Of a stretch of 64,000 nucleotides of DNA, positions 1 to 64,000 are shown piece by piece. This DNA comes from a bacterium SCSIO 12696 (GTDB taxonomy: Bacteria > Pseudomonadota > Gammaproteobacteria > Pseudomonadales > Porticoccaceae), in the NCBI GenBank assembly GCA_024397955.1, contig CP073744.1, positions 1,178,001-1,242,000 of the forward strand. The letters run 5' to 3'. The notes under the pieces are model-generated. The model was not told the origin of the DNA, did not search any database, and saw only the letters and a program-made list of their open reading frames with translations. The translations under genes were made by a program, and so were the position numbers. Position 1 is the first letter of the stretch. Every line of letters starts with the position of its first letter.

Positions 1-633
1 CATGGTTATGCGGAGAGAGTCGTACAATCAGACACTGCAACTGTTTCCATCATTGTATCCACAGAAGCAAAAGAAATGCGCGGAGCGTTGGCTGAAAACA
101 GCCGCATCAGACAACAAGTTATTGCCACCCTGGTAAATTCAGGAATTGCCAAAAACGACATTCAAACTGCTTCATTCTCAACTTCTCCAGAAATTGGTTA
201 CTTTTCAAAGCGCCCTACAAGCTACAACAGTGTCAACAAAATTAATGTTGCAGTCACTACTGAGCAACAGTTTTCAGCTGTAGCTTCTCTGGTCGACGAA
301 TTTAAAAGCGTCTCGTTAGGCGAAATAAAGTACAAACACAGCAAAAAGAAGGAGCTAAACCGAGAACTAGTTTCTGAAGCCTTGGCAGACGTCATCGCTA
401 AGAAGGTAATCTACGAAGAACAACTTGGCATAAAGCTGAAGGTTTATGACATCGGCTCACTGACAAATAGAAACAGATATGAAAGCGACGGTATTGACGA
501 AGAGATTGTTGTTACTGGGTTACGCCGATCCAGCTATTCTCAAAAATCATCGACACCTGAGCCCCTATCATTCGGCGAACTTAATTATTCAACACACAGA
601 TCAGTGACATTTGAAATTATTGAAAGCGACTAA
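1..633 (+). CDS. SIMPL-domain (DUF541/YggE-like) protein, 5' truncated
   Basis: The frame is open from base 1, so the true start and any signal peptide lie outside the window. The visible part has the SIMPL pattern: a DTATVSIIV strand near the left edge, then a helix containing AENSRIRQQV and the motif GIAKNDIQTASFSTSP, close to the family pattern of an alternating strand/helix followed by a LGI..KDIQT..FS block. SIMPL proteins are usually periplasmic or outer-membrane associated and of poorly defined role. Near the C-terminus is DEEIVVTGLRRS, which looks like the TonB-box/amino-terminal segment of TonB-dependent receptors and is not expected in this family. The gene is convergent with folK, with only 12 nt between the stops. 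Family assignment is from motif recognition; function is unknown. Confidence 0.8.
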   Translation, partial: HGYAERVVQSDTATVSIIVSTEAKEMRGALAENSRIRQQVIATLVNSGIAKNDIQTASFSTSPEIGYFSKRPTSYNSVNKINVAVTTEQQFSAVASLVDEFKSVSLGEIKYKHSKKKELNRELVSEALADVIAKKVIYEEQLGIKLKVYDIGSLTNRNRYESDGIDEEIVVTGLRRSSYSQKSSTPEPLSFGELNYSTHRSVTFEIIESD

Positions 634-645
634 TTCCAACTAAAC

Positions 646-1125
646 TTAGCGAAACTCAACCGGCCACAATTTCTGTGGCCGATCGTATTCCCACCAAAGC
701 TGCCGATAGGTTTTTCCGACCTCAGGGTGGGTTAATTCCGGGGCTAAATCAGAGAGTGGCTTTAACACATAAGCATTGGTCAGAATTTCCGGCCTTGGCA
801 ACTCCACGCCACTAACCGTACCGCTCACATCGCCATACAACAGAATATCCACATCTAGGGTGTGACAAGGGTTTTCAGTATCCCGACAACGCCCCTGCCG
901 CTGCTCCAGTTGCCGCAGCGCACGATACAACTCAACGAGCGGTTGATCCGTTTGAATGGCCACCACTAGGTTGTAAAAGCGTTTACACTCAACACCCACT
1001 GGGTCGGTTTCATAGATTGGAGAACACTGCAAACTGTCGTAACACTGCTCAAGCCATTGCAAGGCCGCGCGAATGTTATGACTGCGACTTTGATTACTGC
1101 CAATACCCAGGTAAGCGGTAATCAC
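646..1125 (-). CDS. folK: 2-amino-4-hydroxy-6-hydroxymethyldihydropteridine pyrophosphokinase
   Basis: HPPK transfers pyrophosphate from ATP to 6-hydroxymethyl-7,8-dihydropterin in cytosolic folate synthesis. The 159-aa protein begins with the family hallmark AYLGIGSN, and has the YETDPVGV segment (about residues 38-45), the conserved FYNLVV strand, and the signature HTLDVDILLYG at residues 88-98, whose two aspartates bind magnesium. Length is normal for the family. The ATG overlaps the end of folB by 4 nt (ATGA-type coupling), so it is translated with the folate/t6A operon tsaD-folB-folK. Confidence 0.95.
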   Translation of the reverse strand: MITAYLGIGSNQSRSHNIRAALQWLEQCYDSLQCSPIYETDPVGVECKRFYNLVVAIQTDQPLVELYRALRQLEQRQGRCRDTENPCHTLDVDILLYGDVSGTVSGVELPRPEILTNAYVLKPLSDLAPELTHPEVGKTYRQLWWEYDRPQKLWPVEFR

Positions 1126-1481
1126 TGTGGTTTACTGCCTCGCTCAATCAGCACACCCACATCGCGAGCGGCGGCAACGGCACCGGGTTTACCCAAGCGC
1201 AGTTTTACCCAAGGCACAGAAAATTCATTGAGGATAATTTGGCAAACCTGTTCTGCCATGGTTTCCAGAAGCTGAAATTCGCTGGTAGACACGAATTCAA
1301 TCAAGCGATCAGATACCGCTTTGTAGTTAAGCGTGTGCTGAATATCGTCGGTGGCTGCAGCCTGGGCGATATCCCAGGCCATTTCCAAATTCAGCACCAC
1401 GGTCTGCTGCACTTGCCGCTCCCAGTCGTAAATGCCAATTACGGTATCGATGCGCAAATCACTGATATAGACCCTATCCAT
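1122..1481 (-). CDS. folB: Dihydroneopterin aldolase
   Basis: FolB cleaves or epimerises 7,8-dihydroneopterin, the step before FolK. The 119-aa product has the standard order: the amino-terminal strand [19 protein letters not shown] with the active-site glutamate region, [14 protein letters not shown] in the middle, [12 protein letters not shown] with the conserved Glu, and a terminal RLGKPGAV strand. The start codon lies 8 nt inside the end of tsaD and the stop overlaps folK, so the three genes are translationally chained. The pairing of folB and folK is functional (consecutive steps); tsaD is a common gammaproteobacterial neighbour. Confidence 0.95.
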
Positions 1482-2535
1482 TTACAGTATCCACCTGTAG
1501 ACCACCAGCAATCCCGTCCAACTCATCCAGCGGCCAGCGTGGGCGGGCACTGACTGCCAAGCCTTCATTGTGCCCTGCTAGCAGTCGCTGGCAACCGGCG
1601 TAGGCGATCATGGCGCCATTGTCGGTACAGAATTCATGGCGGGCATAGAACACCTTACCACCCACTTTGGCCAGCGACTGTTCCAGTTTTTCCCGCAGGC
1701 GGGTATTGGCAGAAACACCACCGGCAATCACCAACGTTTTATGGCCAGTTTGTTCGAGAGCGCGACGGCATTTAATAGACAGAGTGTCCACCACTGCCTC
1801 TTGAAAAGCGCAGGCGATGTCGGCCATGGTTTGATCATCTGGCAGAACATCGTCGCCACGGTGTTGCGCCACTATATTGAGGGTATAAGTCTTCAGGCCG
1901 GAAAAACTGAAATCCAACCCAGGACGATCAGTCATGGGCCGGGGAAAACGAAAGCGCGTTGGATCACCCTGTTCCGCCAAACGAGCGATATGCGGGCCGC
2001 CAGGGTAATCGAGGTCGAGCATTTTGGCGGCTTTATCAAACGCCTCACCAGCCGCATCATCCAGTGACTCACCCAACAGGGCGTACTCACCAATACCCGC
2101 CACATCCACCAATTGGGTGTGGCCACCGGAAACCAGCAACGCCACAAACGGAAATGCCGGAGACTCCGCTTCCAACATGGGGGCCAGCAAATGACCCTCC
2201 ATATGGTGCACGCCAACCGCCGGCACATCCCAAGCGTAAGCCAGTGAACGTCCCACACAGGCACCCACCATCAACGCCCCAACCAGGCCAGGGCCAGAGG
2301 TATAAGCGATACCTCCAATATCATCACGCTGGCAACCCGCTTCATCCAGCACCTGGCGGATTAACGGCAACAGCTTGCGTACATGGTCGCGAGAAGCCAG
2401 TTCCGGCACCACACCGCCATACTCGGAATGCACATCTATCTGGCTGTACAGTGCGTGTCCAAGCAGGCCACGCTCGCAGTGATACAGCGCCACGCCAGTT
2501 TCGTCGCAAGAGGTTTCGATACCCAGTACTAGCAT
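1474..2535 (-). CDS. tsaD: tRNA N6-adenosine threonylcarbamoyltransferase
   Basis: TsaD, with TsaB and TsaE, transfers the threonylcarbamoyl group to A37 of ANN-decoding tRNAs. The 353-aa protein shows the Kae1/TsaD pattern: [14 protein letters not shown] at the start, the metal-binding HHMEGH at residues 110-115, SGGHTQL about residue 137, the FSGLKT region, and [10 protein letters not shown] near the end. Length is typical. It is divergent from rpsU, the usual gammaproteobacterial arrangement, and heads the tsaD-folB-folK operon. The roughly 300-nt gap to rpsU holds a large inverted repeat (2583-2690). No strong Shine-Dalgarno is visible before this ATG. Confidence 0.97.
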
Positions 2536-2582
2536 CTATATAAAGCCGCCTAATAGAAAGGAGTTGGGATGATACGATGAAG

Positions 2583-2690
2583 GCAGCCTGTGAGCCACTT
2601 TTCCCAGACCGTTGGCCGCAGGGATAGCGGCCACCGAGCGTACAGGGATGTCATTTACAGCGTGTCTGGGAAAAGTGGCTCACAGGCTGC
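2583..2690. repeat. Perfect 27-bp inverted repeat with internal hairpin
   Basis: Arms 2583-2609 and 2664-2690 are exact reverse complements (the 5' arm begins GCAGCCTGTGAGCC), separated by 54 nt. Inside the loop, GGCCGC and GCGGCC form a second small hairpin. The loop carries the phrase TACAGGGATGT, which I recall from dispersed intergenic palindromes of marine gammaproteobacteria. It lies between tsaD and the rpsU promoter. It is too long and not T-rich enough for an ordinary intrinsic terminator; a mobile palindromic (REP/MITE-like) unit is more likely. Confidence 0.8.
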
Positions 2691-2724
2691 TAGCTGTGGC
2701 ACACAAATCGCGCAAAAACACCCT

Positions 2725-2753
2725 TTGCATTCCCTATCTGACCTGTATAGAAT
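2725..2753 (+). promoter_or_regulatory. Sigma-70 promoter of rpsU operon
   Basis: TTGCAT (2725-2730) and TAGAAT (2748-2753) are spaced by exactly 17 nt, about 85 nt before the rpsU ATG. This is the best sigma-70 match in the tsaD-rpsU gap and fits a constitutive ribosomal-protein promoter. Confidence 0.65.
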
Positions 2754-2838
2754 ACGCGCCCTCAAAGGCCTGGGCCGGTTTTGCGACTGCTTACAGGGCC
2801 ATTAACAGACAGACAATCGATACAACAGGATTTTTTAC

Positions 2839-3054
2839 ATGCCAGCTGTACGCGTAAAAGAAAACGAACCTTTTGACGTTGCCCTGCGCCGCTTCAAGCG
2901 CTCCTGCGAAAAAGCAGGTATTCTGGCGGAAGTACGCCGTCGCGAGTTCTTTGAGAAGCCCACTTGGGCTCGCAAGCGCAAAGCCGCTGCCGCTGTTAAG
3001 CGTCACGCCAAAAAGGTTCAGCGCGAGTCTCGCAAGTTCGTTCGTATGTACTGA
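2839..3054 (+). CDS. rpsU: 30S ribosomal protein S21
   Basis: The 71-aa, strongly basic product is a full-length S21: it begins [20 protein letters not shown], with the conserved [24 protein letters not shown] core and a Lys/Arg-rich tail ending in KFVRMY. S21 joins the 30S platform late in assembly and aids initiation. As usual in gammaproteobacteria it is the first gene of the macromolecular synthesis operon before dnaG and rpoD. A strong hairpin follows (3101-3126), which would let rpsU be made in excess of the downstream genes. Confidence 0.99.
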
Positions 3055-3100
3055 TACCGCTTCGCGGTCACTGTACAAGCTACCTCGCTGTAGTATCGCA

Positions 3101-3130
3101 AAGCGCCGATGATCTCATCGGCGCTTTTTG
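3101..3130 (+). terminator. Intrinsic terminator/attenuator after rpsU
   Basis: A 12-bp GC-rich stem (3101-3112 with 3115-3126, core GCGCCGATGA/TCATCGGCGC, 2-nt loop) runs into a T tract. In the E. coli operon a partial terminator at this place lowers dnaG relative to rpsU; the same role is inferred here. Confidence 0.85.
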
Positions 3131-3207
3131 TGTTTGTGGAAAAACGATCCAATCAAGGTAAACTCCCCTCTTCAATTATCAGGAAACCATCCATTGAGAA
3201 AGAAGCC

Positions 3208-3657
3208 ATGAGCGATACGTTAAAAGATCAGATCAAAAGCGCCATGAAAGACGCCATGCGCAGCAAAGAAAAGGAACGCCTGGGGGTTATTCGCCTGATT
3301 CAAGCCGAAATCAAGCGCATTGAAGTGGACGAGCGCATTGAGCTGGATGATGCACGCACCCTGGCTGTGCTGGACAAAATGAGTAAACAGCGCCGCGACT
3401 CACTGAGCCAATACCAGGATGCCGGCCGCGATGACCTGGCGGCCCAAGAGCAAATGGAATTGGACGTGATCGCCACCTTCCTGCCCGCCGCTCTTAGTGA
3501 AGCAGAACTGGAGCAGATTGTTAGCGAAGCGATTGCCAAAACCGATGCCACTGGCATGGCCGATATGGGCAAGGTGATGGGTATCGTCAAACCCCAGGTA
3601 CAAGGCCGTGGCGATATGGGTGCAGTAAGCAAAATGGTTAAGGAGAAACTGGGGTAA
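3208..3657 (+). CDS. GatB/YqeY domain protein
   Basis: The 149-aa product is a stand-alone YqeY protein: DQIKSAMKDAMRSKEKERLGVIRLI at the start, an IEVDERIEL.D loop, the KMSKQRRDSLSQY helix, and the carboxy-terminal GKVMGIVKPQVQGRGDMG motif, which is the tail that GatB uses to bind tRNA in amidotransferase. Free YqeY proteins sit between rpsU and dnaG in many bacteria; their own function is unsettled. I chose the ATG at 3208; an upstream in-frame ATG at 3109 would fall inside the rpsU terminator. Confidence 0.93.
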   Translation: MSDTLKDQIKSAMKDAMRSKEKERLGVIRLIQAEIKRIEVDERIELDDARTLAVLDKMSKQRRDSLSQYQDAGRDDLAAQEQMELDVIATFLPAALSEAELEQIVSEAIAKTDATGMADMGKVMGIVKPQVQGRGDMGAVSKMVKEKLG

Positions 3658-3664
3658 TACTGTT

Positions 3665-3684
3665 ATGCCCGCGCAGGTGGGTAT
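3665..3684. repeat. Short REP-like palindrome
   Basis: ATGCCCGCGCAGGTGGGTAT is an imperfect palindrome between yqeY and dnaG. It matches the element at 63108-63127 at 16 of 20 positions, suggesting a dispersed REP-like family in this genome. Confidence 0.5.
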
Positions 3685-3699
3685 GGCGACGATGAGTTT

Positions 3700-5697
3700 A
3701 TGGCCGGGAAAATTCCTCAATATTTTATAGACGACCTGCTGGATCGCGTCGACATTGTGGATGTGATCAACAGCCGGGTACAGCTGAAAAAAACCGGCAA
3801 GAATTACAGCGCCTGCTGCCCTTTCCACGAGGAAAAAACACCGTCTTTTACCGTCGCCCCAGACAAACAGTTCTACTATTGCTTCGGCTGCCAGGCCAAC
3901 GGCAACGCTCTTGGTTTTGTCATGGACTACGAGCGCTTGTCGTTTCCGGAGGCAGTGGAGCAACTGGCCAACTATGTGGGCCTGGATGTTCCAAGAGAAG
4001 AAACCACCCCATTTGAAGACGAGCGCGCCAAACAGAAAAAGCGCCTTTACGGCACTTTGGAAAAAGCCGATCTGTTCTACCGCCAGCAGCTGCGCAGCCA
4101 TCACTCTGCCCGTTACGCCATCGACTATCTGAAGTCTCGGGGCCTGGACGGAAAAATCAGCGCTCGTTTCGGCATCGGCTATGCACCGCCCGGCTGGGAT
4201 AACCTGCTCAATGAACTCGGTGACGACCCCACCAATCTGCGCCTGCAGGTGGACACTGGCCTGCTGATTGAAAAGCCGGAACAGAACAAGCGCTACGACC
4301 GCTTCCGCAACCGCATTATGTTCCCAATACGGGATACCCGCGGCCGCACCATTGCCTTTGGTGGCCGGGTACTGGGGGACGATAAACCGAAGTACCTGAA
4401 CTCCCCGGAAACACCCGTGTTCCACAAAGGCCGCGAGCTCTACGGCCTGTACGAAGCCACGCAAAGCCCCGGCGAACTGAACAATGTAGTCGTTGTGGAA
4501 GGCTATATGGACGTTGTGGCCCTGGCCCAGTTCGGCATTGACAATGCGGTGGCCACCCTGGGTACTGCGATCACCGGCCCGCACCTGGAAAAACTGTTCC
4601 GCTACACGCCGGAAGTGGTGTTTTGCTTTGACGGCGACCGCGCCGGCCGCCAAGCCGCCCATCGCGCCTTGGAAAACTGCCTGCCGATGATGGAAGACGG
4701 CCGCTCTGCCCGCTTCCTGTTTTTACAAGAAGGCCACGACCCGGACAGCATGGTGCGCGAAAAAGGCGCCGAGCGGTTTCGGGATCTGCTGTCGGAAGCA
4801 CAACCGCTGTCCCAGTTCCTGTTCGCCACCGCCGGTGAAGGCATTGATACCGACACCCCGGATGGCAAGGCGCGGCTGGCCAAAAATGCCGCCCCCTATT
4901 TGAACAGCATACCGGCGAACATCTTCCGGGAGCTAATGATTGCGGAGCTGGGGAATCTCACCGGGATGAACCCAGACAAGCTGGATCAGCTGATCAGCAC
5001 CAGCGAATCGCTACCGCCCGAACACCCGGAGCCCTCAACGGACAACACCGCCCAACCAACGAGTAGCCCAGACAACCCTGAGGCTCACAACAACGAATGG
5101 TATGGCAACGAGCCAAACCAACTGCAGCACGAGCCACCACCCTGGACGCAAGCAGCTCACGAAGACAATTTCAGCTCCGACACTACCACACAGCGCCACA
5201 GCAAAATGCAGCTCACTGCAGAACGCACTGCCATAGCGATTTTGCTCAACAATACCTCACTGGCGCAGCAAGTCAGTGATTGCGAACCACTGCAGCAAAG
5301 CACTAATCCGGAGGCTCAGCTATTGGCGGCACTGGTTGAGTATTTGCACAACAACACGGAGGCATCGTCTCACCAGATTCTCGGCCACTGGTTGGGCATG
5401 CACCGGGATGGTCAGGGCGCGCTGCTGGCGGAAATCGCCGCCTGCGATTCTATTTACCCTCCGCAGCACGCCGTGCGAGACAACTCCGCGGAGTTCCAGG
5501 ACGCCATCAGCCTTATCCAACGCCGCGCCATGGAAACGCTGCCATTGGAACAGCAGGTGACTTTTTTGGTCAATAAGACACAGCCTAACGAAGAAGATGT
5601 AAAAGCCGCCTTACGACTGTTGCCAGCGGCCCTGCGCAGCGACCTCAGCGATGAGAAAAAAACTCAATTGAATCAAATAATTAGGCGAAAAAAGTAA
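3700..5697 (+). CDS. dnaG: DNA primase
   Basis: DnaG makes the RNA primers for replication. The 665-aa protein has the CHC2 zinc ribbon (C40-x2-H43 ... C61-x2-C64), the RNA-polymerase domain with the TOPRIM motifs VVVEGYMDVVAL and FCFDGDRAG, and a carboxy-terminal DnaB-interaction region after a Gln/Pro/Asn-rich linker (about residues 440-510). The linker makes it longer than the E. coli enzyme (581 aa). It lies between yqeY and rpoD. The start chosen begins MAGKIPQYFIDDLL, the normal DnaG amino terminus; no strong Shine-Dalgarno is visible. Confidence 0.97.
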   Translation: MAGKIPQYFIDDLLDRVDIVDVINSRVQLKKTGKNYSACCPFHEEKTPSFTVAPDKQFYYCFGCQANGNALGFVMDYERLSFPEAVEQLANYVGLDVPREETTPFEDERAKQKKRLYGTLEKADLFYRQQLRSHHSARYAIDYLKSRGLDGKISARFGIGYAPPGWDNLLNELGDDPTNLRLQVDTGLLIEKPEQNKRYDRFRNRIMFPIRDTRGRTIAFGGRVLGDDKPKYLNSPETPVFHKGRELYGLYEATQSPGELNNVVVVEGYMDVVALAQFGIDNAVATLGTAITGPHLEKLFRYTPEVVFCFDGDRAGRQAAHRALENCLPMMEDGRSARFLFLQEGHDPDSMVREKGAERFRDLLSEAQPLSQFLFATAGEGIDTDTPDGKARLAKNAAPYLNSIPANIFRELMIAELGNLTGMNPDKLDQLISTSESLPPEHPEPSTDNTAQPTSSPDNPEAHNNEWYGNEPNQLQHEPPPWTQAAHEDNFSSDTTTQRHSKMQLTAERTAIAILLNNTSLAQQVSDCEPLQQSTNPEAQLLAALVEYLHNNTEASSHQILGHWLGMHRDGQGALLAEIAACDSIYPPQHAVRDNSAEFQDAISLIQRRAMETLPLEQQVTFLVNKTQPNEEDVKAALRLLPAALRSDLSDEKKTQLNQIIRRKK

Positions 5698-5732
5698 ACT
5701 CACACTAACCTTGATGAGAAACCGTTGACAAA

Positions 5733-5785
5733 TCCCGCGAAAAGCCTTTATTTCCCGCGACAAGCCCCTATATATTCAGTATAAT
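5733..5785 (+). promoter_or_regulatory. rpoD promoter with two direct repeats
   Basis: TATAAT (5780-5785) lies 60 nt before the rpoD ATG, with GCGACA 17 nt upstream (5757-5762) as -35. A consensus TTGACA lies further up (5725-5730). Two near-identical 14-mers, TCCCGCGAAAAGCC (5733-5746) and TCCCGCGACAAGCC (5753-5766), are spaced 20 nt apart (two helical turns); the second overlaps the -35. This looks like a regulator-binding array. Confidence 0.6.
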
Positions 5786-5844
5786 CCCCCGCTATTTTTC
5801 GCCCCACTACCAGCGGTGATTGATCACCGAAACGACGAGCAGAA

Positions 5845-7656
<1,812 letters not shown>

Positions 7657-7663
7657 TTTAAAA

Positions 7664-7697
7664 AGGCTGTTGAAAGCATCAACAGCCTGACTATAAT
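7664..7697 (+). promoter_or_regulatory. Hairpin after rpoD overlapping tRNA promoter
   Basis: A 10-bp stem (7664-7673 AGGCTGTTGA with 7679-7688) follows rpoD. TTGAAA (7670-7675) and TATAAT (7692-7697), spaced 16 nt, form a good sigma-70 promoter about 75 nt before the tRNA. The -35 is inside the hairpin. There is no T tract directly after the stem, so termination is uncertain. Confidence 0.6.
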
Positions 7698-7779
7698 CAC
7701 CACCCTTTTTAAGGCATTTGGCCCGGCTGGCAACCATGCATTGCGCACCGCTAACAGGGCTGGAATAAACCGGAAAAAT

Positions 7780-7856
7780 GGGCCTTTAGCTCAGTTGGTT
7801 AGAGCACCCGACTCATAATCGGTAGGTCCCCAGTTCAAGTCTGGGAAGGCCCACCA
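7780..7856 (+). tRNA. tRNA with CAU anticodon, probably tRNA-Ile2 (lysidine)
   Basis: A complete 77-nt cloverleaf: acceptor GGGCCTT/AAGGCCC, D arm TAGCTCAGTTGGTTAGAGCA, anticodon arm CCCGACTCATAATCGG with CAT, T arm CCCAGTTCAAGTCTGGG, encoded CCA. CAU can be initiator Met, elongator Met or Ile2. It lacks the three G-C pairs of the initiator stem. It has C4-G69 and C5-G68, the acceptor pairs reported to be read by TilS, and resembles E. coli Ile2 more than elongator Met. Hence Ile2 is favoured, but not proven. Confidence 0.9.
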
Positions 7857-7932
7857 TTTTTCCCGTTGAAGCCATGCTCAACCTTTAATTGCCCTCCTTC
7901 TAGCTGACCCTTACAGCTCTCTGGAACAACTT

Positions 7933-9255
7933 ATGACTACGGTTACTTTCGACAGCCTCGGCCTCGCCGAGCCTATTGCCCGCGCAGTCCGCGAAAAAGG
8001 CTATACCCAGCCCTCCCCTATTCAAGCTCAAGCTATTCCAGCGGTATTAAAAAGTGGGGATTTAATGGCGTCTGCACAAACCGGTACGGGCAAAACCGCC
8101 GCCTTTACCCTACCGATGTTGCACCGGCTTTTAGAGCGGCCAAAAGCCGCTCACAACCAGGCTCGCGCTTTGGTGCTGACACCCACTCGTGAGCTGGCAG
8201 CGCAGATACTGGACAACCTACAGGCTTACAGCAAGCACACAAAATTGCGCTCTGCGGTGGTATTTGGTGGCGTTAAAATTAACCCACAAATGCAAAAGCT
8301 GCGTTCAGGTGTGGAGGTGCTGGTTGCCACTCCTGGCCGCCTGCTGGATTTACACAGCCAAAACGCCATCAAATTCGATCAACTGGATATGCTGGTATTG
8401 GACGAAGCGGATCGCATGCTGGATATGGGCTTTATTCACGACATCAAACGAATCTTGCGTTTGCTGCCCAAAAAACGTCAAAACCTGTTGTTTTCTGCCA
8501 CTTTTTCAGACGACATTCGCGAACTGGCCAGAGGGCTGCTGCATAACCCCACCGAAGTCAGCGTAGCACGCAAAAACACCACCGCCGAAACCATCGCCCA
8601 TAAATTGCACCCGGTGGAAAAAAGTCGAAAAACCGCCCTTCTCAGCCACTTAACTCGCAACAATGGCTGGGATCAGGCGCTGGTGTTCAGCCGCACCAAA
8701 CACGGTGCCAACCGGTTGGTTAAAGTGCTGGCTCGTGACGGCATAAAGGCCGCTGCCATTCATGGCAATAAAAGTCAGAATCAACGCACCAAAGCGCTGG
8801 CGGACTTCAAGAATGGCGAGATTACCTTGTTAATTGCCACCGATATCGCCGCTCGAGGTATTGATATTGACCAACTACCACAGGTGGTCAATTTCGATTT
8901 ACCCAATGTGCCCGAAGACTATGTGCACCGCATTGGCCGCACCGGAAGAGCTGGCAGTAATGGCCACGCCATTTCATTAGTCAGCGAAGATGAAATCAAA
9001 CAATTGCAAGACATAGAGCGGCTTATCCAACGCCACATAGACCGGGAAGAAGTGATAGGCTTTGAGCCGGAAAAGCCACTGCCGCCATCACGGAAGCTGA
9101 CCCCAGTTAAACCAAAGCGACCGAAGAAGGCAAAAACTGTGGCCAATAGCGATACAGCTAACCACAGGCAAAACACCAAAAGTCGGCAGGGCCACAGAAA
9201 GCGCTTTCGTGGAGCTAACACTTCCGGAACTAAAGCAGCACGCAGCCAGGCGTAG
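7933..9255 (+). CDS. rhlE: DEAD-box RNA helicase, RhlE type
   Basis: ATP-dependent RNA helicase acting in ribosome assembly or RNA turnover. The 440-aa protein has all motifs in order: Q motif ([14 protein letters not shown]), Walker A AQTGTGKT (residues 48-55), [17 protein letters not shown] (from residue 157), [13 protein letters not shown] and [10 protein letters not shown]. The last 70 residues are Lys/Arg/Pro-rich, as in RhlE, and probably bind RNA. The subfamily is judged from the amino-terminal [11 protein letters not shown] and the basic tail; other DEAD-box subfamilies cannot be excluded. Confidence 0.92.
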
Positions 9256-9342
9256 ATTGGACATCATAAGTCGTATAAGCAGTCACAACTGCTTTGCGAT
9301 GGATAACATTTATTGGGCATTTTCTGGATTAACTGCCGTCAT

Positions 9343-10194
9343 TTATCGTCGGCGCAGTTTTTCTTGCGCTTTTTGAACATAACGGGACTTTGCGGTTTTC
9401 TGCCAGTCATCGCTGTAGCCTTGATCAATCATTCTGGCAGTGCGCTGACGGGCACTTTGTTCCAGTTCAGGAATAAGCGCCGCTTCCGGCAAATTGCGCC
9501 AGTACTTCTTTGGCATTTCAGATTGCATAGCTTTGGATTTTAAGCGCGCCGGATTAAAAATACTCTTGTAATACGTTAACCACAGATCTTCCAACTCGTC
9601 CGTTGTATTTGGTTTTTGATGAACGCCATCACCGATTGTTAGCTGCTCCAGATTCCAGTGGGCGCAATGATCCGGCGTCAAAAGAGACCAGTGCATATTG
9701 TGAAAACGCTTCACAAAAAAGTGTATCCCGGCAGGTAATACCGGATGGCCAGGTTCAAACCAGGCAACAAATCGCTCACCACTTTCCAAGGATGCATCCG
9801 GTACTTTTTGAAAGCGCACAAACGCGTGCATTTTGTGGATTTCGCGGCCGACGGTTTTACACATTTTGTGCAAACAACGAATATCGTCATCGACGGGATT
9901 GGTCAGTAACCGTCGATCGTCAAACACCAAGCGCCAGGCGATGCGATACAGCAACGCCCAGCGGGTATGGCATCGGTAGTGAGAAGCACTTTTCGCCAAA
10001 GAAAAAAATTGCTTGGGGATGCGTAGCTCAGAGTGTTTAACCGCCAGCTGTTCCAATGACGCACTATTTTCATACAACAGGGATGGCTGAAGTTCGCTGT
10101 TCCAGCATACTTGATTTGGCTCTACCCCAGCCTTCAATAGAAGGCGTGCCTGATCTCGCCAGGCATCAAAATTGTTTGTTTTAAGAACCCACAC
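9343..10194 (-). CDS. DUF4130 family protein, partner of radical-SAM DNA repair protein
   Basis: The 283-aa product matches the TIGR03915/DUF4130 'probable DNA metabolism' family as I know it: conserved HKMHAFVRFQKV and VAWFEPGHPVLP blocks in the middle, a HWSLLTPD motif, and a carboxy-terminal YWRNLPEA..IPELEQSARQRT segment. Members are almost always encoded beside a radical-SAM protein like the one 27 nt upstream here. The biochemical role is unknown; a DNA-damage function is inferred from the partner, its helix-hairpin-helix, and the LexA operator in front of the pair. Confidence 0.85.
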   Translation of the reverse strand: MWVLKTNNFDAWRDQARLLLKAGVEPNQVCWNSELQPSLLYENSASLEQLAVKHSELRIPKQFFSLAKSASHYRCHTRWALLYRIAWRLVFDDRRLLTNPVDDDIRCLHKMCKTVGREIHKMHAFVRFQKVPDASLESGERFVAWFEPGHPVLPAGIHFFVKRFHNMHWSLLTPDHCAHWNLEQLTIGDGVHQKPNTTDELEDLWLTYYKSIFNPARLKSKAMQSEMPKKYWRNLPEAALIPELEQSARQRTARMIDQGYSDDWQKTAKSRYVQKAQEKLRRR

Positions 10195-10221
10195 TTGAAC
10201 CGTCTCTTTAGAGCTATATAT

Positions 10222-11514
10222 CTAGAACAACGCCATTTGCGGTGACTCGGTACGAGTAAAGTAATCTTTTAACTGGGGGCGATCGATGTATGGTTGTTGA
10301 GGATTGTAATCACAGGTTTCTACGAACGGAGCCACCTTTTTTACCGATAAGCCACACTTGGCCAAATGCGCGTAGCGCAGCGCATGGCTACGGCGCGCAC
10401 GGATAATTCGCTGAGCGCCAATAACTCCAATCCCCGGCACACGCAGCAAGACTTCTTTGGGTGCACGATTGATATTCACCGGAAAGAAACTCCGATTGCG
10501 CAATGCCCAGGACAATTTTGGATCAATATCCAAGTCTAGCATCCCCGACGACGCTTTCTGGCTTTTTGTGCTGTTTTTAGCAACGATTTCATCGACTTGA
10601 AATCCATAAAAGCGCAACAGCCAATCTGCCTGATAAAGGCGGTGTTCACGCATCAGCGATGGCGGTTGAGCAGGCAGTATTTGCGAGGCGTTGGGAATAG
10701 GACTGAACGCAGAATAGTACACCCGTCGCATTTGAAAGCTGTCGTATAACTGGTGGGACAGTCGCAGGATCTTTTGATCTGACGAGTCGTCTGCACCAAT
10801 AATCATCTGGGTGCTCTGCCCTGCTGGGGCATAGATACGAGATGCTGCTTTGGGCTTCAAACCCTGGGTGGTGCGCACTTTTTTTCGGTTGCGCCGCTGC
10901 TCTTTGGATTCATCAATCCGATTTTTCAGTTCGCCCATGGATTGTTGGATAGTGATTGGGCTTTTTTCCGGTGCCAAGCGTGCCAGCGACTGCCTGGACG
11001 GCAATTCAACGTTGATGCTCAACCGGTCTGCATACAAGCCTGCAGCCTCCAGCAATTCCGGGCTGGCATCCGGTATAGATTTCAAGTGGATATAACCGCG
11101 AAAATCGTGCTGCTTGCGCAGGCTTTTCGCCACCAGCACCAGTTGCTCCATGGTGTAGTCGGACGATTGGATAATACCGGAGCTGAGAAACAAACCCTCG
11201 ATGTAGTTGCGTTTGTAAAAGTCCAACGTCAGATTAACAATTTCATCCACACTGAAGCGGGCACGCTGTACCGAACTGGACGAGCGATTAATGCAATAGC
11301 TGCAATCGTAGATGCAGAAATTAGTGAGCAGAATTTTTAACAGGGATATGCAGCGCCCATCCGGTGCATAGCTGTGGCAAATGCCCATTCCCGCAGACGT
11401 AGAACCCATACCTTTGCCATTGCGCGAATTGCGCTTGATGGAGCCACTGCTGGCGCAGGATGCGTCGTACTTTGCCGCATCCGCCAATACCGTAATTTTG
11501 TCTATTAACTCCAC
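10222..11514 (-). CDS. Putative DNA modification/repair radical-SAM protein
   Basis: The 430-aa protein carries a radical-SAM cluster motif C67-x3-C71-x2-C74 (CIYDCSYC), an amino-terminal CHSYAPDGRCISLLKILLTN block, and near the C-terminus a helix-hairpin-helix (INRAPKEVLLRVPGIGVIGAQRII) typical of DNA-binding proteins. This matches the TIGR03916 family. It is the first gene of a two-gene operon with a DUF4130 protein, and a LexA box lies 49 nt before the start, so it is almost certainly SOS-induced. The substrate lesion is not known. Confidence 0.9.
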   Translation of the reverse strand: MELIDKITVLADAAKYDASCASSGSIKRNSRNGKGMGSTSAGMGICHSYAPDGRCISLLKILLTNFCIYDCSYCINRSSSSVQRARFSVDEIVNLTLDFYKRNYIEGLFLSSGIIQSSDYTMEQLVLVAKSLRKQHDFRGYIHLKSIPDASPELLEAAGLYADRLSINVELPSRQSLARLAPEKSPITIQQSMGELKNRIDESKEQRRNRKKVRTTQGLKPKAASRIYAPAGQSTQMIIGADDSSDQKILRLSHQLYDSFQMRRVYYSAFSPIPNASQILPAQPPSLMREHRLYQADWLLRFYGFQVDEIVAKNSTKSQKASSGMLDLDIDPKLSWALRNRSFFPVNINRAPKEVLLRVPGIGVIGAQRIIRARRSHALRYAHLAKCGLSVKKVAPFVETCDYNPQQPYIDRPQLKDYFTRTESPQMALF

Positions 11515-11562
11515 GATTAAACACCCAAAACTAGCTACGCTTGCCTCTAACCATATCTCAAA

Positions 11563-11582
11563 TACTGTTTAAATATACAGTA
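11563..11582. promoter_or_regulatory. LexA/SOS operator
   Basis: TACTGTTTAAATATACAGTA matches the gammaproteobacterial SOS box: CTGT (11565-11568), 8 AT-only bases, ACAG (11577-11580), and the flanking TA/TA. It lies upstream of the minus-strand radical-SAM gene and is the only such site I found in the window. Confidence 0.9.
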
Positions 11583-11940
11583 TTTTATTTAAACTAATCA
11601 AAATTATGTTACGTGTTTATCTATACCAAAGGAGCTTTACAGCGCTCTTCTTTAAAATAGGGAGCAGAAATTAGAGAAGCGCAAATAATCTCGGGAGCAA
11701 AAATAAACGAAACTTAGATTCGGCACTGGACGAAAACGAGTTGGCAGTTTTATTATCTTTGACGACTTGGATAAGAGCCAGTTACAACCAGCCAAGCCAA
11801 ATTAGAAAAAACTATATAATTTTCAATAAGCTAAGCCCAGAAAAGAGTCCTATCTGTTTCTATGGCTTATACACTTACACCAGAAACACCAACAAAAATC
11901 AACGATACAAACACGCTATTTTTGGAAATGGAGAAAAGGA
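11583..11940. other. AT-rich intergenic region before secreted protein
   Basis: 358 nt without a convincing gene. A TATAAT at 11815-11820 could be the -10 for the downstream gene, but no good -35 is present at the right distance. A short open frame (11741-11947) has no family features and overlaps the next start. Confidence 0.4.
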
Positions 11941-14900
11941 ATGTTGAAGAAAATAAGCCATAGCCTGTTTTTTGCCATCGGACTAACGTCCGTCGCAGCT
12001 GCGGAACAAATACTCATCCAATCCGCACATTACACCAGAGATATACTGCCACCGCCTCCAGGTGAAACCTTCGATGCTTCGGCGGGCGAGTGGGGAATTC
12101 ACATTGGTGGGCGCGGCCGAACTTGCAATTTAGGGACATTTCCTCTGCAGATGCGTTGGCATGCCAACCAAACCCTACGCCACGCCTTAGTTCAGGGGAA
12201 TATTGCCAGCGAGCTGCACGAAATCGAAGAAGGGGAGTTTTGTTCAAGTGCAGTTGGTGTATTGATACGCGATAACGCTGCCAACTCTACCTTAGACGGT
12301 TTACGTATTGATGGTGCTTGGGACGCGATTCGGATTACCGGTGCAACTGCTGATAATTTTGAAATTAAAAACACCTGGGTCAGTAAAAATCGTTCCCGCT
12401 GTTTGCAAAATCTCAGTGGCAGCAGCGGACTGTTGAAAGACAGCTTATTTGAAAGCTGCTTCCGTGGCTTTTTTGTTGGCGGTGACGCCCCGGAAAACAC
12501 ATTGACCATAGACAATGTATTACTACAAGTAAAACCGTTTGATGCTATATCTACCCAAGCATTGACTATAGGCGGTGATGGTAGTGGCAATGTGCTGTTT
12601 GGTTCTTCCGGTGCCCCAAAACTGGCAATAAGTAACAGCGTATTCGCTTATGACTCCCCTGCATTGCTTGATGATCTATCGCAGCTCACTAATATGATTG
12701 GTACTGCCAATGGAAGGGTCAGCACCTGCACCAACAATCAGATTTTGTGGATCAGCGAGGACTTAGATACTAACGGCAATCCGAATTACAACAATGACGA
12801 TTGGTATCCAGGCGATTTGAAAGAGCTGCGCAGTTGCTTTGAAGTGATCTCCGGTTTACATGCCAAGGTGGAGTGGGAGCGAAAACGTTGCGACTGGATC
12901 AATACTCATAACGACACAGTTCTCAATACCCTGCCAGGCTCTACACGTCGCAATGCTAACGATCCAACCACCTGTGATATCTCCTCCATAGCCGAGTTGA
13001 CGGTGCTCGATGGCGGCCTTTATAGCGATGACGATGCATTTAATCCAGAAGGCAACCAATTTCGGCGCTTTGAAGCAAACAAGGTATACGATGCCAGCGA
13101 AACTACTTTTTATTTGAACAACTGTCGAGTTGAAAACCCTGACGACTTTCCTGGTCTTCGTCGTCAGGCCGGCTGTGCACATGCCTCTGATGACACCCCC
13201 GCCAAACCCGTTAATTTTTACCCAGTGTCACTGGGCGGCCCGCAGAACACCATTATACGACCATTGATTGCAGGTGAAGTACCACAGGATGCCCTGTGGC
13301 ATCTCAGCTATTTGAACTCCGCTGGCATACTGATAGGTTCCAATGCGGTTAACTCCAAGGTTTACGGCGCGCGCATCAACAACAGCTGGGACGCGGTTCG
13401 CGTAACAGCGGATAATTTTGTTATCAGCGATGTGTATTCAACTGGTGGCCGTGATGATTGTATCGAAAATGACCCGAATAAAAGCGGGCAAATTCTCGAT
13501 AGCCTCTTTGATGATTGCAACTTTGGTATTTCCCTGCGTGGGCCTAGTGAACTACCCAACGCCGAATTTACAGACACACTAGTGATTGACGGCTTGCTAC
13601 TGCGTTTAACCGAGCACAGGGAGCTGCGAAATGAAAACAACAGCGATTCTGAGGAGCTAAAAGTTTTGCGACATGCGTTTAAAGCCAGAGCCAATTCCGC
13701 CGGGTTAAAAATTTACAATAGTATTTTTGCCTACGATGGCAAGGAAATTCACGGTAGCAACCATCTGGCTACAATGTTGGCACCCAATCCGGAACTTGGT
13801 ATTGATAAACTCAAGGAGTGCGCGAATAACAAAATACTGTGGATGGACTCAGACGAACTGCCACCCCATTTAACCGAGTTTACCATTCCTACCTGTTTTG
13901 AAGTCATTACCGGTGTGCAAGCCCGCAATCTGTGGGAGAACGCTCGTTGCGATTGGTTAAACGCGCACCCAGAAAATATTACCCGGCGTATGCCTGATGA
14001 AGCACAAACCTGCACACCACCAGCAGTTCTAAGCGTCAGCGCGTCAGCCAACACAATCACCTTGGGCGACAGTGTGACCATGAATTTGACCTTGGGCACA
14101 TCTGAATCAGAAACTTACGCCGATGAAGATATTTTGTGGTTCTCTTCCATTAATGATCAATTATCCGTTAATGGCCTTACCCCTGTATTAGAAGGTTTAT
14201 CTATAGGCGAGCACAAAATTCGTGCACAAATCACTAACACCGCTGGGGCAAAAGCACACATCGAAACCACTATCACCGTTAACCCACCAGATCATTCAGT
14301 AGACCTAGCTAGTGATATCAGGCCACCGCTAACGGTTGGTGATATCACTACCTTGAGGGCGACTGTAAATGGTGATGCGCAAACGGACTATCAGTATCTG
14401 TTTGAGGTGCGCAATATCAGTGACGGCGCCCAATGGCAAGCACTAAACACACTGGGGGATAACGATACGCTGATTTGGAATACCTCTGGCTACAATGGAA
14501 AAATCAGGCTCCGCGTTACTGCCGTCAGCAAATTGGATAATAGCTTTAGCTTTTCTGGCACCAACACGCTTTGGGTCAACAGCACAAACCCGGTAACGCA
14601 GGTTACTCTAATACCAGACCAAAGCTTGGTGACCAATAACAATTCGGTACTTATCAGTGCACAGGCATACAGTCCACTACCCTCCTCCTACGACTACCGT
14701 TTTGAGCTAGTCGATACAACCACAAACACGAAGTATTTACTGACAGATTTTAGCCTAGCAAATACCTATTTGTGGGACACCTCAGCAATACAGGGTAAAC
14801 ATCGGGTTCTGGTATCGGCAAAAGCAGCAAACAGTAACGACCAACCCGTAAAAAACTCTGTAGTAGTCTGGCTCAACAGCGATGAACCAGTTACATCAAC

Positions 14901-15180
14901 CAATTTGCAAACAATACCAGCCAGCCCTGCTGCACCCGGCAACCTGATAACTCTACAAGCCAGTGTAGATGGCGGTAGTGGTTCCGCAGAGTACGCCTTC
15001 CAGTACCGACTAGTGGATGGCGACCAATGGATAACTATTCAAGACTTCGACACTACATCCAGCACTGTTTGGAATACAAGTGGGTTAAGAGGAGACTACA
15101 GGTTACGAGTCCTTGCTAGAAATGCTGGCACTCTCGATAAACCTGTACGCAAAGCCATTAAGCTATTTAGGGTAGAGTAA
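11941..15180 (+). CDS. Large secreted protein: duplicated beta-helix-like module plus three Ig-like repeats
   Basis: 1079 aa with a clear Sec signal peptide (MLKKISHSLFFAIGLTSVAAA, cut about residue 21). It contains two related halves: each has a Cys-rich, right-handed beta-helix-like stretch (first NSTLDGLRIDGAWDAIRIT, then NSKVYGARINNSWDAVRVT), and each closes with a similar block, CFEVISGLHAKVEWERKRCDW in the first and CFEVITGVQARNLWENARCDW in the second. The last about 300 residues are three tandem beta-sandwich repeats, each ending W(N/D)TSG..G.(Y/H)R(L/V)(R/L)V.A. A good Shine-Dalgarno (GGAG) precedes the ATG. I do not recognise a family. A surface or polysaccharide-related role is a guess from the fold alone. 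Confidence 0.8.
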   Translation: MLKKISHSLFFAIGLTSVAAAEQILIQSAHYTRDILPPPPGETFDASAGEWGIHIGGRGRTCNLGTFPLQMRWHANQTLRHALVQGNIASELHEIEEGEFCSSAVGVLIRDNAANSTLDGLRIDGAWDAIRITGATADNFEIKNTWVSKNRSRCLQNLSGSSGLLKDSLFESCFRGFFVGGDAPENTLTIDNVLLQVKPFDAISTQALTIGGDGSGNVLFGSSGAPKLAISNSVFAYDSPALLDDLSQLTNMIGTANGRVSTCTNNQILWISEDLDTNGNPNYNNDDWYPGDLKELRSCFEVISGLHAKVEWERKRCDWINTHNDTVLNTLPGSTRRNANDPTTCDISSIAELTVLDGGLYSDDDAFNPEGNQFRRFEANKVYDASETTFYLNNCRVENPDDFPGLRRQAGCAHASDDTPAKPVNFYPVSLGGPQNTIIRPLIAGEVPQDALWHLSYLNSAGILIGSNAVNSKVYGARINNSWDAVRVTADNFVISDVYSTGGRDDCIENDPNKSGQILDSLFDDCNFGISLRGPSELPNAEFTDTLVIDGLLLRLTEHRELRNENNSDSEELKVLRHAFKARANSAGLKIYNSIFAYDGKEIHGSNHLATMLAPNPELGIDKLKECANNKILWMDSDELPPHLTEFTIPTCFEVITGVQARNLWENARCDWLNAHPENITRRMPDEAQTCTPPAVLSVSASANTITLGDSVTMNLTLGTSESETYADEDILWFSSINDQLSVNGLTPVLEGLSIGEHKIRAQITNTAGAKAHIETTITVNPPDHSVDLASDIRPPLTVGDITTLRATVNGDAQTDYQYLFEVRNISDGAQWQALNTLGDNDTLIWNTSGYNGKIRLRVTAVSKLDNSFSFSGTNTLWVNSTNPVTQVTLIPDQSLVTNNNSVLISAQAYSPLPSSYDYRFELVDTTTNTKYLLTDFSLANTYLWDTSAIQGKHRVLVSAKAANSNDQPVKNSVVVWLNSDEPVTSTNLQTIPASPAAPGNLITLQASVDGGSGSAEYAFQYRLVDGDQWITIQDFDTTSSTVWNTSGLRGDYRLRVLARNAGTLDKPVRKAIKLFRVE

Positions 15181-15209
15181 AACTCACCTTTAAGTATCGT
15201 GTATCAAGC

Positions 15210-15250
15210 AGCCCGAATTAGCTAAAAGCTCAATTTGGGCTTTTGCTTCT
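15210..15250 (+). terminator. Intrinsic terminator after secreted protein gene
   Basis: AGCCCGAATT (15210-15219) pairs with AATTTGGGCT (15232-15241; one G-T pair), with AGCT/AGCT in the loop, and runs into TTTTGCTTCTTGTTTT. Confidence 0.8.
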
Positions 15251-15410
15251 TGTTTTCAGCTTAGTTGAAACAAAGTAATAATATGTTACGTTTTTGCCAA
15301 AGGCTGCTAACCGACAGCGCTTAACTCAGTGTATCTGATGCCTTCTCTGCAATAACATCAAACCTAATACGCAACTTCCTGATAGTTTTGCAGTCAATCC
15401 AATAACCTAA

Positions 15411-16106
15411 ATGCTAACTATTGCAACTCCCATGACAACGCCATCAAAGCTAAACAGCGATTTCGCGTTACCCGTTGTTATCCGACCCGATGATTACTGC
15501 TGGTTGCCCTCCCCAATGCCGGGAGTCGAGCGCATGATGCTTGATCGCATTGGCAGTGAGGTGGCGCGAGCCACGTCCATTGTGCACTATGCACCCAACA
15601 GTGAGTTTTCGCCCCATACACATACCGGCGGCGAGGAGTTTCTGGTGCTTGACGGGGTTTTTGCCGATGAGCACGGCGAATACCCGAAAGGCAGTTACGT
15701 GCGCAACCCCATTGGCACCGCCCACACACCGGTTATTGGCTCTGAGGGCGCCACCATTTTTGTCAAACTGCAGCAGTTCGACAGCAACGACACCGAGCAA
15801 AAAATCATCGATACCACCAACAACGGCTGGCAGCCCGGCCTGGTGGATGGGCTAAGCGTATTGCCCCTGCACGAGTTTGGCAGCGAAAGCGTAGCGCTGG
15901 TTCGATGGGCACCCAACACAGGCTTTCAAGGGCACACGCACTGGGGTGGTGAAGAAATTTTTGTGCTCGAAGGCACCTTTCACGATGAATACGGCAGCTA
16001 CCCCGCAGGCAGTTGGTTACGCAGCCCTCACATGAGTAGCCACAATCCTTTCAGCAAAGACGATGGCGCGCTGATTTATGTCAAAACCGGCCACCTGCCT
16101 TCGTAG
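15411..16106 (+). CDS. Tandem cupin protein, ChrR-like
   Basis: The 231-aa protein consists of two copies of a cupin_7/ChrR-type domain. Each has the metal-binding pattern: HTHTGGEEFLVLDGVF.DEHG.YP.GS about residue 65, and HTHWGGEEIFVLEGTFHDEYGSYPAGSW about residue 175. The duplicated His and Glu residues suggest one metal per domain. There is no anti-sigma zinc domain, so it is not a full ChrR. ATG at 15411 or 15432 could be the start; neither has a good ribosome site. The stop is one base before the next ATG, so the two genes are coupled. Confidence 0.85.
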   Translation: MLTIATPMTTPSKLNSDFALPVVIRPDDYCWLPSPMPGVERMMLDRIGSEVARATSIVHYAPNSEFSPHTHTGGEEFLVLDGVFADEHGEYPKGSYVRNPIGTAHTPVIGSEGATIFVKLQQFDSNDTEQKIIDTTNNGWQPGLVDGLSVLPLHEFGSESVALVRWAPNTGFQGHTHWGGEEIFVLEGTFHDEYGSYPAGSWLRSPHMSSHNPFSKDDGALIYVKTGHLPS

Positions 16107-16107
16107 C

Positions 16108-16938
16108 ATGAAGTCCGTTCACAGCGCCTCTATCGCTCTTTTTCTTTACCTGCTTGCACCCAGCCTTGTAGCGGAAGTGCCTGAACAAAAAGTGATTAAC
16201 TTACCCGGCGGCACTTTTGCCATGGGCTGCTCTGCCAACGACAGCGGCTGTGACCCGGATGAAGGATCAAAGGGAGGTGTGCTGGTGTCGGTAGGCCCTT
16301 TTGCCATTGATCGCCACGAAACCTCTGTTGCGGAGTACAGAACCTGTGTAGAAAGTGGCCACTGTGCATCAACGTTTGATTTTGTGCGCAATAAATACTG
16401 CACTTATGACGGCCCTGGGCGCGATCAGTACCCGTTGAATTGTGTGAATTGGTTTCAGGCTCAGGCCTATTGCCAGTGGCGTGGCGGCCGATTACCACTG
16501 GAAGCGGAATGGGAATACGCCGCCCGGGCAGGCAGTTCGGCGCGCAACGTATGGGGCGATAGCGACGCAACCTGTGAACAAGTGATTATGGACGACGGCG
16601 TCACCCGAGCAAACGCCGGTGAAGAAACCGATGGTTGCGGCCGCGACCTGTTATGGCCCCGGGGCAGTCGCGAGCCTAACGATTTTGGCTTATACGATAT
16701 GCAAGGCAGCGTTGCCGAATGGGTGGCCAATCGTTACACCCCCAACTCCCATCAAGAGTACTATGCAAACGGTCAACTCAGCGGGCCTAACAGCGGCCGC
16801 CTCAAAGTGATTCGCGGCGGTGCTTGGGATGAATCCGCCCGCCGCCAGACCCTCTCCAGTCGCTGGGCAAAAGTGCCCACGGGCCACCGCAGCATCTACG
16901 GTTCCAACGGCTTTCGCTGTGCTTATGACCTGAAATAG
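16108..16938 (+). CDS. Exported formylglycine-generating-enzyme-like (FGE-sulfatase domain) protein
   Basis: 276 aa from the ATG at 16108, which gives a clean signal peptide (MKSVHSASIALFLYLLAPSLVA); an earlier in-frame ATG (16078) would lie inside the cupin gene. The mature part is a SUMF1-type domain: LPGGTFAMGC, FAIDRHETSVAEYRTCV, NCVNWFQAQAYCQWRGGRLP, LEAEWEYAARAG, LYDMQGSVAEWV, VIRGGAWDES and GSNGFRCAY. It is rich in paired Cys, as expected for an exported form. The catalytic Cys pair of true FGE is not obvious, so enzymatic activity is uncertain. It is translationally coupled to the cupin gene. Confidence 0.85.
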   Translation: MKSVHSASIALFLYLLAPSLVAEVPEQKVINLPGGTFAMGCSANDSGCDPDEGSKGGVLVSVGPFAIDRHETSVAEYRTCVESGHCASTFDFVRNKYCTYDGPGRDQYPLNCVNWFQAQAYCQWRGGRLPLEAEWEYAARAGSSARNVWGDSDATCEQVIMDDGVTRANAGEETDGCGRDLLWPRGSREPNDFGLYDMQGSVAEWVANRYTPNSHQEYYANGQLSGPNSGRLKVIRGGAWDESARRQTLSSRWAKVPTGHRSIYGSNGFRCAYDLK

Positions 16939-17060
16939 CCATCTGTATTTCAGCAAAATAATGGCAATGAATCATTGGTCAAAACTTATACCAGTGCGGT
17001 GTAGACACCACTAACAAGTGCCACTATTCTTCAACACTATCAACAACATGGAATGACTGG

Positions 17061-18245
17061 ATGCGCCTTACCAAAGTCTCTGTTGCCAACCTACAGCCGG
17101 GCATGTTTATTGCCGAGCTGGATCGCCCTTGGCTGGAGACACCGTTTGCCCTGCAGGGCTTTGTGGTTCGCGACCAGGACGAAGTACATTACATATCCCA
17201 ATACGTGGATTATGTGTACGTAGACATCGATTATTCCGGCACCAAGGTATTCCTGCCGTTTACCCAACCCAGCCAAAAGGCCAAGCCTGAAGATCCCAGG
17301 TTACGCATTAAAGCGGATTTTCATCAGGCCAAACTGTCTTTTGAGAGTGCCAGCCAGTCTTTGGACCGGGTTTTCGACTCCTTATCAAAAGGCCGTCACA
17401 CCGACATCAAGGTGGTCAAAAACGCGGTTAACCCGCTAATTGACGGGGTATTTCGCAACAAAGAGGCAGTGGCCGCGCTGGTGCGCTTAAAAGAAGCCAG
17501 TGACTACCGCTATAACCACGGTATTTCCATGGCCGTATGGGCGGCCATCCTCGGTCGCCACCTGGGGTTGCAGCGCAGCGAGCTGGAAAAACTCGTGGTG
17601 GGCTGTGCCATGTGTGATGTGGGCATGACCAAACTGTCTGGCGATTACCTGGAAAAGCCAGACCCACTGTCTGAAGAACAGCGACGCTCACTCAAGGAAC
17701 ACCCCATCGTCGGCTCCAAAATGGTGGCGGCCTCCGGTGATGGCGATATGGAAATCCTCGCCATTATTGAGAATCACCACGAACGCTACGATGGCTCTGG
17801 GTACCCACGGGGCGTGGATGGTGCGGCCATCCCTCTGCTTGCGCGTATTGCTGGTCTGGTAGACACCTACGACGCCATGATTACACCACGCCCTTACGCG
17901 CCATCGCGCAGCTCTTACGAAGCCGTGCAAGAGCTGCTGGACCTGAAAGGCCAAACCTTTCAGGAGTCTCTGGTGGAGCAATTTGTTCAGGCCATTGGTT
18001 TATTCCCTACCGGTTCACTGGTGGAACTGAACAGTGGCGAAGTCGCCATTGTCGTCAAGCAAAACGAGACTCGTCGCCTCAAACCGGAAGTGGTGTTGGT
18101 GCTGGATAGCGGCAAAAACCGCCGTCATCAGGTAGAGCTTGTTGATCTGGCCGCTTCCGGGTTAGTGGGGTCTGATGCTCGCTGGATCATCCGTGAGCTA
18201 CAGCCAGGCAGCTTTGGTGTGAACAGTGAAGAATATTTCATTTAG
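17061..18245 (+). CDS. DUF3391 + HD-GYP domain protein with altered HD motif
   Basis: 394 aa. The amino-terminal about 120 residues match DUF3391 (VSVANLQPGMFIAELDRPWLETPF...GF.V). The rest is HD-GYP: YNHGISMAVWAAILG, then MCDVGMTKL, KEHPIVGS and HHERYDGSGYPRG. HD-GYP proteins hydrolyse c-di-GMP. Here the HD dyad is CD (Cys for His, about residues 185-186), while the GYP loop and the other His residues are kept. Catalysis may be lost and the domain used as a sensor. It is followed after 12 nt by an EAL protein, so both halves of a c-di-GMP module are co-transcribed. Confidence 0.92.
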   Translation: MRLTKVSVANLQPGMFIAELDRPWLETPFALQGFVVRDQDEVHYISQYVDYVYVDIDYSGTKVFLPFTQPSQKAKPEDPRLRIKADFHQAKLSFESASQSLDRVFDSLSKGRHTDIKVVKNAVNPLIDGVFRNKEAVAALVRLKEASDYRYNHGISMAVWAAILGRHLGLQRSELEKLVVGCAMCDVGMTKLSGDYLEKPDPLSEEQRRSLKEHPIVGSKMVAASGDGDMEILAIIENHHERYDGSGYPRGVDGAAIPLLARIAGLVDTYDAMITPRPYAPSRSSYEAVQELLDLKGQTFQESLVEQFVQAIGLFPTGSLVELNSGEVAIVVKQNETRRLKPEVVLVLDSGKNRRHQVELVDLAASGLVGSDARWIIRELQPGSFGVNSEEYFI

Positions 18246-18257
18246 GGCAAGTGTCTG

Positions 18258-19427
18258 ATGGCCAGTTATCTCGGCTTGGTGGATCTCGCGGATTACGAGC
18301 ATCTGGTAGATAGCCTGGGCTCTGAAAGTGCCAAATACCTGCGCCAGGACTTTTTCAATCGGCTTCAGGATTGGCCCCGCCCTGACGACAAAATCCGTAT
18401 TCTTAAAAACCAGCGCTTTTTGGTGATCTTTCGTGGTATGGATAGCCCTGCTGCCCTGGAGCTGGCCACGGCAAAACTGGCGCGCTTGTTTGAGGAGCCC
18501 TGCGACTTGCTGGGTGACCCAGTGGCTATCCCAGTGCACGCAGGATTTACCCGGCTCCAGAGCGATACCCAAACAGCCATTCAAGAAGCACGGGCGGCCC
18601 TGCGTACCGCAAAACGCAGCGGCGAGCTGTACCAGGTTTACAGCCCTGAACAGCAAGGCAAGTTAAAAGATGAACTGCAACTGGTCAGCAATCTGGAAGC
18701 CGCAGTCGAGCTGGGCGAATTTCAGTTGCACTACCAACCCAAAGTGCACGCACGCCATAACAGCCTGGTTGGTGCAGAAGCACTGATACGCTGGCACACC
18801 AAAAAACGTGAAGTAGTGCTGCCCAGTGAATTTATCCACATTGCCGAAAAGCACACGGTGATTCGCCCAATGACCTGGTGGGTGATCAAATCCGCTGTAG
18901 CCACATTGTCTCGGTGGTCACCAGAACTCAGTATTTCAGTGAATGTCACGCCCTCACTGCTGCTGGACGACGAAATTTTTATCGTGGTGCGGGATGCCCT
19001 GGATATCTTTTCTGTCGAGCCACAAAGGCTGATTCTGGAAGTCACTGAAAACATTATGGTGGACAATCAAGCAATGATGTTGTCACAACTGGCCAAACTG
19101 CGCAAAACCGGAGTCAAAATATCCATCGACGATTTTGGTACTGGCTACAGTTCTCTGGCCTATTTTCGCGATTTACCGACGGACGAATTGAAGATCGACA
19201 AAAGTTTTGTGATGAGAATGCTTGGCTCACCCAAAGACCAATCCATTGTTAAAACAGTGATCGACCTGGCTCACAACTTCTCCCTGAAAGTCGTCGCCGA
19301 AGGCGTGGAAAACAAAGCCATTGCCGTGCGCCTCAAAGAGATGGGCTGCGATATCCTGCAAGGTTACTACTACGATCGCCCGCTGCCATTGGACGATTTC
19401 GATCAGCGCTACCGCCCCGGCCAATAA
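18258..19427 (+). CDS. EAL-domain c-di-GMP phosphodiesterase with degenerate GGDEF-like N-terminus
   Basis: 389 aa. Residues 1-130 look like a worn GGDEF fold (ILKNQRFLVIF in place of the signature loop) and probably do not make c-di-GMP. Residues 140-385 are a complete EAL domain: EAL itself (GAEALIRW), SINVTP-like SVNVTPSLL, LEVTEN, the loop-6 DDFGTGYSSLAYFRDLP, LKIDKSFV, VVAEGVE and GCDILQGYYYDRPLP. All main metal-binding residues appear present, so PDE activity is likely. It lies 12 nt after the HD-GYP gene. Confidence 0.93.
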   Translation: MASYLGLVDLADYEHLVDSLGSESAKYLRQDFFNRLQDWPRPDDKIRILKNQRFLVIFRGMDSPAALELATAKLARLFEEPCDLLGDPVAIPVHAGFTRLQSDTQTAIQEARAALRTAKRSGELYQVYSPEQQGKLKDELQLVSNLEAAVELGEFQLHYQPKVHARHNSLVGAEALIRWHTKKREVVLPSEFIHIAEKHTVIRPMTWWVIKSAVATLSRWSPELSISVNVTPSLLLDDEIFIVVRDALDIFSVEPQRLILEVTENIMVDNQAMMLSQLAKLRKTGVKISIDDFGTGYSSLAYFRDLPTDELKIDKSFVMRMLGSPKDQSIVKTVIDLAHNFSLKVVAEGVENKAIAVRLKEMGCDILQGYYYDRPLPLDDFDQRYRPGQ

Positions 19428-19433
19428 CGGCCT

Positions 19434-20240
19434 TTATAATTTCGCACCACAAAATTTACAGTGCACCGCATCCCGGTCGTGCCCACTTTTGTCGCAATTT
19501 CGGCAGGCTCGGCCAATACGCTCACGTTGAATCTCCGTAGCCAATTCGGCGGTGAGTATGCCTGTGGGAATGGCAATAATGGAGTAGCCAGTCAGCATCG
19601 CCATGCTGGCGATGATTTTTCCGAACGCAGTGATCGGCACAATATCCCCATAGCCCACCGTGGTAATCGTAACAATCGTCCAGTAAATGCTTTTGGGAAT
19701 GCTGGTAAAACCATTTTCTGGCCCTTCCACCAAAAACATCAACGTGCCGAATACCGTACAAGCCACCAGTACCGCACTGAAGAAAATAAAAATTTTACGC
19801 CGAGACTGATACACCGAGCGCAACAATACGTTTGCTTCGCTGGTGTAGCGCAGTAGTTTTAATACCCGGAATATGCGCAACACCCGCAATAGGCGAATCA
19901 CCAAAATGTAATTGGCGCCATCGAAAAACAGCCCCAAGTAAGTGGGCACAATGGAAAGCAAATCCACCAGCCCGTAAAAGCTGAATATGTATTTTAATGG
20001 CTTCGGCGAGCAGTAGATACGGACCAGATATTCGAAGGTAAACACTGCGGTAAAGCACCACTCAATGGTGCGCAGCTCATTGCCGTAACGCTCACCTACC
20101 GCGGTGACGGTATCCAGCATCACCGCCACCACACTGATGCTGATCAACCAGATCAATACCAGGTCGAAGCGTCGCCCGGCCGGGGTGTCCGTGCCAAAAA
20201 TAATCGTATTCAACCGCTGGCGCAGCGTAGTATCAGGCAT
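19434..20240 (-). CDS. Voltage-gated-type K+ channel with C-terminal zinc ribbon
   Basis: 268 aa from ATG 20240 (an ATG at 20261 adds seven residues and is equally possible; the much longer frame to 20537 would overlap the divergent SUI1 gene). Six transmembrane segments with an S4-like helix (VIRLLRVLRIFRVLKLLR), then the pore helix and the K+ selectivity filter TTVGYGD (about residue 195). After S6 there is a short cytoplasmic tail ending in a rubredoxin-like ribbon: CRNC ... CKFC. Members with such a tail are known among bacterial ion transporters; the role of the zinc site is not. It is convergent with the EAL gene, 6 nt apart. Confidence 0.9.
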   Translation of the reverse strand: MPDTTLRQRLNTIIFGTDTPAGRRFDLVLIWLISISVVAVMLDTVTAVGERYGNELRTIEWCFTAVFTFEYLVRIYCSPKPLKYIFSFYGLVDLLSIVPTYLGLFFDGANYILVIRLLRVLRIFRVLKLLRYTSEANVLLRSVYQSRRKIFIFFSAVLVACTVFGTLMFLVEGPENGFTSIPKSIYWTIVTITTVGYGDIVPITAFGKIIASMAMLTGYSIIAIPTGILTAELATEIQRERIGRACRNCDKSGHDRDAVHCKFCGAKL

Positions 20241-20351
20241 GTTTTTTATTCCAAGCGTCATTTTTCTCGAAAGCCCGTAAAACGATTGTAGCACCGTGAG
20301 GGTTGAGGTTGGATGGGATACAATCGTGGCATCTACTTCAAGGACATCACC

Positions 20352-20678
20352 ATGAGCAAAAACAGCCGCCTGGTTTATTCCACCGACCAGGGACGAATCA
20401 AGCCCCCGCAAGAAGATGTTGCCGATAGACCCAGTGGTGACGGCGTTGTCCGCCTCAGCAGAGAGACCAAAGGCCGCAAGGGTAAAGGGGTCACGCTGGT
20501 TACCGGACTCAACCTGCCTGAGCCACAAATGAAACAACTGGCCAAACGTTTAAAGCAGTTGTGCGGTGCTGGTGGCGCTCTGAAAAATGGTGTTATCGAA
20601 CTTCAAACGGATAACCGGGAAAAAATAAAAGCCGAACTGGAAAAACAAGGCCACAACGTCAAAATCGCTGGAGGTTAG
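20352..20678 (+). CDS. yciH: SUI1/eIF1-like translation factor (YciH)
   Basis: 108 aa with an AAGGA ribosome site 8 nt before the ATG. The carboxy-terminal 80 residues are a SUI1 domain: R.TKGRKGKGVTLVTGL, then the KRLKQLCGAGGALKNGVIELQ motif and DNREKIKAELEKQGHNVKIAGG. YciH is related to eIF1 and has been linked to translation fidelity or stress inhibition; its cellular role is not settled. The next gene starts 5 nt after its stop. Confidence 0.95.
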   Translation: MSKNSRLVYSTDQGRIKPPQEDVADRPSGDGVVRLSRETKGRKGKGVTLVTGLNLPEPQMKQLAKRLKQLCGAGGALKNGVIELQTDNREKIKAELEKQGHNVKIAGG

Positions 20679-20683
20679 TTCCT

Positions 20684-21973
20684 ATGAAACGCACATTACT
20701 ATTGTTGGCATTACTCAGCCCGCTTACTGCCCAAGCGCAGCAAGGCGATTTTTCCGACCTTGTGTCTTTGTACAAACATTTTCACCAAAACCCTGAGTTG
20801 TCGTTCCACGAACAGGAAAGCGCGGCACTGATCACCTCACAACTGAAACAACTGGGTTTTGAGGTTACCAATGACGTCGGTGGCCATGGCTTGGTAGCTG
20901 TACTGCGCAACGGTGATGGCCCAACGGTGATGGTGCGCGCCGATATGGACGCCCTGCCGGTACAAGAGCAAACCGGAAAACCCTACGCCAGTACCAAAAC
21001 CGTGGTGGACGAAAATGGTAAAACCGTACACGTGATGCACGCCTGCGGCCACGACGTACATATGACTGTACTGGTGGGTACTGCTCGCCAATTGGTTGCC
21101 AAAAAAGACGACTGGAGCGGCACGCTGGTGATGATTGGCCAACCCGCTGAAGAGCGCGGAGCCGGTGCCCGCAGCATGCTGGAAGACGGCTTATTCAAAC
21201 GTTTCCCCCTCCCCGACTACAATTTAATGATGCACACCAGCGCCTCGCTGCCTGCAGGTACCATCGGTTACACACCGGAGTACGCGATGGCCAACGCGCA
21301 AACCGCAACGATTCGGGTAAAAGGTATCGGTGGCCATGGCGCCATCCCCCATAAGACCAAAGACCCTGTGGTACTCACCGCACAGATTATTACGGCGCTG
21401 CAGACCATTGTTTCTCGAGAAATATCACCCATTGATCCAGGGGTGATCTCAGTGGGCTCCGTGCACGGAGGCACCAAAGGCAATATCATCCCCGACTATG
21501 TGGATCTACAGATCACCATTCGTTCCTACCGGGATGACGTTCACAAGAAAATTACCGATGCCATCAGTCGCATTACCATCGGCCAGGCAAAAAGCTACGG
21601 CCTGCCCGATGAGCTGATGCCCGAAATCAGTTTTCGAAAAAACTACACCCCAGCGGTTTACAACCACCCGACACTGACCAAGCGTCTGTTGCCAACATTA
21701 ACTGCGGCGCTTGGGGCTGATAATGTTCTTGAAGTGCCCCCCATTATGGCCGCCGAAGACTTTGCCCGTTACGGTCGTACAGCCCACAAAATCCCCAGCC
21801 ATATGTTCTGGCTCGGATCGGTAAACCCAGCCAAATACGCCCAATCACAAACTGAAGGCTCGGAATTGCCATCATTGCATTCGCCATTCTTTGCTCCCGA
21901 GCCAGAACCTACCCTCAAAACCGGTGTTCGCGGCATGACCGCTCTGGTGATGGAACTCATGGAACAAAAGTAG
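20684..21973 (+). CDS. Exported M20D amidohydrolase/peptidase
   Basis: 429 aa with a Sec signal peptide (MKRTLLLLALLSPLTAQAQ). The M20D core is complete: FHQNPELSFHE, the RADMDALPVQE block, the metal-binding HACGHD (about residue 117) and the catalytic PAEERGAGARSML, then a dimerisation domain with GGHGAIPH. Relatives include IAA-amino acid hydrolases and N-acyl-amino-acid deacylases; the substrate cannot be told. The gene lies in a run yciH - M20 - S9 peptidase - greB, suggesting joint expression of periplasmic and cytosolic peptidases. Confidence 0.93.
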   Translation: MKRTLLLLALLSPLTAQAQQGDFSDLVSLYKHFHQNPELSFHEQESAALITSQLKQLGFEVTNDVGGHGLVAVLRNGDGPTVMVRADMDALPVQEQTGKPYASTKTVVDENGKTVHVMHACGHDVHMTVLVGTARQLVAKKDDWSGTLVMIGQPAEERGAGARSMLEDGLFKRFPLPDYNLMMHTSASLPAGTIGYTPEYAMANAQTATIRVKGIGGHGAIPHKTKDPVVLTAQIITALQTIVSREISPIDPGVISVGSVHGGTKGNIIPDYVDLQITIRSYRDDVHKKITDAISRITIGQAKSYGLPDELMPEISFRKNYTPAVYNHPTLTKRLLPTLTAALGADNVLEVPPIMAAEDFARYGRTAHKIPSHMFWLGSVNPAKYAQSQTEGSELPSLHSPFFAPEPEPTLKTGVRGMTALVMELMEQK

Positions 21974-21982
21974 GACGAGCAC

Positions 21983-23929
21983 GTGAAAACAGCCCCTTAC
22001 GGCTCCTGGAAATCACCCATTACTCCGGAGTTGATTACCAAGGCAGCGCCCGGTTTGGATCTACCGCAGGTCGACGGTGACAACCTCTACTGGCTGGAAT
22101 CCCGCCCCTGGGAAAACGGCCGCAATGTAGTGATGAGGCGCAACAGTGATGGCACCATCAGCGATGCATTGCCTGCGCCCCTGGGAGCTCGCAGCAAAGT
22201 ACACGAATACGGTGGCGCTCCTTACTGGGTCGCTAACAACGTGCTGTACTTTTGTTTGGATGCGGATCAACGCATCTATCGACTGACTTTGGACAACCCA
22301 GGCTCACTACCGGAGCCGTTAACACCAGAACCCGCATCGGGGGACCATTCGTTACGCTACGCGGACTTCTGCATAGATACGGTTAACCAACAGCTGATCT
22401 GCGTGTGCGAAACCCATCAACCCGGCCAACATGAACCTCACAATGCCCTGGTCAGCGTTCGTCTGGATGGCAGCCAGCAAATTCATACCTTGGCCAGTGG
22501 CGCTGACTTTTACAGCAACCCACGCATCAGCCCAGACGGCCAACAGATCAGCTGGTTGTGCTGGCACCACCCACAAATGCCCTGGGATGGCACTGAGCTG
22601 TGGCTGGCGGATTACAGAAATGGCAAACCACAAAAACCGCAGCTGGTGGCTGGCGGGCCCAACGAGTCTGTATTCCAACCCCAGTGGTCGCCACAGGGCG
22701 AGCTGCTTTTTGTGTCTGACCGCAGCAATTGGTGGAATATCTACCGGCTCGAAGCGGACGGCAGCGCGACAGCGGTTTGCTCAAAAGACATGGAGTTCGC
22801 CACGCCTCAATGGGTGTTTGGCATGTCCACTTACGGTTTTTTAAACGCCGACACCCTTGTTTGTTGTTACACCAAAAACAGCCAATGGCACCTGGCAACC
22901 ATCGATGTGCACAGCGGCTGCTTAACCGACTACGGCAACTCATACACTGACCTTTCAGCGTTACACGCCAATGGCGGTAACGCCTACATGATTGCCGGTT
23001 CGCCCTACAATGGCCCACAACTGGTTGAATTTAGTAACGGCCAGATAACCGCGCTCTACGGTGATGATTCGCTGCCATTTGATCGAGGTTACCTCTCTAC
23101 ACCGGAAGCCATCAGCTACCCAAGCACCGAAGGTGCCACGGCACAGGCGATTTACTACCCACCCACCAATTTGGATTACCAAGCCATCGAAGGGGAGCTG
23201 CCACCGTTGATGGTGATGTGCCATGGCGGCCCCACCGCATCTGCTAACACCGCACTCAACCTGAAAGCGCAATTTTGGGCCAGCCGGGGATTTGCGGTTG
23301 TGGACGTCAACTATCGCGGCAGCACCGGCTTTGGCCGCCACTATCGAGATGCTTTAAAGGGCAACTGGGGCCTACGGGATGTAGACGATGTAGTGGCTGG
23401 CGCCAATTACCTGGCCTCCCAACAACTGGCTGACCCGCAGCGCATGGCAATTCGCGGCGGCAGTGCCGGAGGCTATACCGTGTTGGCCGCGCTGACCTTT
23501 CACAACACTTTTAAAGCCGGTGCCAGCCTTTACGGCATCGGCGACCTGGAAATGCTGGCAAGGGACACTCACAAGTTTGAAGCCCGTTATATGGACAGCC
23601 TGGTTGGCCCCTACCCGGAAACCAAACAGGTTTACCAGGCTCGCTCCCCCATCAACCATATCGAACAATTAAACAGCCCAGTGATATTTCTCCAGGGACT
23701 GGACGATAAAGTAGTGCCACCCAACCAGGCGGAAGCGATGATCGCGGCCCTCAACCACAAAAAAGTCGCCAACGCTTACGTACCCTTTATGGGCGAAGGT
23801 CACGGCTTCCGCAAAGCGGAAAATATTATTCGCGCCTACCAGGCAGAATTGTATTTTTACGCGCGTATTTTTGGCTTCCAACTGGCAGAGCCAGTAGAGC
23901 CCATTCATATCAGCAACTTGGAACACTGA
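21983..23929 (+). CDS. S9 family prolyl oligopeptidase-like peptidase
   Basis: 648 aa, no signal peptide. An amino-terminal beta-propeller (about residues 1-380, with PDG/W.R repeats such as NPRISPDGQQISWL) precedes the alpha/beta-hydrolase domain with CHGGPT, the nucleophile elbow GGSAGG (Ser about 493), the acid LDDKVVP and the GEGHGF histidine. This is the dipeptidyl/acylaminoacyl peptidase (S9C-like) arrangement. It starts 9 nt after the M20 gene and its stop touches the greB start. Confidence 0.95.
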   Translation: MKTAPYGSWKSPITPELITKAAPGLDLPQVDGDNLYWLESRPWENGRNVVMRRNSDGTISDALPAPLGARSKVHEYGGAPYWVANNVLYFCLDADQRIYRLTLDNPGSLPEPLTPEPASGDHSLRYADFCIDTVNQQLICVCETHQPGQHEPHNALVSVRLDGSQQIHTLASGADFYSNPRISPDGQQISWLCWHHPQMPWDGTELWLADYRNGKPQKPQLVAGGPNESVFQPQWSPQGELLFVSDRSNWWNIYRLEADGSATAVCSKDMEFATPQWVFGMSTYGFLNADTLVCCYTKNSQWHLATIDVHSGCLTDYGNSYTDLSALHANGGNAYMIAGSPYNGPQLVEFSNGQITALYGDDSLPFDRGYLSTPEAISYPSTEGATAQAIYYPPTNLDYQAIEGELPPLMVMCHGGPTASANTALNLKAQFWASRGFAVVDVNYRGSTGFGRHYRDALKGNWGLRDVDDVVAGANYLASQQLADPQRMAIRGGSAGGYTVLAALTFHNTFKAGASLYGIGDLEMLARDTHKFEARYMDSLVGPYPETKQVYQARSPINHIEQLNSPVIFLQGLDDKVVPPNQAEAMIAALNHKKVANAYVPFMGEGHGFRKAENIIRAYQAELYFYARIFGFQLAEPVEPIHISNLEH

Positions 23930-24430
23930 ATGGGCCGCTACAGACCACCGTCACCCAAAAGCTCCCCTTACATCACCGCCGCCGGTGCCGCACGACTGGA
24001 GGCAGAACTTAAACAGCTTTGGAAAGTAGAGCGCCCACAAGTCACTGCGGCAGTTCAGGAAGCCGCTAAAAACGGTGACCGCTCTGAAAACGGCGATTAC
24101 ATCTACGGCAAAAAACGCCTGCGAGAAATCGACCGTCGGGTGCGCTACCTGAGCAAACGCCTGGAAAATTTGACCGTGGTAGACCGCGCGCCCAGCAATC
24201 AGGAAAAAGTATTTTTCGGCGCCTGGGTCACTGTAGAAAACGATGCTGGCGAAGAACACCGCTATCGCATTGTAGGCGCCGATGAACTGGACCCATCGCA
24301 AAACTACATCAGCGTGGACTCGCCTATGGCCAAAGCACTACTGGGCAAGCAACTGGATGACGAAGCGACGGTGGTTACGCCGACAGGCCGGGAGGAATTA
24401 GTGATTGTGGATATCGAGTATCAACCATAG
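23930..24430 (+). CDS. greB: Transcription elongation factor GreB
   Basis: 166 aa. GreB rescues backtracked RNA polymerase by stimulating transcript cleavage. The coiled-coil has ITAAGAARLEAELKQLWKVERP and the tip acidic pair in GDRSENGDYIYGKKRLREIDRR; the longer tip sequence and length distinguish it from GreA. The carboxy-terminal FKBP-like domain ends in IVDIEYQP. The ATG directly follows the TGA of the S9 gene with no spacer. It is the last core gene before the AT-rich island. Confidence 0.96.
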   Translation: MGRYRPPSPKSSPYITAAGAARLEAELKQLWKVERPQVTAAVQEAAKNGDRSENGDYIYGKKRLREIDRRVRYLSKRLENLTVVDRAPSNQEKVFFGAWVTVENDAGEEHRYRIVGADELDPSQNYISVDSPMAKALLGKQLDDEATVVTPTGREELVIVDIEYQP

Positions 24431-24458
24431 TAGTGGCCAACAATTGCACGCCCTAAAG

Positions 24459-24490
24459 TCAGGCGTATTCATCGATGCGCGATCGATTAT
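24459..24490 (-). pseudogene. Remnant 3' end of the IDEY-tail small gene
   Basis: On the minus strand this reads NRSRIDEYA-stop. It matches the end of the small gene at 38301-38471 (NRPHIDEYV-stop) at 24 of 32 bases, with most differences in third codon positions. The upstream codons of that gene are absent here. The two copies are in the same orientation and bracket the whole accessory region. Confidence 0.55.
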
Positions 24491-24578
24491 GGAGAGTAAG
24501 AAATGCTGAAGCAAAACGTATATGGAAACCTTGTGCGATGGCAAAAAAATCTAGAAGGAAAAGCTTGTAAATTCAACC

Positions 24579-24622
24579 TGATCTGACAAGAACCTTCTGA
24601 AAAATCGGTAACTGTCAGATCA
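24579..24622. repeat. 10-bp inverted repeat
   Basis: TGATCTGACA (24579-24588) and TGTCAGATCA (24613-24622) are perfect reverse complements with a 24-nt loop, in the gap between greB and the first island gene. No T tract follows, so it is not a clear terminator. Confidence 0.5.
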
Positions 24623-24669
24623 AGTCTGAATTACTACAAACTATGAATTCACCTCTCTTCTCGTAGTGT

Positions 24670-25191
24670 TTAGTTGTCAAAGTTTTTAGCTACTGAATCA
24701 TGAAAGTCTTTTTCGGACATCTTAGTTTTGCGAACATCTTCCTGCCCAACAGGATAGCCAAACCTAAATTTAGTTTTTCCAATGAAGGGGTTAGGACGCT
24801 TGGGCATTTTTTTGTAATAGCGCCTTCCAGATATTACCAAGTTATCTTGATACTCTAAGACAATATCATAAAGCTGATTGTTATCAGAATCGGTCAACAC
24901 TAACTGGATCAGGCTATCCTCATAGACAGTTTTAGTTTCAAGTATCCCGTCGAAGTCATCGTCGCTTCTCGCACTCTTTAAATAATGATTTAGATCATAA
25001 AACGAACTCTGGTCAACCTTTCCATCGAAATTTCGATCCATAAGTTCATAATAGCCACTTTTTGTATATTCATAGGATATATCAGAAACTCCGTCTCCAT
25101 TTAAGTCTATAAAATTCTCCTCCACATCTTCAGCAGATATGGAGAAGCTTACAATCGCTAAATAAGAAACTACAATTTTAGAAAAAATCAC
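24670..25191 (-). CDS. Exported protein with four EF-hand-like calcium loops
   Basis: 173 aa with a likely signal peptide (MIFSKIVVSYLAIVSFSISA). Four acidic loops resemble EF-hand/dockerin or thrombospondin-type calcium sites: DLNGDGVSD, DRNFDGKVD, DDDFDGILE and DSDNNQLYD, spaced about 20-25 residues apart. The last third is basic. No family recognised. It is AT-rich, like the rest of the island, and last in the minus-strand series. Confidence 0.7.
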   Translation of the reverse strand: MIFSKIVVSYLAIVSFSISAEDVEENFIDLNGDGVSDISYEYTKSGYYELMDRNFDGKVDQSSFYDLNHYLKSARSDDDFDGILETKTVYEDSLIQLVLTDSDNNQLYDIVLEYQDNLVISGRRYYKKMPKRPNPFIGKTKFRFGYPVGQEDVRKTKMSEKDFHDSVAKNFDN

Positions 25192-25497
25192 ATCGCCCTC
25201 TCTTTGTCCGTTACCACCAGTATCGCCTAAGGTAGACTTTTTTCTTAGGCTTTTCTTTGTAGCTCTCTGAGCCGCGCCTCAGTCTTCAGTTTTTTTCTGC
25301 GAAATCTTTTCTATTACTACTTAAGTTAAGCGTAACTGCTGCGAATTTCTGTTGCATCTTTCCAAGACTGATATACAGTGACCTCATAATGGGCTGCCAT
25401 ATATCAGAAAAAGCCTATCGTCTTTCTTTGGGTCACTCGTAGTGAAGCCTAGGCTTCTTGGCAAAATTCAGACCACATAACGCCGAGCCATGAATTG
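25192..25497. other. Intergenic region with hairpins
   Basis: No gene seen. GCCTAAG...CTTAGGC (about 25227-25251) followed by TTTTCTTT reads as a plus-strand terminator-like hairpin. GAAGCCTAGGCTTC (25444-25457) is a perfect 14-bp palindrome. Confidence 0.4.
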
Positions 25498-25977
25498 TCA
25501 TTCTTTTAATTCACTAAGCACTTCAGCCGCCTCCTCAACACCTGCCTCAGCAGCTTTTTGAATGTATTTCAATCCAAGAATATGGTCTTTTTTAACCCCA
25601 TTAGACCCATAGAAAAGATCAAGCCCATAACTTAATTGAGCCTTCGAATGCCCGTTGATTGCAGCAGCTTTAAACAGCATGGCAGCCTTCAATTTATCCT
25701 GTTCAACTAAATCTCCTCCATCATAATAAACGCCAAGCGCATATTGCGCTGGTGGATATTCAAATCCAGCCGCTTTGGTTAAAAGCCTAACACTTCTTTT
25801 TTCAAATTCTTCAATGCTCTCGCCATTCGATAAACCAAACATTGAAAATAAATATAACGCTTCAGGGTTCTCATCATTAATCAGTGGTTGAAGGATTTTG
25901 TAGGCAAGGCTGCAATCGCCTTGCTCAATTTCTTTTTTCGCGTCATCTAAAATTTGTCGAGTTTGTATCTTATCCAT
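25498..25977 (-). CDS. Sel1-repeat protein
   Basis: 159 aa from ATG 25977 (MDKIQTRQIL); a GTG at 26022 in the same frame would add 15 residues but has no ribosome site. Sel1/TPR-like repeats are visible: AAGFEYPPAQYALGVYYDGG, AAINGHSKAQLSYGLDLFYG and AAEAGVEEAAEVL. Cytosolic, no signal peptide. Such proteins are often immunity partners in toxin islands; here this is an inference from location only. Confidence 0.8.
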   Translation of the reverse strand: MDKIQTRQILDDAKKEIEQGDCSLAYKILQPLINDENPEALYLFSMFGLSNGESIEEFEKRSVRLLTKAAGFEYPPAQYALGVYYDGGDLVEQDKLKAAMLFKAAAINGHSKAQLSYGLDLFYGSNGVKKDHILGLKYIQKAAEAGVEEAAEVLSELKE

Positions 25978-26206
25978 GGGGTATGATTGGATCTCCTGTT
26001 GGGCAGTTGAATCGGCTTTCACTGAATCAAAAGGAGGAATACTCTATATATCACTGACAGCTGTTATAACTCCTTTGTATTTTTATACAAAGAAGAAATA
26101 CTAATAGATTCGCCGTTTTCTAATATTCATTTAGTAGTAATTTTTTAGATTTTCCATCATCTCGCTCAAAAAATTTTGTAAATCCAATATTAGGTAAGCA
26201 ACCCGA

Positions 26207-26243
26207 ACTAAAACCAGACCAACTGGAATATTGCAGCTATTCA
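26207..26243 (+). repeat. Left inverted repeat: copy of immunity-gene 3' end
   Basis: Plus-strand sequence reading PELKPDQLE, then AGCTATTCAT. It is an inverted, about 85% identical copy of the end of the immunity gene at 27058 (minus strand). The copy overlaps the last codons of the ATPase gene. Confidence 0.65.
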
Positions 26244-27016
26244 TCGGCTATTAGCTGACTTACCATTGATTCATGGTTATTCAAAAAGCGTTTAGTTACT
26301 ATGTAGTGTTCAGTATCTTCATAGCTAATTTCATTCATTTCACCGTTATCAAGTGAAATAATTTTCGAATCTGGATAAGCCATTAATATTGGGGAATGGG
26401 TTGCGACTATGAACTGTGAGCCATCAGCAATAAGCTGGTGCATCCTTGAAATCATTGCCATTTGACGCGTAGGTGATAATGCTGCTTCTGGCTCATCCAA
26501 TATATATAGCCCTTGACCACTAAAACGATTCATCATTAGCGCGAAGAAAGATTCACCATGTGACTGCTCATGCAAAGAAACACCACCATATGAATTAATA
26601 ATTGGTGGGCCGCCGGGACCTTCATCTAATTTTTCTATTTCTGTCGCTACATTGTAGAAACTTTCTGCCCGTAAAAAGAAACCGTCTTTTGGTCGTTCGA
26701 AGGGCCGTGATAATCGAAGGTACTTCCATAGCGGCGAGTGTGAAATTCTAGTTGAAAAAGAAAAGTTCTTTGTCCCACCTTCTGCATTAAAACCCCAGGC
26801 AACAGCTAATGCTTCAAGAAAGGTGGATTTTCCCGTGCCATTCTCCCCAACAAAAAAAGTAATATGGGGATGAAAAACCATGTTCTCGAAGTGCTGCATG
26901 ATTGGAAGTGTAAGCGGAAATTCTTCAAAATTTTCTACTTTTTCCCTTAAAAACTTTGCCGAATGAATGAATCGGGGGCTCTCAAAAAATGGCACTTTTA
27001 GAATATTCCTAATCAA
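26237..27016 (-). CDS. AAA/ABC-type ATPase (COG3910-like)
   Basis: 259 aa. Walker A GENGTGKST (about residue 57), a signature-like segment (SHGESFFALM), Walker B with catalytic Glu (LYILDEPEAALS) and the H-loop ATHSP make a complete ABC/SMC-type nucleotide-binding domain. There are no membrane parts. Similar stand-alone ATPases of unknown role occur in defence and mobile regions. The gene is bracketed by inverted repeats derived from an immunity-gene end, suggesting it arrived or was flipped as a cassette. Confidence 0.88.
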   Translation of the reverse strand: MIRNILKVPFFESPRFIHSAKFLREKVENFEEFPLTLPIMQHFENMVFHPHITFFVGENGTGKSTFLEALAVAWGFNAEGGTKNFSFSTRISHSPLWKYLRLSRPFERPKDGFFLRAESFYNVATEIEKLDEGPGGPPIINSYGGVSLHEQSHGESFFALMMNRFSGQGLYILDEPEAALSPTRQMAMISRMHQLIADGSQFIVATHSPILMAYPDSKIISLDNGEMNEISYEDTEHYIVTKRFLNNHESMVSQLIADE

Positions 27017-27048
27017 GGTGTAATATTAAAGAGCCCCAACTTACATGA

Positions 27049-27086
27049 ATAGCTTCGCTATTCCAATTGATCTGGCTTTAGTTCGG
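27049..27086 (-). repeat. Right inverted repeat: immunity-gene 3' end
   Basis: Minus-strand CCGAACTAAAGCCAGATCAA and the bases after it, through AGCTATTCAT, mirror the plus-strand block at 26207-26243. Confidence 0.65.
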
Positions 27087-27273
27087 GGTGTTCGTCGAAT
27101 ATTGGATTCATAATGTCTAACAACATACTCCCCATTAGCTTACCAATTGCTCTGCGGTGAGAAGCTAACTCATCTTCTGAACAGTTATCTTTAACAATTG
27201 CAACCGACTGGTTAAGTCGGTCGCCAAACTCCAGCATTAGATCAACAATTTCAACGGCTACTTCTTTTTTCAT
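27058..27273 (-). CDS. Putative immunity protein of orphan Rhs toxin tail
   Basis: 71 aa, helical and acidic (MKKEVAVEIVDLMLEFGDRL ... ELKPDQLE). The ATG lies one base after the stop of the Rhs tail (TGA-T-ATG), the coupling expected for a toxin/immunity pair. A longer in-frame reading back to 27444 would overlap the Rhs tail in another frame and is not credible. I have no firm family name; the immunity role is inferred from position. Confidence 0.7.
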   Translation of the reverse strand: MKKEVAVEIVDLMLEFGDRLNQSVAIVKDNCSEDELASHRRAIGKLMGSMLLDIMNPIFDEHPELKPDQLE

Positions 27274-27274
27274 A

Positions 27275-27841
27275 TCATTCACAATCGTCAGGTTCTTCCA
27301 TACAGCGATTGACACAGTTCCAGAAAGAAAAACCATTATCATTAGTTGGTAACGTTGAATCGGAACAGCGTTCGATGCAGCGATCCTTCTTGGATTTCTG
27401 ACTACTCTCACCTGGAATGGCAGGAAAAGGATAGACATTATCATCCTCTGAAGCCATTGGAGTAACTAAAGGAGGCGCAAACCTTGGGGCCGCAGATCTT
27501 GCTCCTGTTCGTGCAGCATTTCCTACAGCACCTCTAGCGGCTTGGGTTCCCGCCCATCTAACAGCTTGCCAAATTAAAGGACCGAACCATACAGCCTCTC
27601 CATCAGGATCGAAATACATAACCGGGCTTTGCAATGCATACCCATAGGTACTTATTCCTCCACCTAACCCAATCGGATCAGACTGTATATACCGCCCAGT
27701 AGCAGGATCATAATCCCTAAAGTAGTTATAGTGCAGCCCCGACTCTTCATCAAAGTATTGCCCAGGGAATCTTAGGTTATTGGCAATCGTATTGGTGATG
27801 ATTGTGGCCTCACCAAGTGGCTTTCTGAGATGGATAGCTGC
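27275..27841 (-). pseudogene. Orphan Rhs core/toxin tail (5' end missing)
   Basis: From 27826 the frame reads RKPLGEATIITNTIANNLRF, then PGQYFDEESGLHYNYFRDYD and SDPIGLGGGISTYGY, nearly identical to the core of the large Rhs gene (29509). It then diverges into a tail of about 100 residues (AAPRFAPPL..., ending with four paired Cys: CIERC, FWNCVNRC). The frame is closed by TAA at 27842 and has no credible start, so it is a displaced C-terminal cassette, the standard reservoir form in Rhs loci. Its immunity gene follows and seems intact. Confidence 0.85.
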
Positions 27842-27874
27842 TTAGTACTAGCGACAGAACCGTAATTCTAAAAC

Positions 27875-27904
27875 AACACTGGCCTGCTACGAGCGGCCAG
27901 TGTT
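27875..27904. terminator. Bidirectional-looking terminator
   Basis: AACACTGGCC (27875-27884) pairs perfectly with GGCCAGTGTT (27895-27904), 10-nt loop, with T-rich runs on both strands. It would end transcription from the ankyrin immunity gene (minus). Confidence 0.85.
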
Positions 27905-28005
27905 TTCATGTAGGTTATAGTTCTATTTGTAAACGCCTAACCAGCCGTTCATTTATCATGTTAGGACAATATATTTTCGGCTTGCCCTGCTATAGAAACT
28001 ATAGC

Positions 28006-28383
28006 CTACTTAATTTTTAAAAAATCAACTAATTGTGTTTGCCCATTTCTTTCGGCCCAGTCTATGGGAAAATCACCAAAATCATCGGGTATATTCTTTT
28101 TTGCGCCAAATTTAATTAAGAGCTGAGTTATCCTAACATCTCCTCTGAGAGCAGCACAGTGCAAGGGCGTCAAGCCCACATCCCCCTTGACATTAACATC
28201 TGCACCTGCGCTCAACAAAAGTTCTATATCTCTAAACTCTTCATGGCGTACCGCAAGATGTAAAAGTGTGTCATCTCCCAGGCCTGGCTGGTTGACAGAT
28301 TTGATCAGAATCCCATCATAGTCTGTATATTCCTCTTCATATCGAGAAAATAACTCCTTCAACTCTTCTTTAGAATTGAGCAT
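28006..28383 (-). CDS. Ankyrin-repeat protein, putative immunity protein
   Basis: 125 aa with about three ankyrin repeats (DDTLLHLAVRHEEFRDIELLLSAGADVN in pieces, GLTPLHCAALRGDVRITQLLIKFGA, FGDFPIDWAERNGQTQLVDFL). The ATG overlaps the 3' end of the upstream toxin frame by 14 nt, the layout of a translationally coupled immunity gene. Cytosolic. The toxin has a nonsense codon, the immunity gene does not, as expected if immunity is still selected. Confidence 0.8.
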   Translation of the reverse strand: MLNSKEELKELFSRYEEEYTDYDGILIKSVNQPGLGDDTLLHLAVRHEEFRDIELLLSAGADVNVKGDVGLTPLHCAALRGDVRITQLLIKFGAKKNIPDDFGDFPIDWAERNGQTQLVDFLKIK

Positions 28384-28979
28384 GGCGTTTCACCTCAACC
28401 TCTTCTACTGAGCACATTAAATAGTCCTGATAGCACTCTTTTTTATATTGATCTTTTAATTTTTCAGCACGATTCTTGAAATTTTGAATCTTAATTGCAT
28501 GTCTTCCTGGCTGCCATTTGGCATCCCATCATGAATACCACGCTGCACAGTTTTCAAAGTGATCTATCTCTTTTGGTAGATCAGAGCATCGATCTCCAGT
28601 TTTCTTCGGTTTTTTATCACAACGGTCTTTCATTCGTTGATAATCTTTTTGCCTCTCTACCGCACTGCCTTGAGTGTTATCTGATGGTACTGGTCAGCAG
28701 CCATCCTCTTACATGATAAGTAAGAACTGTTTCGACGCCGTTGGGATCAATAACGCGCCTCGGCTGCCCACGACCATTGTAGTCCAGATATTGAGTAAGG
28801 TGCCCAAGGGCATTATTGGTTACCGTATCTCTGTTGTCAGAAGCATCGTATGTATAGGTGGTAACGTCGTTAACATCGGTGCGAGGCCCATCCGCTGTTA
28901 GCATTTGGTTACTGCTGTTGTAGGTGTAGCTCCAGGTCTGGCTGGCGTGGCCAATGTTTGAGACACCCAGTGCTATAGA
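28370..28979 (-). pseudogene. Collapsed Rhs C-half with nonsense-mutated toxin
   Basis: 28690-28979 encodes the start of an Rhs C-half (HASQTWSYTYNSSNQMLTAD, then GPRTDVNDVTTYTYDAS, up to YHVRGWLLTSTI), very like residues 25-110 of the gene at 29509 but without its ATG. At about 28690 it jumps, with loss of frame, straight to a toxin tail (RCDKKPKKTGDRCSD, then CAAWYS-stop-WDAKWQPGRHAIKIQNF, KKECYQDYLMCSVEE, end at 28370). The whole Rhs core (about 2.2 kb) is deleted, and TGA at 28529-28531 interrupts the toxin. Confidence 0.8.
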
Positions 28980-28982
28980 GAC

Positions 28983-29200
28983 CTGTCGGCAAAAAGAAAA
29001 AGGGTTTGCAAGTACTAACCTGTAAACCCTTTAAAATATCGTGGGTCGTATAGGATTCGAACCTATGGCCAATTGGTTAAAAGTTAATCAACTGATTGTA
29101 ACCCACTATTTTTATTAACCTAAAAGACGCCGCTCGTTGCTCATTTTGGTGTACTAGGTATAACAAAGTAGGACTGATGTCGGCAACATGTCGGCAGAGT
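28983..29200. other. tRNA-Lys-derived attachment-site remnant
   Basis: Minus-strand 29041-29100 matches the 3' part of a tRNA-Lys(UUU): anticodon loop CTTTTAA, CAATTGG, T arm ATAGGTTCGAATCCTAT, acceptor ACGACCCA. The D arm and a full 5' strand are missing and the anticodon stem no longer pairs, so it is not a working tRNA. A hairpin (AAAGGGTTT...AAACCCTTT, about 29010-29033) and direct repeats TGTCGGCA at about 28985, 29179 and 29190 flank it, as at integrase att sites. No integrase gene is present. Confidence 0.65.
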
Positions 29201-29213
29201 TTGCTCGTATTTA

Positions 29214-29498
29214 CTAATCGTAGTTGTGCTCAGACCAAACACTCCCGTCTTCTTTATAACAAATGTAAATGCCCACTCTTTCACCATCGCAGTAACTTCC
29301 TAGTTCTTTTAATTTCCCATTTTCCCACCAAGTCTTGTAGGAACCATGGTAGTCTCCATCCTTAAATGAAGACTCCTGAATCAATAATCCATTTGAATTC
29401 CAAAGCTTGCAGGAGCCATGTGGCTTACCGTCTACAAATTCAGCCTCGCCAATTAGATTGCCAGAGTCGTCGTATATTTTTCTTACTTCAATACTCAT
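29214..29498 (-). CDS. MORN/YwqK-like immunity protein
   Basis: 94 aa from ATG 29498 (MSIEVRKIYDDSGNLIGEAE). Repeats of the MORN/YwqK type: FVDGKPHGSCKLWNSNGLLI, FKDGDYHGSYKTWWENGKLK and CDGERVGIYICYKEDGSVW. YwqK-family proteins are known antitoxins of polymorphic toxins. It begins 10 nt after the stop of the large Rhs gene, so it is the predicted immunity gene for that toxin. An upstream start at 29624 would overlap the Rhs gene and is rejected. Confidence 0.85.
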   Translation of the reverse strand: MSIEVRKIYDDSGNLIGEAEFVDGKPHGSCKLWNSNGLLIQESSFKDGDYHGSYKTWWENGKLKELGSYCDGERVGIYICYKEDGSVWSEHNYD

Positions 29499-29508
29499 TT
29501 TTCTTGCT

Positions 29509-32226
29509 CTAACGCGGATAGTCTTTAAATGGGTTATATTCTGGCGGCTCTGCTGGATTTCTTCTTCCGCCATTAGCTTTACATAGATTTCTACGATGTG
29601 CTGCTCTTGAGAGACAAGCAGCAACTACTCTCCCGCCTAAGTTTGACCATTGGCCACAATTACCACTCTCAATAACCCACCTGCTATAACAAAAGTCATC
29701 CTCATCACCACCATTGTTATCGCATGCCTGCGTATCCATTGCGTCTGGGCCAACATCATCCACAGGGCTAACCCAATCATCATCATTTCCAAAAGCATCC
29801 CAGATTACATCGCCCAACCACCGCATAAATACGCGGCCACCTGTTGTACGTAATGCGTACCCCGTTGCAACATAAGTCGCACGACCTACATATTGGGCTG
29901 CGAGGCCTTCAGGGTCTACATAGTTAACTGGATTTCCTTCAACATACCCATAAGTGTTGATTCCACCAGCTAGGCCAATTGGGTCAGACTGTATATACCG
30001 CCCAGTAGCAGGGTCATAATCCCTAAAGTAGTTATAGTGCAGCCCCGACTCTTCATCAAAGTATTGCCCAGGGAATCTCAGGTTATTGGCAATCGTATTG
30101 GTGATGATTGTGGCTTCACCAAACGGCTTTCTATCCGTTGACCATACAACTTGTTGGCTGCCATCTGTAATCACCTGCGGCGTACCCAGATGGTCATTGT
30201 GGATAAAGTAGATAGAAGCTGGTGTAGACGGTGCGTAAGCGGCAACTGCCAAAGGCTGCCCAGATAGATAGATGTACTCACGAATAGCCTGGCCGGTATC
30301 GTCCAACTCAGCCAGCAATTCACCATTGCCCGCGTACAAGTAGTGAGTATTCCCACTGGCGGTACTCTTGCGCACTCGTTCACCACGGGCGTTATAAGCG
30401 TAGGTGGCCAGCAGCGTGTCTTGTGGGCTGGCTGAAGTATTGCGCTGGCTAACGGTAAACAGTCGGTTGCGGTCGTCGTAGCCATAAATCAGGCCATCGC
30501 CATTGCTGTCGAGCTTGCTGATCTGGTTGCCGTTGTTGTCGTACTGGTATGTCCAGTTGTTGGTGCTTAGCAGTCTGTGGCTGTTGGCGTCGTAGGTGTA
30601 GCTGTCTGTGCCCGTGTTATCGGTGATGGTTTGACGGTTGCCCGTTTCGTCGTAGGTGTAGTCAATGGTGCCGTAGACGCCGGTGGCGTTGGTCAGGCGG
30701 TTCAGGGCATCGTAAGTCAGTGACTGATCCCGGGAGCCGTCGAGGGTGTCATCAATGGCGGTGATGTTATCGACGTTATCGTAACTGTAGCTATTGCTTT
30801 TGACAGTGCCGTGATCCTGGTTCGTTAGGCGATAGTCCAGATCGAAGCTGCGGCTCAGTTGGATACCGTTACCGTAATTAAACTGCTGTATGGGGCCAAA
30901 CGGCAGGTAGGCCATGTTATTGGCCAATGATGTGGTTGTGCCATTCAGTGTGGTGCTGGCTCCGCTAATTTCCCCTTCACTATTGTAAGTGTAATCAACG
31001 GTGCGGCCACTGGGGTAAGTTACCTGCACCAGTTGTTGGGCGGTGTTGTAGCCATAACTCAGTGTGTAGGTAACATTGCCAGTGGCGCTAATGCCAGTGA
31101 GGTTGCCAAAGTGGTCGTAAGTGAATGTGCGGGAGCCTGATGCATCGGTAACACTGGTAAGGCGGCCTTTGCCGTTAGCCCCAGCATCGTAACCATAGGT
31201 GATATTAAGTGAACTGTCTGGGTAGCTGGTAGATAGAGGGCGATTCAGGGCATCGTAAGTAAAAGTGGCGGTGACACCATTGGCATTGGTCTGTGTCAGG
31301 CGGTTATTGGCATCATCGTATGTATAAGTAGTGGTGCCAGTATCCGGGCTCACCATGCTGGTTAGGTTGCCAAAGCCGTTGTAGTTGTAGGTGGTTACCA
31401 GGCCTTTGGGGTCTGTGACCGTTTTGATATTACCCTGAGCATCGTAGGTATAGCTGATGTCCTGATTTAGGGGGCGGAGTTCGTCTTTGAGACGATCCAG
31501 GGCATCGAAGGTTTGAGTGGTCTGGTTATTATTGCCATCGGTGACGGAAGTGGTATTTCCGTTAACGTCATAACCGTAGCTGGTAGTTTGGTTGTTGGCA
31601 CCCACAGAGGTGAGCATCCGGCTCAACTCGTCGTAGGTTTGAGCCATGGTTTTAACAATGCTGCCACCGTTGTCTTTGATAACTTCCTGAGTGACGTTAC
31701 CCGCCAGATCGACAGTGAACTCAATCCGTTCGCCGGAGCTGTTGCTAACGGCAGTCAAGCGGCGAGCACCATCGTATTCGTAGTTCAGGGTTGCACCATT
31801 TGCCAGAGTGATGCTGGCAACTTGCCCCACGTTGTCGTAACCAAAGGTGGTAACAGCATCATTGGCGGCATTGCCACCGGTGTCTTTGATGGTACTGGTC
31901 AGCAGCCAGCCACGGACATGATAAGTCAGAACCGTTTCGACGCCATTGGGGTCAATAATGCGCCCCGGCTGCCCACGACCGTTGTAGTCCAGATATTGAG
32001 TAAGATGCCCAAGGGCATTGGTTACCGTATTCCGATTGCCAGAGGCATCGTATGTATAAGTGGTGATATCGTTAACATCAGTGCGAGGTCCATCCGCTGT
32101 TAGCATTTGACCATTGCTGTTGTAAGTATAATTCCAAATCTGGCTGGCATGGCTAATGCCTGACATCCCAAGTGCCAACATGCCTGCGGTAACAGCTATG
32201 CCCAGTTGTTTTTTTACGTTGTTCAT
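29509..32226 (-). CDS. Rhs C-terminal half: exported YD-repeat/Rhs core protein with toxin tail
   Basis: 905 aa from ATG 32226, which has GAGG upstream and a clean signal peptide (MNNVKKQLGIAVTAGMLALG, cut after SHA). The body is YD repeats from WNYTYNSNGQ onward, then the Rhs core (HNDHLGTPQVITDGS, GQYFDEESGLHYNYFRDYDP, RYIQSDPIGLAGG), then after VDPEGL a variable tail with conserved Cys (DDFCYSRWVIE, ACLSRAAHRRNLCKANGG) of unknown activity. In usual Rhs proteins the sequence before WNYTYN is continuous with a long amino-terminal part; here that part is encoded separately by the three genes upstream. Confidence 0.9.
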   Translation of the reverse strand: MNNVKKQLGIAVTAGMLALGMSGISHASQIWNYTYNSNGQMLTADGPRTDVNDITTYTYDASGNRNTVTNALGHLTQYLDYNGRGQPGRIIDPNGVETVLTYHVRGWLLTSTIKDTGGNAANDAVTTFGYDNVGQVASITLANGATLNYEYDGARRLTAVSNSSGERIEFTVDLAGNVTQEVIKDNGGSIVKTMAQTYDELSRMLTSVGANNQTTSYGYDVNGNTTSVTDGNNNQTTQTFDALDRLKDELRPLNQDISYTYDAQGNIKTVTDPKGLVTTYNYNGFGNLTSMVSPDTGTTTYTYDDANNRLTQTNANGVTATFTYDALNRPLSTSYPDSSLNITYGYDAGANGKGRLTSVTDASGSRTFTYDHFGNLTGISATGNVTYTLSYGYNTAQQLVQVTYPSGRTVDYTYNSEGEISGASTTLNGTTTSLANNMAYLPFGPIQQFNYGNGIQLSRSFDLDYRLTNQDHGTVKSNSYSYDNVDNITAIDDTLDGSRDQSLTYDALNRLTNATGVYGTIDYTYDETGNRQTITDNTGTDSYTYDANSHRLLSTNNWTYQYDNNGNQISKLDSNGDGLIYGYDDRNRLFTVSQRNTSASPQDTLLATYAYNARGERVRKSTASGNTHYLYAGNGELLAELDDTGQAIREYIYLSGQPLAVAAYAPSTPASIYFIHNDHLGTPQVITDGSQQVVWSTDRKPFGEATIITNTIANNLRFPGQYFDEESGLHYNYFRDYDPATGRYIQSDPIGLAGGINTYGYVEGNPVNYVDPEGLAAQYVGRATYVATGYALRTTGGRVFMRWLGDVIWDAFGNDDDWVSPVDDVGPDAMDTQACDNNGGDEDDFCYSRWVIESGNCGQWSNLGGRVVAACLSRAAHRRNLCKANGGRRNPAEPPEYNPFKDYPR

Positions 32227-32278
32227 CCTGCTGTCCTCATTGGTATTCTTAAAAGTCATTCCATGCTCCATGAATGAA

Positions 32279-33895
32279 TCAAGGCGTTAAATCATTGCGT
32301 TGCGTGCTGAGTAGGTTCCCATTTGAGTCGTAGAAATAAATGAGTTCGTAGTCCGAAGAAGTGATTTTGGTGGGCAGGTTCAAGGTCGGATGCCACTCGG
32401 TGGTAAACAAACGCTCATCAGGCGTGCCCACTGCTTCGGTGCGAGTTAGCTCTTGGCCTTTGGCATTACGAATGTAGTTAGTCAAATTGCCCAGCCAGTC
32501 GGTTTTGCTGGCAAGGAAGCCGTTGGCATCGTAGGTGTAGGATTTATTGGCGGCTGCACAGTTTGTGGCTTGATGGCCTTCTACCTGTGTGACTTTGCGA
32601 GCGCCATAAATGGTGGTAAAGCGGTAGGTAGTTTGTTTGCCTAAGGCGTTAGTAGCCGTCACTTTTGGATCAACAGAATCGTCAATATGGGTATAGTCTA
32701 ACGTAACTTTCTCGGCACTTCCGTGGTGCTCTGAGCTAATGGCACGGCCTTCAGCGTCATATGCCCAAGTGGCAAAACGAATCCCTTTTTCATCTGTGAT
32801 ACCAGTCAAAGCATTAGGAAAATTTGTATCTTCATAATGATAAATACGAGTACCTCCATTACTAGCATAGGTCGTAGCTATTAAGCGGTTACTAGAGTCG
32901 TATATATAGCTGGAAAAAAGCCCATCTGAGTTAGAAATACTGTCTAGAAGCGAGCTAGCTGAATATGAGAAATACAAGTAATTACCGCGATTATCTTCAA
33001 CTTTGTCTAGTGTGCTTGGATCGTTATCGCCGCCATTAGGCACGCTCAAATCATAATGAAAAGACAAAATTTCTTGGCCATTTTTATAATATACCGAAAT
33101 CAGATTTCCATTCGAATTATAAAACTCAGATTTTCCCTCAATAGTTTTTAACTCCCACATGATACTGCCTGTGGATGCATCAGACGTAAGTTCAAAATTC
33201 ACATCGGGATCTACAGTCCAACCCTCAGTCAAAGACCCCAAGAAACCAATTTCACTACCATCTTCTCTGTGAATTACACCTTCTAGCGGGCCATTCTCAA
33301 AAGAGTTGAATACGACTATTTTTCTATCTGCTACAGTCCTTAAGGTAGTAAATTCTGTATTCCAGTGATAATAAATAGGCCAGATGTAGTTATTATTGAG
33401 TTTTACCTCGCTATCCATTAGTTGGTATTTGTAACCAGTTAACGTATTAATTGGATTTCCAGAACATTGTTTCGGAGTACCTGAATTCTTGTTTTGACAA
33501 TCGTATATATTTCGGCTGCTGTCATCGCTAGTACAAGGTGATTCTCCACTGCCACCACTCCAAGATTCGACCTTAAACTCTCTCATTTCGTTACTATTTG
33601 TTTTTCCAGTGAAATACGCCCTGCAGATTTTTCCCCTCGACTTGCATGCGTTGTAATGCCCTCGCCATGATCCAGTGTACGACTCATACTGCCATTTGCT
33701 TTTTCGCCAGCTTCCAGCGCTAGCGTTATTAATAAAGAAAGAGGAGAGAAGCACTAATATCAAAATATTGCTAATAAGTAGGCGTATTTTTTTCTCAGAG
33801 GTAAAACGCAGCAGAGAAAACGAATTATGAGAATTCCGCCATTTTACAAGGGCTGCAGACATCACGATACTCAGTCGTTTCTCAGAATTTTTCAT
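32279..33895 (-). CDS. Rhs N-terminal half C: exported YD-repeat protein
   Basis: 538 aa from ATG 33895. The first 17 residues (MKNSEKRLSIVMSAAL) resemble the signal peptide of the Rhs C-half and are followed by a second hydrophobic segment (LLISNILILVLLSSFF, cut near ASA), so the leader looks chimeric. Then a Cys-rich head, a DUF6531-like entry (GNPINTLTGYKYQ), and YD repeats. The last about 200 residues (from YPNALTGITDE-like NFPNALTGITDEKG to LLSTQRNDLTP-stop) are near-identical to its two tandem paralogues. It ends 52 nt before the C-half start. Confidence 0.85.
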   Translation of the reverse strand: MKNSEKRLSIVMSAALVKWRNSHNSFSLLRFTSEKKIRLLISNILILVLLSSFFINNASAGSWRKSKWQYESYTGSWRGHYNACKSRGKICRAYFTGKTNSNEMREFKVESWSGGSGESPCTSDDSSRNIYDCQNKNSGTPKQCSGNPINTLTGYKYQLMDSEVKLNNNYIWPIYYHWNTEFTTLRTVADRKIVVFNSFENGPLEGVIHREDGSEIGFLGSLTEGWTVDPDVNFELTSDASTGSIMWELKTIEGKSEFYNSNGNLISVYYKNGQEILSFHYDLSVPNGGDNDPSTLDKVEDNRGNYLYFSYSASSLLDSISNSDGLFSSYIYDSSNRLIATTYASNGGTRIYHYEDTNFPNALTGITDEKGIRFATWAYDAEGRAISSEHHGSAEKVTLDYTHIDDSVDPKVTATNALGKQTTYRFTTIYGARKVTQVEGHQATNCAAANKSYTYDANGFLASKTDWLGNLTNYIRNAKGQELTRTEAVGTPDERLFTTEWHPTLNLPTKITSSDYELIYFYDSNGNLLSTQRNDLTP

Positions 33896-33947
33896 CCTGC
33901 TATTCTCATTACTTTTCTTAAAAATCATTCAATGCCCCATGGATAAA

Positions 33948-35486
33948 TCAAGGTGTCAAATCATTGCGTTGTGTGCTAAGTAGGTTCCCGCCTGAGTCGT
34001 AGGAGTAAATCAGTTCGTAGTTCGAAGAAGTGATTTTGGTGGGCAGGTTCAAGGTCGGATGCCACTCGGTCGTAAACACTCGCTCATCAGGTGTACCCGC
34101 GGCTTCTGTGCGGGTTAGCTCTTGCCCTTTGGTATCACGAGTGTAGTTGATCAAATTGCCAAGCCAATCAGTTTTACCCGTCAGGAAGCCGTTCGCATCG
34201 TAGGTATAGGCTTTGTTGGCGGCGGCGCAGTTAGTAGATTGATGACCTTCCACTTGGGTGACTTTGCGGACGCCATGAATGGTGGTGAAGTGGTAGGTAG
34301 TTTGCTTGCTAAGAGCGTTGGTGACAGTGACGTATGGATTTAGAGAATCTATATGAGTGTAATCTAAAGTAACTTTCTCAGCTCCATTAAACTTTTCACT
34401 AGATATAGCTCGACCAGCAGCATCATATTCAACAGTTGAAATCCGATTTCCTTTTTCATCCGTGATTCCAGTTACATATTTTGGGAATGCCACATTCTCG
34501 TAGTGAACAGTATGATATGGGTTATCTTCCCCAAATGGGTTAGCACCAGATTGGCTAGGTGTATCGTCGGGTAAAGAAACATACTCCAACAATCCTACGC
34601 CTCTGTAGCTATAGCGGTATATCCCTTCACCATCTCTGGCAATAGATACTATCTGAGCATTACTATCCAGGGATAATGTGACATCTTCGCTTCCTCCAGA
34701 AATAGTTATTTGGTTATTTTGATACGAAAGGGTTTGCACTAAACCTTTTCTGTTTGTTATTGAAAATAATCTTCCGGTGGGGTCATATTGCTCTGATGTC
34801 CCATCTATAGAAGTGAATATAAAATCTTGTCCTTGAGAAGTTAGTTTTGCAGTTACATCTGGATCACCTGTCCATGTATTTACCTCTTCTCTATATTTGT
34901 ACGCTTTACCATCTGGTCGAAACACAGTAGCAGTTCTAGGCGATTCAGAACTCACTTCAATATTCTGTAAATAGCTCCAAGACCATTCCCCAGAAAAATT
35001 GTTATAAAATCGAGAGATAATAATAGGAAAACTCCCAGAGCCATGGTAATCAGTCAATGTATAAAACTTATTGCCAACGGCTATAGATATAGGGTTCGGA
35101 GTTGAGGCGCATTGCTCTCCATGATTTTTGGGGCGTACATTACACGAACCATCACTAGGATCGTAAATGTTTCCGGGGGGACAATTTGTACCATGACGGC
35201 GAATCCCCGCATAAGAAAAACCTAAATCACTATAGCAATGCCCGTCCTTATCGTTGAACATTACAACAGAGCCATGCCCCCAATATTGAGCATGGGCACC
35301 TGCGCTAGCACATGCAGTTTCAGCAGATGAATAGCCCCATGAAGGAGCCCCATAGCACCACTGGCACGATAAGCCCCACACATACTCACTGCTGTAAGAA
35401 TTTAATGACAAAGAATAAAAGCAAAGAGTAGTGATTTTAAGTAAAGCCGCAAATATCCCAAAGTGATTTTCAATTTTTTTCATCAT
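33948..35486 (-). CDS. Rhs N-terminal half B: exported YD-repeat protein
   Basis: 512 aa (ATGATG at 35486/35483). Signal peptide about residues 1-31 (FGIFAALLKITTLCFYSLSL), then a Cys-rich head of its own (CQWCYGAPSWGY, CPPGNIYDPSDGSCN) and a DUF6531-like entry (PISIAVGNKFYTLTDY), followed by YD repeats. From TGITDEKGNR to NDLTP-stop it is nearly the same as copies A and C. The head is unrelated to theirs beyond the general plan, indicating exchange of heads on a fixed tail. Confidence 0.85.
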   Translation of the reverse strand: MMKKIENHFGIFAALLKITTLCFYSLSLNSYSSEYVWGLSCQWCYGAPSWGYSSAETACASAGAHAQYWGHGSVVMFNDKDGHCYSDLGFSYAGIRRHGTNCPPGNIYDPSDGSCNVRPKNHGEQCASTPNPISIAVGNKFYTLTDYHGSGSFPIIISRFYNNFSGEWSWSYLQNIEVSSESPRTATVFRPDGKAYKYREEVNTWTGDPDVTAKLTSQGQDFIFTSIDGTSEQYDPTGRLFSITNRKGLVQTLSYQNNQITISGGSEDVTLSLDSNAQIVSIARDGEGIYRYSYRGVGLLEYVSLPDDTPSQSGANPFGEDNPYHTVHYENVAFPKYVTGITDEKGNRISTVEYDAAGRAISSEKFNGAEKVTLDYTHIDSLNPYVTVTNALSKQTTYHFTTIHGVRKVTQVEGHQSTNCAAANKAYTYDANGFLTGKTDWLGNLINYTRDTKGQELTRTEAAGTPDERVFTTEWHPTLNLPTKITSSNYELIYSYDSGGNLLSTQRNDLTP

Positions 35487-35534
35487 GCATGCTCGCCGGC
35501 ATTATCAATAAGAATTCTATATTCCATGAATAAA

Positions 35535-37091
35535 TCAAGGTGTTAAATCATTGCGTTGTGTGCTAAGTAGGTTCCCGCCTGAGTCGTAGGAGTAAATCAG
35601 TTCGTAGTCCGAAGAGGTGATTTTGGTGGGCAAGTTCAAGGTTGGATGCCACTCGGTCGTAAACACTCGCTCATCAGGCGTGCCTGCTGCTTCGGTGCGA
35701 GATAGCTCTTGCCCTTTGGTATCACGGGTGTAGCTGATCAAATTGCCAAGCCAATCCGTCTTACTGGCGAGAAAACCATTAGTATCGTAAGTGTAAGTTT
35801 TGTTTGCTGCTGCACAGTGAACGGATTGATGGCCTTCAACTTGAGTGACTTTGCGTACACCATGAATAGTGGTGAAGTGATAAGTTGTTTGTTTGCCCAG
35901 AGCGTTGGTGGCCGTCACTCTTGGGTCAACTGAGTCATCTATGTGCGTATAGTCTAGGGTAACTTTTTCGGTACTGCCGTGATGTTCTGAACTAATAGCT
36001 CGCCCTTCAGAATCATATGCCCAAGTGGCAAAACGAGCACCATTTTCATCCGTAATGCCGGTCAAGGCATTTGGATAACTGGCATTCTCATAGTGATAAG
36101 TTCGAGCAACCGCACTATTGGGATATACAATGGAAACTAACCTTCCAACGGAATCATAAGTGTAACTGTAATGTTCTCCCTGCCCTGCAGTAAATCCAAT
36201 GATTCTTCCGGAATTATCAACATCAAAGACTAGCTGATCGATACCATTACTTACTGAAATAGTTGACGTTGAATAGGTATACGTTTGGCTATTTCCATTG
36301 ACATTATGTACAGCAACCAGCTGCCCAGACCTATTGTATTCTTCTGTGGTTTTTCCATCGATAAGGTATTTCCAGCCAGAAATACTACCATCTGCAAAAG
36401 CCCTCTTTACAGAACCTTGAACATCAGGATCAGGAAACCAAGTAGAGCCATTTCGGGTAAATATCAGTTGCTTGCCATCAGCTCTGGTCACCATGACTTC
36501 TACATGGCGCCTGGAGGCCACAGCTTCTGGGAAAAATCGCCATCTACCCGTATTAGAGTTATAGTACCTAACTACTCTAAGTGGATTAATGCCAGATGAT
36601 ACATAGTCCACAACACGTTGGTGCTTGTTTCCAGTAACCAGATTTATAGGATTTCCAATATCTGACGATGGGCATGACGATGGGCCATTTTGTTTGCCAT
36701 CAGAAGATGTACATGCATAACCAGCTAAAGGATCCGGCTGTCCCCCTAATGGGCAGCCATTTATATAACCGAATATATGTACCGTTGAGCAAGTATCCGG
36801 CTGGTTTGGGTTATCTGCTACTCCGCCTGGAACTAGCTCACAACCTGAAAATATTCTAAAACCTTCATAGAATCTTCTTCCATTATTTGGGTCTCTCCCT
36901 TTCCAAAAGTGATCGCATCTTTGCCCAAACAAACTTTGACAAGCACTATTGGCAGACTCACTTGAATCAAAGAAGCCATGATCTATGGTAGAAGTGGCGA
37001 CTGAAAATTTTGAAAAAAGCAGCAAAAAAGGAAAAAGGATCCAAAAATACTTTTTTGTTTTCCCAGTTATCGATAATGCTGAAACTATCAC
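35535..37091 (-). CDS. Rhs N-terminal half A: exported YD-repeat protein
   Basis: 518 aa with a GTG start at 37091 supported by a strong AAGGAG six nt upstream. Signal peptide about residues 14-32 (KYFWILFPFLLLFSKFSVAT). Cys-rich head, then IGNPINLVTGNKHQRVVDYV (DUF6531-type entry), YYNSNTGRWRFF, YD repeats, and the shared tail ending LLSTQRNDLTP-stop. It is the first intact gene of the tandem array and the only one with a strong ribosome site, so it may be the main translated copy. Confidence 0.87.
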   Translation of the reverse strand: MIVSALSITGKTKKYFWILFPFLLLFSKFSVATSTIDHGFFDSSESANSACQSLFGQRCDHFWKGRDPNNGRRFYEGFRIFSGCELVPGGVADNPNQPDTCSTVHIFGYINGCPLGGQPDPLAGYACTSSDGKQNGPSSCPSSDIGNPINLVTGNKHQRVVDYVSSGINPLRVVRYYNSNTGRWRFFPEAVASRRHVEVMVTRADGKQLIFTRNGSTWFPDPDVQGSVKRAFADGSISGWKYLIDGKTTEEYNRSGQLVAVHNVNGNSQTYTYSTSTISVSNGIDQLVFDVDNSGRIIGFTAGQGEHYSYTYDSVGRLVSIVYPNSAVARTYHYENASYPNALTGITDENGARFATWAYDSEGRAISSEHHGSTEKVTLDYTHIDDSVDPRVTATNALGKQTTYHFTTIHGVRKVTQVEGHQSVHCAAANKTYTYDTNGFLASKTDWLGNLISYTRDTKGQELSRTEAAGTPDERVFTTEWHPTLNLPTKITSSDYELIYSYDSGGNLLSTQRNDLTP

Positions 37092-37219
37092 GACCTACTC
37101 CTTTTACAAGATGGATAGAAACAAAGATTTTTTTGTATGGGAGGCCAGATCATATTTAGGTGTCTTCAATAAAGGCACTCTACTGCCCCCTATTTTATTC
37201 TTTCAGTAAATCCCTTAAA

Positions 37220-37789
37220 TCAAGGTGCAATATCATTGCGTTGCCTACGAAGTAGATTTCCGTCTGAGTCGTAGGAATAAATCAATTCGTAATCCAAATA
37301 AGTAATCTTGGTGGGCAGATTCAGAGTTGGATGCCACTCGGTTTTGAGGAGTCCCAATGCATTGACCTGGATAGCCACTGTTATAGGTATAAAAGCCTGA
37401 TGAGCATATGCTGGTTAAACGAATGTAGTCACTTGGAGGAAAGTGATCTCTGAAACATTGCTTGTCGGATATATGACGCGCCTAACATAATTGCACCCAC
37501 AGAGCCTTCCACTACATGAGCCAAGCCCTATATATTCAAATTCGTTTAGCTTATTTTTGTGCACGTAGCTCTCTGGTGTAGCAGCATATGCAGAGTCATG
37601 AGAGGAATAAGGGTCAACAAATACCCAAGCGGTTCCATTCGCGTTTTTAGTACGAGCTTCGTAGATCAACTCACCGGGTGTCGTCCCCTGCGTAGCGGAC
37701 ACTACTACAGAGAGCTGTATAAAAACCATAAGCATCAACAACTTATAGAATGAACCGTTTGTGAATTTTCTAAGATATTTTTTATACAT
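37220..37789 (-). pseudogene. Degenerate fourth Rhs N-half
   Basis: An exported head (37415-37789, 124 aa; signal peptide KLLMLMVFIQLSVVVSA) stops at 37415, but a shifted frame continues with SICSSGFYTYNSGYPGQCIG. That leads, after a deletion of the whole middle, into TEWHPTLNLPTKIT and on to GNLLRRQRNDIAP-stop (37220), a diverged version of the tail of copies A-C. So this is a fourth paralogue that lost most of its body and its frame. The 124-aa head could still be made as a small secreted protein. Confidence 0.75.
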
Positions 37790-38300
37790 TACTGAGTCCT
37801 TTCTATTTCTGCCTATATGGCATGAAACCTAAACGTCCAAATTGATTTATTGAGAAACGAGAAGTAGATATTTTTTTAGGCAGCTTACTGACCTATGAAA
37901 GAACTTGAATGCCAGCAGAACACTTAAAGATTTTTGAAAAAAGAATTTTATGCCAACCATAGCAAGCGTCCATGTGTCCATTTTAAGAGTTGAATTCACA
38001 GAATAGCTGCTCAATCATCTCCATTCAAGGCCAGCAGTTATCTTTTCTGGAAATTTTATCATGCATAGCAATACTGTCGAGAACCAGGCTTTTTTCCGCA
38101 CGAAATAAACCTGAAGTATGTAGTGCCAACCCAAATATTAAAGTGGATTTTAAATTGATGATGTGGTTATTCATGACCATTCAATAGAAACGAATGTGTA
38201 TTGCATCAACTATTAAGCAGCCATTAAACCTATAAAGATTAAAGTTATCTTAGCTGTATTACCAAAACATTACTGTTTGTTTGAAAAGCATTATTAAACG
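37790..38300. other. AT-rich intergenic region at island edge
   Basis: No convincing gene. A 51-codon minus-strand frame (38025-38180, MVMNNHIINLKSTLIFGLAL...) has a signal-peptide-like start but no ribosome site and no recognisable body; it may be a decayed head of another Rhs N-half. Confidence 0.35.
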
Positions 38301-38471
38301 TCACACATATTCATCAATGTGCGGCCGATTGTCACCGCGATTTTCATCGCTGGGAGGTTTAGGCGCTTTGCGTTTTGGTGGGGGTTCGCGATGACGAGAG
38401 TCACCGTCTTTAATCACAGGTTTTGAAGGGCGAATGCTCGGTGAGGTAGGTATGGAAATGCGGTCGATCAT
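38301..38471 (-). CDS. Small Pro/Arg/Lys-rich protein with IDEY tail, in flagellar operon
   Basis: 56 aa (MIDRISIPTSPSIRPSKPVI ... NRPHIDEYV). GGAGG lies 6 nt before the ATG, the best ribosome site in the area. The protein is hydrophilic, with a PPPKRKAPKPPSDEN linker, and looks disordered. It follows fliA after 24 nt and is probably co-transcribed. I recall short proteins ending (H)(I/V)DEY(A/V) near flagellar/chemotaxis genes of gammaproteobacteria, but have no name or function for them. A remnant of its 3' end lies beyond the island at 24459-24490. Confidence 0.75.
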   Translation of the reverse strand: MIDRISIPTSPSIRPSKPVIKDGDSRHREPPPKRKAPKPPSDENRGDNRPHIDEYV

Positions 38472-38495
38472 GGAGCCTCCGGATTGATTGCGCCG

Positions 38496-39212
38496 CTATT
38501 GCTGTGTCCACTCCCCCATGCGGGAGCGCAGACGGGATAGCGCCTGGCTGTGGATTTGGCATACCCGGGATTCACTGACACCCAGTACCTCGCCGATTTC
38601 TCTCAAATTCAGTTCTTCGTCGTAGTAAAGCGACATCACCAATTGTTCCCGTTCTGGCAATTGCTTGATGGCCTCTGCCAGAGATTCTTTAAAACCGGTT
38701 TGTTGCAGCTGTTGCAGCGGTGACGAACTGTCGTCTACCGCCACGTCCTGCCCCAGTGGCTGGTCGTCAAAGCCGGTAATGCGGCAGACGGCAGTATCGC
38801 GCAGCATGTTGTGGTATTCGTCGATAGTCACCCCCAGCTGATGGGCGACTTCGGTGTCGCTGGCACTGCGGCCCTGCTGACCTTCCACCTCGCGGATCGC
38901 CGTGGCCACCTGGCGGGCTTTGCGTTGCACTGAGCGCGGCGTCCAGTCAGAACGGCGCAGCTCATCCAGCATGGAACCGCGAATACGAATACTGGCGTAG
39001 GTTTGAAAGCTGGCACCCTGGGAAGCGGTGTAGTTCTTCGCCGCTTCCAGCAACCCAATCATGCCAACCTGGATCAGGTCATTCACATCCACCTCTGCGG
39101 GCATGCGCGCCATCAGGTGATGGGCAATGCGGCGCACCAGGGGCAGATGTTGCTGCAACAGCTGTTCTTGCTGTTGTTTGCAATGATCGGCATAGGCTGC
39201 GGCACCGGTCAT
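38496..39212 (-). CDS. fliA: Flagellar sigma factor sigma-28
   Basis: 238 aa. FliA directs late flagellar genes. Region 2 is clear (HLPLVRRIAHHLMARMPAEVDVNDLIQVGMIGLLEAA in pieces; FQTYASIRIRGSMLDELRRSDW), and the region-4 helix-turn-helix is LREIGEVLGVSESRVCQIHSQAL. Length is normal. Its ATG overlaps the stop of fleN by 4 nt, part of the flhA-flhF-fleN-fliA order known from Pseudomonas and Vibrio. Confidence 0.98.
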   Translation of the reverse strand: MTGAAAYADHCKQQQEQLLQQHLPLVRRIAHHLMARMPAEVDVNDLIQVGMIGLLEAAKNYTASQGASFQTYASIRIRGSMLDELRRSDWTPRSVQRKARQVATAIREVEGQQGRSASDTEVAHQLGVTIDEYHNMLRDTAVCRITGFDDQPLGQDVAVDDSSSPLQQLQQTGFKESLAEAIKQLPEREQLVMSLYYDEELNLREIGEVLGVSESRVCQIHSQALSRLRSRMGEWTQQ

Positions 39213-40111
39213 TGGCCGTCCTCAGGCAACGAATTTGCCTGGCCGTAGTCATTGGCATAGAGCAAGCGCTCTACAAAAAACTCCAGTTTGCCACTGGCCA
39301 CGTCGGGCATCGGCCAGTTATTCACCTGCTCGGCAATGCGCTGGAAGGCGCGGCTGACTTTGCTGCGCGGCGCGGATTCCACTACCGCTACCTGGCGCTG
39401 TACGGATTTGCGCAATTGCTCATCGAAGGGCACTGCACCCAAGTAAAGCAGGCTAACATCCAGAAACCGTTCTGCCACCCGGCTGATTTTGAAAAACAGT
39501 TGCTCACCCTGAACCTTGTCTTTGACCATATTGGCGAGAATGTGAAAGCGCTCCACCCCATGATCCCGGCTGAGTACTTTAATCAGTGCGTAAGCATCGG
39601 TAATGGACGTGGGTTCATCGCACACCACCACCAGCACTTCTTGGGCTGCTTTGCTGAAACTGACTACGCTGTCGCTGATGCCGGCAGCGGTATCCACCAC
39701 CAGGATATCCACTGGCAAGGTCAGTTCACTGAAGGCGCGAATCAAACCCACGTGCTCTGCGTTGGTGAGCTCCGCCATACGACTGACACCGGAAGACGCC
39801 GGTACAATTTTGATGCCTTTGGGGCCGTCGATAATAATTTCTTCTAAAGAGCGCTCACCGGAAATCACGTGGCGCAGATCGTAATTGGCGTGCAAACCAA
39901 GCAACACATCCACATTCGCCAAGCCCAGATCCGCATCCATCAACATGACGTTGTTGCCCAGCTCGGCAAAACAAGTGGCCAGGTTGACGGACACATTGGT
40001 TTTACCCACGCCCCCTTTGGCTCCGGTGACCGCAATCACTTTTACCGGCCCCTGGCGAGACATGGACCTCAGACCACTGGCCTGATCGTTGTTATCAAGC
40101 GACTCCAGCAT
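39209..40111 (-). CDS. fleN: MinD-like flagellar number regulator FleN/FlhG
   Basis: 300 aa ParA/MinD-type ATPase: deviant Walker A GAKGGVGKTNVS, MLMDADLGLANVDVLLGL, and VVDTAAGISDSVVSF. FleN/FlhG restrains flagellar number by acting on FleQ and FlhF. It overlaps flhF by 17 nt and fliA by 4 nt. Together with FlhF it indicates a polar flagellum. Confidence 0.96.
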   Translation of the reverse strand: MLESLDNNDQASGLRSMSRQGPVKVIAVTGAKGGVGKTNVSVNLATCFAELGNNVMLMDADLGLANVDVLLGLHANYDLRHVISGERSLEEIIIDGPKGIKIVPASSGVSRMAELTNAEHVGLIRAFSELTLPVDILVVDTAAGISDSVVSFSKAAQEVLVVVCDEPTSITDAYALIKVLSRDHGVERFHILANMVKDKVQGEQLFFKISRVAERFLDVSLLYLGAVPFDEQLRKSVQRQVAVVESAPRSKVSRAFQRIAEQVNNWPMPDVASGKLEFFVERLLYANDYGQANSLPEDGQ

Positions 40112-41399
40112 TAACCGCCTGGCCTCCCATTACATCGTTAAACCCTTGATTGAATGGCTGTTGCCATTCCGCAGCATCCAGTCCATAGGCTTCCATCATC
40201 TGTTGTGCATCTTTAACCATTCCGGCAGCTCGGGCAAGCTGGATATCTTCGGGAACCCGCTGGCCGTTACCCAGGTAGGCCACCGGCAAGCGCTGGCGTA
40301 TCAAGGTGGACAACACCGGCCCCAGGCTGGCGCTTTCATCCACTTTGGTAACAATCGCCCCCGCCAGATTGGAAACCCCAAATTTGCGCACCACCTCGTC
40401 CAGAATAGGCAGTTGTGAGGTGGCCGATAGCGTCAGGTAAATCTGCATATCTGGCGCTGCGCCCTGCAAGGTATCGAACTGTTTCATCAATTCCATATCC
40501 CGCTGGCTCATACCTGCGGTGTCAATCAGCACCAGGCGGCGGTCGGCAAATTCGCCGATGGCTTTAGTCAACTCATCCCGATTGGTGGCCAAACGCACCG
40601 GCACCCCGAGAATGCGCCCAAAGGTGTAGATCTGTTCCTGGCCGCCAATGCGGTAACAGTCTGTGGTAATCAAGGCAACCTGCTGGCGCCCGTGGCGCAT
40701 AGCGAAGCGAGCCGCCAGCTTTGCCACCGATGTGGTTTTGCCAACACCGGTAGGCCCCACCAAAGCGGCACAGCCACCGTTGCTGAGAATTTGGTTGCCA
40801 CCTTCTTGCAGCTGAGCACTGAGGCGTTTCATGGCCGTATTCCAGCAATCTGCCAAGTCGCCAACCAAAGGCACCGCATCGGCCAATTGCATACTCAGCT
40901 CCCTGCCCAAGCCCAAGTTCATCAGGCGCTGCAGCAGCAACGTACGCAAGCCACCATTGGCAACACCATTACTGACGCTTGTACTGGCTTTTGTACTGAC
41001 GTTTTTATCAGCCACCTCGGCACGGGCAGCCACAGCGGGAGCTGGTGGCGCCGGGGTGGATTTCTCAGCCGGCTGCTGAGGAGCAACCTTTTGTTTGGCC
41101 AAGCCGTTTTCCACCAGATCTCGTAATTGGGTCAGTTCGCGGCGCATTTCATTAAAGCTGTCGCCATCCCGAGCCCCGGGCGCCTGTTGGGTTTTGGTCG
41201 CGGACGGCAACACATCGCTCAGAGAGCCATCCTGAATTCGTGCTTGAAGCAGCTTTTCGTCGTAGTCCGCCGCAGCCACCACCTCGATGCCCGCAGCTAC
41301 TCGCTGGCTGGACAAAATAACCGCGTCCCCACCCATGGCTTCGCGCACCTCACGCATCGCTTGGCGACTGTCCTTAGCAATAAAGCGCTGAATTTTCAT
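40095..41399 (-). CDS. flhF: SRP-like GTPase FlhF
   Basis: 434 aa. Amino-terminal basic region (MKIQRFIAKDSRQAMREVREAMGG), a Pro/Ala-rich linker, then the NG domain with GPTGVGKTTSVAKLAARFA (G1), TTDCYRIGGQEQI, LIDTAGMSQRD (G3) and TKVDESASLGPVLS. FlhF places the flagellum at the pole. It overlaps fleN. In the gap to flhA lies a long palindromic element. Confidence 0.97.
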   Translation of the reverse strand: MKIQRFIAKDSRQAMREVREAMGGDAVILSSQRVAAGIEVVAAADYDEKLLQARIQDGSLSDVLPSATKTQQAPGARDGDSFNEMRRELTQLRDLVENGLAKQKVAPQQPAEKSTPAPPAPAVAARAEVADKNVSTKASTSVSNGVANGGLRTLLLQRLMNLGLGRELSMQLADAVPLVGDLADCWNTAMKRLSAQLQEGGNQILSNGGCAALVGPTGVGKTTSVAKLAARFAMRHGRQQVALITTDCYRIGGQEQIYTFGRILGVPVRLATNRDELTKAIGEFADRRLVLIDTAGMSQRDMELMKQFDTLQGAAPDMQIYLTLSATSQLPILDEVVRKFGVSNLAGAIVTKVDESASLGPVLSTLIRQRLPVAYLGNGQRVPEDIQLARAAGMVKDAQQMMEAYGLDAAEWQQPFNQGFNDVMGGQAVNAGVA

Positions 41400-41428
41400 G
41401 TGAGCACCCCTAAAAATACACTATTTGC

Positions 41429-41513
41429 GCGAGAGCTGTGTTGGCAGCGTACTCGCCTCCTCATGTATGTTTTATACACTGCGGGCCTCCGTGCGCTGCC
41501 GCCTTGCTCTCGC
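41429..41513. repeat. Nested palindromic element between flhA and flhF
   Basis: Three nested stems in 85 nt: GCGAGAGC (41429-41436)/GCTCTCGC (41506-41513); GGCAGCG (41443-41449)/CGCTGCC (41494-41500); TGTAT (41464-41468)/ATACA (41474-41478). The flanks add ATTT/AAAT. Such a layered structure in an operon gap looks like a dispersed palindromic repeat rather than a simple terminator. Confidence 0.65.
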
Positions 41514-41572
41514 AAAAATATCGCTATTTTTAAAACACGCATAACGATCTCACCGTCTATTTTTTATTAACC

Positions 41573-43672
41573 TTACCCGGCCAATGCCATGGACTCACGC
41601 CCTACTGACGCCGTCACTTTTACCCGTTTATTGGCGGGAATTTCATCGTAAGCCAAAACATGAAGGCTGGGGTTATTACCTCGCAGCAGACGCGACAACC
41701 ACAGCCTCAGTGGTGACGACACCAGTAACACCGGCTCTTGACCAGATGCTTCCTGGCGACGGGAATTGGCGTTAATCTGCCGCATCATTGATTCCGCCAG
41801 GCCCGGTTCAATACCGCCCGCAGCACCGCCACCCTGCAAGCTGTTAAGCAACATCTGTTCCAGCTCTGGGTCGAATGTCATTACCTGCAGCTCATGCTCC
41901 ATTCCGGCAACACCCTGGAAGATAGTGCGGCCCAGCGCCACACGTACCGCGGTGGTAAGAGCGTCAGCTTCCTGACTCTTGGGTGCGTGTTCCGCCAAAG
42001 CTTCGGCGATGGAACGAACGTCGCGAATAGGAATGCCTTCAGACAGTAGGTTCTGCATCACCTTCAACACCACCCCAAGCGACAGGGTTTTTGGCACCAG
42101 ATTTTCGACCAGTTTCGGAGAACTTTTGGCCAGTACATCCAGCAGCTGCTGGACTTCGTCATGGCCCAGCAAGTCACAGGCGTTGTCTTTGAGAAGTTGA
42201 CTCAGGTGAGTGGCAACAACGGTGCTGCAATCCACCACGGTGTAGCCCATGGTTTGAGCCTCGTCCCGTTGTGACGGGTCTATCCAAACCGCCTCAAGAC
42301 CAAATGCCGGGTCTTCCCCAGGGATACCCTGAAGCTCACCAAATACCTGGCCGGGGTTGATGGCCAGTTCTTTGCCTGGGTGTATCTCTGCCTCCCCTAC
42401 CGGCACATCCTGCAAAGTAATGCGATAGGCATTGGGGCTGAGATCCAGGTTGTCACGAATGTGCACCGCCTGCACCAGGAAGCCCAGCTCCTGAGATAAT
42501 TTTTTCCGTACCCCTTTGATGCGAGACAGCAATTCACCGCCCTGGGCTTTATCTACCAGCGCAATCAATCGATAGCCCACTTCCAGACCGATCATATCCA
42601 CCGGTTGTACATCATCCCAACTGAGCTCGCGCACTTCTGGCGCGGCTTCTTCCGGCCTGGGCTGTTGGCTGTCATCCACCAGCTCCACTTTTTTGCGCTT
42701 GCTCAACCAGTAAGACAGCCCGCCCAATGCGGCACCGATAGTGAGGAACACCAGATTCGGCATACCCGGCACCATGCCCAATATCAACACCACACCAGCA
42801 CTCACCGCTAACGCTTTGGGGTTGCCAAACAGCTGACTCATCATCTGCTGGCCCATGTCCTGGCTGGACGAAACCCGGGTAACGATAATGGCCGCGGCCG
42901 TAGACAGCAGCAGTGAAGGAATTTGTGCCACCAGGCCGTCACCGATGGTCAGCAGTACGTAGTTGTGCCCAGCCTGTTCAAAACTGAGGTTATGCTGAGC
43001 GACGCCCACCGCCAGGCCACCGACAATGTTAATCAATAGAATCAGAATGCCCGCTACCGCATCACCGCGCACAAACTTGCTGGCACCGTCCATAGCACCG
43101 TAAAAATCGGCCTCTTGGGACACTTCTTCCCGGCGCAAACGCGCCTCGTCAGAACTGATAATGCCGGCATTGAGGTCGGCATCGATGGCCATTTGTTTAC
43201 CGGGCATGGCATCCAGGGTAAAGCGGGCATTCACCTCAGAAATACGCCCCGCACCTTTGGTCACTACGACAAAGTTGATAATCACCAAAATGGCGAACAC
43301 CACAAAACCAACCGCGTAATTGCCGCCAATCACGAATTCACCAAAGGCTTCGATCACCTTGCCAGCAGCATCGGTGCCGGTATGCCCGTTAATCAGCACT
43401 ACCCGGGTAGAAGCGACGTTGAGCCCAAGGCGAAGCAAGGTTGCGATCAGCAATACAGTGGGAAAAACAGCGAACTCCAACGGCCGGTTGGTGTAAATGG
43501 CCGCCAGCAGAACAATCAGGGAAAGTGCGATGTTGAAGGTAAACAATAAATCCAGCAGCGGCGCAGGCAGAGGCAACACCATCATCGCCAGCATTACCAT
43601 CAGCAACACCGGTGTGCCAAGACCCAGCACACTAAAGCGTCCACCGCCGAAACTGCCCAACAACTCCTTCAT
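41573..43672 (-). CDS. flhA: Flagellar export apparatus protein FlhA
   Basis: 699 aa. Eight predicted membrane segments in the first half, with the FHIPEP-region GRISEVNARFTLDAMPGKQMAIDADLN, and a large cytoplasmic domain that docks chaperone-substrate complexes. FlhA forms the export gate ring. A sigma-54 promoter lies 59 nt upstream, so flhA-flhF-fleN-fliA is a separate class of transcript from fliL-flhB. Confidence 0.98.
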   Translation of the reverse strand: MKELLGSFGGGRFSVLGLGTPVLLMVMLAMMVLPLPAPLLDLLFTFNIALSLIVLLAAIYTNRPLEFAVFPTVLLIATLLRLGLNVASTRVVLINGHTGTDAAGKVIEAFGEFVIGGNYAVGFVVFAILVIINFVVVTKGAGRISEVNARFTLDAMPGKQMAIDADLNAGIISSDEARLRREEVSQEADFYGAMDGASKFVRGDAVAGILILLINIVGGLAVGVAQHNLSFEQAGHNYVLLTIGDGLVAQIPSLLLSTAAAIIVTRVSSSQDMGQQMMSQLFGNPKALAVSAGVVLILGMVPGMPNLVFLTIGAALGGLSYWLSKRKKVELVDDSQQPRPEEAAPEVRELSWDDVQPVDMIGLEVGYRLIALVDKAQGGELLSRIKGVRKKLSQELGFLVQAVHIRDNLDLSPNAYRITLQDVPVGEAEIHPGKELAINPGQVFGELQGIPGEDPAFGLEAVWIDPSQRDEAQTMGYTVVDCSTVVATHLSQLLKDNACDLLGHDEVQQLLDVLAKSSPKLVENLVPKTLSLGVVLKVMQNLLSEGIPIRDVRSIAEALAEHAPKSQEADALTTAVRVALGRTIFQGVAGMEHELQVMTFDPELEQMLLNSLQGGGAAGGIEPGLAESMMRQINANSRRQEASGQEPVLLVSSPLRLWLSRLLRGNNPSLHVLAYDEIPANKRVKVTASVGRESMALAG

Positions 43673-43730
43673 TCGCTACCCACTGCCCAATGATAGTTTT
43701 TTGGCGCTTTTGCGCTCTTCAGTGGGTTTT

Positions 43731-43746
43731 AGCAATTACTGGGCCA
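43731..43746 (-). promoter_or_regulatory. Sigma-54 promoter of flhA operon
   Basis: Minus strand TGGCCCAGTAATTGCT: GG and GC spaced by 10, with TTGCT at -12. Agrees with TGGCACG-N4-TTGCW at all core positions. It lies in the flhB-flhA gap. Confidence 0.8.
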
Positions 43747-43768
43747 AGTCGCTTTTAAACAGCAGCGA

Positions 43769-44896
43769 CTATCTGTTCCATTCCCCATCAGGCACCGGAA
43801 GGTCAGTGGGTCTGTCGGGAATATTACCGTCGAGGTTATTGTTGAGCTGATAGACATAAGCCAACACCTGGGCCACAGCCAGATACAGGTCGGCGGGAAT
43901 TTCCTGATTGAGTTCTGTGGTGGCATACAGAGCCCGCGCCAACGGCGGCGCGGAAAACAGGGTGATATTGTTTTGTTGCGCTACCTGGCGAATGCGAGCA
44001 GCCAGATGATCACAACCCTTGGCAATCACAACCGGGGCACCACCGGCATCATCATCGTACTTCAACGCCACTGCAAAGTGCGTGGGGTTGGTAATAACCA
44101 CATCGGCTTTGGGCACTTCTTCCATCATGCGCCGTTGCGACATTTCCCGCTGCAACTGCCGCACACGGCCTTTTACTTCCGGACGGCCTTCACTTTCTTT
44201 GAGTTCGTCCTTGACTTCCTGCTTGGTCATTTTCAGCTGTTTGTTGTGCTGAAACAGTTGGAAAGGCACATCGATAGCGGCGATTAATATCAGTGCGGCA
44301 CTGATGGCAACAAATGCCCAGCCACAGAGTTTGGCGGCGTGCGCCAGCGAGTTTTTAAGCTCTTCCACTCCCAGCGCCAACAGGTTATCCAACATGCTCC
44401 ACAGCAACAGTGTAGAGACCCCCGCCACCACCAAAAATTTGGCGACGGCCTTTATAAGCTCCACCAGGCTTTTCACAGAAAACATCCGCTTCAAACCTTT
44501 CAGTGGGTTTATCTTTTCCAGTTTGAACGCCACTGCTTTCATACTGAAGGCAAAGCCTCCGACAAACAGGGGTCCGGCAAATGCAGCGGCAATTAGCAAC
44601 ACCATCAGCGGCGTCATTAACCACAGAGCGGTCATAAAACTGTCGGCAAAGGTGGCCACCATCATCGCCGGTTCACGAATCTGTTTAGGCTGCAGCGTCA
44701 GGCTTTCACTGACCAGTAGCGCCAGTTTGCTGAACATGGTGCCACCAAGAAACAGCATGCCAATGGCACCGGCCAGCAATGACAACATGGTATTGAGCTC
44801 ACGGGAGCGGGCCACCTGCCCCTTCTTGCGCGCCTCTCGCAGGCGCTTGGGAGTGGGCTGTTCGGTTTTTTCCTGACCGCTCTCGTGTTCAGACAT
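43769..44896 (-). CDS. flhB: Flagellar export switch protein FlhB
   Basis: 375 aa. Four membrane helices, then the cytoplasmic domain with the autocleavage motif NPTH (in VVITNPTHFAVALKY), which flips export specificity from hook to filament under FliK control. The start EHESGQEKTEQPTPKRLREA is typical. A perfect 10-bp hairpin ends exactly at the ATG (see 44896-44987). Last gene of the fliL-flhB series. Confidence 0.98.
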   Translation of the reverse strand: MSEHESGQEKTEQPTPKRLREARKKGQVARSRELNTMLSLLAGAIGMLFLGGTMFSKLALLVSESLTLQPKQIREPAMMVATFADSFMTALWLMTPLMVLLIAAAFAGPLFVGGFAFSMKAVAFKLEKINPLKGLKRMFSVKSLVELIKAVAKFLVVAGVSTLLLWSMLDNLLALGVEELKNSLAHAAKLCGWAFVAISAALILIAAIDVPFQLFQHNKQLKMTKQEVKDELKESEGRPEVKGRVRQLQREMSQRRMMEEVPKADVVITNPTHFAVALKYDDDAGGAPVVIAKGCDHLAARIRQVAQQNNITLFSAPPLARALYATTELNQEIPADLYLAVAQVLAYVYQLNNNLDGNIPDRPTDLPVPDGEWNR

Positions 44897-44987
44897 GACA
44901 AACCCCTTTAGGGTTTGTCATCCTGAGCGCAGCGAAGGATCTCTTCATTTGCTCAAGCACGGGATCCTTCGCTGCGCTCAGGATGAC
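44896..44987. repeat. Double inverted repeat in front of flhB
   Basis: TGACAAACCC (44896-44905)/GGGTTTGTCA (44911-44920), then a 25-bp perfect pair (44917-44941 and 44963-44987; core TCCTGAGCGCAGCGAAGGAT). The large pair belongs to a well-known dispersed repeat seen in many phyla. On the mRNA the small hairpin puts AAAGGGG, the flhB ribosome site, in its loop and 3' arm. Confidence 0.85.
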
Positions 44988-45015
44988 AGGAAAAATGTTG
45001 CGGATGACAAACGCT

Positions 45016-45807
45016 CTACGGCCCACGCGCAGCCTCCATCGCCAACATATCCTGCAAATTGGCAAACGCATCGGCAAACAAACTCACCAGCTGCGGCAAT
45101 AACGCCGGAAGGCTGAATAACAACAGCACAAACCCAGCCAATAAGGTCACTGGAAAGCCCACGGCAAAGATATTCAGTTGCGGTGATGCCCGTGTCATTA
45201 CACCAAACGCAAGGTTTACCAGCAGCAGCGATACCATCACTGGCACCGCCATCAGCACGCTGCCCACAAACATAAAGCTGCCCCAAGACACTACCTGCCA
45301 GATAAAGTCAGAGGACAGGGCAGCACTCCCTACCGGCAGTAAATAAAAACTCTGTACCAGAGTTTCGATAATCACTAACTGACCGTCCAGAGCCAAAAAC
45401 ACCAGTGTTGTGATCACCATATAAAACTGACTGAGTACAGGCACCTGAACGCCGTTTTGCGGATCCAGCGCCGACGCGAAGCCAAGCCCCATGCTCATGG
45501 CAATGTTTTGCCCTGCCATGACCACGGCACCGAACACCATTTGCAACACAAAGCCCATGGAAACACCGATGAGCACTTGCTGCGCAGTAATTAAAATTCC
45601 AGCAGGGGAAAGTGGATCAACCGCGGGCACGGGAGGCAACAAAGGCGCGATCAGCCACGCCATCACCAGCGCCAGTACAATTCGAATACGCACCGGAATC
45701 ATGCGCGCACCCAACACCGGACTCGCCAGCAGCATGGCCCCCAAACGAATAAATGGCCAGAACAGGCCGCCGATCCAGGTAAATATTTGGGCGCTGGTGA
45801 GTTCCAT
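45016..45807 (-). CDS. fliR: Flagellar export protein FliR
   Basis: 263 aa, very hydrophobic, six or more membrane segments; conserved start (W.....LFWPFIRLGAMLLASPVLG), GFASALDPQNG in the middle, and the family C-terminus. FliR joins FliP5 and FliQ4 in the export gate. It starts 17 nt after fliQ. Confidence 0.97.
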   Translation of the reverse strand: MELTSAQIFTWIGGLFWPFIRLGAMLLASPVLGARMIPVRIRIVLALVMAWLIAPLLPPVPAVDPLSPAGILITAQQVLIGVSMGFVLQMVFGAVVMAGQNIAMSMGLGFASALDPQNGVQVPVLSQFYMVITTLVFLALDGQLVIIETLVQSFYLLPVGSAALSSDFIWQVVSWGSFMFVGSVLMAVPVMVSLLLVNLAFGVMTRASPQLNIFAVGFPVTLLAGFVLLLFSLPALLPQLVSLFADAFANLQDMLAMEAARGP

Positions 45808-45824
45808 AAAAAAACCCTGTCACC

Positions 45825-46094
45825 TCACCCGATCAGCCCGGGGATATCCATAAACAGGTTTTCTGTGAAAGACACCCAGGCCTCCAACATCCACGGGCCA
45901 GCAAGTGCCAGTGCTACCGCCAGGGCAATCAGTTTGGGAATAAAGCTCAGGGTCATTTCCTGAATTTGAGTGGCCGCCTGCAAGATACCAATTAATAAGC
46001 CGATACCCAGTGCGGATAACAACAGTGGCGCTGAAATCATTACGGTCAGGTAAAGCGCGCTACGGGCAATATCCATTACTGATTCTGGAGTCAT
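45825..46094 (-). CDS. fliQ: Flagellar export protein FliQ
   Basis: 89 aa with two transmembrane helices and the family motif LLIGILQAATQIQEMTLSFIPKL. Normal length. Lies between fliP and fliR. Confidence 0.98.
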   Translation of the reverse strand: MTPESVMDIARSALYLTVMISAPLLLSALGIGLLIGILQAATQIQEMTLSFIPKLIALAVALALAGPWMLEAWVSFTENLFMDIPGLIG

Positions 46095-46119
46095 TTATTT
46101 ACCTCTCCGCTTCATACAG

Positions 46120-46881
46120 CTATATGTAAAAGCTCGACGCCAGGGTGCCAATAATCAACGACCAGCCATCCACCAGCACAAACAACATAATCTTGAACGG
46201 CAGGGAAATCAGGATCGGCGACAACATCATCATACCCATGGACATCAATACGCTGGCTACCACCAGATCGATGATCAAGAAGGGAATAAAAATCATAAAG
46301 CCGATCTGAAAAGCGGTTTTCAGTTCGCTGGTGACAAACGCTGGCAGCAGAACACTGAAAGGCGCGTCTTCCGGTTTTTGCAGATTTTCATAGCCGGCCA
46401 TATCCGCAAACATGGAAAGGTCACTTTCCCGGGTTTGATTGAGCATAAATTCCCGCAACGGCACGCTGGCTGCTTGTGCCGCTTCGGTAAAGGTCATTTG
46501 GTCTTCCATGTAGGGCTTGAGCCCTGCGTCGTAAGCCCGTTCAAATACCGGCGACATAATAAAAATGCTGGTAAACAGCGCAAGGCCAACCAGTATTTGG
46601 TTGGAAGGCGTCGTGGTGGTACCCAGCGCCTGACGCAAAATGGACAACACCACAATAATGCGGGTAAAGGAGGTCATGGTAATCAGCGCTGTGGGCAACA
46701 GGCTGAGTACCGTCATAATCAGCAAAATCTGAATGGGCGTGCTGTAGGTTTCGCCCCCCTGGCCATCCGGCTTAATGGTCAGCAGTTCCAAGCCCTGGTC
46801 AGCAGAGGCAAACAGTGGCAGCATCAACACAACCAACGCCAGCAAGCCCCGAATAAATCGCTGGTAGGTGATGCTGTTCAC
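46120..46881 (-). CDS. fliP: Flagellar export protein FliP
   Basis: 253 aa with a cleavable signal peptide (ending ASA), as is usual for FliP, and conserved [19 protein letters not shown], and the late membrane part [22 protein letters not shown]. Core of the export gate. The ATG overlaps fliO by 4 nt. Confidence 0.98.
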
Positions 46882-47402
46882 GACTGCTTCCCTTTGCCCA
46901 GCTGACTGAGTATGGCCCCGAAATTAACCCCGGACTGACCGCCCTCCTCCACATCCACCACCGGCTCATCGAACACATGCAGCGTCGCTACCCGGCCTGG
47001 CGACACGCCCAACAACATTTGGGTAGTGCCTACCTGTACCAGAACGGCACGGTCACGAGCACCGAGACTCATGGCCGACAACACCTGCATATGACTGCCC
47101 ACGCGCCCGGGCAAACGATTAAAGCGTTTTACCAGCCAGGCAAGAATCGCAAAGGCCGCCAGTACAACCAGCAAGCTAAGTATCAACTGCAGCACATAGC
47201 TGCCATTGGGGGTGGTATCGGCGCTTGGTACTCGGGGGCGCTCTGGCTTGGCGGCAGTGGTTTTATTCACCAGTTGGCCAGTATCCGTTTGCTCTATAAG
47301 CAGCTCGCCGGAATCAACGATCTGAGCAAATACCGGAAAGGCGCCCAGCAGCAGGACACTCCACAACACCGCCCTGGCCATCACACTTTTGCAATGGAAC
47401 AT
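46878..47402 (-). CDS. fliO: Flagellar protein FliO
   Basis: 174 aa. Signal/anchor start ([20 protein letters not shown] follows seven extra residues), a single membrane helix ([21 protein letters not shown]), then a cytoplasmic domain with [32 protein letters not shown]. FliO stabilises FliP assembly. ATG 47402 begins 2 nt after fliN; 47381 is another possible start. Confidence 0.93.
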
Positions 47403-47404
47403 GG

Positions 47405-47866
47405 CTATTTCATCGAATTAAATCGGCTGGCGGAAGAAACCACCTCGGTGAGCCGCACACCGAATTTATCGTTGACCACGACGATTTCGCCACGTGCAAC
47501 CAAAGTGCCGTTAATGAGCACATCCAAAGGTTCACCCACCAGGCGCTCCAGCTCCACCACAGAGCCAGGGTTGTACTGCATCAGGTCGCGCACTGGCACT
47601 TGGGTACGGCCAATTTCTACGGTGACTTTAACGGGAATATCAAGAATGGCGTCTAAATTGACATCACCGCCAACGGCACTGGCCGGTTCAGAGGATAAAT
47701 TGGAAACATCCTCTGGTTGATAAGCCTGTGCTTGATCTTCAGCGGTTTCGGATGCCTGCTGGGTAGGCTCGGCATCCGTTGACGCAGGCGTATCCTTTGG
47801 CTTTTTATCTGCCTCGTTGCCTTCCTGGGCGAGTACATCTGGATTGCCGTCCACTTGGTCGTTCAT
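47405..47866 (-). CDS. fliN: Flagellar motor switch protein FliN
   Basis: 153 aa. The carboxy-terminal SpoA domain is clear: LDAILDIPVKVTVEIGRTQV, MQYNPGSVVELERLVGEPLDV and LVARGEIVVVNDKFGVRLTEVV. The amino-terminal 65 residues are acidic and low complexity. FliN normally works with FliM and FliG in the C ring. Here the gene directly follows fliL, with no fliM between (45-nt gap). Confidence 0.97.
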   Translation of the reverse strand: MNDQVDGNPDVLAQEGNEADKKPKDTPASTDAEPTQQASETAEDQAQAYQPEDVSNLSSEPASAVGGDVNLDAILDIPVKVTVEIGRTQVPVRDLMQYNPGSVVELERLVGEPLDVLINGTLVARGEIVVVNDKFGVRLTEVVSSASRFNSMK

Positions 47867-47910
47867 GTTTTTCCCCGGCTGGTTTTGGGAGTTGATACCC
47901 CCGTGTTCGG

Positions 47911-48459
47911 TTACTGCAAAATAAAGTCGGTGATATAAACTTCCTCAACACCGGGGTCACCGTCACTGCGGCGAATAATGCTTTGAATCTTGTCTTTAAT
48001 CGCAGTGCGCAGTGCTTCCTGGCCGTCGGTGGTACTCAGATTGGCCTGGGTTTGGGCTCGCAGTAAAGACAGAATTTCGTGAACAATGGCTGCTTTGTTA
48101 TAGGTGACTTTATCGATCACCGCCTGATCGTAGGACATCACCGATGCCTTCATTCGCATCAGCCCACCTTCTTTCAGGTTGGAGACAAAATCTTGGCCCA
48201 AGTCGTAGTAAATGGGCTCTGGTGCAGGTTCTGCAGATTCACCAGCAGTGCTTTCAGCATCTGCCACTTGCTCTGTTTCCGCTGCATCACCCGCTTCCGA
48301 TACTTCCGGTTTCGGCACCATAAACCACGCAGCACCGGCCCCCAAAGCCAGCGCAGCCACAGCCACAATGATGATCAGTTTGAGATTGCCACCTTTTTGT
48401 TGTTCCTGGTCCCCCTGAGGGGCGCCACCCAGATCCAAATCGGGGTTTGCATCAGCCAT
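47911..48459 (-). CDS. fliL: Flagellar basal body protein FliL
   Basis: 182 aa. Cytoplasmic start, one membrane helix (LIIIVAVAALALGAGAAWFM), a low-complexity acidic linker, then the FliL periplasmic domain ending DPGVEEVYITDFILQ. FliL supports stator function. AAGGAG precedes the ATG, and a sigma-54 promoter lies 121 nt upstream, so this is the first gene of the fliL-fliN-fliOPQR-flhB transcript. Confidence 0.96.
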   Translation of the reverse strand: MADANPDLDLGGAPQGDQEQQKGGNLKLIIIVAVAALALGAGAAWFMVPKPEVSEAGDAAETEQVADAESTAGESAEPAPEPIYYDLGQDFVSNLKEGGLMRMKASVMSYDQAVIDKVTYNKAAIVHEILSLLRAQTQANLSTTDGQEALRTAIKDKIQSIIRRSDGDPGVEEVYITDFILQ

Positions 48460-48579
48460 TTAAAGAGCTCCTTTTGGATTTATTTTGCTAAGAGTAAGGC
48501 TGTCTACGACACGATCCACAGTGGTTGCTGCAATCGCGCTCACGCATTTTTCAGCGTTTCTGTTTTATTTCTGCTTTAG

Positions 48580-48595
48580 AGCAAATGTTATGCCA
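48580..48595 (-). promoter_or_regulatory. Sigma-54 promoter of fliL operon
   Basis: Minus strand TGGCATAACATTTGCT: exact TGGCA and TTGCT with GG-N10-GC spacing. The best of three such sites in the cluster. Confidence 0.82.
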
Positions 48596-48674
48596 GCCCG
48601 TTTTTATTTTTTATTTCAATAGGTTGGGGCTTATAGAATGCGAACTGTCGAAGTTTTGACGGTGGGTTTGCCGG

Positions 48675-48711
48675 GGAAGAAAACCGCTGCCGACAGAAAT
48701 TCGACAGCGGT
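48675..48711 (-). terminator. Intrinsic terminator of ggt
   Basis: On the minus strand ACCGCTG pairs with CAGCGGT (plus-strand arms 48683-48689 and 48705-48711), followed by TTTTCTT. It isolates ggt from the fliL promoter downstream. Confidence 0.75.
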
Positions 48712-48776
48712 ATAGTACATGGCTAGCAGGTGTTGTCCTGAGACCTGATTACCAGTTTAGCCATTGATACAGAGAC

Positions 48777-50558
48777 TCAATCGAGCCCCAGAGTTAAAGC
48801 ATTAGGACGACGGGAATCAGAGGCCCCCAGGAAGTAACCATCTTTCACCATAATGGATTGGGTGCTGCCCATAGTGCGGGTCATTTCAACATTATGGCCT
48901 TTGTCCAACAGCAGCTGCATGGTGTCGCGGTTAAAACCGGGTTCCACCTCTAGCTTATCGGGAATCCACTGGTGGTGAACACGGCGCTCATAGGTGGCTT
49001 CGGCAATATTCATATCGTGATCTACCACGTTGACGATCATCTGGATCACCGAATTGATAATACGGCTGCCGCCGGGGCTGCCCACCATCATAAAAGGTTT
49101 GCCGTCTTTCAGAACAAGAGTGGGTGATTGTGAACTCACCGGGCGTTTGTGGGTTTCCAGGCGGTTGGCATGGCTGGCGGAAAACCCTTCCGCACCTGGG
49201 ATACCGGCACGCACAGAAAACGTAGATATCTGGTTATTCATCAAAATCCCAGTGCCGGCAATGGTATGGCCAGTGCCGTAGGAGTTGGCCAAGGTATAAG
49301 TGTTGGACACCGCATTGCCCTGGGCATCGACAATGGAATAGTGGGTGGTATCTGGGCTTTCCGTTGGCAGCTTGTCGCCTTTGAGCTCAGAGGACGGCGT
49401 GGCCTTGTCCATATCAATGCCTTTGGCGAGCTTATTGGCGCGCTCTTTATCCGTCAGCCAGGTCACCGGCACATCGTGGAACGCCGGGTCCGCCATATGA
49501 AGGCCACGGTCGGCAAAGGTGCGCTTCATGGCCTCGACCATCACGTGAATGGATTGAGCGGAAATACCCCAATCGGACAGTGGAAAGTTCTCCATAATAT
49601 TCAGCGCTTCAACGATGGCGACACCGCCAGAGCTGGGTGGCGGCATCGCGACAATGTCGTAACCGCGATAGCTGCCGGTCACTGGTTTGCGCCATTTGGC
49701 TTGGTAATCCGCCAGATCCTGCGTATCGATATGGCCACCGTTGCGTTCCATATCGGCAACTATCTTCTTGGCGATGGCGCCTTTATAGAAAGCATCAGGG
49801 CCGTGCTTGGCGATTTGTTTGAGCGACCAGGCCAGGTCTTTTTGCACCAGAATCTCACCGGGCTCGTAGGGCACACCGCCCTTTTTGAAATAGGCTTTGG
49901 CGGTAGCGTCATTTTCCACCAGCCAGCCTTTTTTTACCGACAGCAGTTGCGCCAGATCGTAGTTCACCGGAAAGCCATTCTCCGCCAGTTCAATGGCGGG
50001 GGCCAGCAGCTGCTTCCAGCTCAGTTTGCCACTACCGTAGCGCTCCAAAGCGGCGTGCATACCGGCCACAGTACCCGGCACACCCATGGCATGCCAGAGT
50101 TTTGCGGCGTCCTCTCTTTTACTGCCATCAGCATTGAGGAAGTGTTTGGCGGTCACGCCCGTAGGTGCCATTTCCCGATAATCCAGGGCCGCGGATTCAC
50201 CCTTGTCGGTGGAGTGCAGCACCATAAAGCCACCGCCACCCAGGTTGCCCGCCCGGGGCAAAGTCACCGCCAGCGCAAAGCCAACGGCGACCGATGCATC
50301 GATGGCATTGCCACCAGCCTTGAGAATATCCAGGCCAACCTGAGTGGCCTCGGCATTCTGGCTGGATACCATGCCGCGACGGCCAACAACCGGGTGAAAC
50401 ACATCCTCATAACGCACAATACCCACGTTACCCATATTGTAGGGGCCGTGGGCAGGTTTATCCGATGGTGTTGAGCCAGATGGTGCCGGTGCTCCTGCCG
50501 ATACCGGCAAGGCGATAGGCAGTGACAACAACAGTGCCCTGAACAGTGGAAACAACAT
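48777..50558 (-). CDS. ggt: Gamma-glutamyltranspeptidase
   Basis: 593 aa with a signal peptide (LFRALLLSLPIALPVSAGAP). GGT transfers or hydrolyses gamma-glutamyl groups, e.g. of glutathione, in the periplasm. It is made as one chain that self-cleaves before the nucleophile Thr in DTTHYSIVD (about residue 403), giving large and small subunits. GGGGFMVLHS-like LGGGGFMVLHS, and SPGGSRIINSVIQ in the small subunit, are typical. The gene has nothing to do with flagella but sits between fliK and fliL, framed by its own terminator and an upstream cruciform. Confidence 0.96.
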   Translation of the reverse strand: MLFPLFRALLLSLPIALPVSAGAPAPSGSTPSDKPAHGPYNMGNVGIVRYEDVFHPVVGRRGMVSSQNAEATQVGLDILKAGGNAIDASVAVGFALAVTLPRAGNLGGGGFMVLHSTDKGESAALDYREMAPTGVTAKHFLNADGSKREDAAKLWHAMGVPGTVAGMHAALERYGSGKLSWKQLLAPAIELAENGFPVNYDLAQLLSVKKGWLVENDATAKAYFKKGGVPYEPGEILVQKDLAWSLKQIAKHGPDAFYKGAIAKKIVADMERNGGHIDTQDLADYQAKWRKPVTGSYRGYDIVAMPPPSSGGVAIVEALNIMENFPLSDWGISAQSIHVMVEAMKRTFADRGLHMADPAFHDVPVTWLTDKERANKLAKGIDMDKATPSSELKGDKLPTESPDTTHYSIVDAQGNAVSNTYTLANSYGTGHTIAGTGILMNNQISTFSVRAGIPGAEGFSASHANRLETHKRPVSSQSPTLVLKDGKPFMMVGSPGGSRIINSVIQMIVNVVDHDMNIAEATYERRVHHQWIPDKLEVEPGFNRDTMQLLLDKGHNVEMTRTMGSTQSIMVKDGYFLGASDSRRPNALTLGLD

Positions 50559-50603
50559 AATCTATACCCTCAAATTTTTGTGGGCATAGCAAATCATATG
50601 GTG

Positions 50604-50640
50604 CGAGGTATTTCCAGTATTACTGGTGCAGAATACCTCG
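50604..50640. repeat. Nested palindrome between fliK and ggt
   Basis: CGAGGTATT (50604-50612)/AATACCTCG (50632-50640) encloses the perfect palindrome CCAGTATTACTGG (50614-50626). No T tract, so a cruciform or protein site is as likely as a terminator. Confidence 0.6.
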
Positions 50641-50685
50641 GATACGTTATAGGGTACCGGATCAATAAAAATGAATGGGATAACG

Positions 50686-51969
50686 TCAAATATAGGTATC
50701 CACTAAACCATTCACCGCTCGTACAACCGCTGGCCCCACAACTTCTTCTGGTGCCGTATCAGTTGTGGAAAATTCGCTACCACCATTGCGCTGGTCAGCT
50801 TCTCGCTCACCAGCCATGGTTTGCTGTTGGGACACATTGGCATCCGCAAGCTGGAGGCCATTTTCACCAAACATCTCCCGCAACCTCGGCAATGCCGCCT
50901 CAAGGGCATCACGAGTAGCTGCATTCTGAGCGAAGAAGGTGACGTTAGTACGATCACCTTCGTTCATTACTTTCACTTCAACGGCACCCAGCTCCGGTGG
51001 ATTAAGGCGTATCTCTGCTCGCTGATTGCCACGCTCAGCCAGTATTTGTAGGCGGCTGCCTACCTCTTGAGCCCAACCGGGTTGGTTGATCGGCGTATTA
51101 ATGGAAACAACCGGGCGGCCGGTATTGCTGTCCCCAGTTAAAGAAGCCGCTGAGGCACCAGAAGCCGACACCGTAAAAGTCGCCAAACCACTTTGGCCAG
51201 CGCTGGTAGCGCCACCAATATCAGAACTACCTGGCAGCGCAGACGCTCGCAAACTATCAACCAAGCCCTCGACATTACCCGCCCCCTCAACATGGCGTGC
51301 AGCTAACAGATTGCCATCCGCATTCACCGCAGGCGGTAACTGTTGAGTCAATACTGTTTGTAGCTCAGCGGTTTGAGGAGTGTTGACTCCACTCACTGGC
51401 TGAGCCGCCAAGGGCAGCGACGATACGATTGAAGCCTGGCCAAGCGCATTGGCATTAAGCGACGGCAAACTCTCGCCGCCGAGCGGCAAAACTGTGCCTG
51501 GCAAAGGAGCCAATGATTGCACGCCGATCACCGAAGATAACGCCGTAGCCTGAGGCAGGTTGCTAGCAGCAGAAAGCACAACCTCTTCACCGGAAGACAA
51601 TTGCTCGCTCAACTGCTGCAAAGCCGCTACATCATTGGCTCCCAAACCCCTGTCTGTTGCACTGTCTACATCCGTTAAACCAGAAACCAACCCTTCAAGG
51701 ACGTGACGGGCCCCATCCCCTGCCGCAAAATCAGGTAGCAGTTCCTGGTTAATCGCCCCACTCTGCCCCTCAGCACCTTGATATTCGGGGCTTTGCAGTC
51801 CACGCTCTGGGTTCAAGGGCTGTCCGTCATGGCCTTGGCCCACCTGTTTCAGATGGGCGGAAAACGAGCTTTGATCACTAGCGGCCACGGCATCGCCGCT
51901 TACAGTAGCTGAGGGCGTCGAAGTCGTTTTTCCAGTAGTTGGCAATGGTACCAATTGGGTCGTATTCAT
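50686..51969 (-). CDS. fliK: Flagellar hook-length control protein FliK
   Basis: 427 aa. A long low-complexity Ser/Ala/Gln-rich ruler region, then the Flg_hook domain: PGWAQEVGSRLQILAERG, AEIRLNPPELGAVEVKV, and NVTFFAQNAATRDALEAALPRLREMF. FliK measures hook length and switches FlhB. A sigma-54 promoter lies 108 nt upstream. Confidence 0.95.
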   Translation of the reverse strand: MNTTQLVPLPTTGKTTSTPSATVSGDAVAASDQSSFSAHLKQVGQGHDGQPLNPERGLQSPEYQGAEGQSGAINQELLPDFAAGDGARHVLEGLVSGLTDVDSATDRGLGANDVAALQQLSEQLSSGEEVVLSAASNLPQATALSSVIGVQSLAPLPGTVLPLGGESLPSLNANALGQASIVSSLPLAAQPVSGVNTPQTAELQTVLTQQLPPAVNADGNLLAARHVEGAGNVEGLVDSLRASALPGSSDIGGATSAGQSGLATFTVSASGASAASLTGDSNTGRPVVSINTPINQPGWAQEVGSRLQILAERGNQRAEIRLNPPELGAVEVKVMNEGDRTNVTFFAQNAATRDALEAALPRLREMFGENGLQLADANVSQQQTMAGEREADQRNGGSEFSTTDTAPEEVVGPAVVRAVNGLVDTYI

Positions 51970-52076
51970 CTTTTTACTCCATCAGCGAGCGGCTACAGGC
52001 AACCGCTGCGATTTAACACCAAGCTGGTTTCGGGCTTTTAGTGCAGGTTTTATCTACACTCTGACCTTCTCTGAAC

Positions 52077-52092
52077 AGCAAAACCTGGGCCA
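52077..52092 (-). promoter_or_regulatory. Sigma-54 promoter of fliK
   Basis: Minus strand TGGCCCAGGTTTTGCT, GG-N10-GC, sharing TGGCCCAG with the flhA promoter. Confidence 0.78.
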
Positions 52093-52291
52093 ACATTTTT
52101 ATATTGGTGTGTCGCAGGGAATATCCGATGAACAAAAACCAACTTATAGCCATTGCTTATAGGCCTATAATGTCTCGGAATTGCATTAGCACAATCATCT
52201 GGATAGAGTCATTTGTCGCCTCAGCACATGACCCTTTGGGTGGCTGCATTGGGGCCCCCAATGCAGTTAGAGGCATCGAAAAGGCAACTCT

Positions 52292-53326
52292 ATGGGTTTT
52301 GATAAAGACTTTATCTTTTCAGCCATTACCGACGATCCCGGCGGCGTTAATCTGCCCGCTGAGGTAGCAGCTCGTTGGCCCGCTTACGCCAACTGGTACA
52401 CCAGTGGCGTTGACAACCGGGAGCGTCCCAGTGCGGAAGTTTGCCGGGAACAGCTGGCAACTCATATGCCCGAGTTGATCCCCAGCTACGAGCACATGAT
52501 TCATCGCCTGACCCCCCATCTCAACGACGCTCACCTGCTCCCACAGTTCCTTTCCCTATACAACTCTCCGGCGTTCGTAGCCGGTTGTTCCCAGGCCGTA
52601 TGGCAACGGCCTCAGGGCAGCGCACTGGTTCGCAATTACGACTTCCCGCTGAAACTGTGGGACGCCATGTTGCTGAATAGCAATTGGAACGGCACTCGCG
52701 TTATCGCCATGACCGACTGCTTGTGGGGAGTATTGGATGGTATCAACGAGCACGGCCTTACCGCCTCATTGAGCTTTGGCGGCAAGCTGCAGGTGGGCGA
52801 CGGCTTTGCCGTTACCCTGGTATTGCGTTATATCCTGGAGTTTTGCCGGACTGTAGCAGAGGCCTGCGCAGTATTGCAGCGGATACCGGTTGCCATGGCT
52901 TACAACATCGTTCTGATGGACGCCCACGGCGATCACCGCACGGTATTTATCGGCCCCGACCAGGCGGCCGAATTTACTCAAATGCCCACGACGACCAACC
53001 ACCAACCCAACAGTGGCACAGAAACCGCCCTGGAAATTCTGTCAGACAGCCGGGTAAGGGATCGGTTTTTGCAAAGCCGGGTAAACGACCAGCATCAATC
53101 TCTAGAGCATTTAAAACAACTGTTTCTGGCACCACCGCTGTACCGCAGCAACAAAGACGCCAAGGGATGGGGGACTATCTACACCGCTTGCTACGAACCG
53201 CTGAAAGGCAGTGTATCGCTGCTGTGGCCGAACCAGGAAATGAATCAATCGTTTTTGCACTTCCAGGACGGGCAAATTCAGGTGACGCCAACGGAGCCCA
53301 AGGTGAATGTAGAGGATCAGGTTTAG
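52292..53326 (+). CDS. C45-like Ntn-hydrolase (acyl-CoA:6-APA acyltransferase/linear amide hydrolase family)
   Basis: 344 aa. AGCSQAVWQRPQG (Cys about residue 98) followed by ALVRNYDFPL matches the self-processing Cys-Ntn hydrolases of the C45/acyltransferase group, in which that Cys is the nucleophile. GVLDGINEHGL and the PVAMAYNIVLMD strand also fit. Such enzymes act on linear amides or N-acyl compounds; the substrate is unknown. An AAAAGG ribosome site precedes the ATG. No signal peptide. Confidence 0.8.
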   Translation: MGFDKDFIFSAITDDPGGVNLPAEVAARWPAYANWYTSGVDNRERPSAEVCREQLATHMPELIPSYEHMIHRLTPHLNDAHLLPQFLSLYNSPAFVAGCSQAVWQRPQGSALVRNYDFPLKLWDAMLLNSNWNGTRVIAMTDCLWGVLDGINEHGLTASLSFGGKLQVGDGFAVTLVLRYILEFCRTVAEACAVLQRIPVAMAYNIVLMDAHGDHRTVFIGPDQAAEFTQMPTTTNHQPNSGTETALEILSDSRVRDRFLQSRVNDQHQSLEHLKQLFLAPPLYRSNKDAKGWGTIYTACYEPLKGSVSLLWPNQEMNQSFLHFQDGQIQVTPTEPKVNVEDQV

Positions 53327-53344
53327 CTAGCACTTAACTACTGG

Positions 53345-53854
53345 CTAATCTTTTCCATATACAAAATATTTTCCTTCGACCCCACCTCTAGCGGGCTCCA
53401 TATCATCAACCATTTGCTCGATATTTTTTCCACTGACATTCCATCTCCAATGCTTTTGCCACCACTCTGGAACTTCCTTATCTAAGCAAGTCAGGACCTC
53501 TGGCTCACTAGCAAATATTCCAAAATTTTTACACAGGTATCCAGGGCGCCACCAATGTATATCTGGCATAAAGACCATCCCATCCTTCACAAGTACCCGC
53601 CATACTTGAAGTTCGTCACCCACACCCTTAAAAAAAAGCAGCTTGAATTCATAACCGCTGGAAAACTCACCTAAAGTTGGAAGTTCAGAAATCCAAACCT
53701 CCCCTTCATTAAGGTGTGACACATCAACTCTGAGTCGATCGGCATAAGCTTTTTGACTGGGTTTTAACGACCCTAGAAAAGGAATCGCTATGAACGCGAT
53801 TCCGATTAGCACGATAGAAAACAATCCTGTTTTTAATACTCTAAGACGATCCAT
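53345..53854 (-). CDS. Membrane-anchored protein of unknown function
   Basis: 169 aa. One transmembrane segment near the start (TGLFSIVLIGIAFIAIPFLG), then a periplasmic domain (VDVSHLNEGEVWISELP ... IHWWRPGYLCKNFGI). The GEVWISELP/WRVLV arrangement vaguely recalls the opening of Rieske-type proteins, but no CxH motifs follow. Two Cys could form a disulfide. Convergent with the C45 gene, 18 nt apart. Confidence 0.65.
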   Translation of the reverse strand: MDRLRVLKTGLFSIVLIGIAFIAIPFLGSLKPSQKAYADRLRVDVSHLNEGEVWISELPTLGEFSSGYEFKLLFFKGVGDELQVWRVLVKDGMVFMPDIHWWRPGYLCKNFGIFASEPEVLTCLDKEVPEWWQKHWRWNVSGKNIEQMVDDMEPARGGVEGKYFVYGKD

Positions 53855-53906
53855 AAATTATTTGATAGAACCAAGCTCGGAGATGAAAATCAATCCTGAT
53901 ACAAAA

Positions 53907-53934
53907 ACGCCCCGCTGCAAGGCGGGGCGTTTTT
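53907..53934. terminator. Strong bidirectional terminator
   Basis: ACGCCCCGC (53907-53915)/GCGGGGCGT (53922-53930) with AAAAA before and TTTTT after. Ends the decarboxylase/ATP-grasp operon on the minus strand. Confidence 0.92.
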
Positions 53935-53947
53935 GGTGTTCTATGGC

Positions 53948-55489
53948 TTAGTTGATTTTATACAACAAGCCTTTTTGCTTCGGCTCAGGAATTTGCGCGT
54001 CCCCTGCCGGCGGTGTGGTCTGGTATTGATCGCGGATAGCGGCGATCCAACCTTTAACGCGGCTGGTCAGGCTACCATCGTCATTCTGGGCACGGCCGCG
54101 CAGCAGCAGAATACCCAAGTCAGCACCTTTATATACGTACTCACCGGCACCTAACACTCGCAGGTAGAAACCCTGCTTATAACTGGACACATTACTCCAG
54201 TCCCAAGAGCGACGTAGGAAGGTAATATCGCCTTCGTCGTAGCGCCAAATACCACTGGAAGGAGCCTGGGTAATGATCTCAACGTTGTCGTCGGTGTTTT
54301 TGATCACCAGAGTACTCCAGCAACCGTAGTCCATCCAACGGGACTGAATCGTGCTCAAATCCAGCTCCCAGTCTACATCCAGGTATTCCAGCAGGTGGAA
54401 GAACAACATGGGCACACCACCGTACTTCTGGGTCACCAAGTTGGTCATTGGGGAAGCACCGGAGATACGTGGGTTGATCTCACCCAGGTAGGCTTCGCCC
54501 GTGGCAGTGTCAATCAGGAAGTCCATGCAGAAGGTACCGCGGTAGCCTTCTTTATAGAGGCGATCACCCAGGCGCTGCACCATGCTGATAATTTCATCAC
54601 GGCGCTCTTGCTCAAAGAAATTGGGGTCGTTTTCGTTACCGCTCCAACCGCCTTTGTAGGGGGTCAGTTTGCTGTGACCCACCACTTCCATCATGATCGG
54701 ACCTACCAAGGTGCCGTTGCGAGTGGCAACACCTTCCACCGTACCGGAGATGTTGTCGATACGCTTCATCACCTTCAGCTGCTCGCCAATGATGTCTTCA
54801 CTGTACTTGTCCCAGTCTTCCTCACTCTTGATAAAGAAGGTGGTACGACCAGAGTCACCGTAGGGCGTTTGCACAACCAAGTCGGTGCCAATACCGGCAC
54901 TCTCGGACAGAGCATTCAGCTCTTCATAGGTGTCGGCGGTACCCATGGTGTTGGGCACACTGGGCACATTGGCCTCTTCACCCAGCTTGGTGGTAACAAT
55001 CTTGGAGTCGATGTGGGTACGCAACTCAGCGGGCGGCAGGGCAATTTTCAGGCCCAATGCTTTAGCCAGCTTCTCGGTTTCTTCATCGAACATCACCGTC
55101 AGCATCAAGCCGTTGCCAGTGCGATCCACAAAGCCCTCTACTTCTTTGTTCTCCAGCAAGTAGTTCACCACATCTTCCATGCAAGTGAATTCCGGGTTGT
55201 CATTGCTGTTCGGAGAGAACACCCGGTAGTGGTGGCCATCAAAGCAGTCGAAGTAGCTGATATAGCGCAGCGACGGCACTTGCTGACCCAGACCAAGCAC
55301 ATTAAAGGGTGTGCCAGAAACGAAGTAAATCGGCTCTTGAAGGTCCAGAAAGTACTGATAAATATCAGAAAGGGAACGCAATTTTTTCACTTTACCACTC
55401 CTACTGTTCTCATTTTGTATTTGTTTCAAGGCTCTGTTAATACGCCACCTTGAGCGGGCCCAAACATTGGTTGGGTTTCCCTGGTTCAT
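53948..55489 (-). CDS. ATP-grasp ligase, partner of the decarboxylase
   Basis: 513 aa. The central part has the ATP-grasp pattern: DLVVQTPYGDSGRTTFFI (phosphate loop), GPIMMEVVGH, FCMDFLIDTATGEAYLGEINPRISGASPMTN with the metal-binding EINPR. It is biotin-carboxylase-like, without a biotin carrier domain nearby, so a carboxylate-amine ligase is more likely than a carboxylase. It follows the decarboxylase after 36 nt. Product unknown; joining of an amine made by the upstream enzyme to a carboxylate is only a suggestion. Confidence 0.85.
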   Translation of the reverse strand: MNQGNPTNVWARSRWRINRALKQIQNENSRSGKVKKLRSLSDIYQYFLDLQEPIYFVSGTPFNVLGLGQQVPSLRYISYFDCFDGHHYRVFSPNSNDNPEFTCMEDVVNYLLENKEVEGFVDRTGNGLMLTVMFDEETEKLAKALGLKIALPPAELRTHIDSKIVTTKLGEEANVPSVPNTMGTADTYEELNALSESAGIGTDLVVQTPYGDSGRTTFFIKSEEDWDKYSEDIIGEQLKVMKRIDNISGTVEGVATRNGTLVGPIMMEVVGHSKLTPYKGGWSGNENDPNFFEQERRDEIISMVQRLGDRLYKEGYRGTFCMDFLIDTATGEAYLGEINPRISGASPMTNLVTQKYGGVPMLFFHLLEYLDVDWELDLSTIQSRWMDYGCWSTLVIKNTDDNVEIITQAPSSGIWRYDEGDITFLRRSWDWSNVSSYKQGFYLRVLGAGEYVYKGADLGILLLRGRAQNDDGSLTSRVKGWIAAIRDQYQTTPPAGDAQIPEPKQKGLLYKIN

Positions 55490-55525
55490 CGCTTTGCCTC
55501 ACCGGGGCCTTCGCCCCCTAACTAT

Positions 55526-58267
55526 CTAACCGTTAACAATTTTTGGGGCAAATACTTTCAATCCCAGCTCTGGACGATAACCGTGAATTTCGGTTACATC
55601 CAGCGCGAGAAGGAAATCGATAATTTCTGCACTGACGACTTGCCCCGGTACCAAGATCGGGAATCCAGGCGGATATGGGGTGACGAAACCGGCAGAAACC
55701 AATTCTCGTCCAGTGGCCATCTCCCGCTGGATTTCCCCGTTATCGTAACGGAAATATTCGCAATTATCTTCATCATAACTGAGGAAATATGGGGTGCGAA
55801 TTAGGCCATCTGGGGTACCGTCCTCCCCCTGGGGGCGGAAGGTACGGTGGAAATAGCTGAAATCGGGCAGCGGCGGCGGATTGCTGGTGAGTGCCTCTAC
55901 TTTTTTCTCGTGCACCCGCTGCTCCGCACCGGAAAATTCTTCCTGGTTTTGCTCGATTTCTTTGGCGATTTTTACCAGCACTTCGATCAAGTGGGTCACC
56001 GAACTGCGCTCAGTACCAATATTGGTCATAAACAGCACAGTATTGCGCGAGGTTTTATTGATCTGGATATTGTATTTATCCATCAAGTACTTGTTTTTAA
56101 AGGTATCGCCGTCGACACCCGTTCGACCAATCATCAACGTTACCCGAGTGGGGTCAATCACAAATTCGTCGTTCTCCCAGGCGTCTTCCATGCGGCTCCA
56201 GCCGGTTTCCTTCTCGTAGTAACTTTCTACGCCAGATACTCGGTACTCTTCAGGCACCATGTCCCGGTTAACCAGAACCTTGAAGTTACGCGACAACAGC
56301 GGATTGCTGTATACCTGCTCACGCAGAGTCATGGCGGTTTCCACCTGCTGGTGCACCAGCTCGTAACCTTCCAGCTCCACCTGGCGGCGACCGGCATCCA
56401 AAGATGCCAGAATCTGATAGTTGGGCGAGGTAGAGGTGTGTGTCATATAGGCTTCGTCGAAAGACGACTTGGCCCGCAGGCGGAAGTCCTGATCGTAAAT
56501 ATGGATCATGGAACCTTGACGCAGTGACGTCAGGGTTTTGTGTGTGGACTGAGTGGAGTACACCCGAATACGAACCTTGTCGGGATCCGGCAACAGCTGG
56601 CGATCCAGCCAGGCAGAGTCGTCTTCCGGGTCGCAGGCTTCCAGTTCTGTCTGCTGCGCTTCGTACTGTTTGCGATACTCCTCAGTACGGTATTTGTTGC
56701 GCAGCTTATCCGCGGAGTACATGCCGGTGCGAGCTCGATAAGACGGGTTAAAGCGGGCAAAGCCAAACCAGGCTTCATCCCACAGGAAAATCAAATCAGG
56801 CTTAATGGCCAAACACTCTTCCATCACCCGCTGCACGTTGTACACCACACCGTCAAAGGTACAGTTGGTGAGAATCAGCATTTTTACCTGATCGAGGCGA
56901 CCAGAACGCTTGTACTGCAACAGGCGTTCTTTGATGGTGCGCAGGGGCACAGCGCCATACATGGAGTACTCATTGAGCGGATAGGAATCCAGATAAGACA
57001 CCTGAGTGCCCATCATCACCATGGCGTAGTGGTGAGACTTGTGACAATCCCGATCCACCAGCACCACATCGCCGGGGCGCACCAGTCCCTGCACCACAAT
57101 TTTGTTGGCGGTGGAGGTGCCGTTGGTGACAAAGTAGGTTTCCCGGGCACCGTAAGCGCGCGCCGCCATTTCCTGGGCTTCTTTCATGGGCCCTTTGGGC
57201 TGCAACAGGGAGTCCAGGCCACCGCTGGTGGCAGAGGTTTCTGCCAGGAAGATATTGGCCCCGTAAAAGCTGGAAAAATCGTCCATCCAGTGGGACTTAC
57301 GCATGGACTGACCGCGGGAAATAGGCAATGCGTGAAACACACCGGTGGGCTTGCGGGCGTAAGTCATCAACGCCGAGAAGAACGGTGTTTCGTAACGCTG
57401 GTAAACAGCACGCAGTAAACTGGAGTGCTGTTCCACATTACCTGGTTCGCGGTAGAACACACGACGGAACAAACTGGATTGGCCTGCCACTTCTTCAGAG
57501 GCGCTGCCCGCCACCATATAGAGGTCGATCTCCGGGCGCAGGCGATTGATGTTCTCAGCCAGTTTGATACCCAGTTCGGTATCAGACATCTGCCGCAACT
57601 CAGCTTCATCCGCATCCAACAGGTAGTGTTGGAAGATATCGTAGTTGTGGGTAGAACGCAGGGAATAGCCGTAACGGATAATACAAGTTTGAATATTAGG
57701 GTTGATCATCACCGCGATCAGAGCGTCTTCAAAGCTGCGCACAGTGACTAGGTCGTAGATAAAGTCGTCGTTTTCACTGCGCAGATCCAGGTGTTCAGCG
57801 CGCACCTGCTCTTCGTGGTCAGCAGAGGCAAAATCATCCACCACCAGTACTTCAAAGTAGCCTTTGTGATTGTGGGGGCGCCCCTGCCAATCATCACGGG
57901 GGTTGTTTTTGTCGGGCTGGCCTTCCAAGTCAATTTCGCGAGTGCGGTAAGCATCTGAGGTCAACGCCGCATCAATACGCTTAACCACTTGGTTCAACTT
58001 GCGAAAATCTTTGGTGTTGTAAAGCGTCTGCAGGTAATTGAAATCTTTTTTGGAGGGGAATGCGGTGTAATCCTCAATGCGCTCCAGCAGCCTCATCAGG
58101 GCAATAACACCTCGACGGGCGACACGCTTTTCGGTTTCGTTGGCCCGATCATCCAACAAACGTCTTAGTTGTTCTTTGAGTCGACTCCAGGAGTCACTGC
58201 GAAGCTGAGAAAATTTGTGGTAGAACCCCAGTGTGGTATAGGTTCTCAAGCTTTTTGTAACAGGCAT
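55526..58267 (-). CDS. Orn/Lys/Arg decarboxylase family PLP enzyme, enlarged
   Basis: 913 aa, longer than the usual 710-760. An extra helical amino-terminal region (about 130 residues) precedes a wing-like domain (YFEVLVVDDF). The PLP domain has TNGTSTANKIV, LWDEAWFGFA with the PLP Asp, and the lysine motif STQSTHKTLTSLRQG (Lys about 576). The carboxy-terminal domain ends GYRPELGLKVF. The amino-acid substrate cannot be deduced. First gene of an operon with an ATP-grasp protein. Confidence 0.9.
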   Translation of the reverse strand: MPVTKSLRTYTTLGFYHKFSQLRSDSWSRLKEQLRRLLDDRANETEKRVARRGVIALMRLLERIEDYTAFPSKKDFNYLQTLYNTKDFRKLNQVVKRIDAALTSDAYRTREIDLEGQPDKNNPRDDWQGRPHNHKGYFEVLVVDDFASADHEEQVRAEHLDLRSENDDFIYDLVTVRSFEDALIAVMINPNIQTCIIRYGYSLRSTHNYDIFQHYLLDADEAELRQMSDTELGIKLAENINRLRPEIDLYMVAGSASEEVAGQSSLFRRVFYREPGNVEQHSSLLRAVYQRYETPFFSALMTYARKPTGVFHALPISRGQSMRKSHWMDDFSSFYGANIFLAETSATSGGLDSLLQPKGPMKEAQEMAARAYGARETYFVTNGTSTANKIVVQGLVRPGDVVLVDRDCHKSHHYAMVMMGTQVSYLDSYPLNEYSMYGAVPLRTIKERLLQYKRSGRLDQVKMLILTNCTFDGVVYNVQRVMEECLAIKPDLIFLWDEAWFGFARFNPSYRARTGMYSADKLRNKYRTEEYRKQYEAQQTELEACDPEDDSAWLDRQLLPDPDKVRIRVYSTQSTHKTLTSLRQGSMIHIYDQDFRLRAKSSFDEAYMTHTSTSPNYQILASLDAGRRQVELEGYELVHQQVETAMTLREQVYSNPLLSRNFKVLVNRDMVPEEYRVSGVESYYEKETGWSRMEDAWENDEFVIDPTRVTLMIGRTGVDGDTFKNKYLMDKYNIQINKTSRNTVLFMTNIGTERSSVTHLIEVLVKIAKEIEQNQEEFSGAEQRVHEKKVEALTSNPPPLPDFSYFHRTFRPQGEDGTPDGLIRTPYFLSYDEDNCEYFRYDNGEIQREMATGRELVSAGFVTPYPPGFPILVPGQVVSAEIIDFLLALDVTEIHGYRPELGLKVFAPKIVNG

Positions 58268-58807
58268 AGGTTATCCCAGTATTCTTCGTCCAGCAGCCGC
58301 AAAAAAACGGGTAGGTATCGTAAAAATACCCACGGCGATAGAGCCGACTACAGACAGATTATGACGTAAAGAAGATAAGCAGGGTGGAATTGAGCAGAGC
58401 GTAAGACAGCTACACTTCATAACAGAAGCGCAAGTTGGAAAGACAAGTGAGCATCCACTCGCCATCAGGAACGACGTCCTTTGGCATGAATTACTGGCAA
58501 ATCCTACCCCCTCGGTAATTGCCACGTCGCCAGTTTAAACTGGCATTTTGTTGTTACTTGTTATTGGCTTTGTGGTTCAAAAGACCCAGCACACGTCAGC
58601 CACAACCCGCAGAGGATACTGAATAAGGTACTGCCACACAATGGCAAATTCAGGGACTTTCAGCAGTTGCGAGCTACGACCTTGTGAAAGCTAGCGAAGA
58701 TTAACAAAAACAGAGTCTCCAATGCAGCATGGAAAGCCCCCCAATAAGGGTATCTAGCTATAATACGCCAAACACAATAACTCATAACTTGTAAAAGGCT
58801 CTTTTGT
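58268..58807. other. 540-nt divergent intergenic region with palindrome
   Basis: No gene supported. GCCAGTTTAAACTGGC (58529-58544) is a perfect 16-bp palindrome followed by ATTTTGTTG, either an operator or a weak terminator. A TATAAT at 58759-58764, 44 nt before the CoA transferase start, is a possible -10 without a good -35. Confidence 0.5.
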
Positions 58808-60016
58808 ATGTCCAAACGCCCTCTTGACGGCATTCGCGTGATCGAACTGGGTCAGCTGCTGGCTGGCCCTTTTACTGGCTTGATGCTCGCCTACTTTGGC
58901 GCCGAAGTCATCAAGGTGGAACCCCCTAAAGGTGGCGACCCGATACGGGGCTGGCGCGAAACGGATACAGACGCAAGTGGTACTACCACCTCCTACTGGT
59001 GGCGCAGCCTGGGGCGCAATAAAAAGTGCATTACTCTGGACTTAAAATCCGATAAGGGCCGCGAGCTGACCCACCAGCTGATTGATGGCGCCGACGTGGT
59101 GATCGAGAACTTTCGACCGGGCACCATGGAAAAGTGGGGGCTGGGGCCAGATGTGTTCAAGCCATCTAACCCCGGCCTGATATACACCCGCATTTCTGGA
59201 TACGGCCAGACTGGCCCCTATTCCCACAAACCGGGTTTTGCCTCTGCCTGCGAAGCCATCAGCGGTTTTCGCTACGTAAACGGCCACCCCGGTGAAGCGC
59301 CGGTACGCCCCAACCTGTCTATTGGCGACACCATTTCCGGCATGCACGCCGCCATGGGAGTTCTATTGGCCATTATCGAGCGCCAGCGCAACGACGGCAC
59401 TGGCCAGGTAGTGGACGTGGCCCTCTACGAATCCATGTTCAACCTATTGGAAGCAGTGATCCCGGAGTACTCCGGTGCCGGGGTGATTCGCGAGCCATCC
59501 GGCTCCACCCTTACCGGTATCGTGCCCACCAATACTTACCGTTGCAGCGACGGCAAATTTGTGGTGATTGGTGGCAACGGCGATTCCATCTTCCAACGTC
59601 TGATGACCACCGCAAAACGACCAGATATGGCCGTCGATCCACGCTTTGCTGACAACGCCGGGCGAGTACAGCACGAACCGGAAATCGACCAGGCGCTGTC
59701 AGACTGGTGCGGCAAACACAGTAGTCAACAGATTCTCGATCTGCTGGAACAAGCACGAGTGCCCTGCGGCCCCATCTACAATGTGGAGGATATGTTCAAC
59801 GACCCCCACTTTCAGGATCGCGGCCTGTTTGAGCGGGTAGAAATCAACGGCAAGCCCCTGGATATTCCCGCCATACTGCCGCGGCTAGCAAAAACACCCG
59901 GCGCTACCCAGTGGGCCGGGCCAGAAATCGGCAGCCATAACCAGGCGGTGTTTGGCGATCTGCTGGGTCTGTCAGAATCTGAGTTGGCGGAACTGAAAGA
60001 ACAGAATGTTATTTAG
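58808..60016 (+). CDS. CaiB/BaiF (class III) CoA transferase
   Basis: 402 aa. RPLDGIRVIELGQLLAGP at the start, LDLKSDKGRELTHQLIDGADVVIENFRPG, YTRISGYGQTGPYSHKPGF, and NLSIGDTISGMHAAMGVLLAI, where the Asp corresponds to the catalytic residue of formyl-CoA transferase. Class III enzymes move CoA between organic acids; donor and acceptor cannot be told. The stop overlaps the next gene by 11 nt. Confidence 0.95.
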   Translation: MSKRPLDGIRVIELGQLLAGPFTGLMLAYFGAEVIKVEPPKGGDPIRGWRETDTDASGTTTSYWWRSLGRNKKCITLDLKSDKGRELTHQLIDGADVVIENFRPGTMEKWGLGPDVFKPSNPGLIYTRISGYGQTGPYSHKPGFASACEAISGFRYVNGHPGEAPVRPNLSIGDTISGMHAAMGVLLAIIERQRNDGTGQVVDVALYESMFNLLEAVIPEYSGAGVIREPSGSTLTGIVPTNTYRCSDGKFVVIGGNGDSIFQRLMTTAKRPDMAVDPRFADNAGRVQHEPEIDQALSDWCGKHSSQQILDLLEQARVPCGPIYNVEDMFNDPHFQDRGLFERVEINGKPLDIPAILPRLAKTPGATQWAGPEIGSHNQAVFGDLLGLSESELAELKEQNVI

Positions 60017-60776
60017 CCGACTGTTCGCTGCAGCAGCATTAACCCTGTTAATACTTCCCTGCGTCGCCCATGAAATAGACCCGGAAGTGCTGCTCAGCGA
60101 ACACTATCAGTTGATGGTGGATTATCGGGGCGGCATCGGCATTCATTTTGGCATGCCGGATACCATGGCGCCGGACGACGGCGGCCTGGAGTTCAATACC
60201 CAACGTAACTCCCTGCCTGTTGCTGATATTGTGCCGCTGTATCTGCGCCTGGGCTTTACCCATATCCTGCCCTTGGGGCTGGATCACGTACTCTTTGTGC
60301 TCGGTTTATTTTTCCTCAACCGGCGCTTGAAGCCGCTGTTATGGCAAGTAACCGCCTTTACCCTGGCCCATACCCTCACACTGGGGATGGCCGCTGCCGG
60401 GCTGCTTGAATTTAATATTCGCTGGGTAGAAGCACTGATCGCCCTATCGATCTGTTACGTGGCCATAGAAAACCTGGCCACCGACAAATTACAGCCCTGG
60501 CGGCCGTTAGTGGTGTTCATTTTTGGGCTGCTGCACGGCATTGGCTTTGCGTCGGTATTGAGCGATATTGGCCTGCCGGATGGCGAGTTTTTTCCGGCAC
60601 TGATCAGTTTTAACGTCGGTGTGGAACTGGGTCAGCTGACAGTGATTGCGCTCGCCTGGCTACTGTTGCTGAAGTGGATGGATGCCCCATGGTACCGCCA
60701 GCGAATTGTAATGCCCGCTTGCAGCCTGATCGCCCTCACCGGTTTTTGGTGGTTTATTGAGAGAACATTGTTTTAA
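60006..60776 (+). CDS. HupE/UreJ family membrane protein
   Basis: 256 aa. Signal peptide (LFAAAALTLLILPCVAHE), a short periplasmic part, then the HupE/UreJ-2 domain with HILPLGLDHVLFVLGLFFLN, TAFTLAHTLTLGMAA and LLHGIGFASVLSDIGLP; about six helices with His/Asp residues that could bind metal. HupE proteins are linked to nickel uptake, but this subgroup occurs without hydrogenase or urease, as here. The start overlaps the CoA transferase end. Confidence 0.88.
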   Translation: MLFSRLFAAAALTLLILPCVAHEIDPEVLLSEHYQLMVDYRGGIGIHFGMPDTMAPDDGGLEFNTQRNSLPVADIVPLYLRLGFTHILPLGLDHVLFVLGLFFLNRRLKPLLWQVTAFTLAHTLTLGMAAAGLLEFNIRWVEALIALSICYVAIENLATDKLQPWRPLVVFIFGLLHGIGFASVLSDIGLPDGEFFPALISFNVGVELGQLTVIALAWLLLLKWMDAPWYRQRIVMPACSLIALTGFWWFIERTLF

Positions 60777-60936
60777 AACGTCATAAATATCAACGATACA
60801 CCAGAAGCGGTTACTTGCCTTTGCCTGATACGCCTTGCATAAATCCCTGTAGGCTCGTTGTCAGCATCGCTGCTGAAAGTGGTCAAGCAAGAGCAAGTGG
60901 CAGCAAAATAGATAACAGCTTTCGGGAGAGTAGAAG

Positions 60937-63087
60937 ATGAAAATTCATCACACCTTTTTTTGCGCGATGGCGCTTGGTGCCATCTTAGCTGGCTGTAGCG
61001 ATTCATCGACAACCACACAAGGCGAAACATCGGAAACATCACAGGTGGTCACAGGAAATCCATTTTTCAGTGACTGGGGTACACCCTTCGAAGCACCGGA
61101 CTTCGCCCGCATTGAACACCAGCACTATCTTCCCGCTTTTGAACAAGGCATTACCGATCACAAAGCAGAAATCGACGCGGTAAAGAACAACCCCGATGCC
61201 CCTACCTTCGACAACACCGTGGTTGCTCTGGAGCGCACTGGCAAGTTACTCACCAAGGTCAGCCGCGTGTTCTATAACCTGACCTCTGCCAACACCAACG
61301 AAGATATGCAGGCGTTGGCAAGAGAGCTGTCACCAATGCTGAGCGCCCATTCAGACGATATTGCCCTGAATGAAAAACTGTTCCAGCGGGTAAAAGCGGT
61401 TTATGAGCAACGGGACAGCCTCAATCTGGATCGAGAACAGCATCGTTTGCTGGATAAAACCTACAAGGATTTTGTTCGCGGTGGTGCCAACCTGAACGAA
61501 CAAGACAAAGAAACCCTGCGCAAGCTCAATAGCGAATTGTCTTTGCTGTCGCTGAAGTTTGGTGAAAACCTGCTCAAGGAAAACAAAGCGTTCAAACTGG
61601 TGATCGACAACTCCGCGGATTTGAATGGCTTGCCGGACGGGGTTATCCAGGGCGCAGCGGACGCGGCAAAAGCCGCAGATATGGACGGTAAGTGGCTGTT
61701 CACCCTGGACAAGCCCAGCATGATTCCATTTTTGAAGTACGCCAAAAACCGCAAGCTGCGTGAACAAATTTACACCGGCTACATCACCCGCGGCGACCAG
61801 GGCAACGCCAGCGATAACAACGACATTGTCGCCCGCATGGCCAGTTTGCGTTCGCAAAAAGCCAAGCTATTGGGGTACGCCACCCACGCGGATTTTATTC
61901 TCGAAAATAACATGGCCAAAAACCCAGAAGGAGTCTATGGCCTGCTCAATAAACTCTGGACTCCCGCGCTGGCCACCGCCAAGAGAGAGCGGGATGAAAT
62001 GCAGGCAATTATCGACGCCGAAGGCGGCAATTTTAAATTAGCGTCCTGGGACTGGTGGTACTACGCAGAAAAATTGCGCAAGGCCAAATACGATCTGGAC
62101 GAATCTCAGGTGCGCCCCTACTTTCAACTAGAAAATGTGGTCGATGGGGTTTTCTACGTAGCCAACCAGCTGTGGGGTATTCAGGTAAAACCCATCGATA
62201 ACATTCCCACCTACCACAAAGATGTTCGCACTTACGAATTAAGCGATAAAGACGGCAACCACATCGGTATTTTCTACGCCGACTACTTCCCCCGTGACAG
62301 CAAGCGCGGTGGCGCCTGGATGAACAGCCTGCGCATTCAGTCCAACCTGGACAGCGACTTTGTTCACCCACTGATTCTGAACGTGGGCAACTTTACGCCA
62401 CCGGTGGGGGACGATCCGGCGCTGTTGTCGTTCGACGACGTCAACACCCTGTTCCACGAATTTGGCCATGCCTTACACGGCTTTTTGTCTCAGGCTCGCT
62501 ACCCCAGCCTGGCGGGCACCGCCACTCCCAGGGATTATGTGGAGTTCCCGGCACAAATGCTGGAGCACTGGGCCAATCAGCCGGAAGTACTGAAAAAATT
62601 CGCTTTACATTACAAAACCGGCGAACCGATTCCCGACGATCTGGTGGCCAAAATCAAAAAGATGGGTACCTTTAATCAGGGCTTTGCCACCACTGAATAC
62701 CTGGCAGCATCGCTACTGGATATGGCTTGGCACACCATTGAAAACGACGTGACTGATACCCGCGCCTTTGAAAAACAGGTACTAGAAGAACAATTTGGTT
62801 TGATTCCGGAGGTGATTTCCCGCTATCGCAGCACCTACTTCGCCCATATTTTCGCCGGCGGCTACTCTGCAGGTTACTACGCCTATATTTGGTCAGAGGT
62901 ATTAGATAGCGATGGCTTTGAAGCCTTTAAAGAAACCTCTTTGTTTGATCAGGAAACAGCACAACGGCTGCTGAAAAATGTGTATCAGGCTGGTGGCACC
63001 GACGACCCCATGGAACTGTACAAACGCTTTCGTGGCCGAGAGCCGGAAATTGGCCCGCTGTTGAAGCGGCGCGGTTTTAGTGAGTAA
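60937..63087 (+). CDS. M3 family peptidyl-dipeptidase (Dcp-like), lipoprotein
   Basis: 716 aa. A lipobox LAGC (Cys 20) gives a lipid-anchored form. The body is M3A: the zinc motif HEFGH at residues 507-511 with the third ligand Glu downstream (EFPAQMLEHW), and GTFNQGFATTEYLAASLLDMAWH near the end. Dcp removes dipeptides from C-termini; OpdA-type specificity is not excluded. GGGAGAG precedes the ATG. Confidence 0.95.
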   Translation: MKIHHTFFCAMALGAILAGCSDSSTTTQGETSETSQVVTGNPFFSDWGTPFEAPDFARIEHQHYLPAFEQGITDHKAEIDAVKNNPDAPTFDNTVVALERTGKLLTKVSRVFYNLTSANTNEDMQALARELSPMLSAHSDDIALNEKLFQRVKAVYEQRDSLNLDREQHRLLDKTYKDFVRGGANLNEQDKETLRKLNSELSLLSLKFGENLLKENKAFKLVIDNSADLNGLPDGVIQGAADAAKAADMDGKWLFTLDKPSMIPFLKYAKNRKLREQIYTGYITRGDQGNASDNNDIVARMASLRSQKAKLLGYATHADFILENNMAKNPEGVYGLLNKLWTPALATAKRERDEMQAIIDAEGGNFKLASWDWWYYAEKLRKAKYDLDESQVRPYFQLENVVDGVFYVANQLWGIQVKPIDNIPTYHKDVRTYELSDKDGNHIGIFYADYFPRDSKRGGAWMNSLRIQSNLDSDFVHPLILNVGNFTPPVGDDPALLSFDDVNTLFHEFGHALHGFLSQARYPSLAGTATPRDYVEFPAQMLEHWANQPEVLKKFALHYKTGEPIPDDLVAKIKKMGTFNQGFATTEYLAASLLDMAWHTIENDVTDTRAFEKQVLEEQFGLIPEVISRYRSTYFAHIFAGGYSAGYYAYIWSEVLDSDGFEAFKETSLFDQETAQRLLKNVYQAGGTDDPMELYKRFRGREPEIGPLLKRRGFSE

Positions 63088-63104
63088 TAAAGTACTCAAA
63101 AACC

Positions 63105-63130
63105 CTCATGCCCGCACGAGTGGGCATGAG
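63105..63130. repeat. REP-like palindrome, possible terminator
   Basis: CTCATGCCC (63105-63113)/GGGCATGAG (63122-63130). The central 20 nt match the element at 3665-3684 in 16 positions. No T tract follows, so its use as a terminator is uncertain. Confidence 0.6.
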
Positions 63131-63151
63131 AGCGAGGTCTAAATTTTCCCA

Positions 63152-63544
63152 TTAGTTTTTTGTAGCCGCCACCAACTGAGGCTTCATTTCTTTCATAGGC
63201 ATACACAGGGCCGAATCCACTTGCGCTTTAACCACTGTGGTTTTCCCCGTCTTCACCTCAAATTGCAGCTGGCTCTGCGCAGAGTCGTTCGCCATCAACT
63301 GGTAACTGCCAGGAGATAGGTGCAACTCCAGTCGCTCACCATGGGGCAGTTTGCCCAGGCTTTTGCCATTCAGGTACAAGCGATAATCCATATAGCTCAA
63401 CATGGCCCGTTGATTGGGGCGGTAAATCACCACATTGGGTTCCGCTACCTCAGCTGTACTATGCTTGTTTTCAGCCTGTACCGCAGTAGCAGAGCTTGCG
63501 ATAACCGCAGCGACAAGGGCGCTAATCAGAAATTGAATGTTCAT
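63152..63544 (-). CDS. Small exported protein, DUF2846/PEGA-like
   Basis: 130 aa from ATG 63544, supported by AGGAG 7 nt before it (the longer frame to 63598 lacks one). Signal peptide MNIQFLISALVAAVIASSAT..QA. The mature part (VVIYRPNQRAMLSYMDYRLY, LNGKSLGKLPHGERLELHLSPGSYQLMA) has the DUF2846/PEGA form: a small beta-sandwich with a G..L..G.....L.PG.Y pattern, common in lipoproteins that present surface loops. Function unknown. Confidence 0.8.
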   Translation of the reverse strand: MNIQFLISALVAAVIASSATAVQAENKHSTAEVAEPNVVIYRPNQRAMLSYMDYRLYLNGKSLGKLPHGERLELHLSPGSYQLMANDSAQSQLQFEVKTGKTTVVKAQVDSALCMPMKEMKPQLVAATKN

Positions 63545-63652
63545 GGCGTTTCTCCTTTTGGGGTTGATACCCAAAAGGCGCCAGAAACCATCGCGCACTG
63601 CGCCAGAAAATATCTGGCGGCTATAAATTGAAGCCTTTAAGAGGAATTTAAT

Positions 63653-64000
63653 ATGCGCGCTTTGCTTATGATCTACAGCATTTCATGCTATCTGGCTGGT
63701 GTGGCTGCACTGGTATTTCTGATTCTGTTTGTAGCGGACTACCCAGTTTTAATAACCATTAACCACGCCTCTGTCTATGCGCCGCAGTTGCCGCCACTGA
63801 GCGCCGCGCTGTGGAATACATTGTTACTGCTGGTGTGGGGCATCCAGCACAGCGTGATGGCAGATCCGGGATTTAAAAAGCGCTGGACTCGTTGTATTCC
63901 CGTTGCTGCGGAACGCAGCACCTATGTACTGACCGTGGCCATTGTTACCGTTGGGGTTATTTTACTGTGGTGCCCAATGCCACAAATGCTCTGGAAAACC
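63653..64000 (+). CDS. NnrU/MddA-like membrane methyltransferase, 3' truncated
   Basis: The first 116 residues of a membrane protein, cut by the window end; GAGGA lies 9 nt before the ATG. Two hydrophobic helices (YLAGVAALVFLILFVADYPV; LWNTLLLLVWGIQHSVMADP), then FKKRWTRCIPVAAERSTYVL and a third helix. QHSVMA..GFK..W...IP...ERSTYVL is the pattern of the NnrU/methanethiol S-methyltransferase (MddA)/isoprenylcysteine methyltransferase group. Which member cannot be told without the C-terminal SAM-binding part. Divergent from the small exported protein. Confidence 0.78.
   Translation, partial: MRALLMIYSISCYLAGVAALVFLILFVADYPVLITINHASVYAPQLPPLSAALWNTLLLLVWGIQHSVMADPGFKKRWTRCIPVAAERSTYVLTVAIVTVGVILLWCPMPQMLWKT

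What the first reader, a model, noticed from the sequence alone, without database searches (positions are those of the whole stretch)
28370..37789. Split Rhs system: N-terminal and C-terminal halves encoded and exported separately
Three tandem genes (32279, 33948, 35535) each encode signal peptide, Cys-rich head, DUF6531-type entry and YD repeats, and all stop at the same place (GNLLSTQRNDLTP-stop). The next gene begins with its own signal peptide and resumes at SQIWNYTYNSNGQ...GPRTDVND. In ordinary Rhs proteins known to me, GNLLS..TD....TW.YTYN..G...DGPRTDV is one continuous stretch, so the break is in the middle of a YD repeat. The second, collapsed C-half (28690-28979) shows the same break with a signal-peptide-like HASQTW start. 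So the split is duplicated and not a recent frameshift. Three different heads on one constant tail suggest interchangeable N-halves completing one toxin shell in the periplasm or outside.
Basis: partly seen in the sequence, partly recalled or inferred. Interest (0 to 1): 0.85.

Follow-up and report, generated by a model that had tools for sequence, protein, structure and literature searches.

The report
Toxin shells built from interchangeable parts
Many Gammaproteobacteria appear to encode a hollow Rhs toxin capsule as two or three separately exported proteins, in some with several alternative front halves for one toxin-bearing back half, where a single chain is the usual form.

Summary
The split is real. 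Window 35535-37091, 33948-35486 and 32279-33928 encode exported N-halves stopping at one residue; 29509-32271 encodes an exported C-half resuming at the next hairpin. It recurs: of 109 distinct C-start frames read, 42 are split here with their own signal peptide (crude rule), 40 of them behind N-half genes; 57 hold both parts in one frame. Split loci span 12 coded families; the state changes five times on a 65-row tree. Eleven loci carry at least 2-4 N-halves per C-half. In 24 within-locus pairs heads are mostly unalike (median 29%, shuffled 23%) and the last 150 residues alike (median 80%; three pairs under 55%); in the window that tail is under purifying selection (dN/dS 0.06-0.12). Relatives break the shell at about five sites, some in three pieces. 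Models map N-half and C-half to the first and remaining parts of solved Rhs shells, overlapping by 83-133 residues. The genome has T2SS GspC but no T6SS TssK. Best reading: a two-chain shell with exchangeable caps, closed after export. Assembly is not shown. Literature searches found no description.

The parts
35535..37091 (-). N-half 1: signal peptide, variable head, DUF6531, first YD repeats, stops at NDLTP
33948..35486 (-). N-half 2, different head, same tail
32279..33928 (-). N-half 3, different head, same tail; its first codons resemble a C-half leader
29509..32271 (-). C-half: signal peptide, rest of YD shell, C-terminal plug with DPxG..DPxG motif, 131-aa tip
29214..29498 (-). 94-aa MORN-repeat ORF 10 nt behind the C-half, immunity-like
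   Evidence: role inferred from position
37415..37789 (-). signal peptide and head of a decayed fourth N-half
37216..37342 (-). tail of the decayed fourth N-half, same stop position
33867..33950 (-). scar: C-half leader-like sequence behind the stop of N-half 2, 76% over 84 nt to the live C leader
35454..35537 (-). scar: weaker C-half leader-like sequence behind the stop of N-half 1, 67% over 85 columns
32198..32281 (-). N3 stop and live C-half leader
28671..28979 (-). remnant of a second C-half start with the end of its signal peptide
28006..28383 (-). ankyrin-repeat ORF behind the remnant, orphan-immunity-like
   Evidence: role inferred
27569..27826 (-). orphan C-terminal plug copy (79% aa) leading into another tip (ORF 27275-27634)

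Best explanation
This is a Sec-exported Rhs polymorphic toxin whose hollow YD-repeat shell is encoded in pieces. The N-half supplies a variable head, the N-terminal plug and the first barrel hairpins; the C-half supplies the rest of the barrel, the C-terminal aspartyl-protease plug and the enclosed toxin tip. Each piece has its own signal peptide. After export the last hairpin of an N-half pairs edge to edge with the first hairpin of the C-half, closing the shell around the tip; the folded product may leave by type II secretion. Several N-halves with unlike heads share one docking tail, so one toxin can be capped in several ways, and heads probably set what the particle binds. Shown: split genes, antiquity, recurrence, signal-peptide pattern (crude rule), tail constraint in the window, head exchange, complementary mapping on solved shells. 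Inferred: physical assembly, periplasmic site, T2SS exit, targeting by heads.
Against: No complex model: only single chains could be folded, the N-half head has pLDDT under 50, and the mapped ranges of N and C overlap by 83-133 residues on 12 bacterial chains. Tail likeness fails in three of 24 within-locus pairs: L079 34%, L116 48%, L049 53%. T2SS link is weak: GspC in 19 of 22 split genomes, 21 of 24 unbroken, 15 of 26 non-carriers, with no control for descent; three split genomes have no GspC found, and 15 of 22 split genomes do have TssK. L070 has a split-type C-half with no N-half beside it. N3's signal peptide sits behind a leader of about 50 residues.
Confidence: 0.74

Rival explanations
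1. Cassette archive: only the N-half next to the C-half is used; the others are stored heads that recombine into that place, as orphan toxin tips do at the 3' end of ordinary rhs loci.
For: Leader scars and tail repeats point to recombination at this junction; orphan tips lie 3' of the same locus.
Against: 50 of 53 5'-complete N pieces keep a signal peptide by rule; gaps between neighbouring N genes are -4 to 84 nt in ten of the eleven arrays, 377 nt in L077; in the window the tails differ at half of synonymous sites but little in protein, so each copy seems selected as a protein.
Confidence: 0.22
2. The N-halves are independent secreted YD proteins that no longer complete the C-half shell.
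For: Six N pieces end in extra sequence after the YD part; three within-locus pairs have unlike tails; complex not shown.
Against: N-then-C order in 40 of 42, tail constraint in the window, relatives in which the same parts run in one chain.
Confidence: 0.1
3. Gene decay, frameshift or assembly error.
For: The window holds true remnants (37216-37789, 28671-28979), and some relatives look frameshifted: L152, L153 and the third pieces of L087, L093 and L105.
Against: Those five look-alikes lack a signal peptide at the break; the 42 counted splits have one and recur in 12 coded families. The C-half of window against L053 has dN/dS 0.07, though synonymous sites are near saturation.
Confidence: 0.02
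4. One polypeptide is still made by ribosomal bypassing of the gap.
For: Short gaps between the genes.
Against: The bypassed stretch would be a different signal peptide in each lineage, and gaps range from -112 to 757 nt.
Confidence: 0.01

Closest known systems
TcB-TcC cocoon of Tc (ABC) toxins
   Same: A YD shell made of two chains; the Tc N-terminal plug is another protein that extends and closes the barrel, and one TcB can take several TcC (PMC8636562 and PMC11067744, passages). Mirror image here: one toxin half, several caps.
   Different: No SpvB or propeller family among Pfam hits of N-halves; separate Sec signal peptides; solved TcC chains start at C-half residue 244, about 200 residues further on.
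Single-chain Rhs effectors of the type VI system (RhsA, Rhs1/Tre23, RhsP, Tse15)
   Same: Same shell fold, DPxG motif and tip; Tse15 is cut after translation into three pieces that stay together (PMC11461821, abstract and passages).
   Different: Split is genetic, at other places, and before export; no PAAR family scored in the N-halves and no TssK in the window's genome.
Bcn-A of Xanthomonas perforans
   Same: Rhs bacteriocin whose activity needs T2SS (PMC7259588, passages).
   Different: One 1,398-aa chain.
Bacterial teneurin-like proteins
   Same: YD shells, some with signal peptides, with toxin tip and immunity gene (PMC13018210, passages).
   Different: One chain with NHL and FN-plug parts; neither was among the Pfam hits here.

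Membership tests
Rhs/YD-repeat polymorphic toxins | RHS/YD repeats and Rhs core domain | tested here: met
   PF05593 in all four window proteins, PF03527 and TIGR03696 in the C-half
Rhs/YD-repeat polymorphic toxins | Paired DPxG protease motif before a variable tip, small gene directly behind | tested here: met
   D763 and D786 in the window C-half; the motif pattern in 22 of 33 C or T pieces, one of the 22 (L098) looking like a spurious internal match, so 11 or 12 lack it; an ORF of 45 aa or more starts within 150 nt behind 30 of 33, against 714 of 1500 random points; four named toxin families are each hit by one of 38 pieces
Rhs/YD-repeat polymorphic toxins | Shell in one chain (as in the Rhs shells I recall outside Tc) | tested here: not met
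   Two genes with separate signal peptides
Type VI secreted Rhs effectors | PAAR-type N-terminus | tested here: not met
   No PAAR family among Pfam hits of 59 N pieces
Type VI secreted Rhs effectors | Type VI secretion system in the genome | tested here: not met
   No TssK in own genome; but TssK in 15 of 22 other split genomes
Tc toxin TcB-TcC | Shell formed by two chains | tested here: inconclusive
   Two genes and complementary mapping shown; complex not shown
Tc toxin TcB-TcC | TcB with SpvB and propeller domains | tested here: not met
   No such family among Pfam hits
Tc toxin TcB-TcC | TcA partner | not tested
   not searched
Bacterial teneurin-like proteins | NHL and FN-plug domains in the same chain | tested here: inconclusive
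   Not among Pfam hits; structure of the head unresolved

The most novel reading that the evidence does not exclude
The Rhs shell is an evolvable kit. In Gammaproteobacteria it has been cut repeatedly, at about five inter-hairpin sites, into two or three separately exported subunits that reassemble. Because both ends are now free to vary, these are two-ended polymorphic toxins: toxin tips are exchanged at the 3' end and caps or targeting heads at the 5' end, with up to four or more caps per toxin giving a mixed population of particles from one locus.
Probability: 0.55. Interest if true: 0.86.

Novelty: new variant of a known kind. Interest (0 to 1): 0.78.

Why it matters
Rhs shells are, as far as I recall, treated as single-chain cages, with Tc toxins as the exception. 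A widespread multi-chain form would show that the shell can be opened at several places without loss, suggests how a dangerous cargo could pass the Sec channel unfolded and be enclosed only afterwards, and gives a system to ask what the N-terminal cap does: heads vary naturally on a constant tail. It also warns that short 'RHS repeat protein' genes may be working subunits rather than truncations (both halves on Spartinivicinus ruber plasmid pB carry just that name).

Tried and rejected
Frameshift or decay was tested by asking for a signal peptide at the break; it is present in the counted splits and absent in five look-alikes: L152, L153 and the third pieces of L087, L093 and L105. T6SS delivery was tested and is not required. 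Recent gene conversion as the cause of like tails in the window was rejected because they differ at about half of their synonymous sites. A T2SS association (GspC in 40 of 46 carriers against 15 of 26 non-carriers, Fisher p 0.008) is reported but not leaned on: genomes are related, and the non-carriers were those that happened to be listed. The Bathymodiolus symbiont paper (PMC4612132, passages and one section) describes many YD genes; 'split' does not occur in its text. In the polymorphic-toxin survey PMC3482391 (passages only) 'split' occurs once and that passage was not shown. Literature searches that ran: (and 93, on one genus with Rhs); in their listings and the passages read I found no description of genetically split Rhs shells outside Tc; the library is open-access papers only. 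A phylum-wide sample gave five strong matches outside the class, all five with N and C in one frame. The N-half head was not folded or searched alone. A Pfam scan of 59 N pieces named no head family.

Full report
THE OBSERVATION. On the minus strand the order is: decayed N-half (37789-37216), N1 (37091-35535), N2 (35486-33948), N3 (33928-32279), C-half (32271-29509), a 94-aa MORN ORF (29498-29214), then remnants: a second C-half start (28979-28671), an ankyrin ORF (28383-28006) and an orphan C-terminal plug with another tip (27826-27275). All three N-halves, and the ruin, stop at the same place; the C-half starts with a signal peptide and resumes SQIWNYTYNSNGQ..DGPRTDV.

SAME BREAK ELSEWHERE. 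I read 119 regions (window and L043-L160) and mapped three profiles on every open frame: the end of the N-half, the start of the C-half, and the C-terminal plug. Of 109 distinct frames with a strong C-start (at least 140 bits), 57 hold the N part in the same frame (a few of these are cut elsewhere, see below), 42 are split with a signal peptide before the C-start, 3 begin shortly before it without one, and 7 are other. 40 of the 42 lie behind one or more N-half frames; the exceptions are L070 and L074 (L074 at a contig end). In unbroken relatives the same place is a short linker, 4-23 aa in 25 of 30 compared. In the split ones the N frame ends there, in six cases after an added tail, and the C frame restarts after a cleavable-looking leader a few residues before the first strand. 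By the same crude rule 0 of 57 unbroken relatives have a signal-peptide-like stretch at the junction; 48 of 56 5'-complete ones have one at their own start, as do 50 of 53 5'-complete N pieces.

HOW WIDE AND HOW OLD. In an even draw of 390 genomes of the window's order at least 21, own included, carry the split form; only matches fetched (roughly E at most 1e-41) were classified, so this is a floor (my count over). Two further cases came from 369 genomes of the class (L116, L141). Five strong matches outside the class were all unbroken here. The carriers bear 12 family codes. Named carriers, which may coincide with coded ones, are Motiliproteus, Amphritea, Hahella, an Oleiphilaceae MAG and an Osedax symbiont, and Spartinivicinus ruber, whose plasmid pB has the length of contig 3 of G185 and its N gene at the coordinates found in L073. 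A tree of 65 C-halves needs 5 changes between split and fused, at least 3 forced by starred branches, against a mean of 21 when labels are shuffled (a quick tree with 19 open forks). The root is unknown, so gain and loss cannot be told apart.

MANY CAPS, ONE TOXIN. Eleven split loci carry two or more N-halves: window 3, L048 3, L075 4, L094 4 (its region ends there), and seven with 2. In 24 within-locus pairs from 10 loci identity rises towards the junction: head median 29% (range 18-56%; shuffled baseline 23%), middle 41%, last 150 residues 80%. Exceptions are L079 (tail 34%), L116 (48%) and L049 (53%). Between loci the tail median is 45%. In the window the tails differ at half of their synonymous sites yet show dN/dS of 0.06-0.12: constraint, not fresh copying. 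Between loci with C-starts at least 75% alike (29 pairs, mostly from a few related genomes, so not independent) heads are at most 46% alike in 26. Behind the stops of N2 and N1 the window still carries sequence like the C-half leader (76% over 84 nt, score 88, best of 200 shuffles 28; 67% over 85 columns, score 55, best of 500 shuffles 37). So these N-halves probably once stood directly before a C-half, and new N-halves entered at the junction.

OTHER BREAKS. The shell is cut elsewhere too, with signal-peptide-like new starts: roughly 130 residues earlier in L145 (two N pieces ending alike) and L146; inside the C-start region in L125 (two N pieces; the first shows no signal peptide by rule) and L126; further on in L083; and directly before the C-terminal plug in L043, L047, L049, L076 (three-piece systems) and L106, L107 (N and middle in one frame, plug and tip separate). 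Breaks often coincide with extra domains: Golvesin_C, Ig-like or RTX at the ends of the middle pieces of L049, L043 and L047, RTX or TSP3 in some N-half tails, and a 371-aa insert in L045 and L050; the L045 chain scores Golvesin_C in six stretches.

WHAT IT DOES. The window C-half keeps the DPxG pair (D763, D786) and a 131-aa tip without a Pfam hit. Tips differ among relatives; Ntox16, Ntox30, Tox-WTIP and Tox-HNH-EHHH are each hit by one of 38 pieces, and an ORF of at least 45 aa starts within 150 nt behind 30 of 33, against 714 of 1500 random points. This is the pattern of a polymorphic toxin. The genome has no TssK but two GspC genes; its congener G001 shows neither a C-start match nor GspC. 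A single-chain Rhs bacteriocin needs T2SS. The model - Sec export of pieces, closure in the periplasm, T2SS exit, heads as binding parts - fits these facts, but the last three steps are inference.

NOVELTY. Two-chain YD shells are known in Tc toxins, where one TcB takes several TcC; a shell chain cut after translation is known in Tse15. Separately exported halves with several caps per toxin, and cuts at several sites, I did not find in the searches listed under Tried and rejected. I file it as a new variant of Rhs toxins that may work like TcB-TcC without being one.

Noticed in passing
window 29041-29063 (-): A 23-nt exact copy of the 3' end of the genome's tRNA-Lys(ttt) gene lies between the live operon and the remnants, like an attachment-site scar; the only other copy (up to 1 mismatch) is in the intact tRNA gene about 117 kb away on the other strand.
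   Followed up: partly
L145:3858-10576, L146:5281-10637: A second split site with its own signal peptide, in L145 again with two N pieces ending alike.
   Followed up: partly
L125:5544-14826: Two tandem N pieces ending alike, followed by a piece with signal peptide, extra N-terminal sequence and the C-terminal plug; break near the TcB/TcC position.
   Followed up: partly
L105:6807-9068: A C-half frame with its own signal peptide and about 85 extra residues before the C-start; an N-half frame (3500-5467) lies behind it, not before it.
   Followed up: no
L057:6372-10628: An N-half with a 767-aa tail behind the break, with 17 scored RTX stretches.
   Followed up: no
L070:7372-10098: Split-type C-half without a neighbouring N-half in a genome (G094) with several other N-halves; it may borrow one.
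   Followed up: no
window 26237-27016 (-): AAA ATPase ORF weakly resembling PtuA-type defence ATPases (49 bits, cut-off 500) beside the locus.
   Followed up: no
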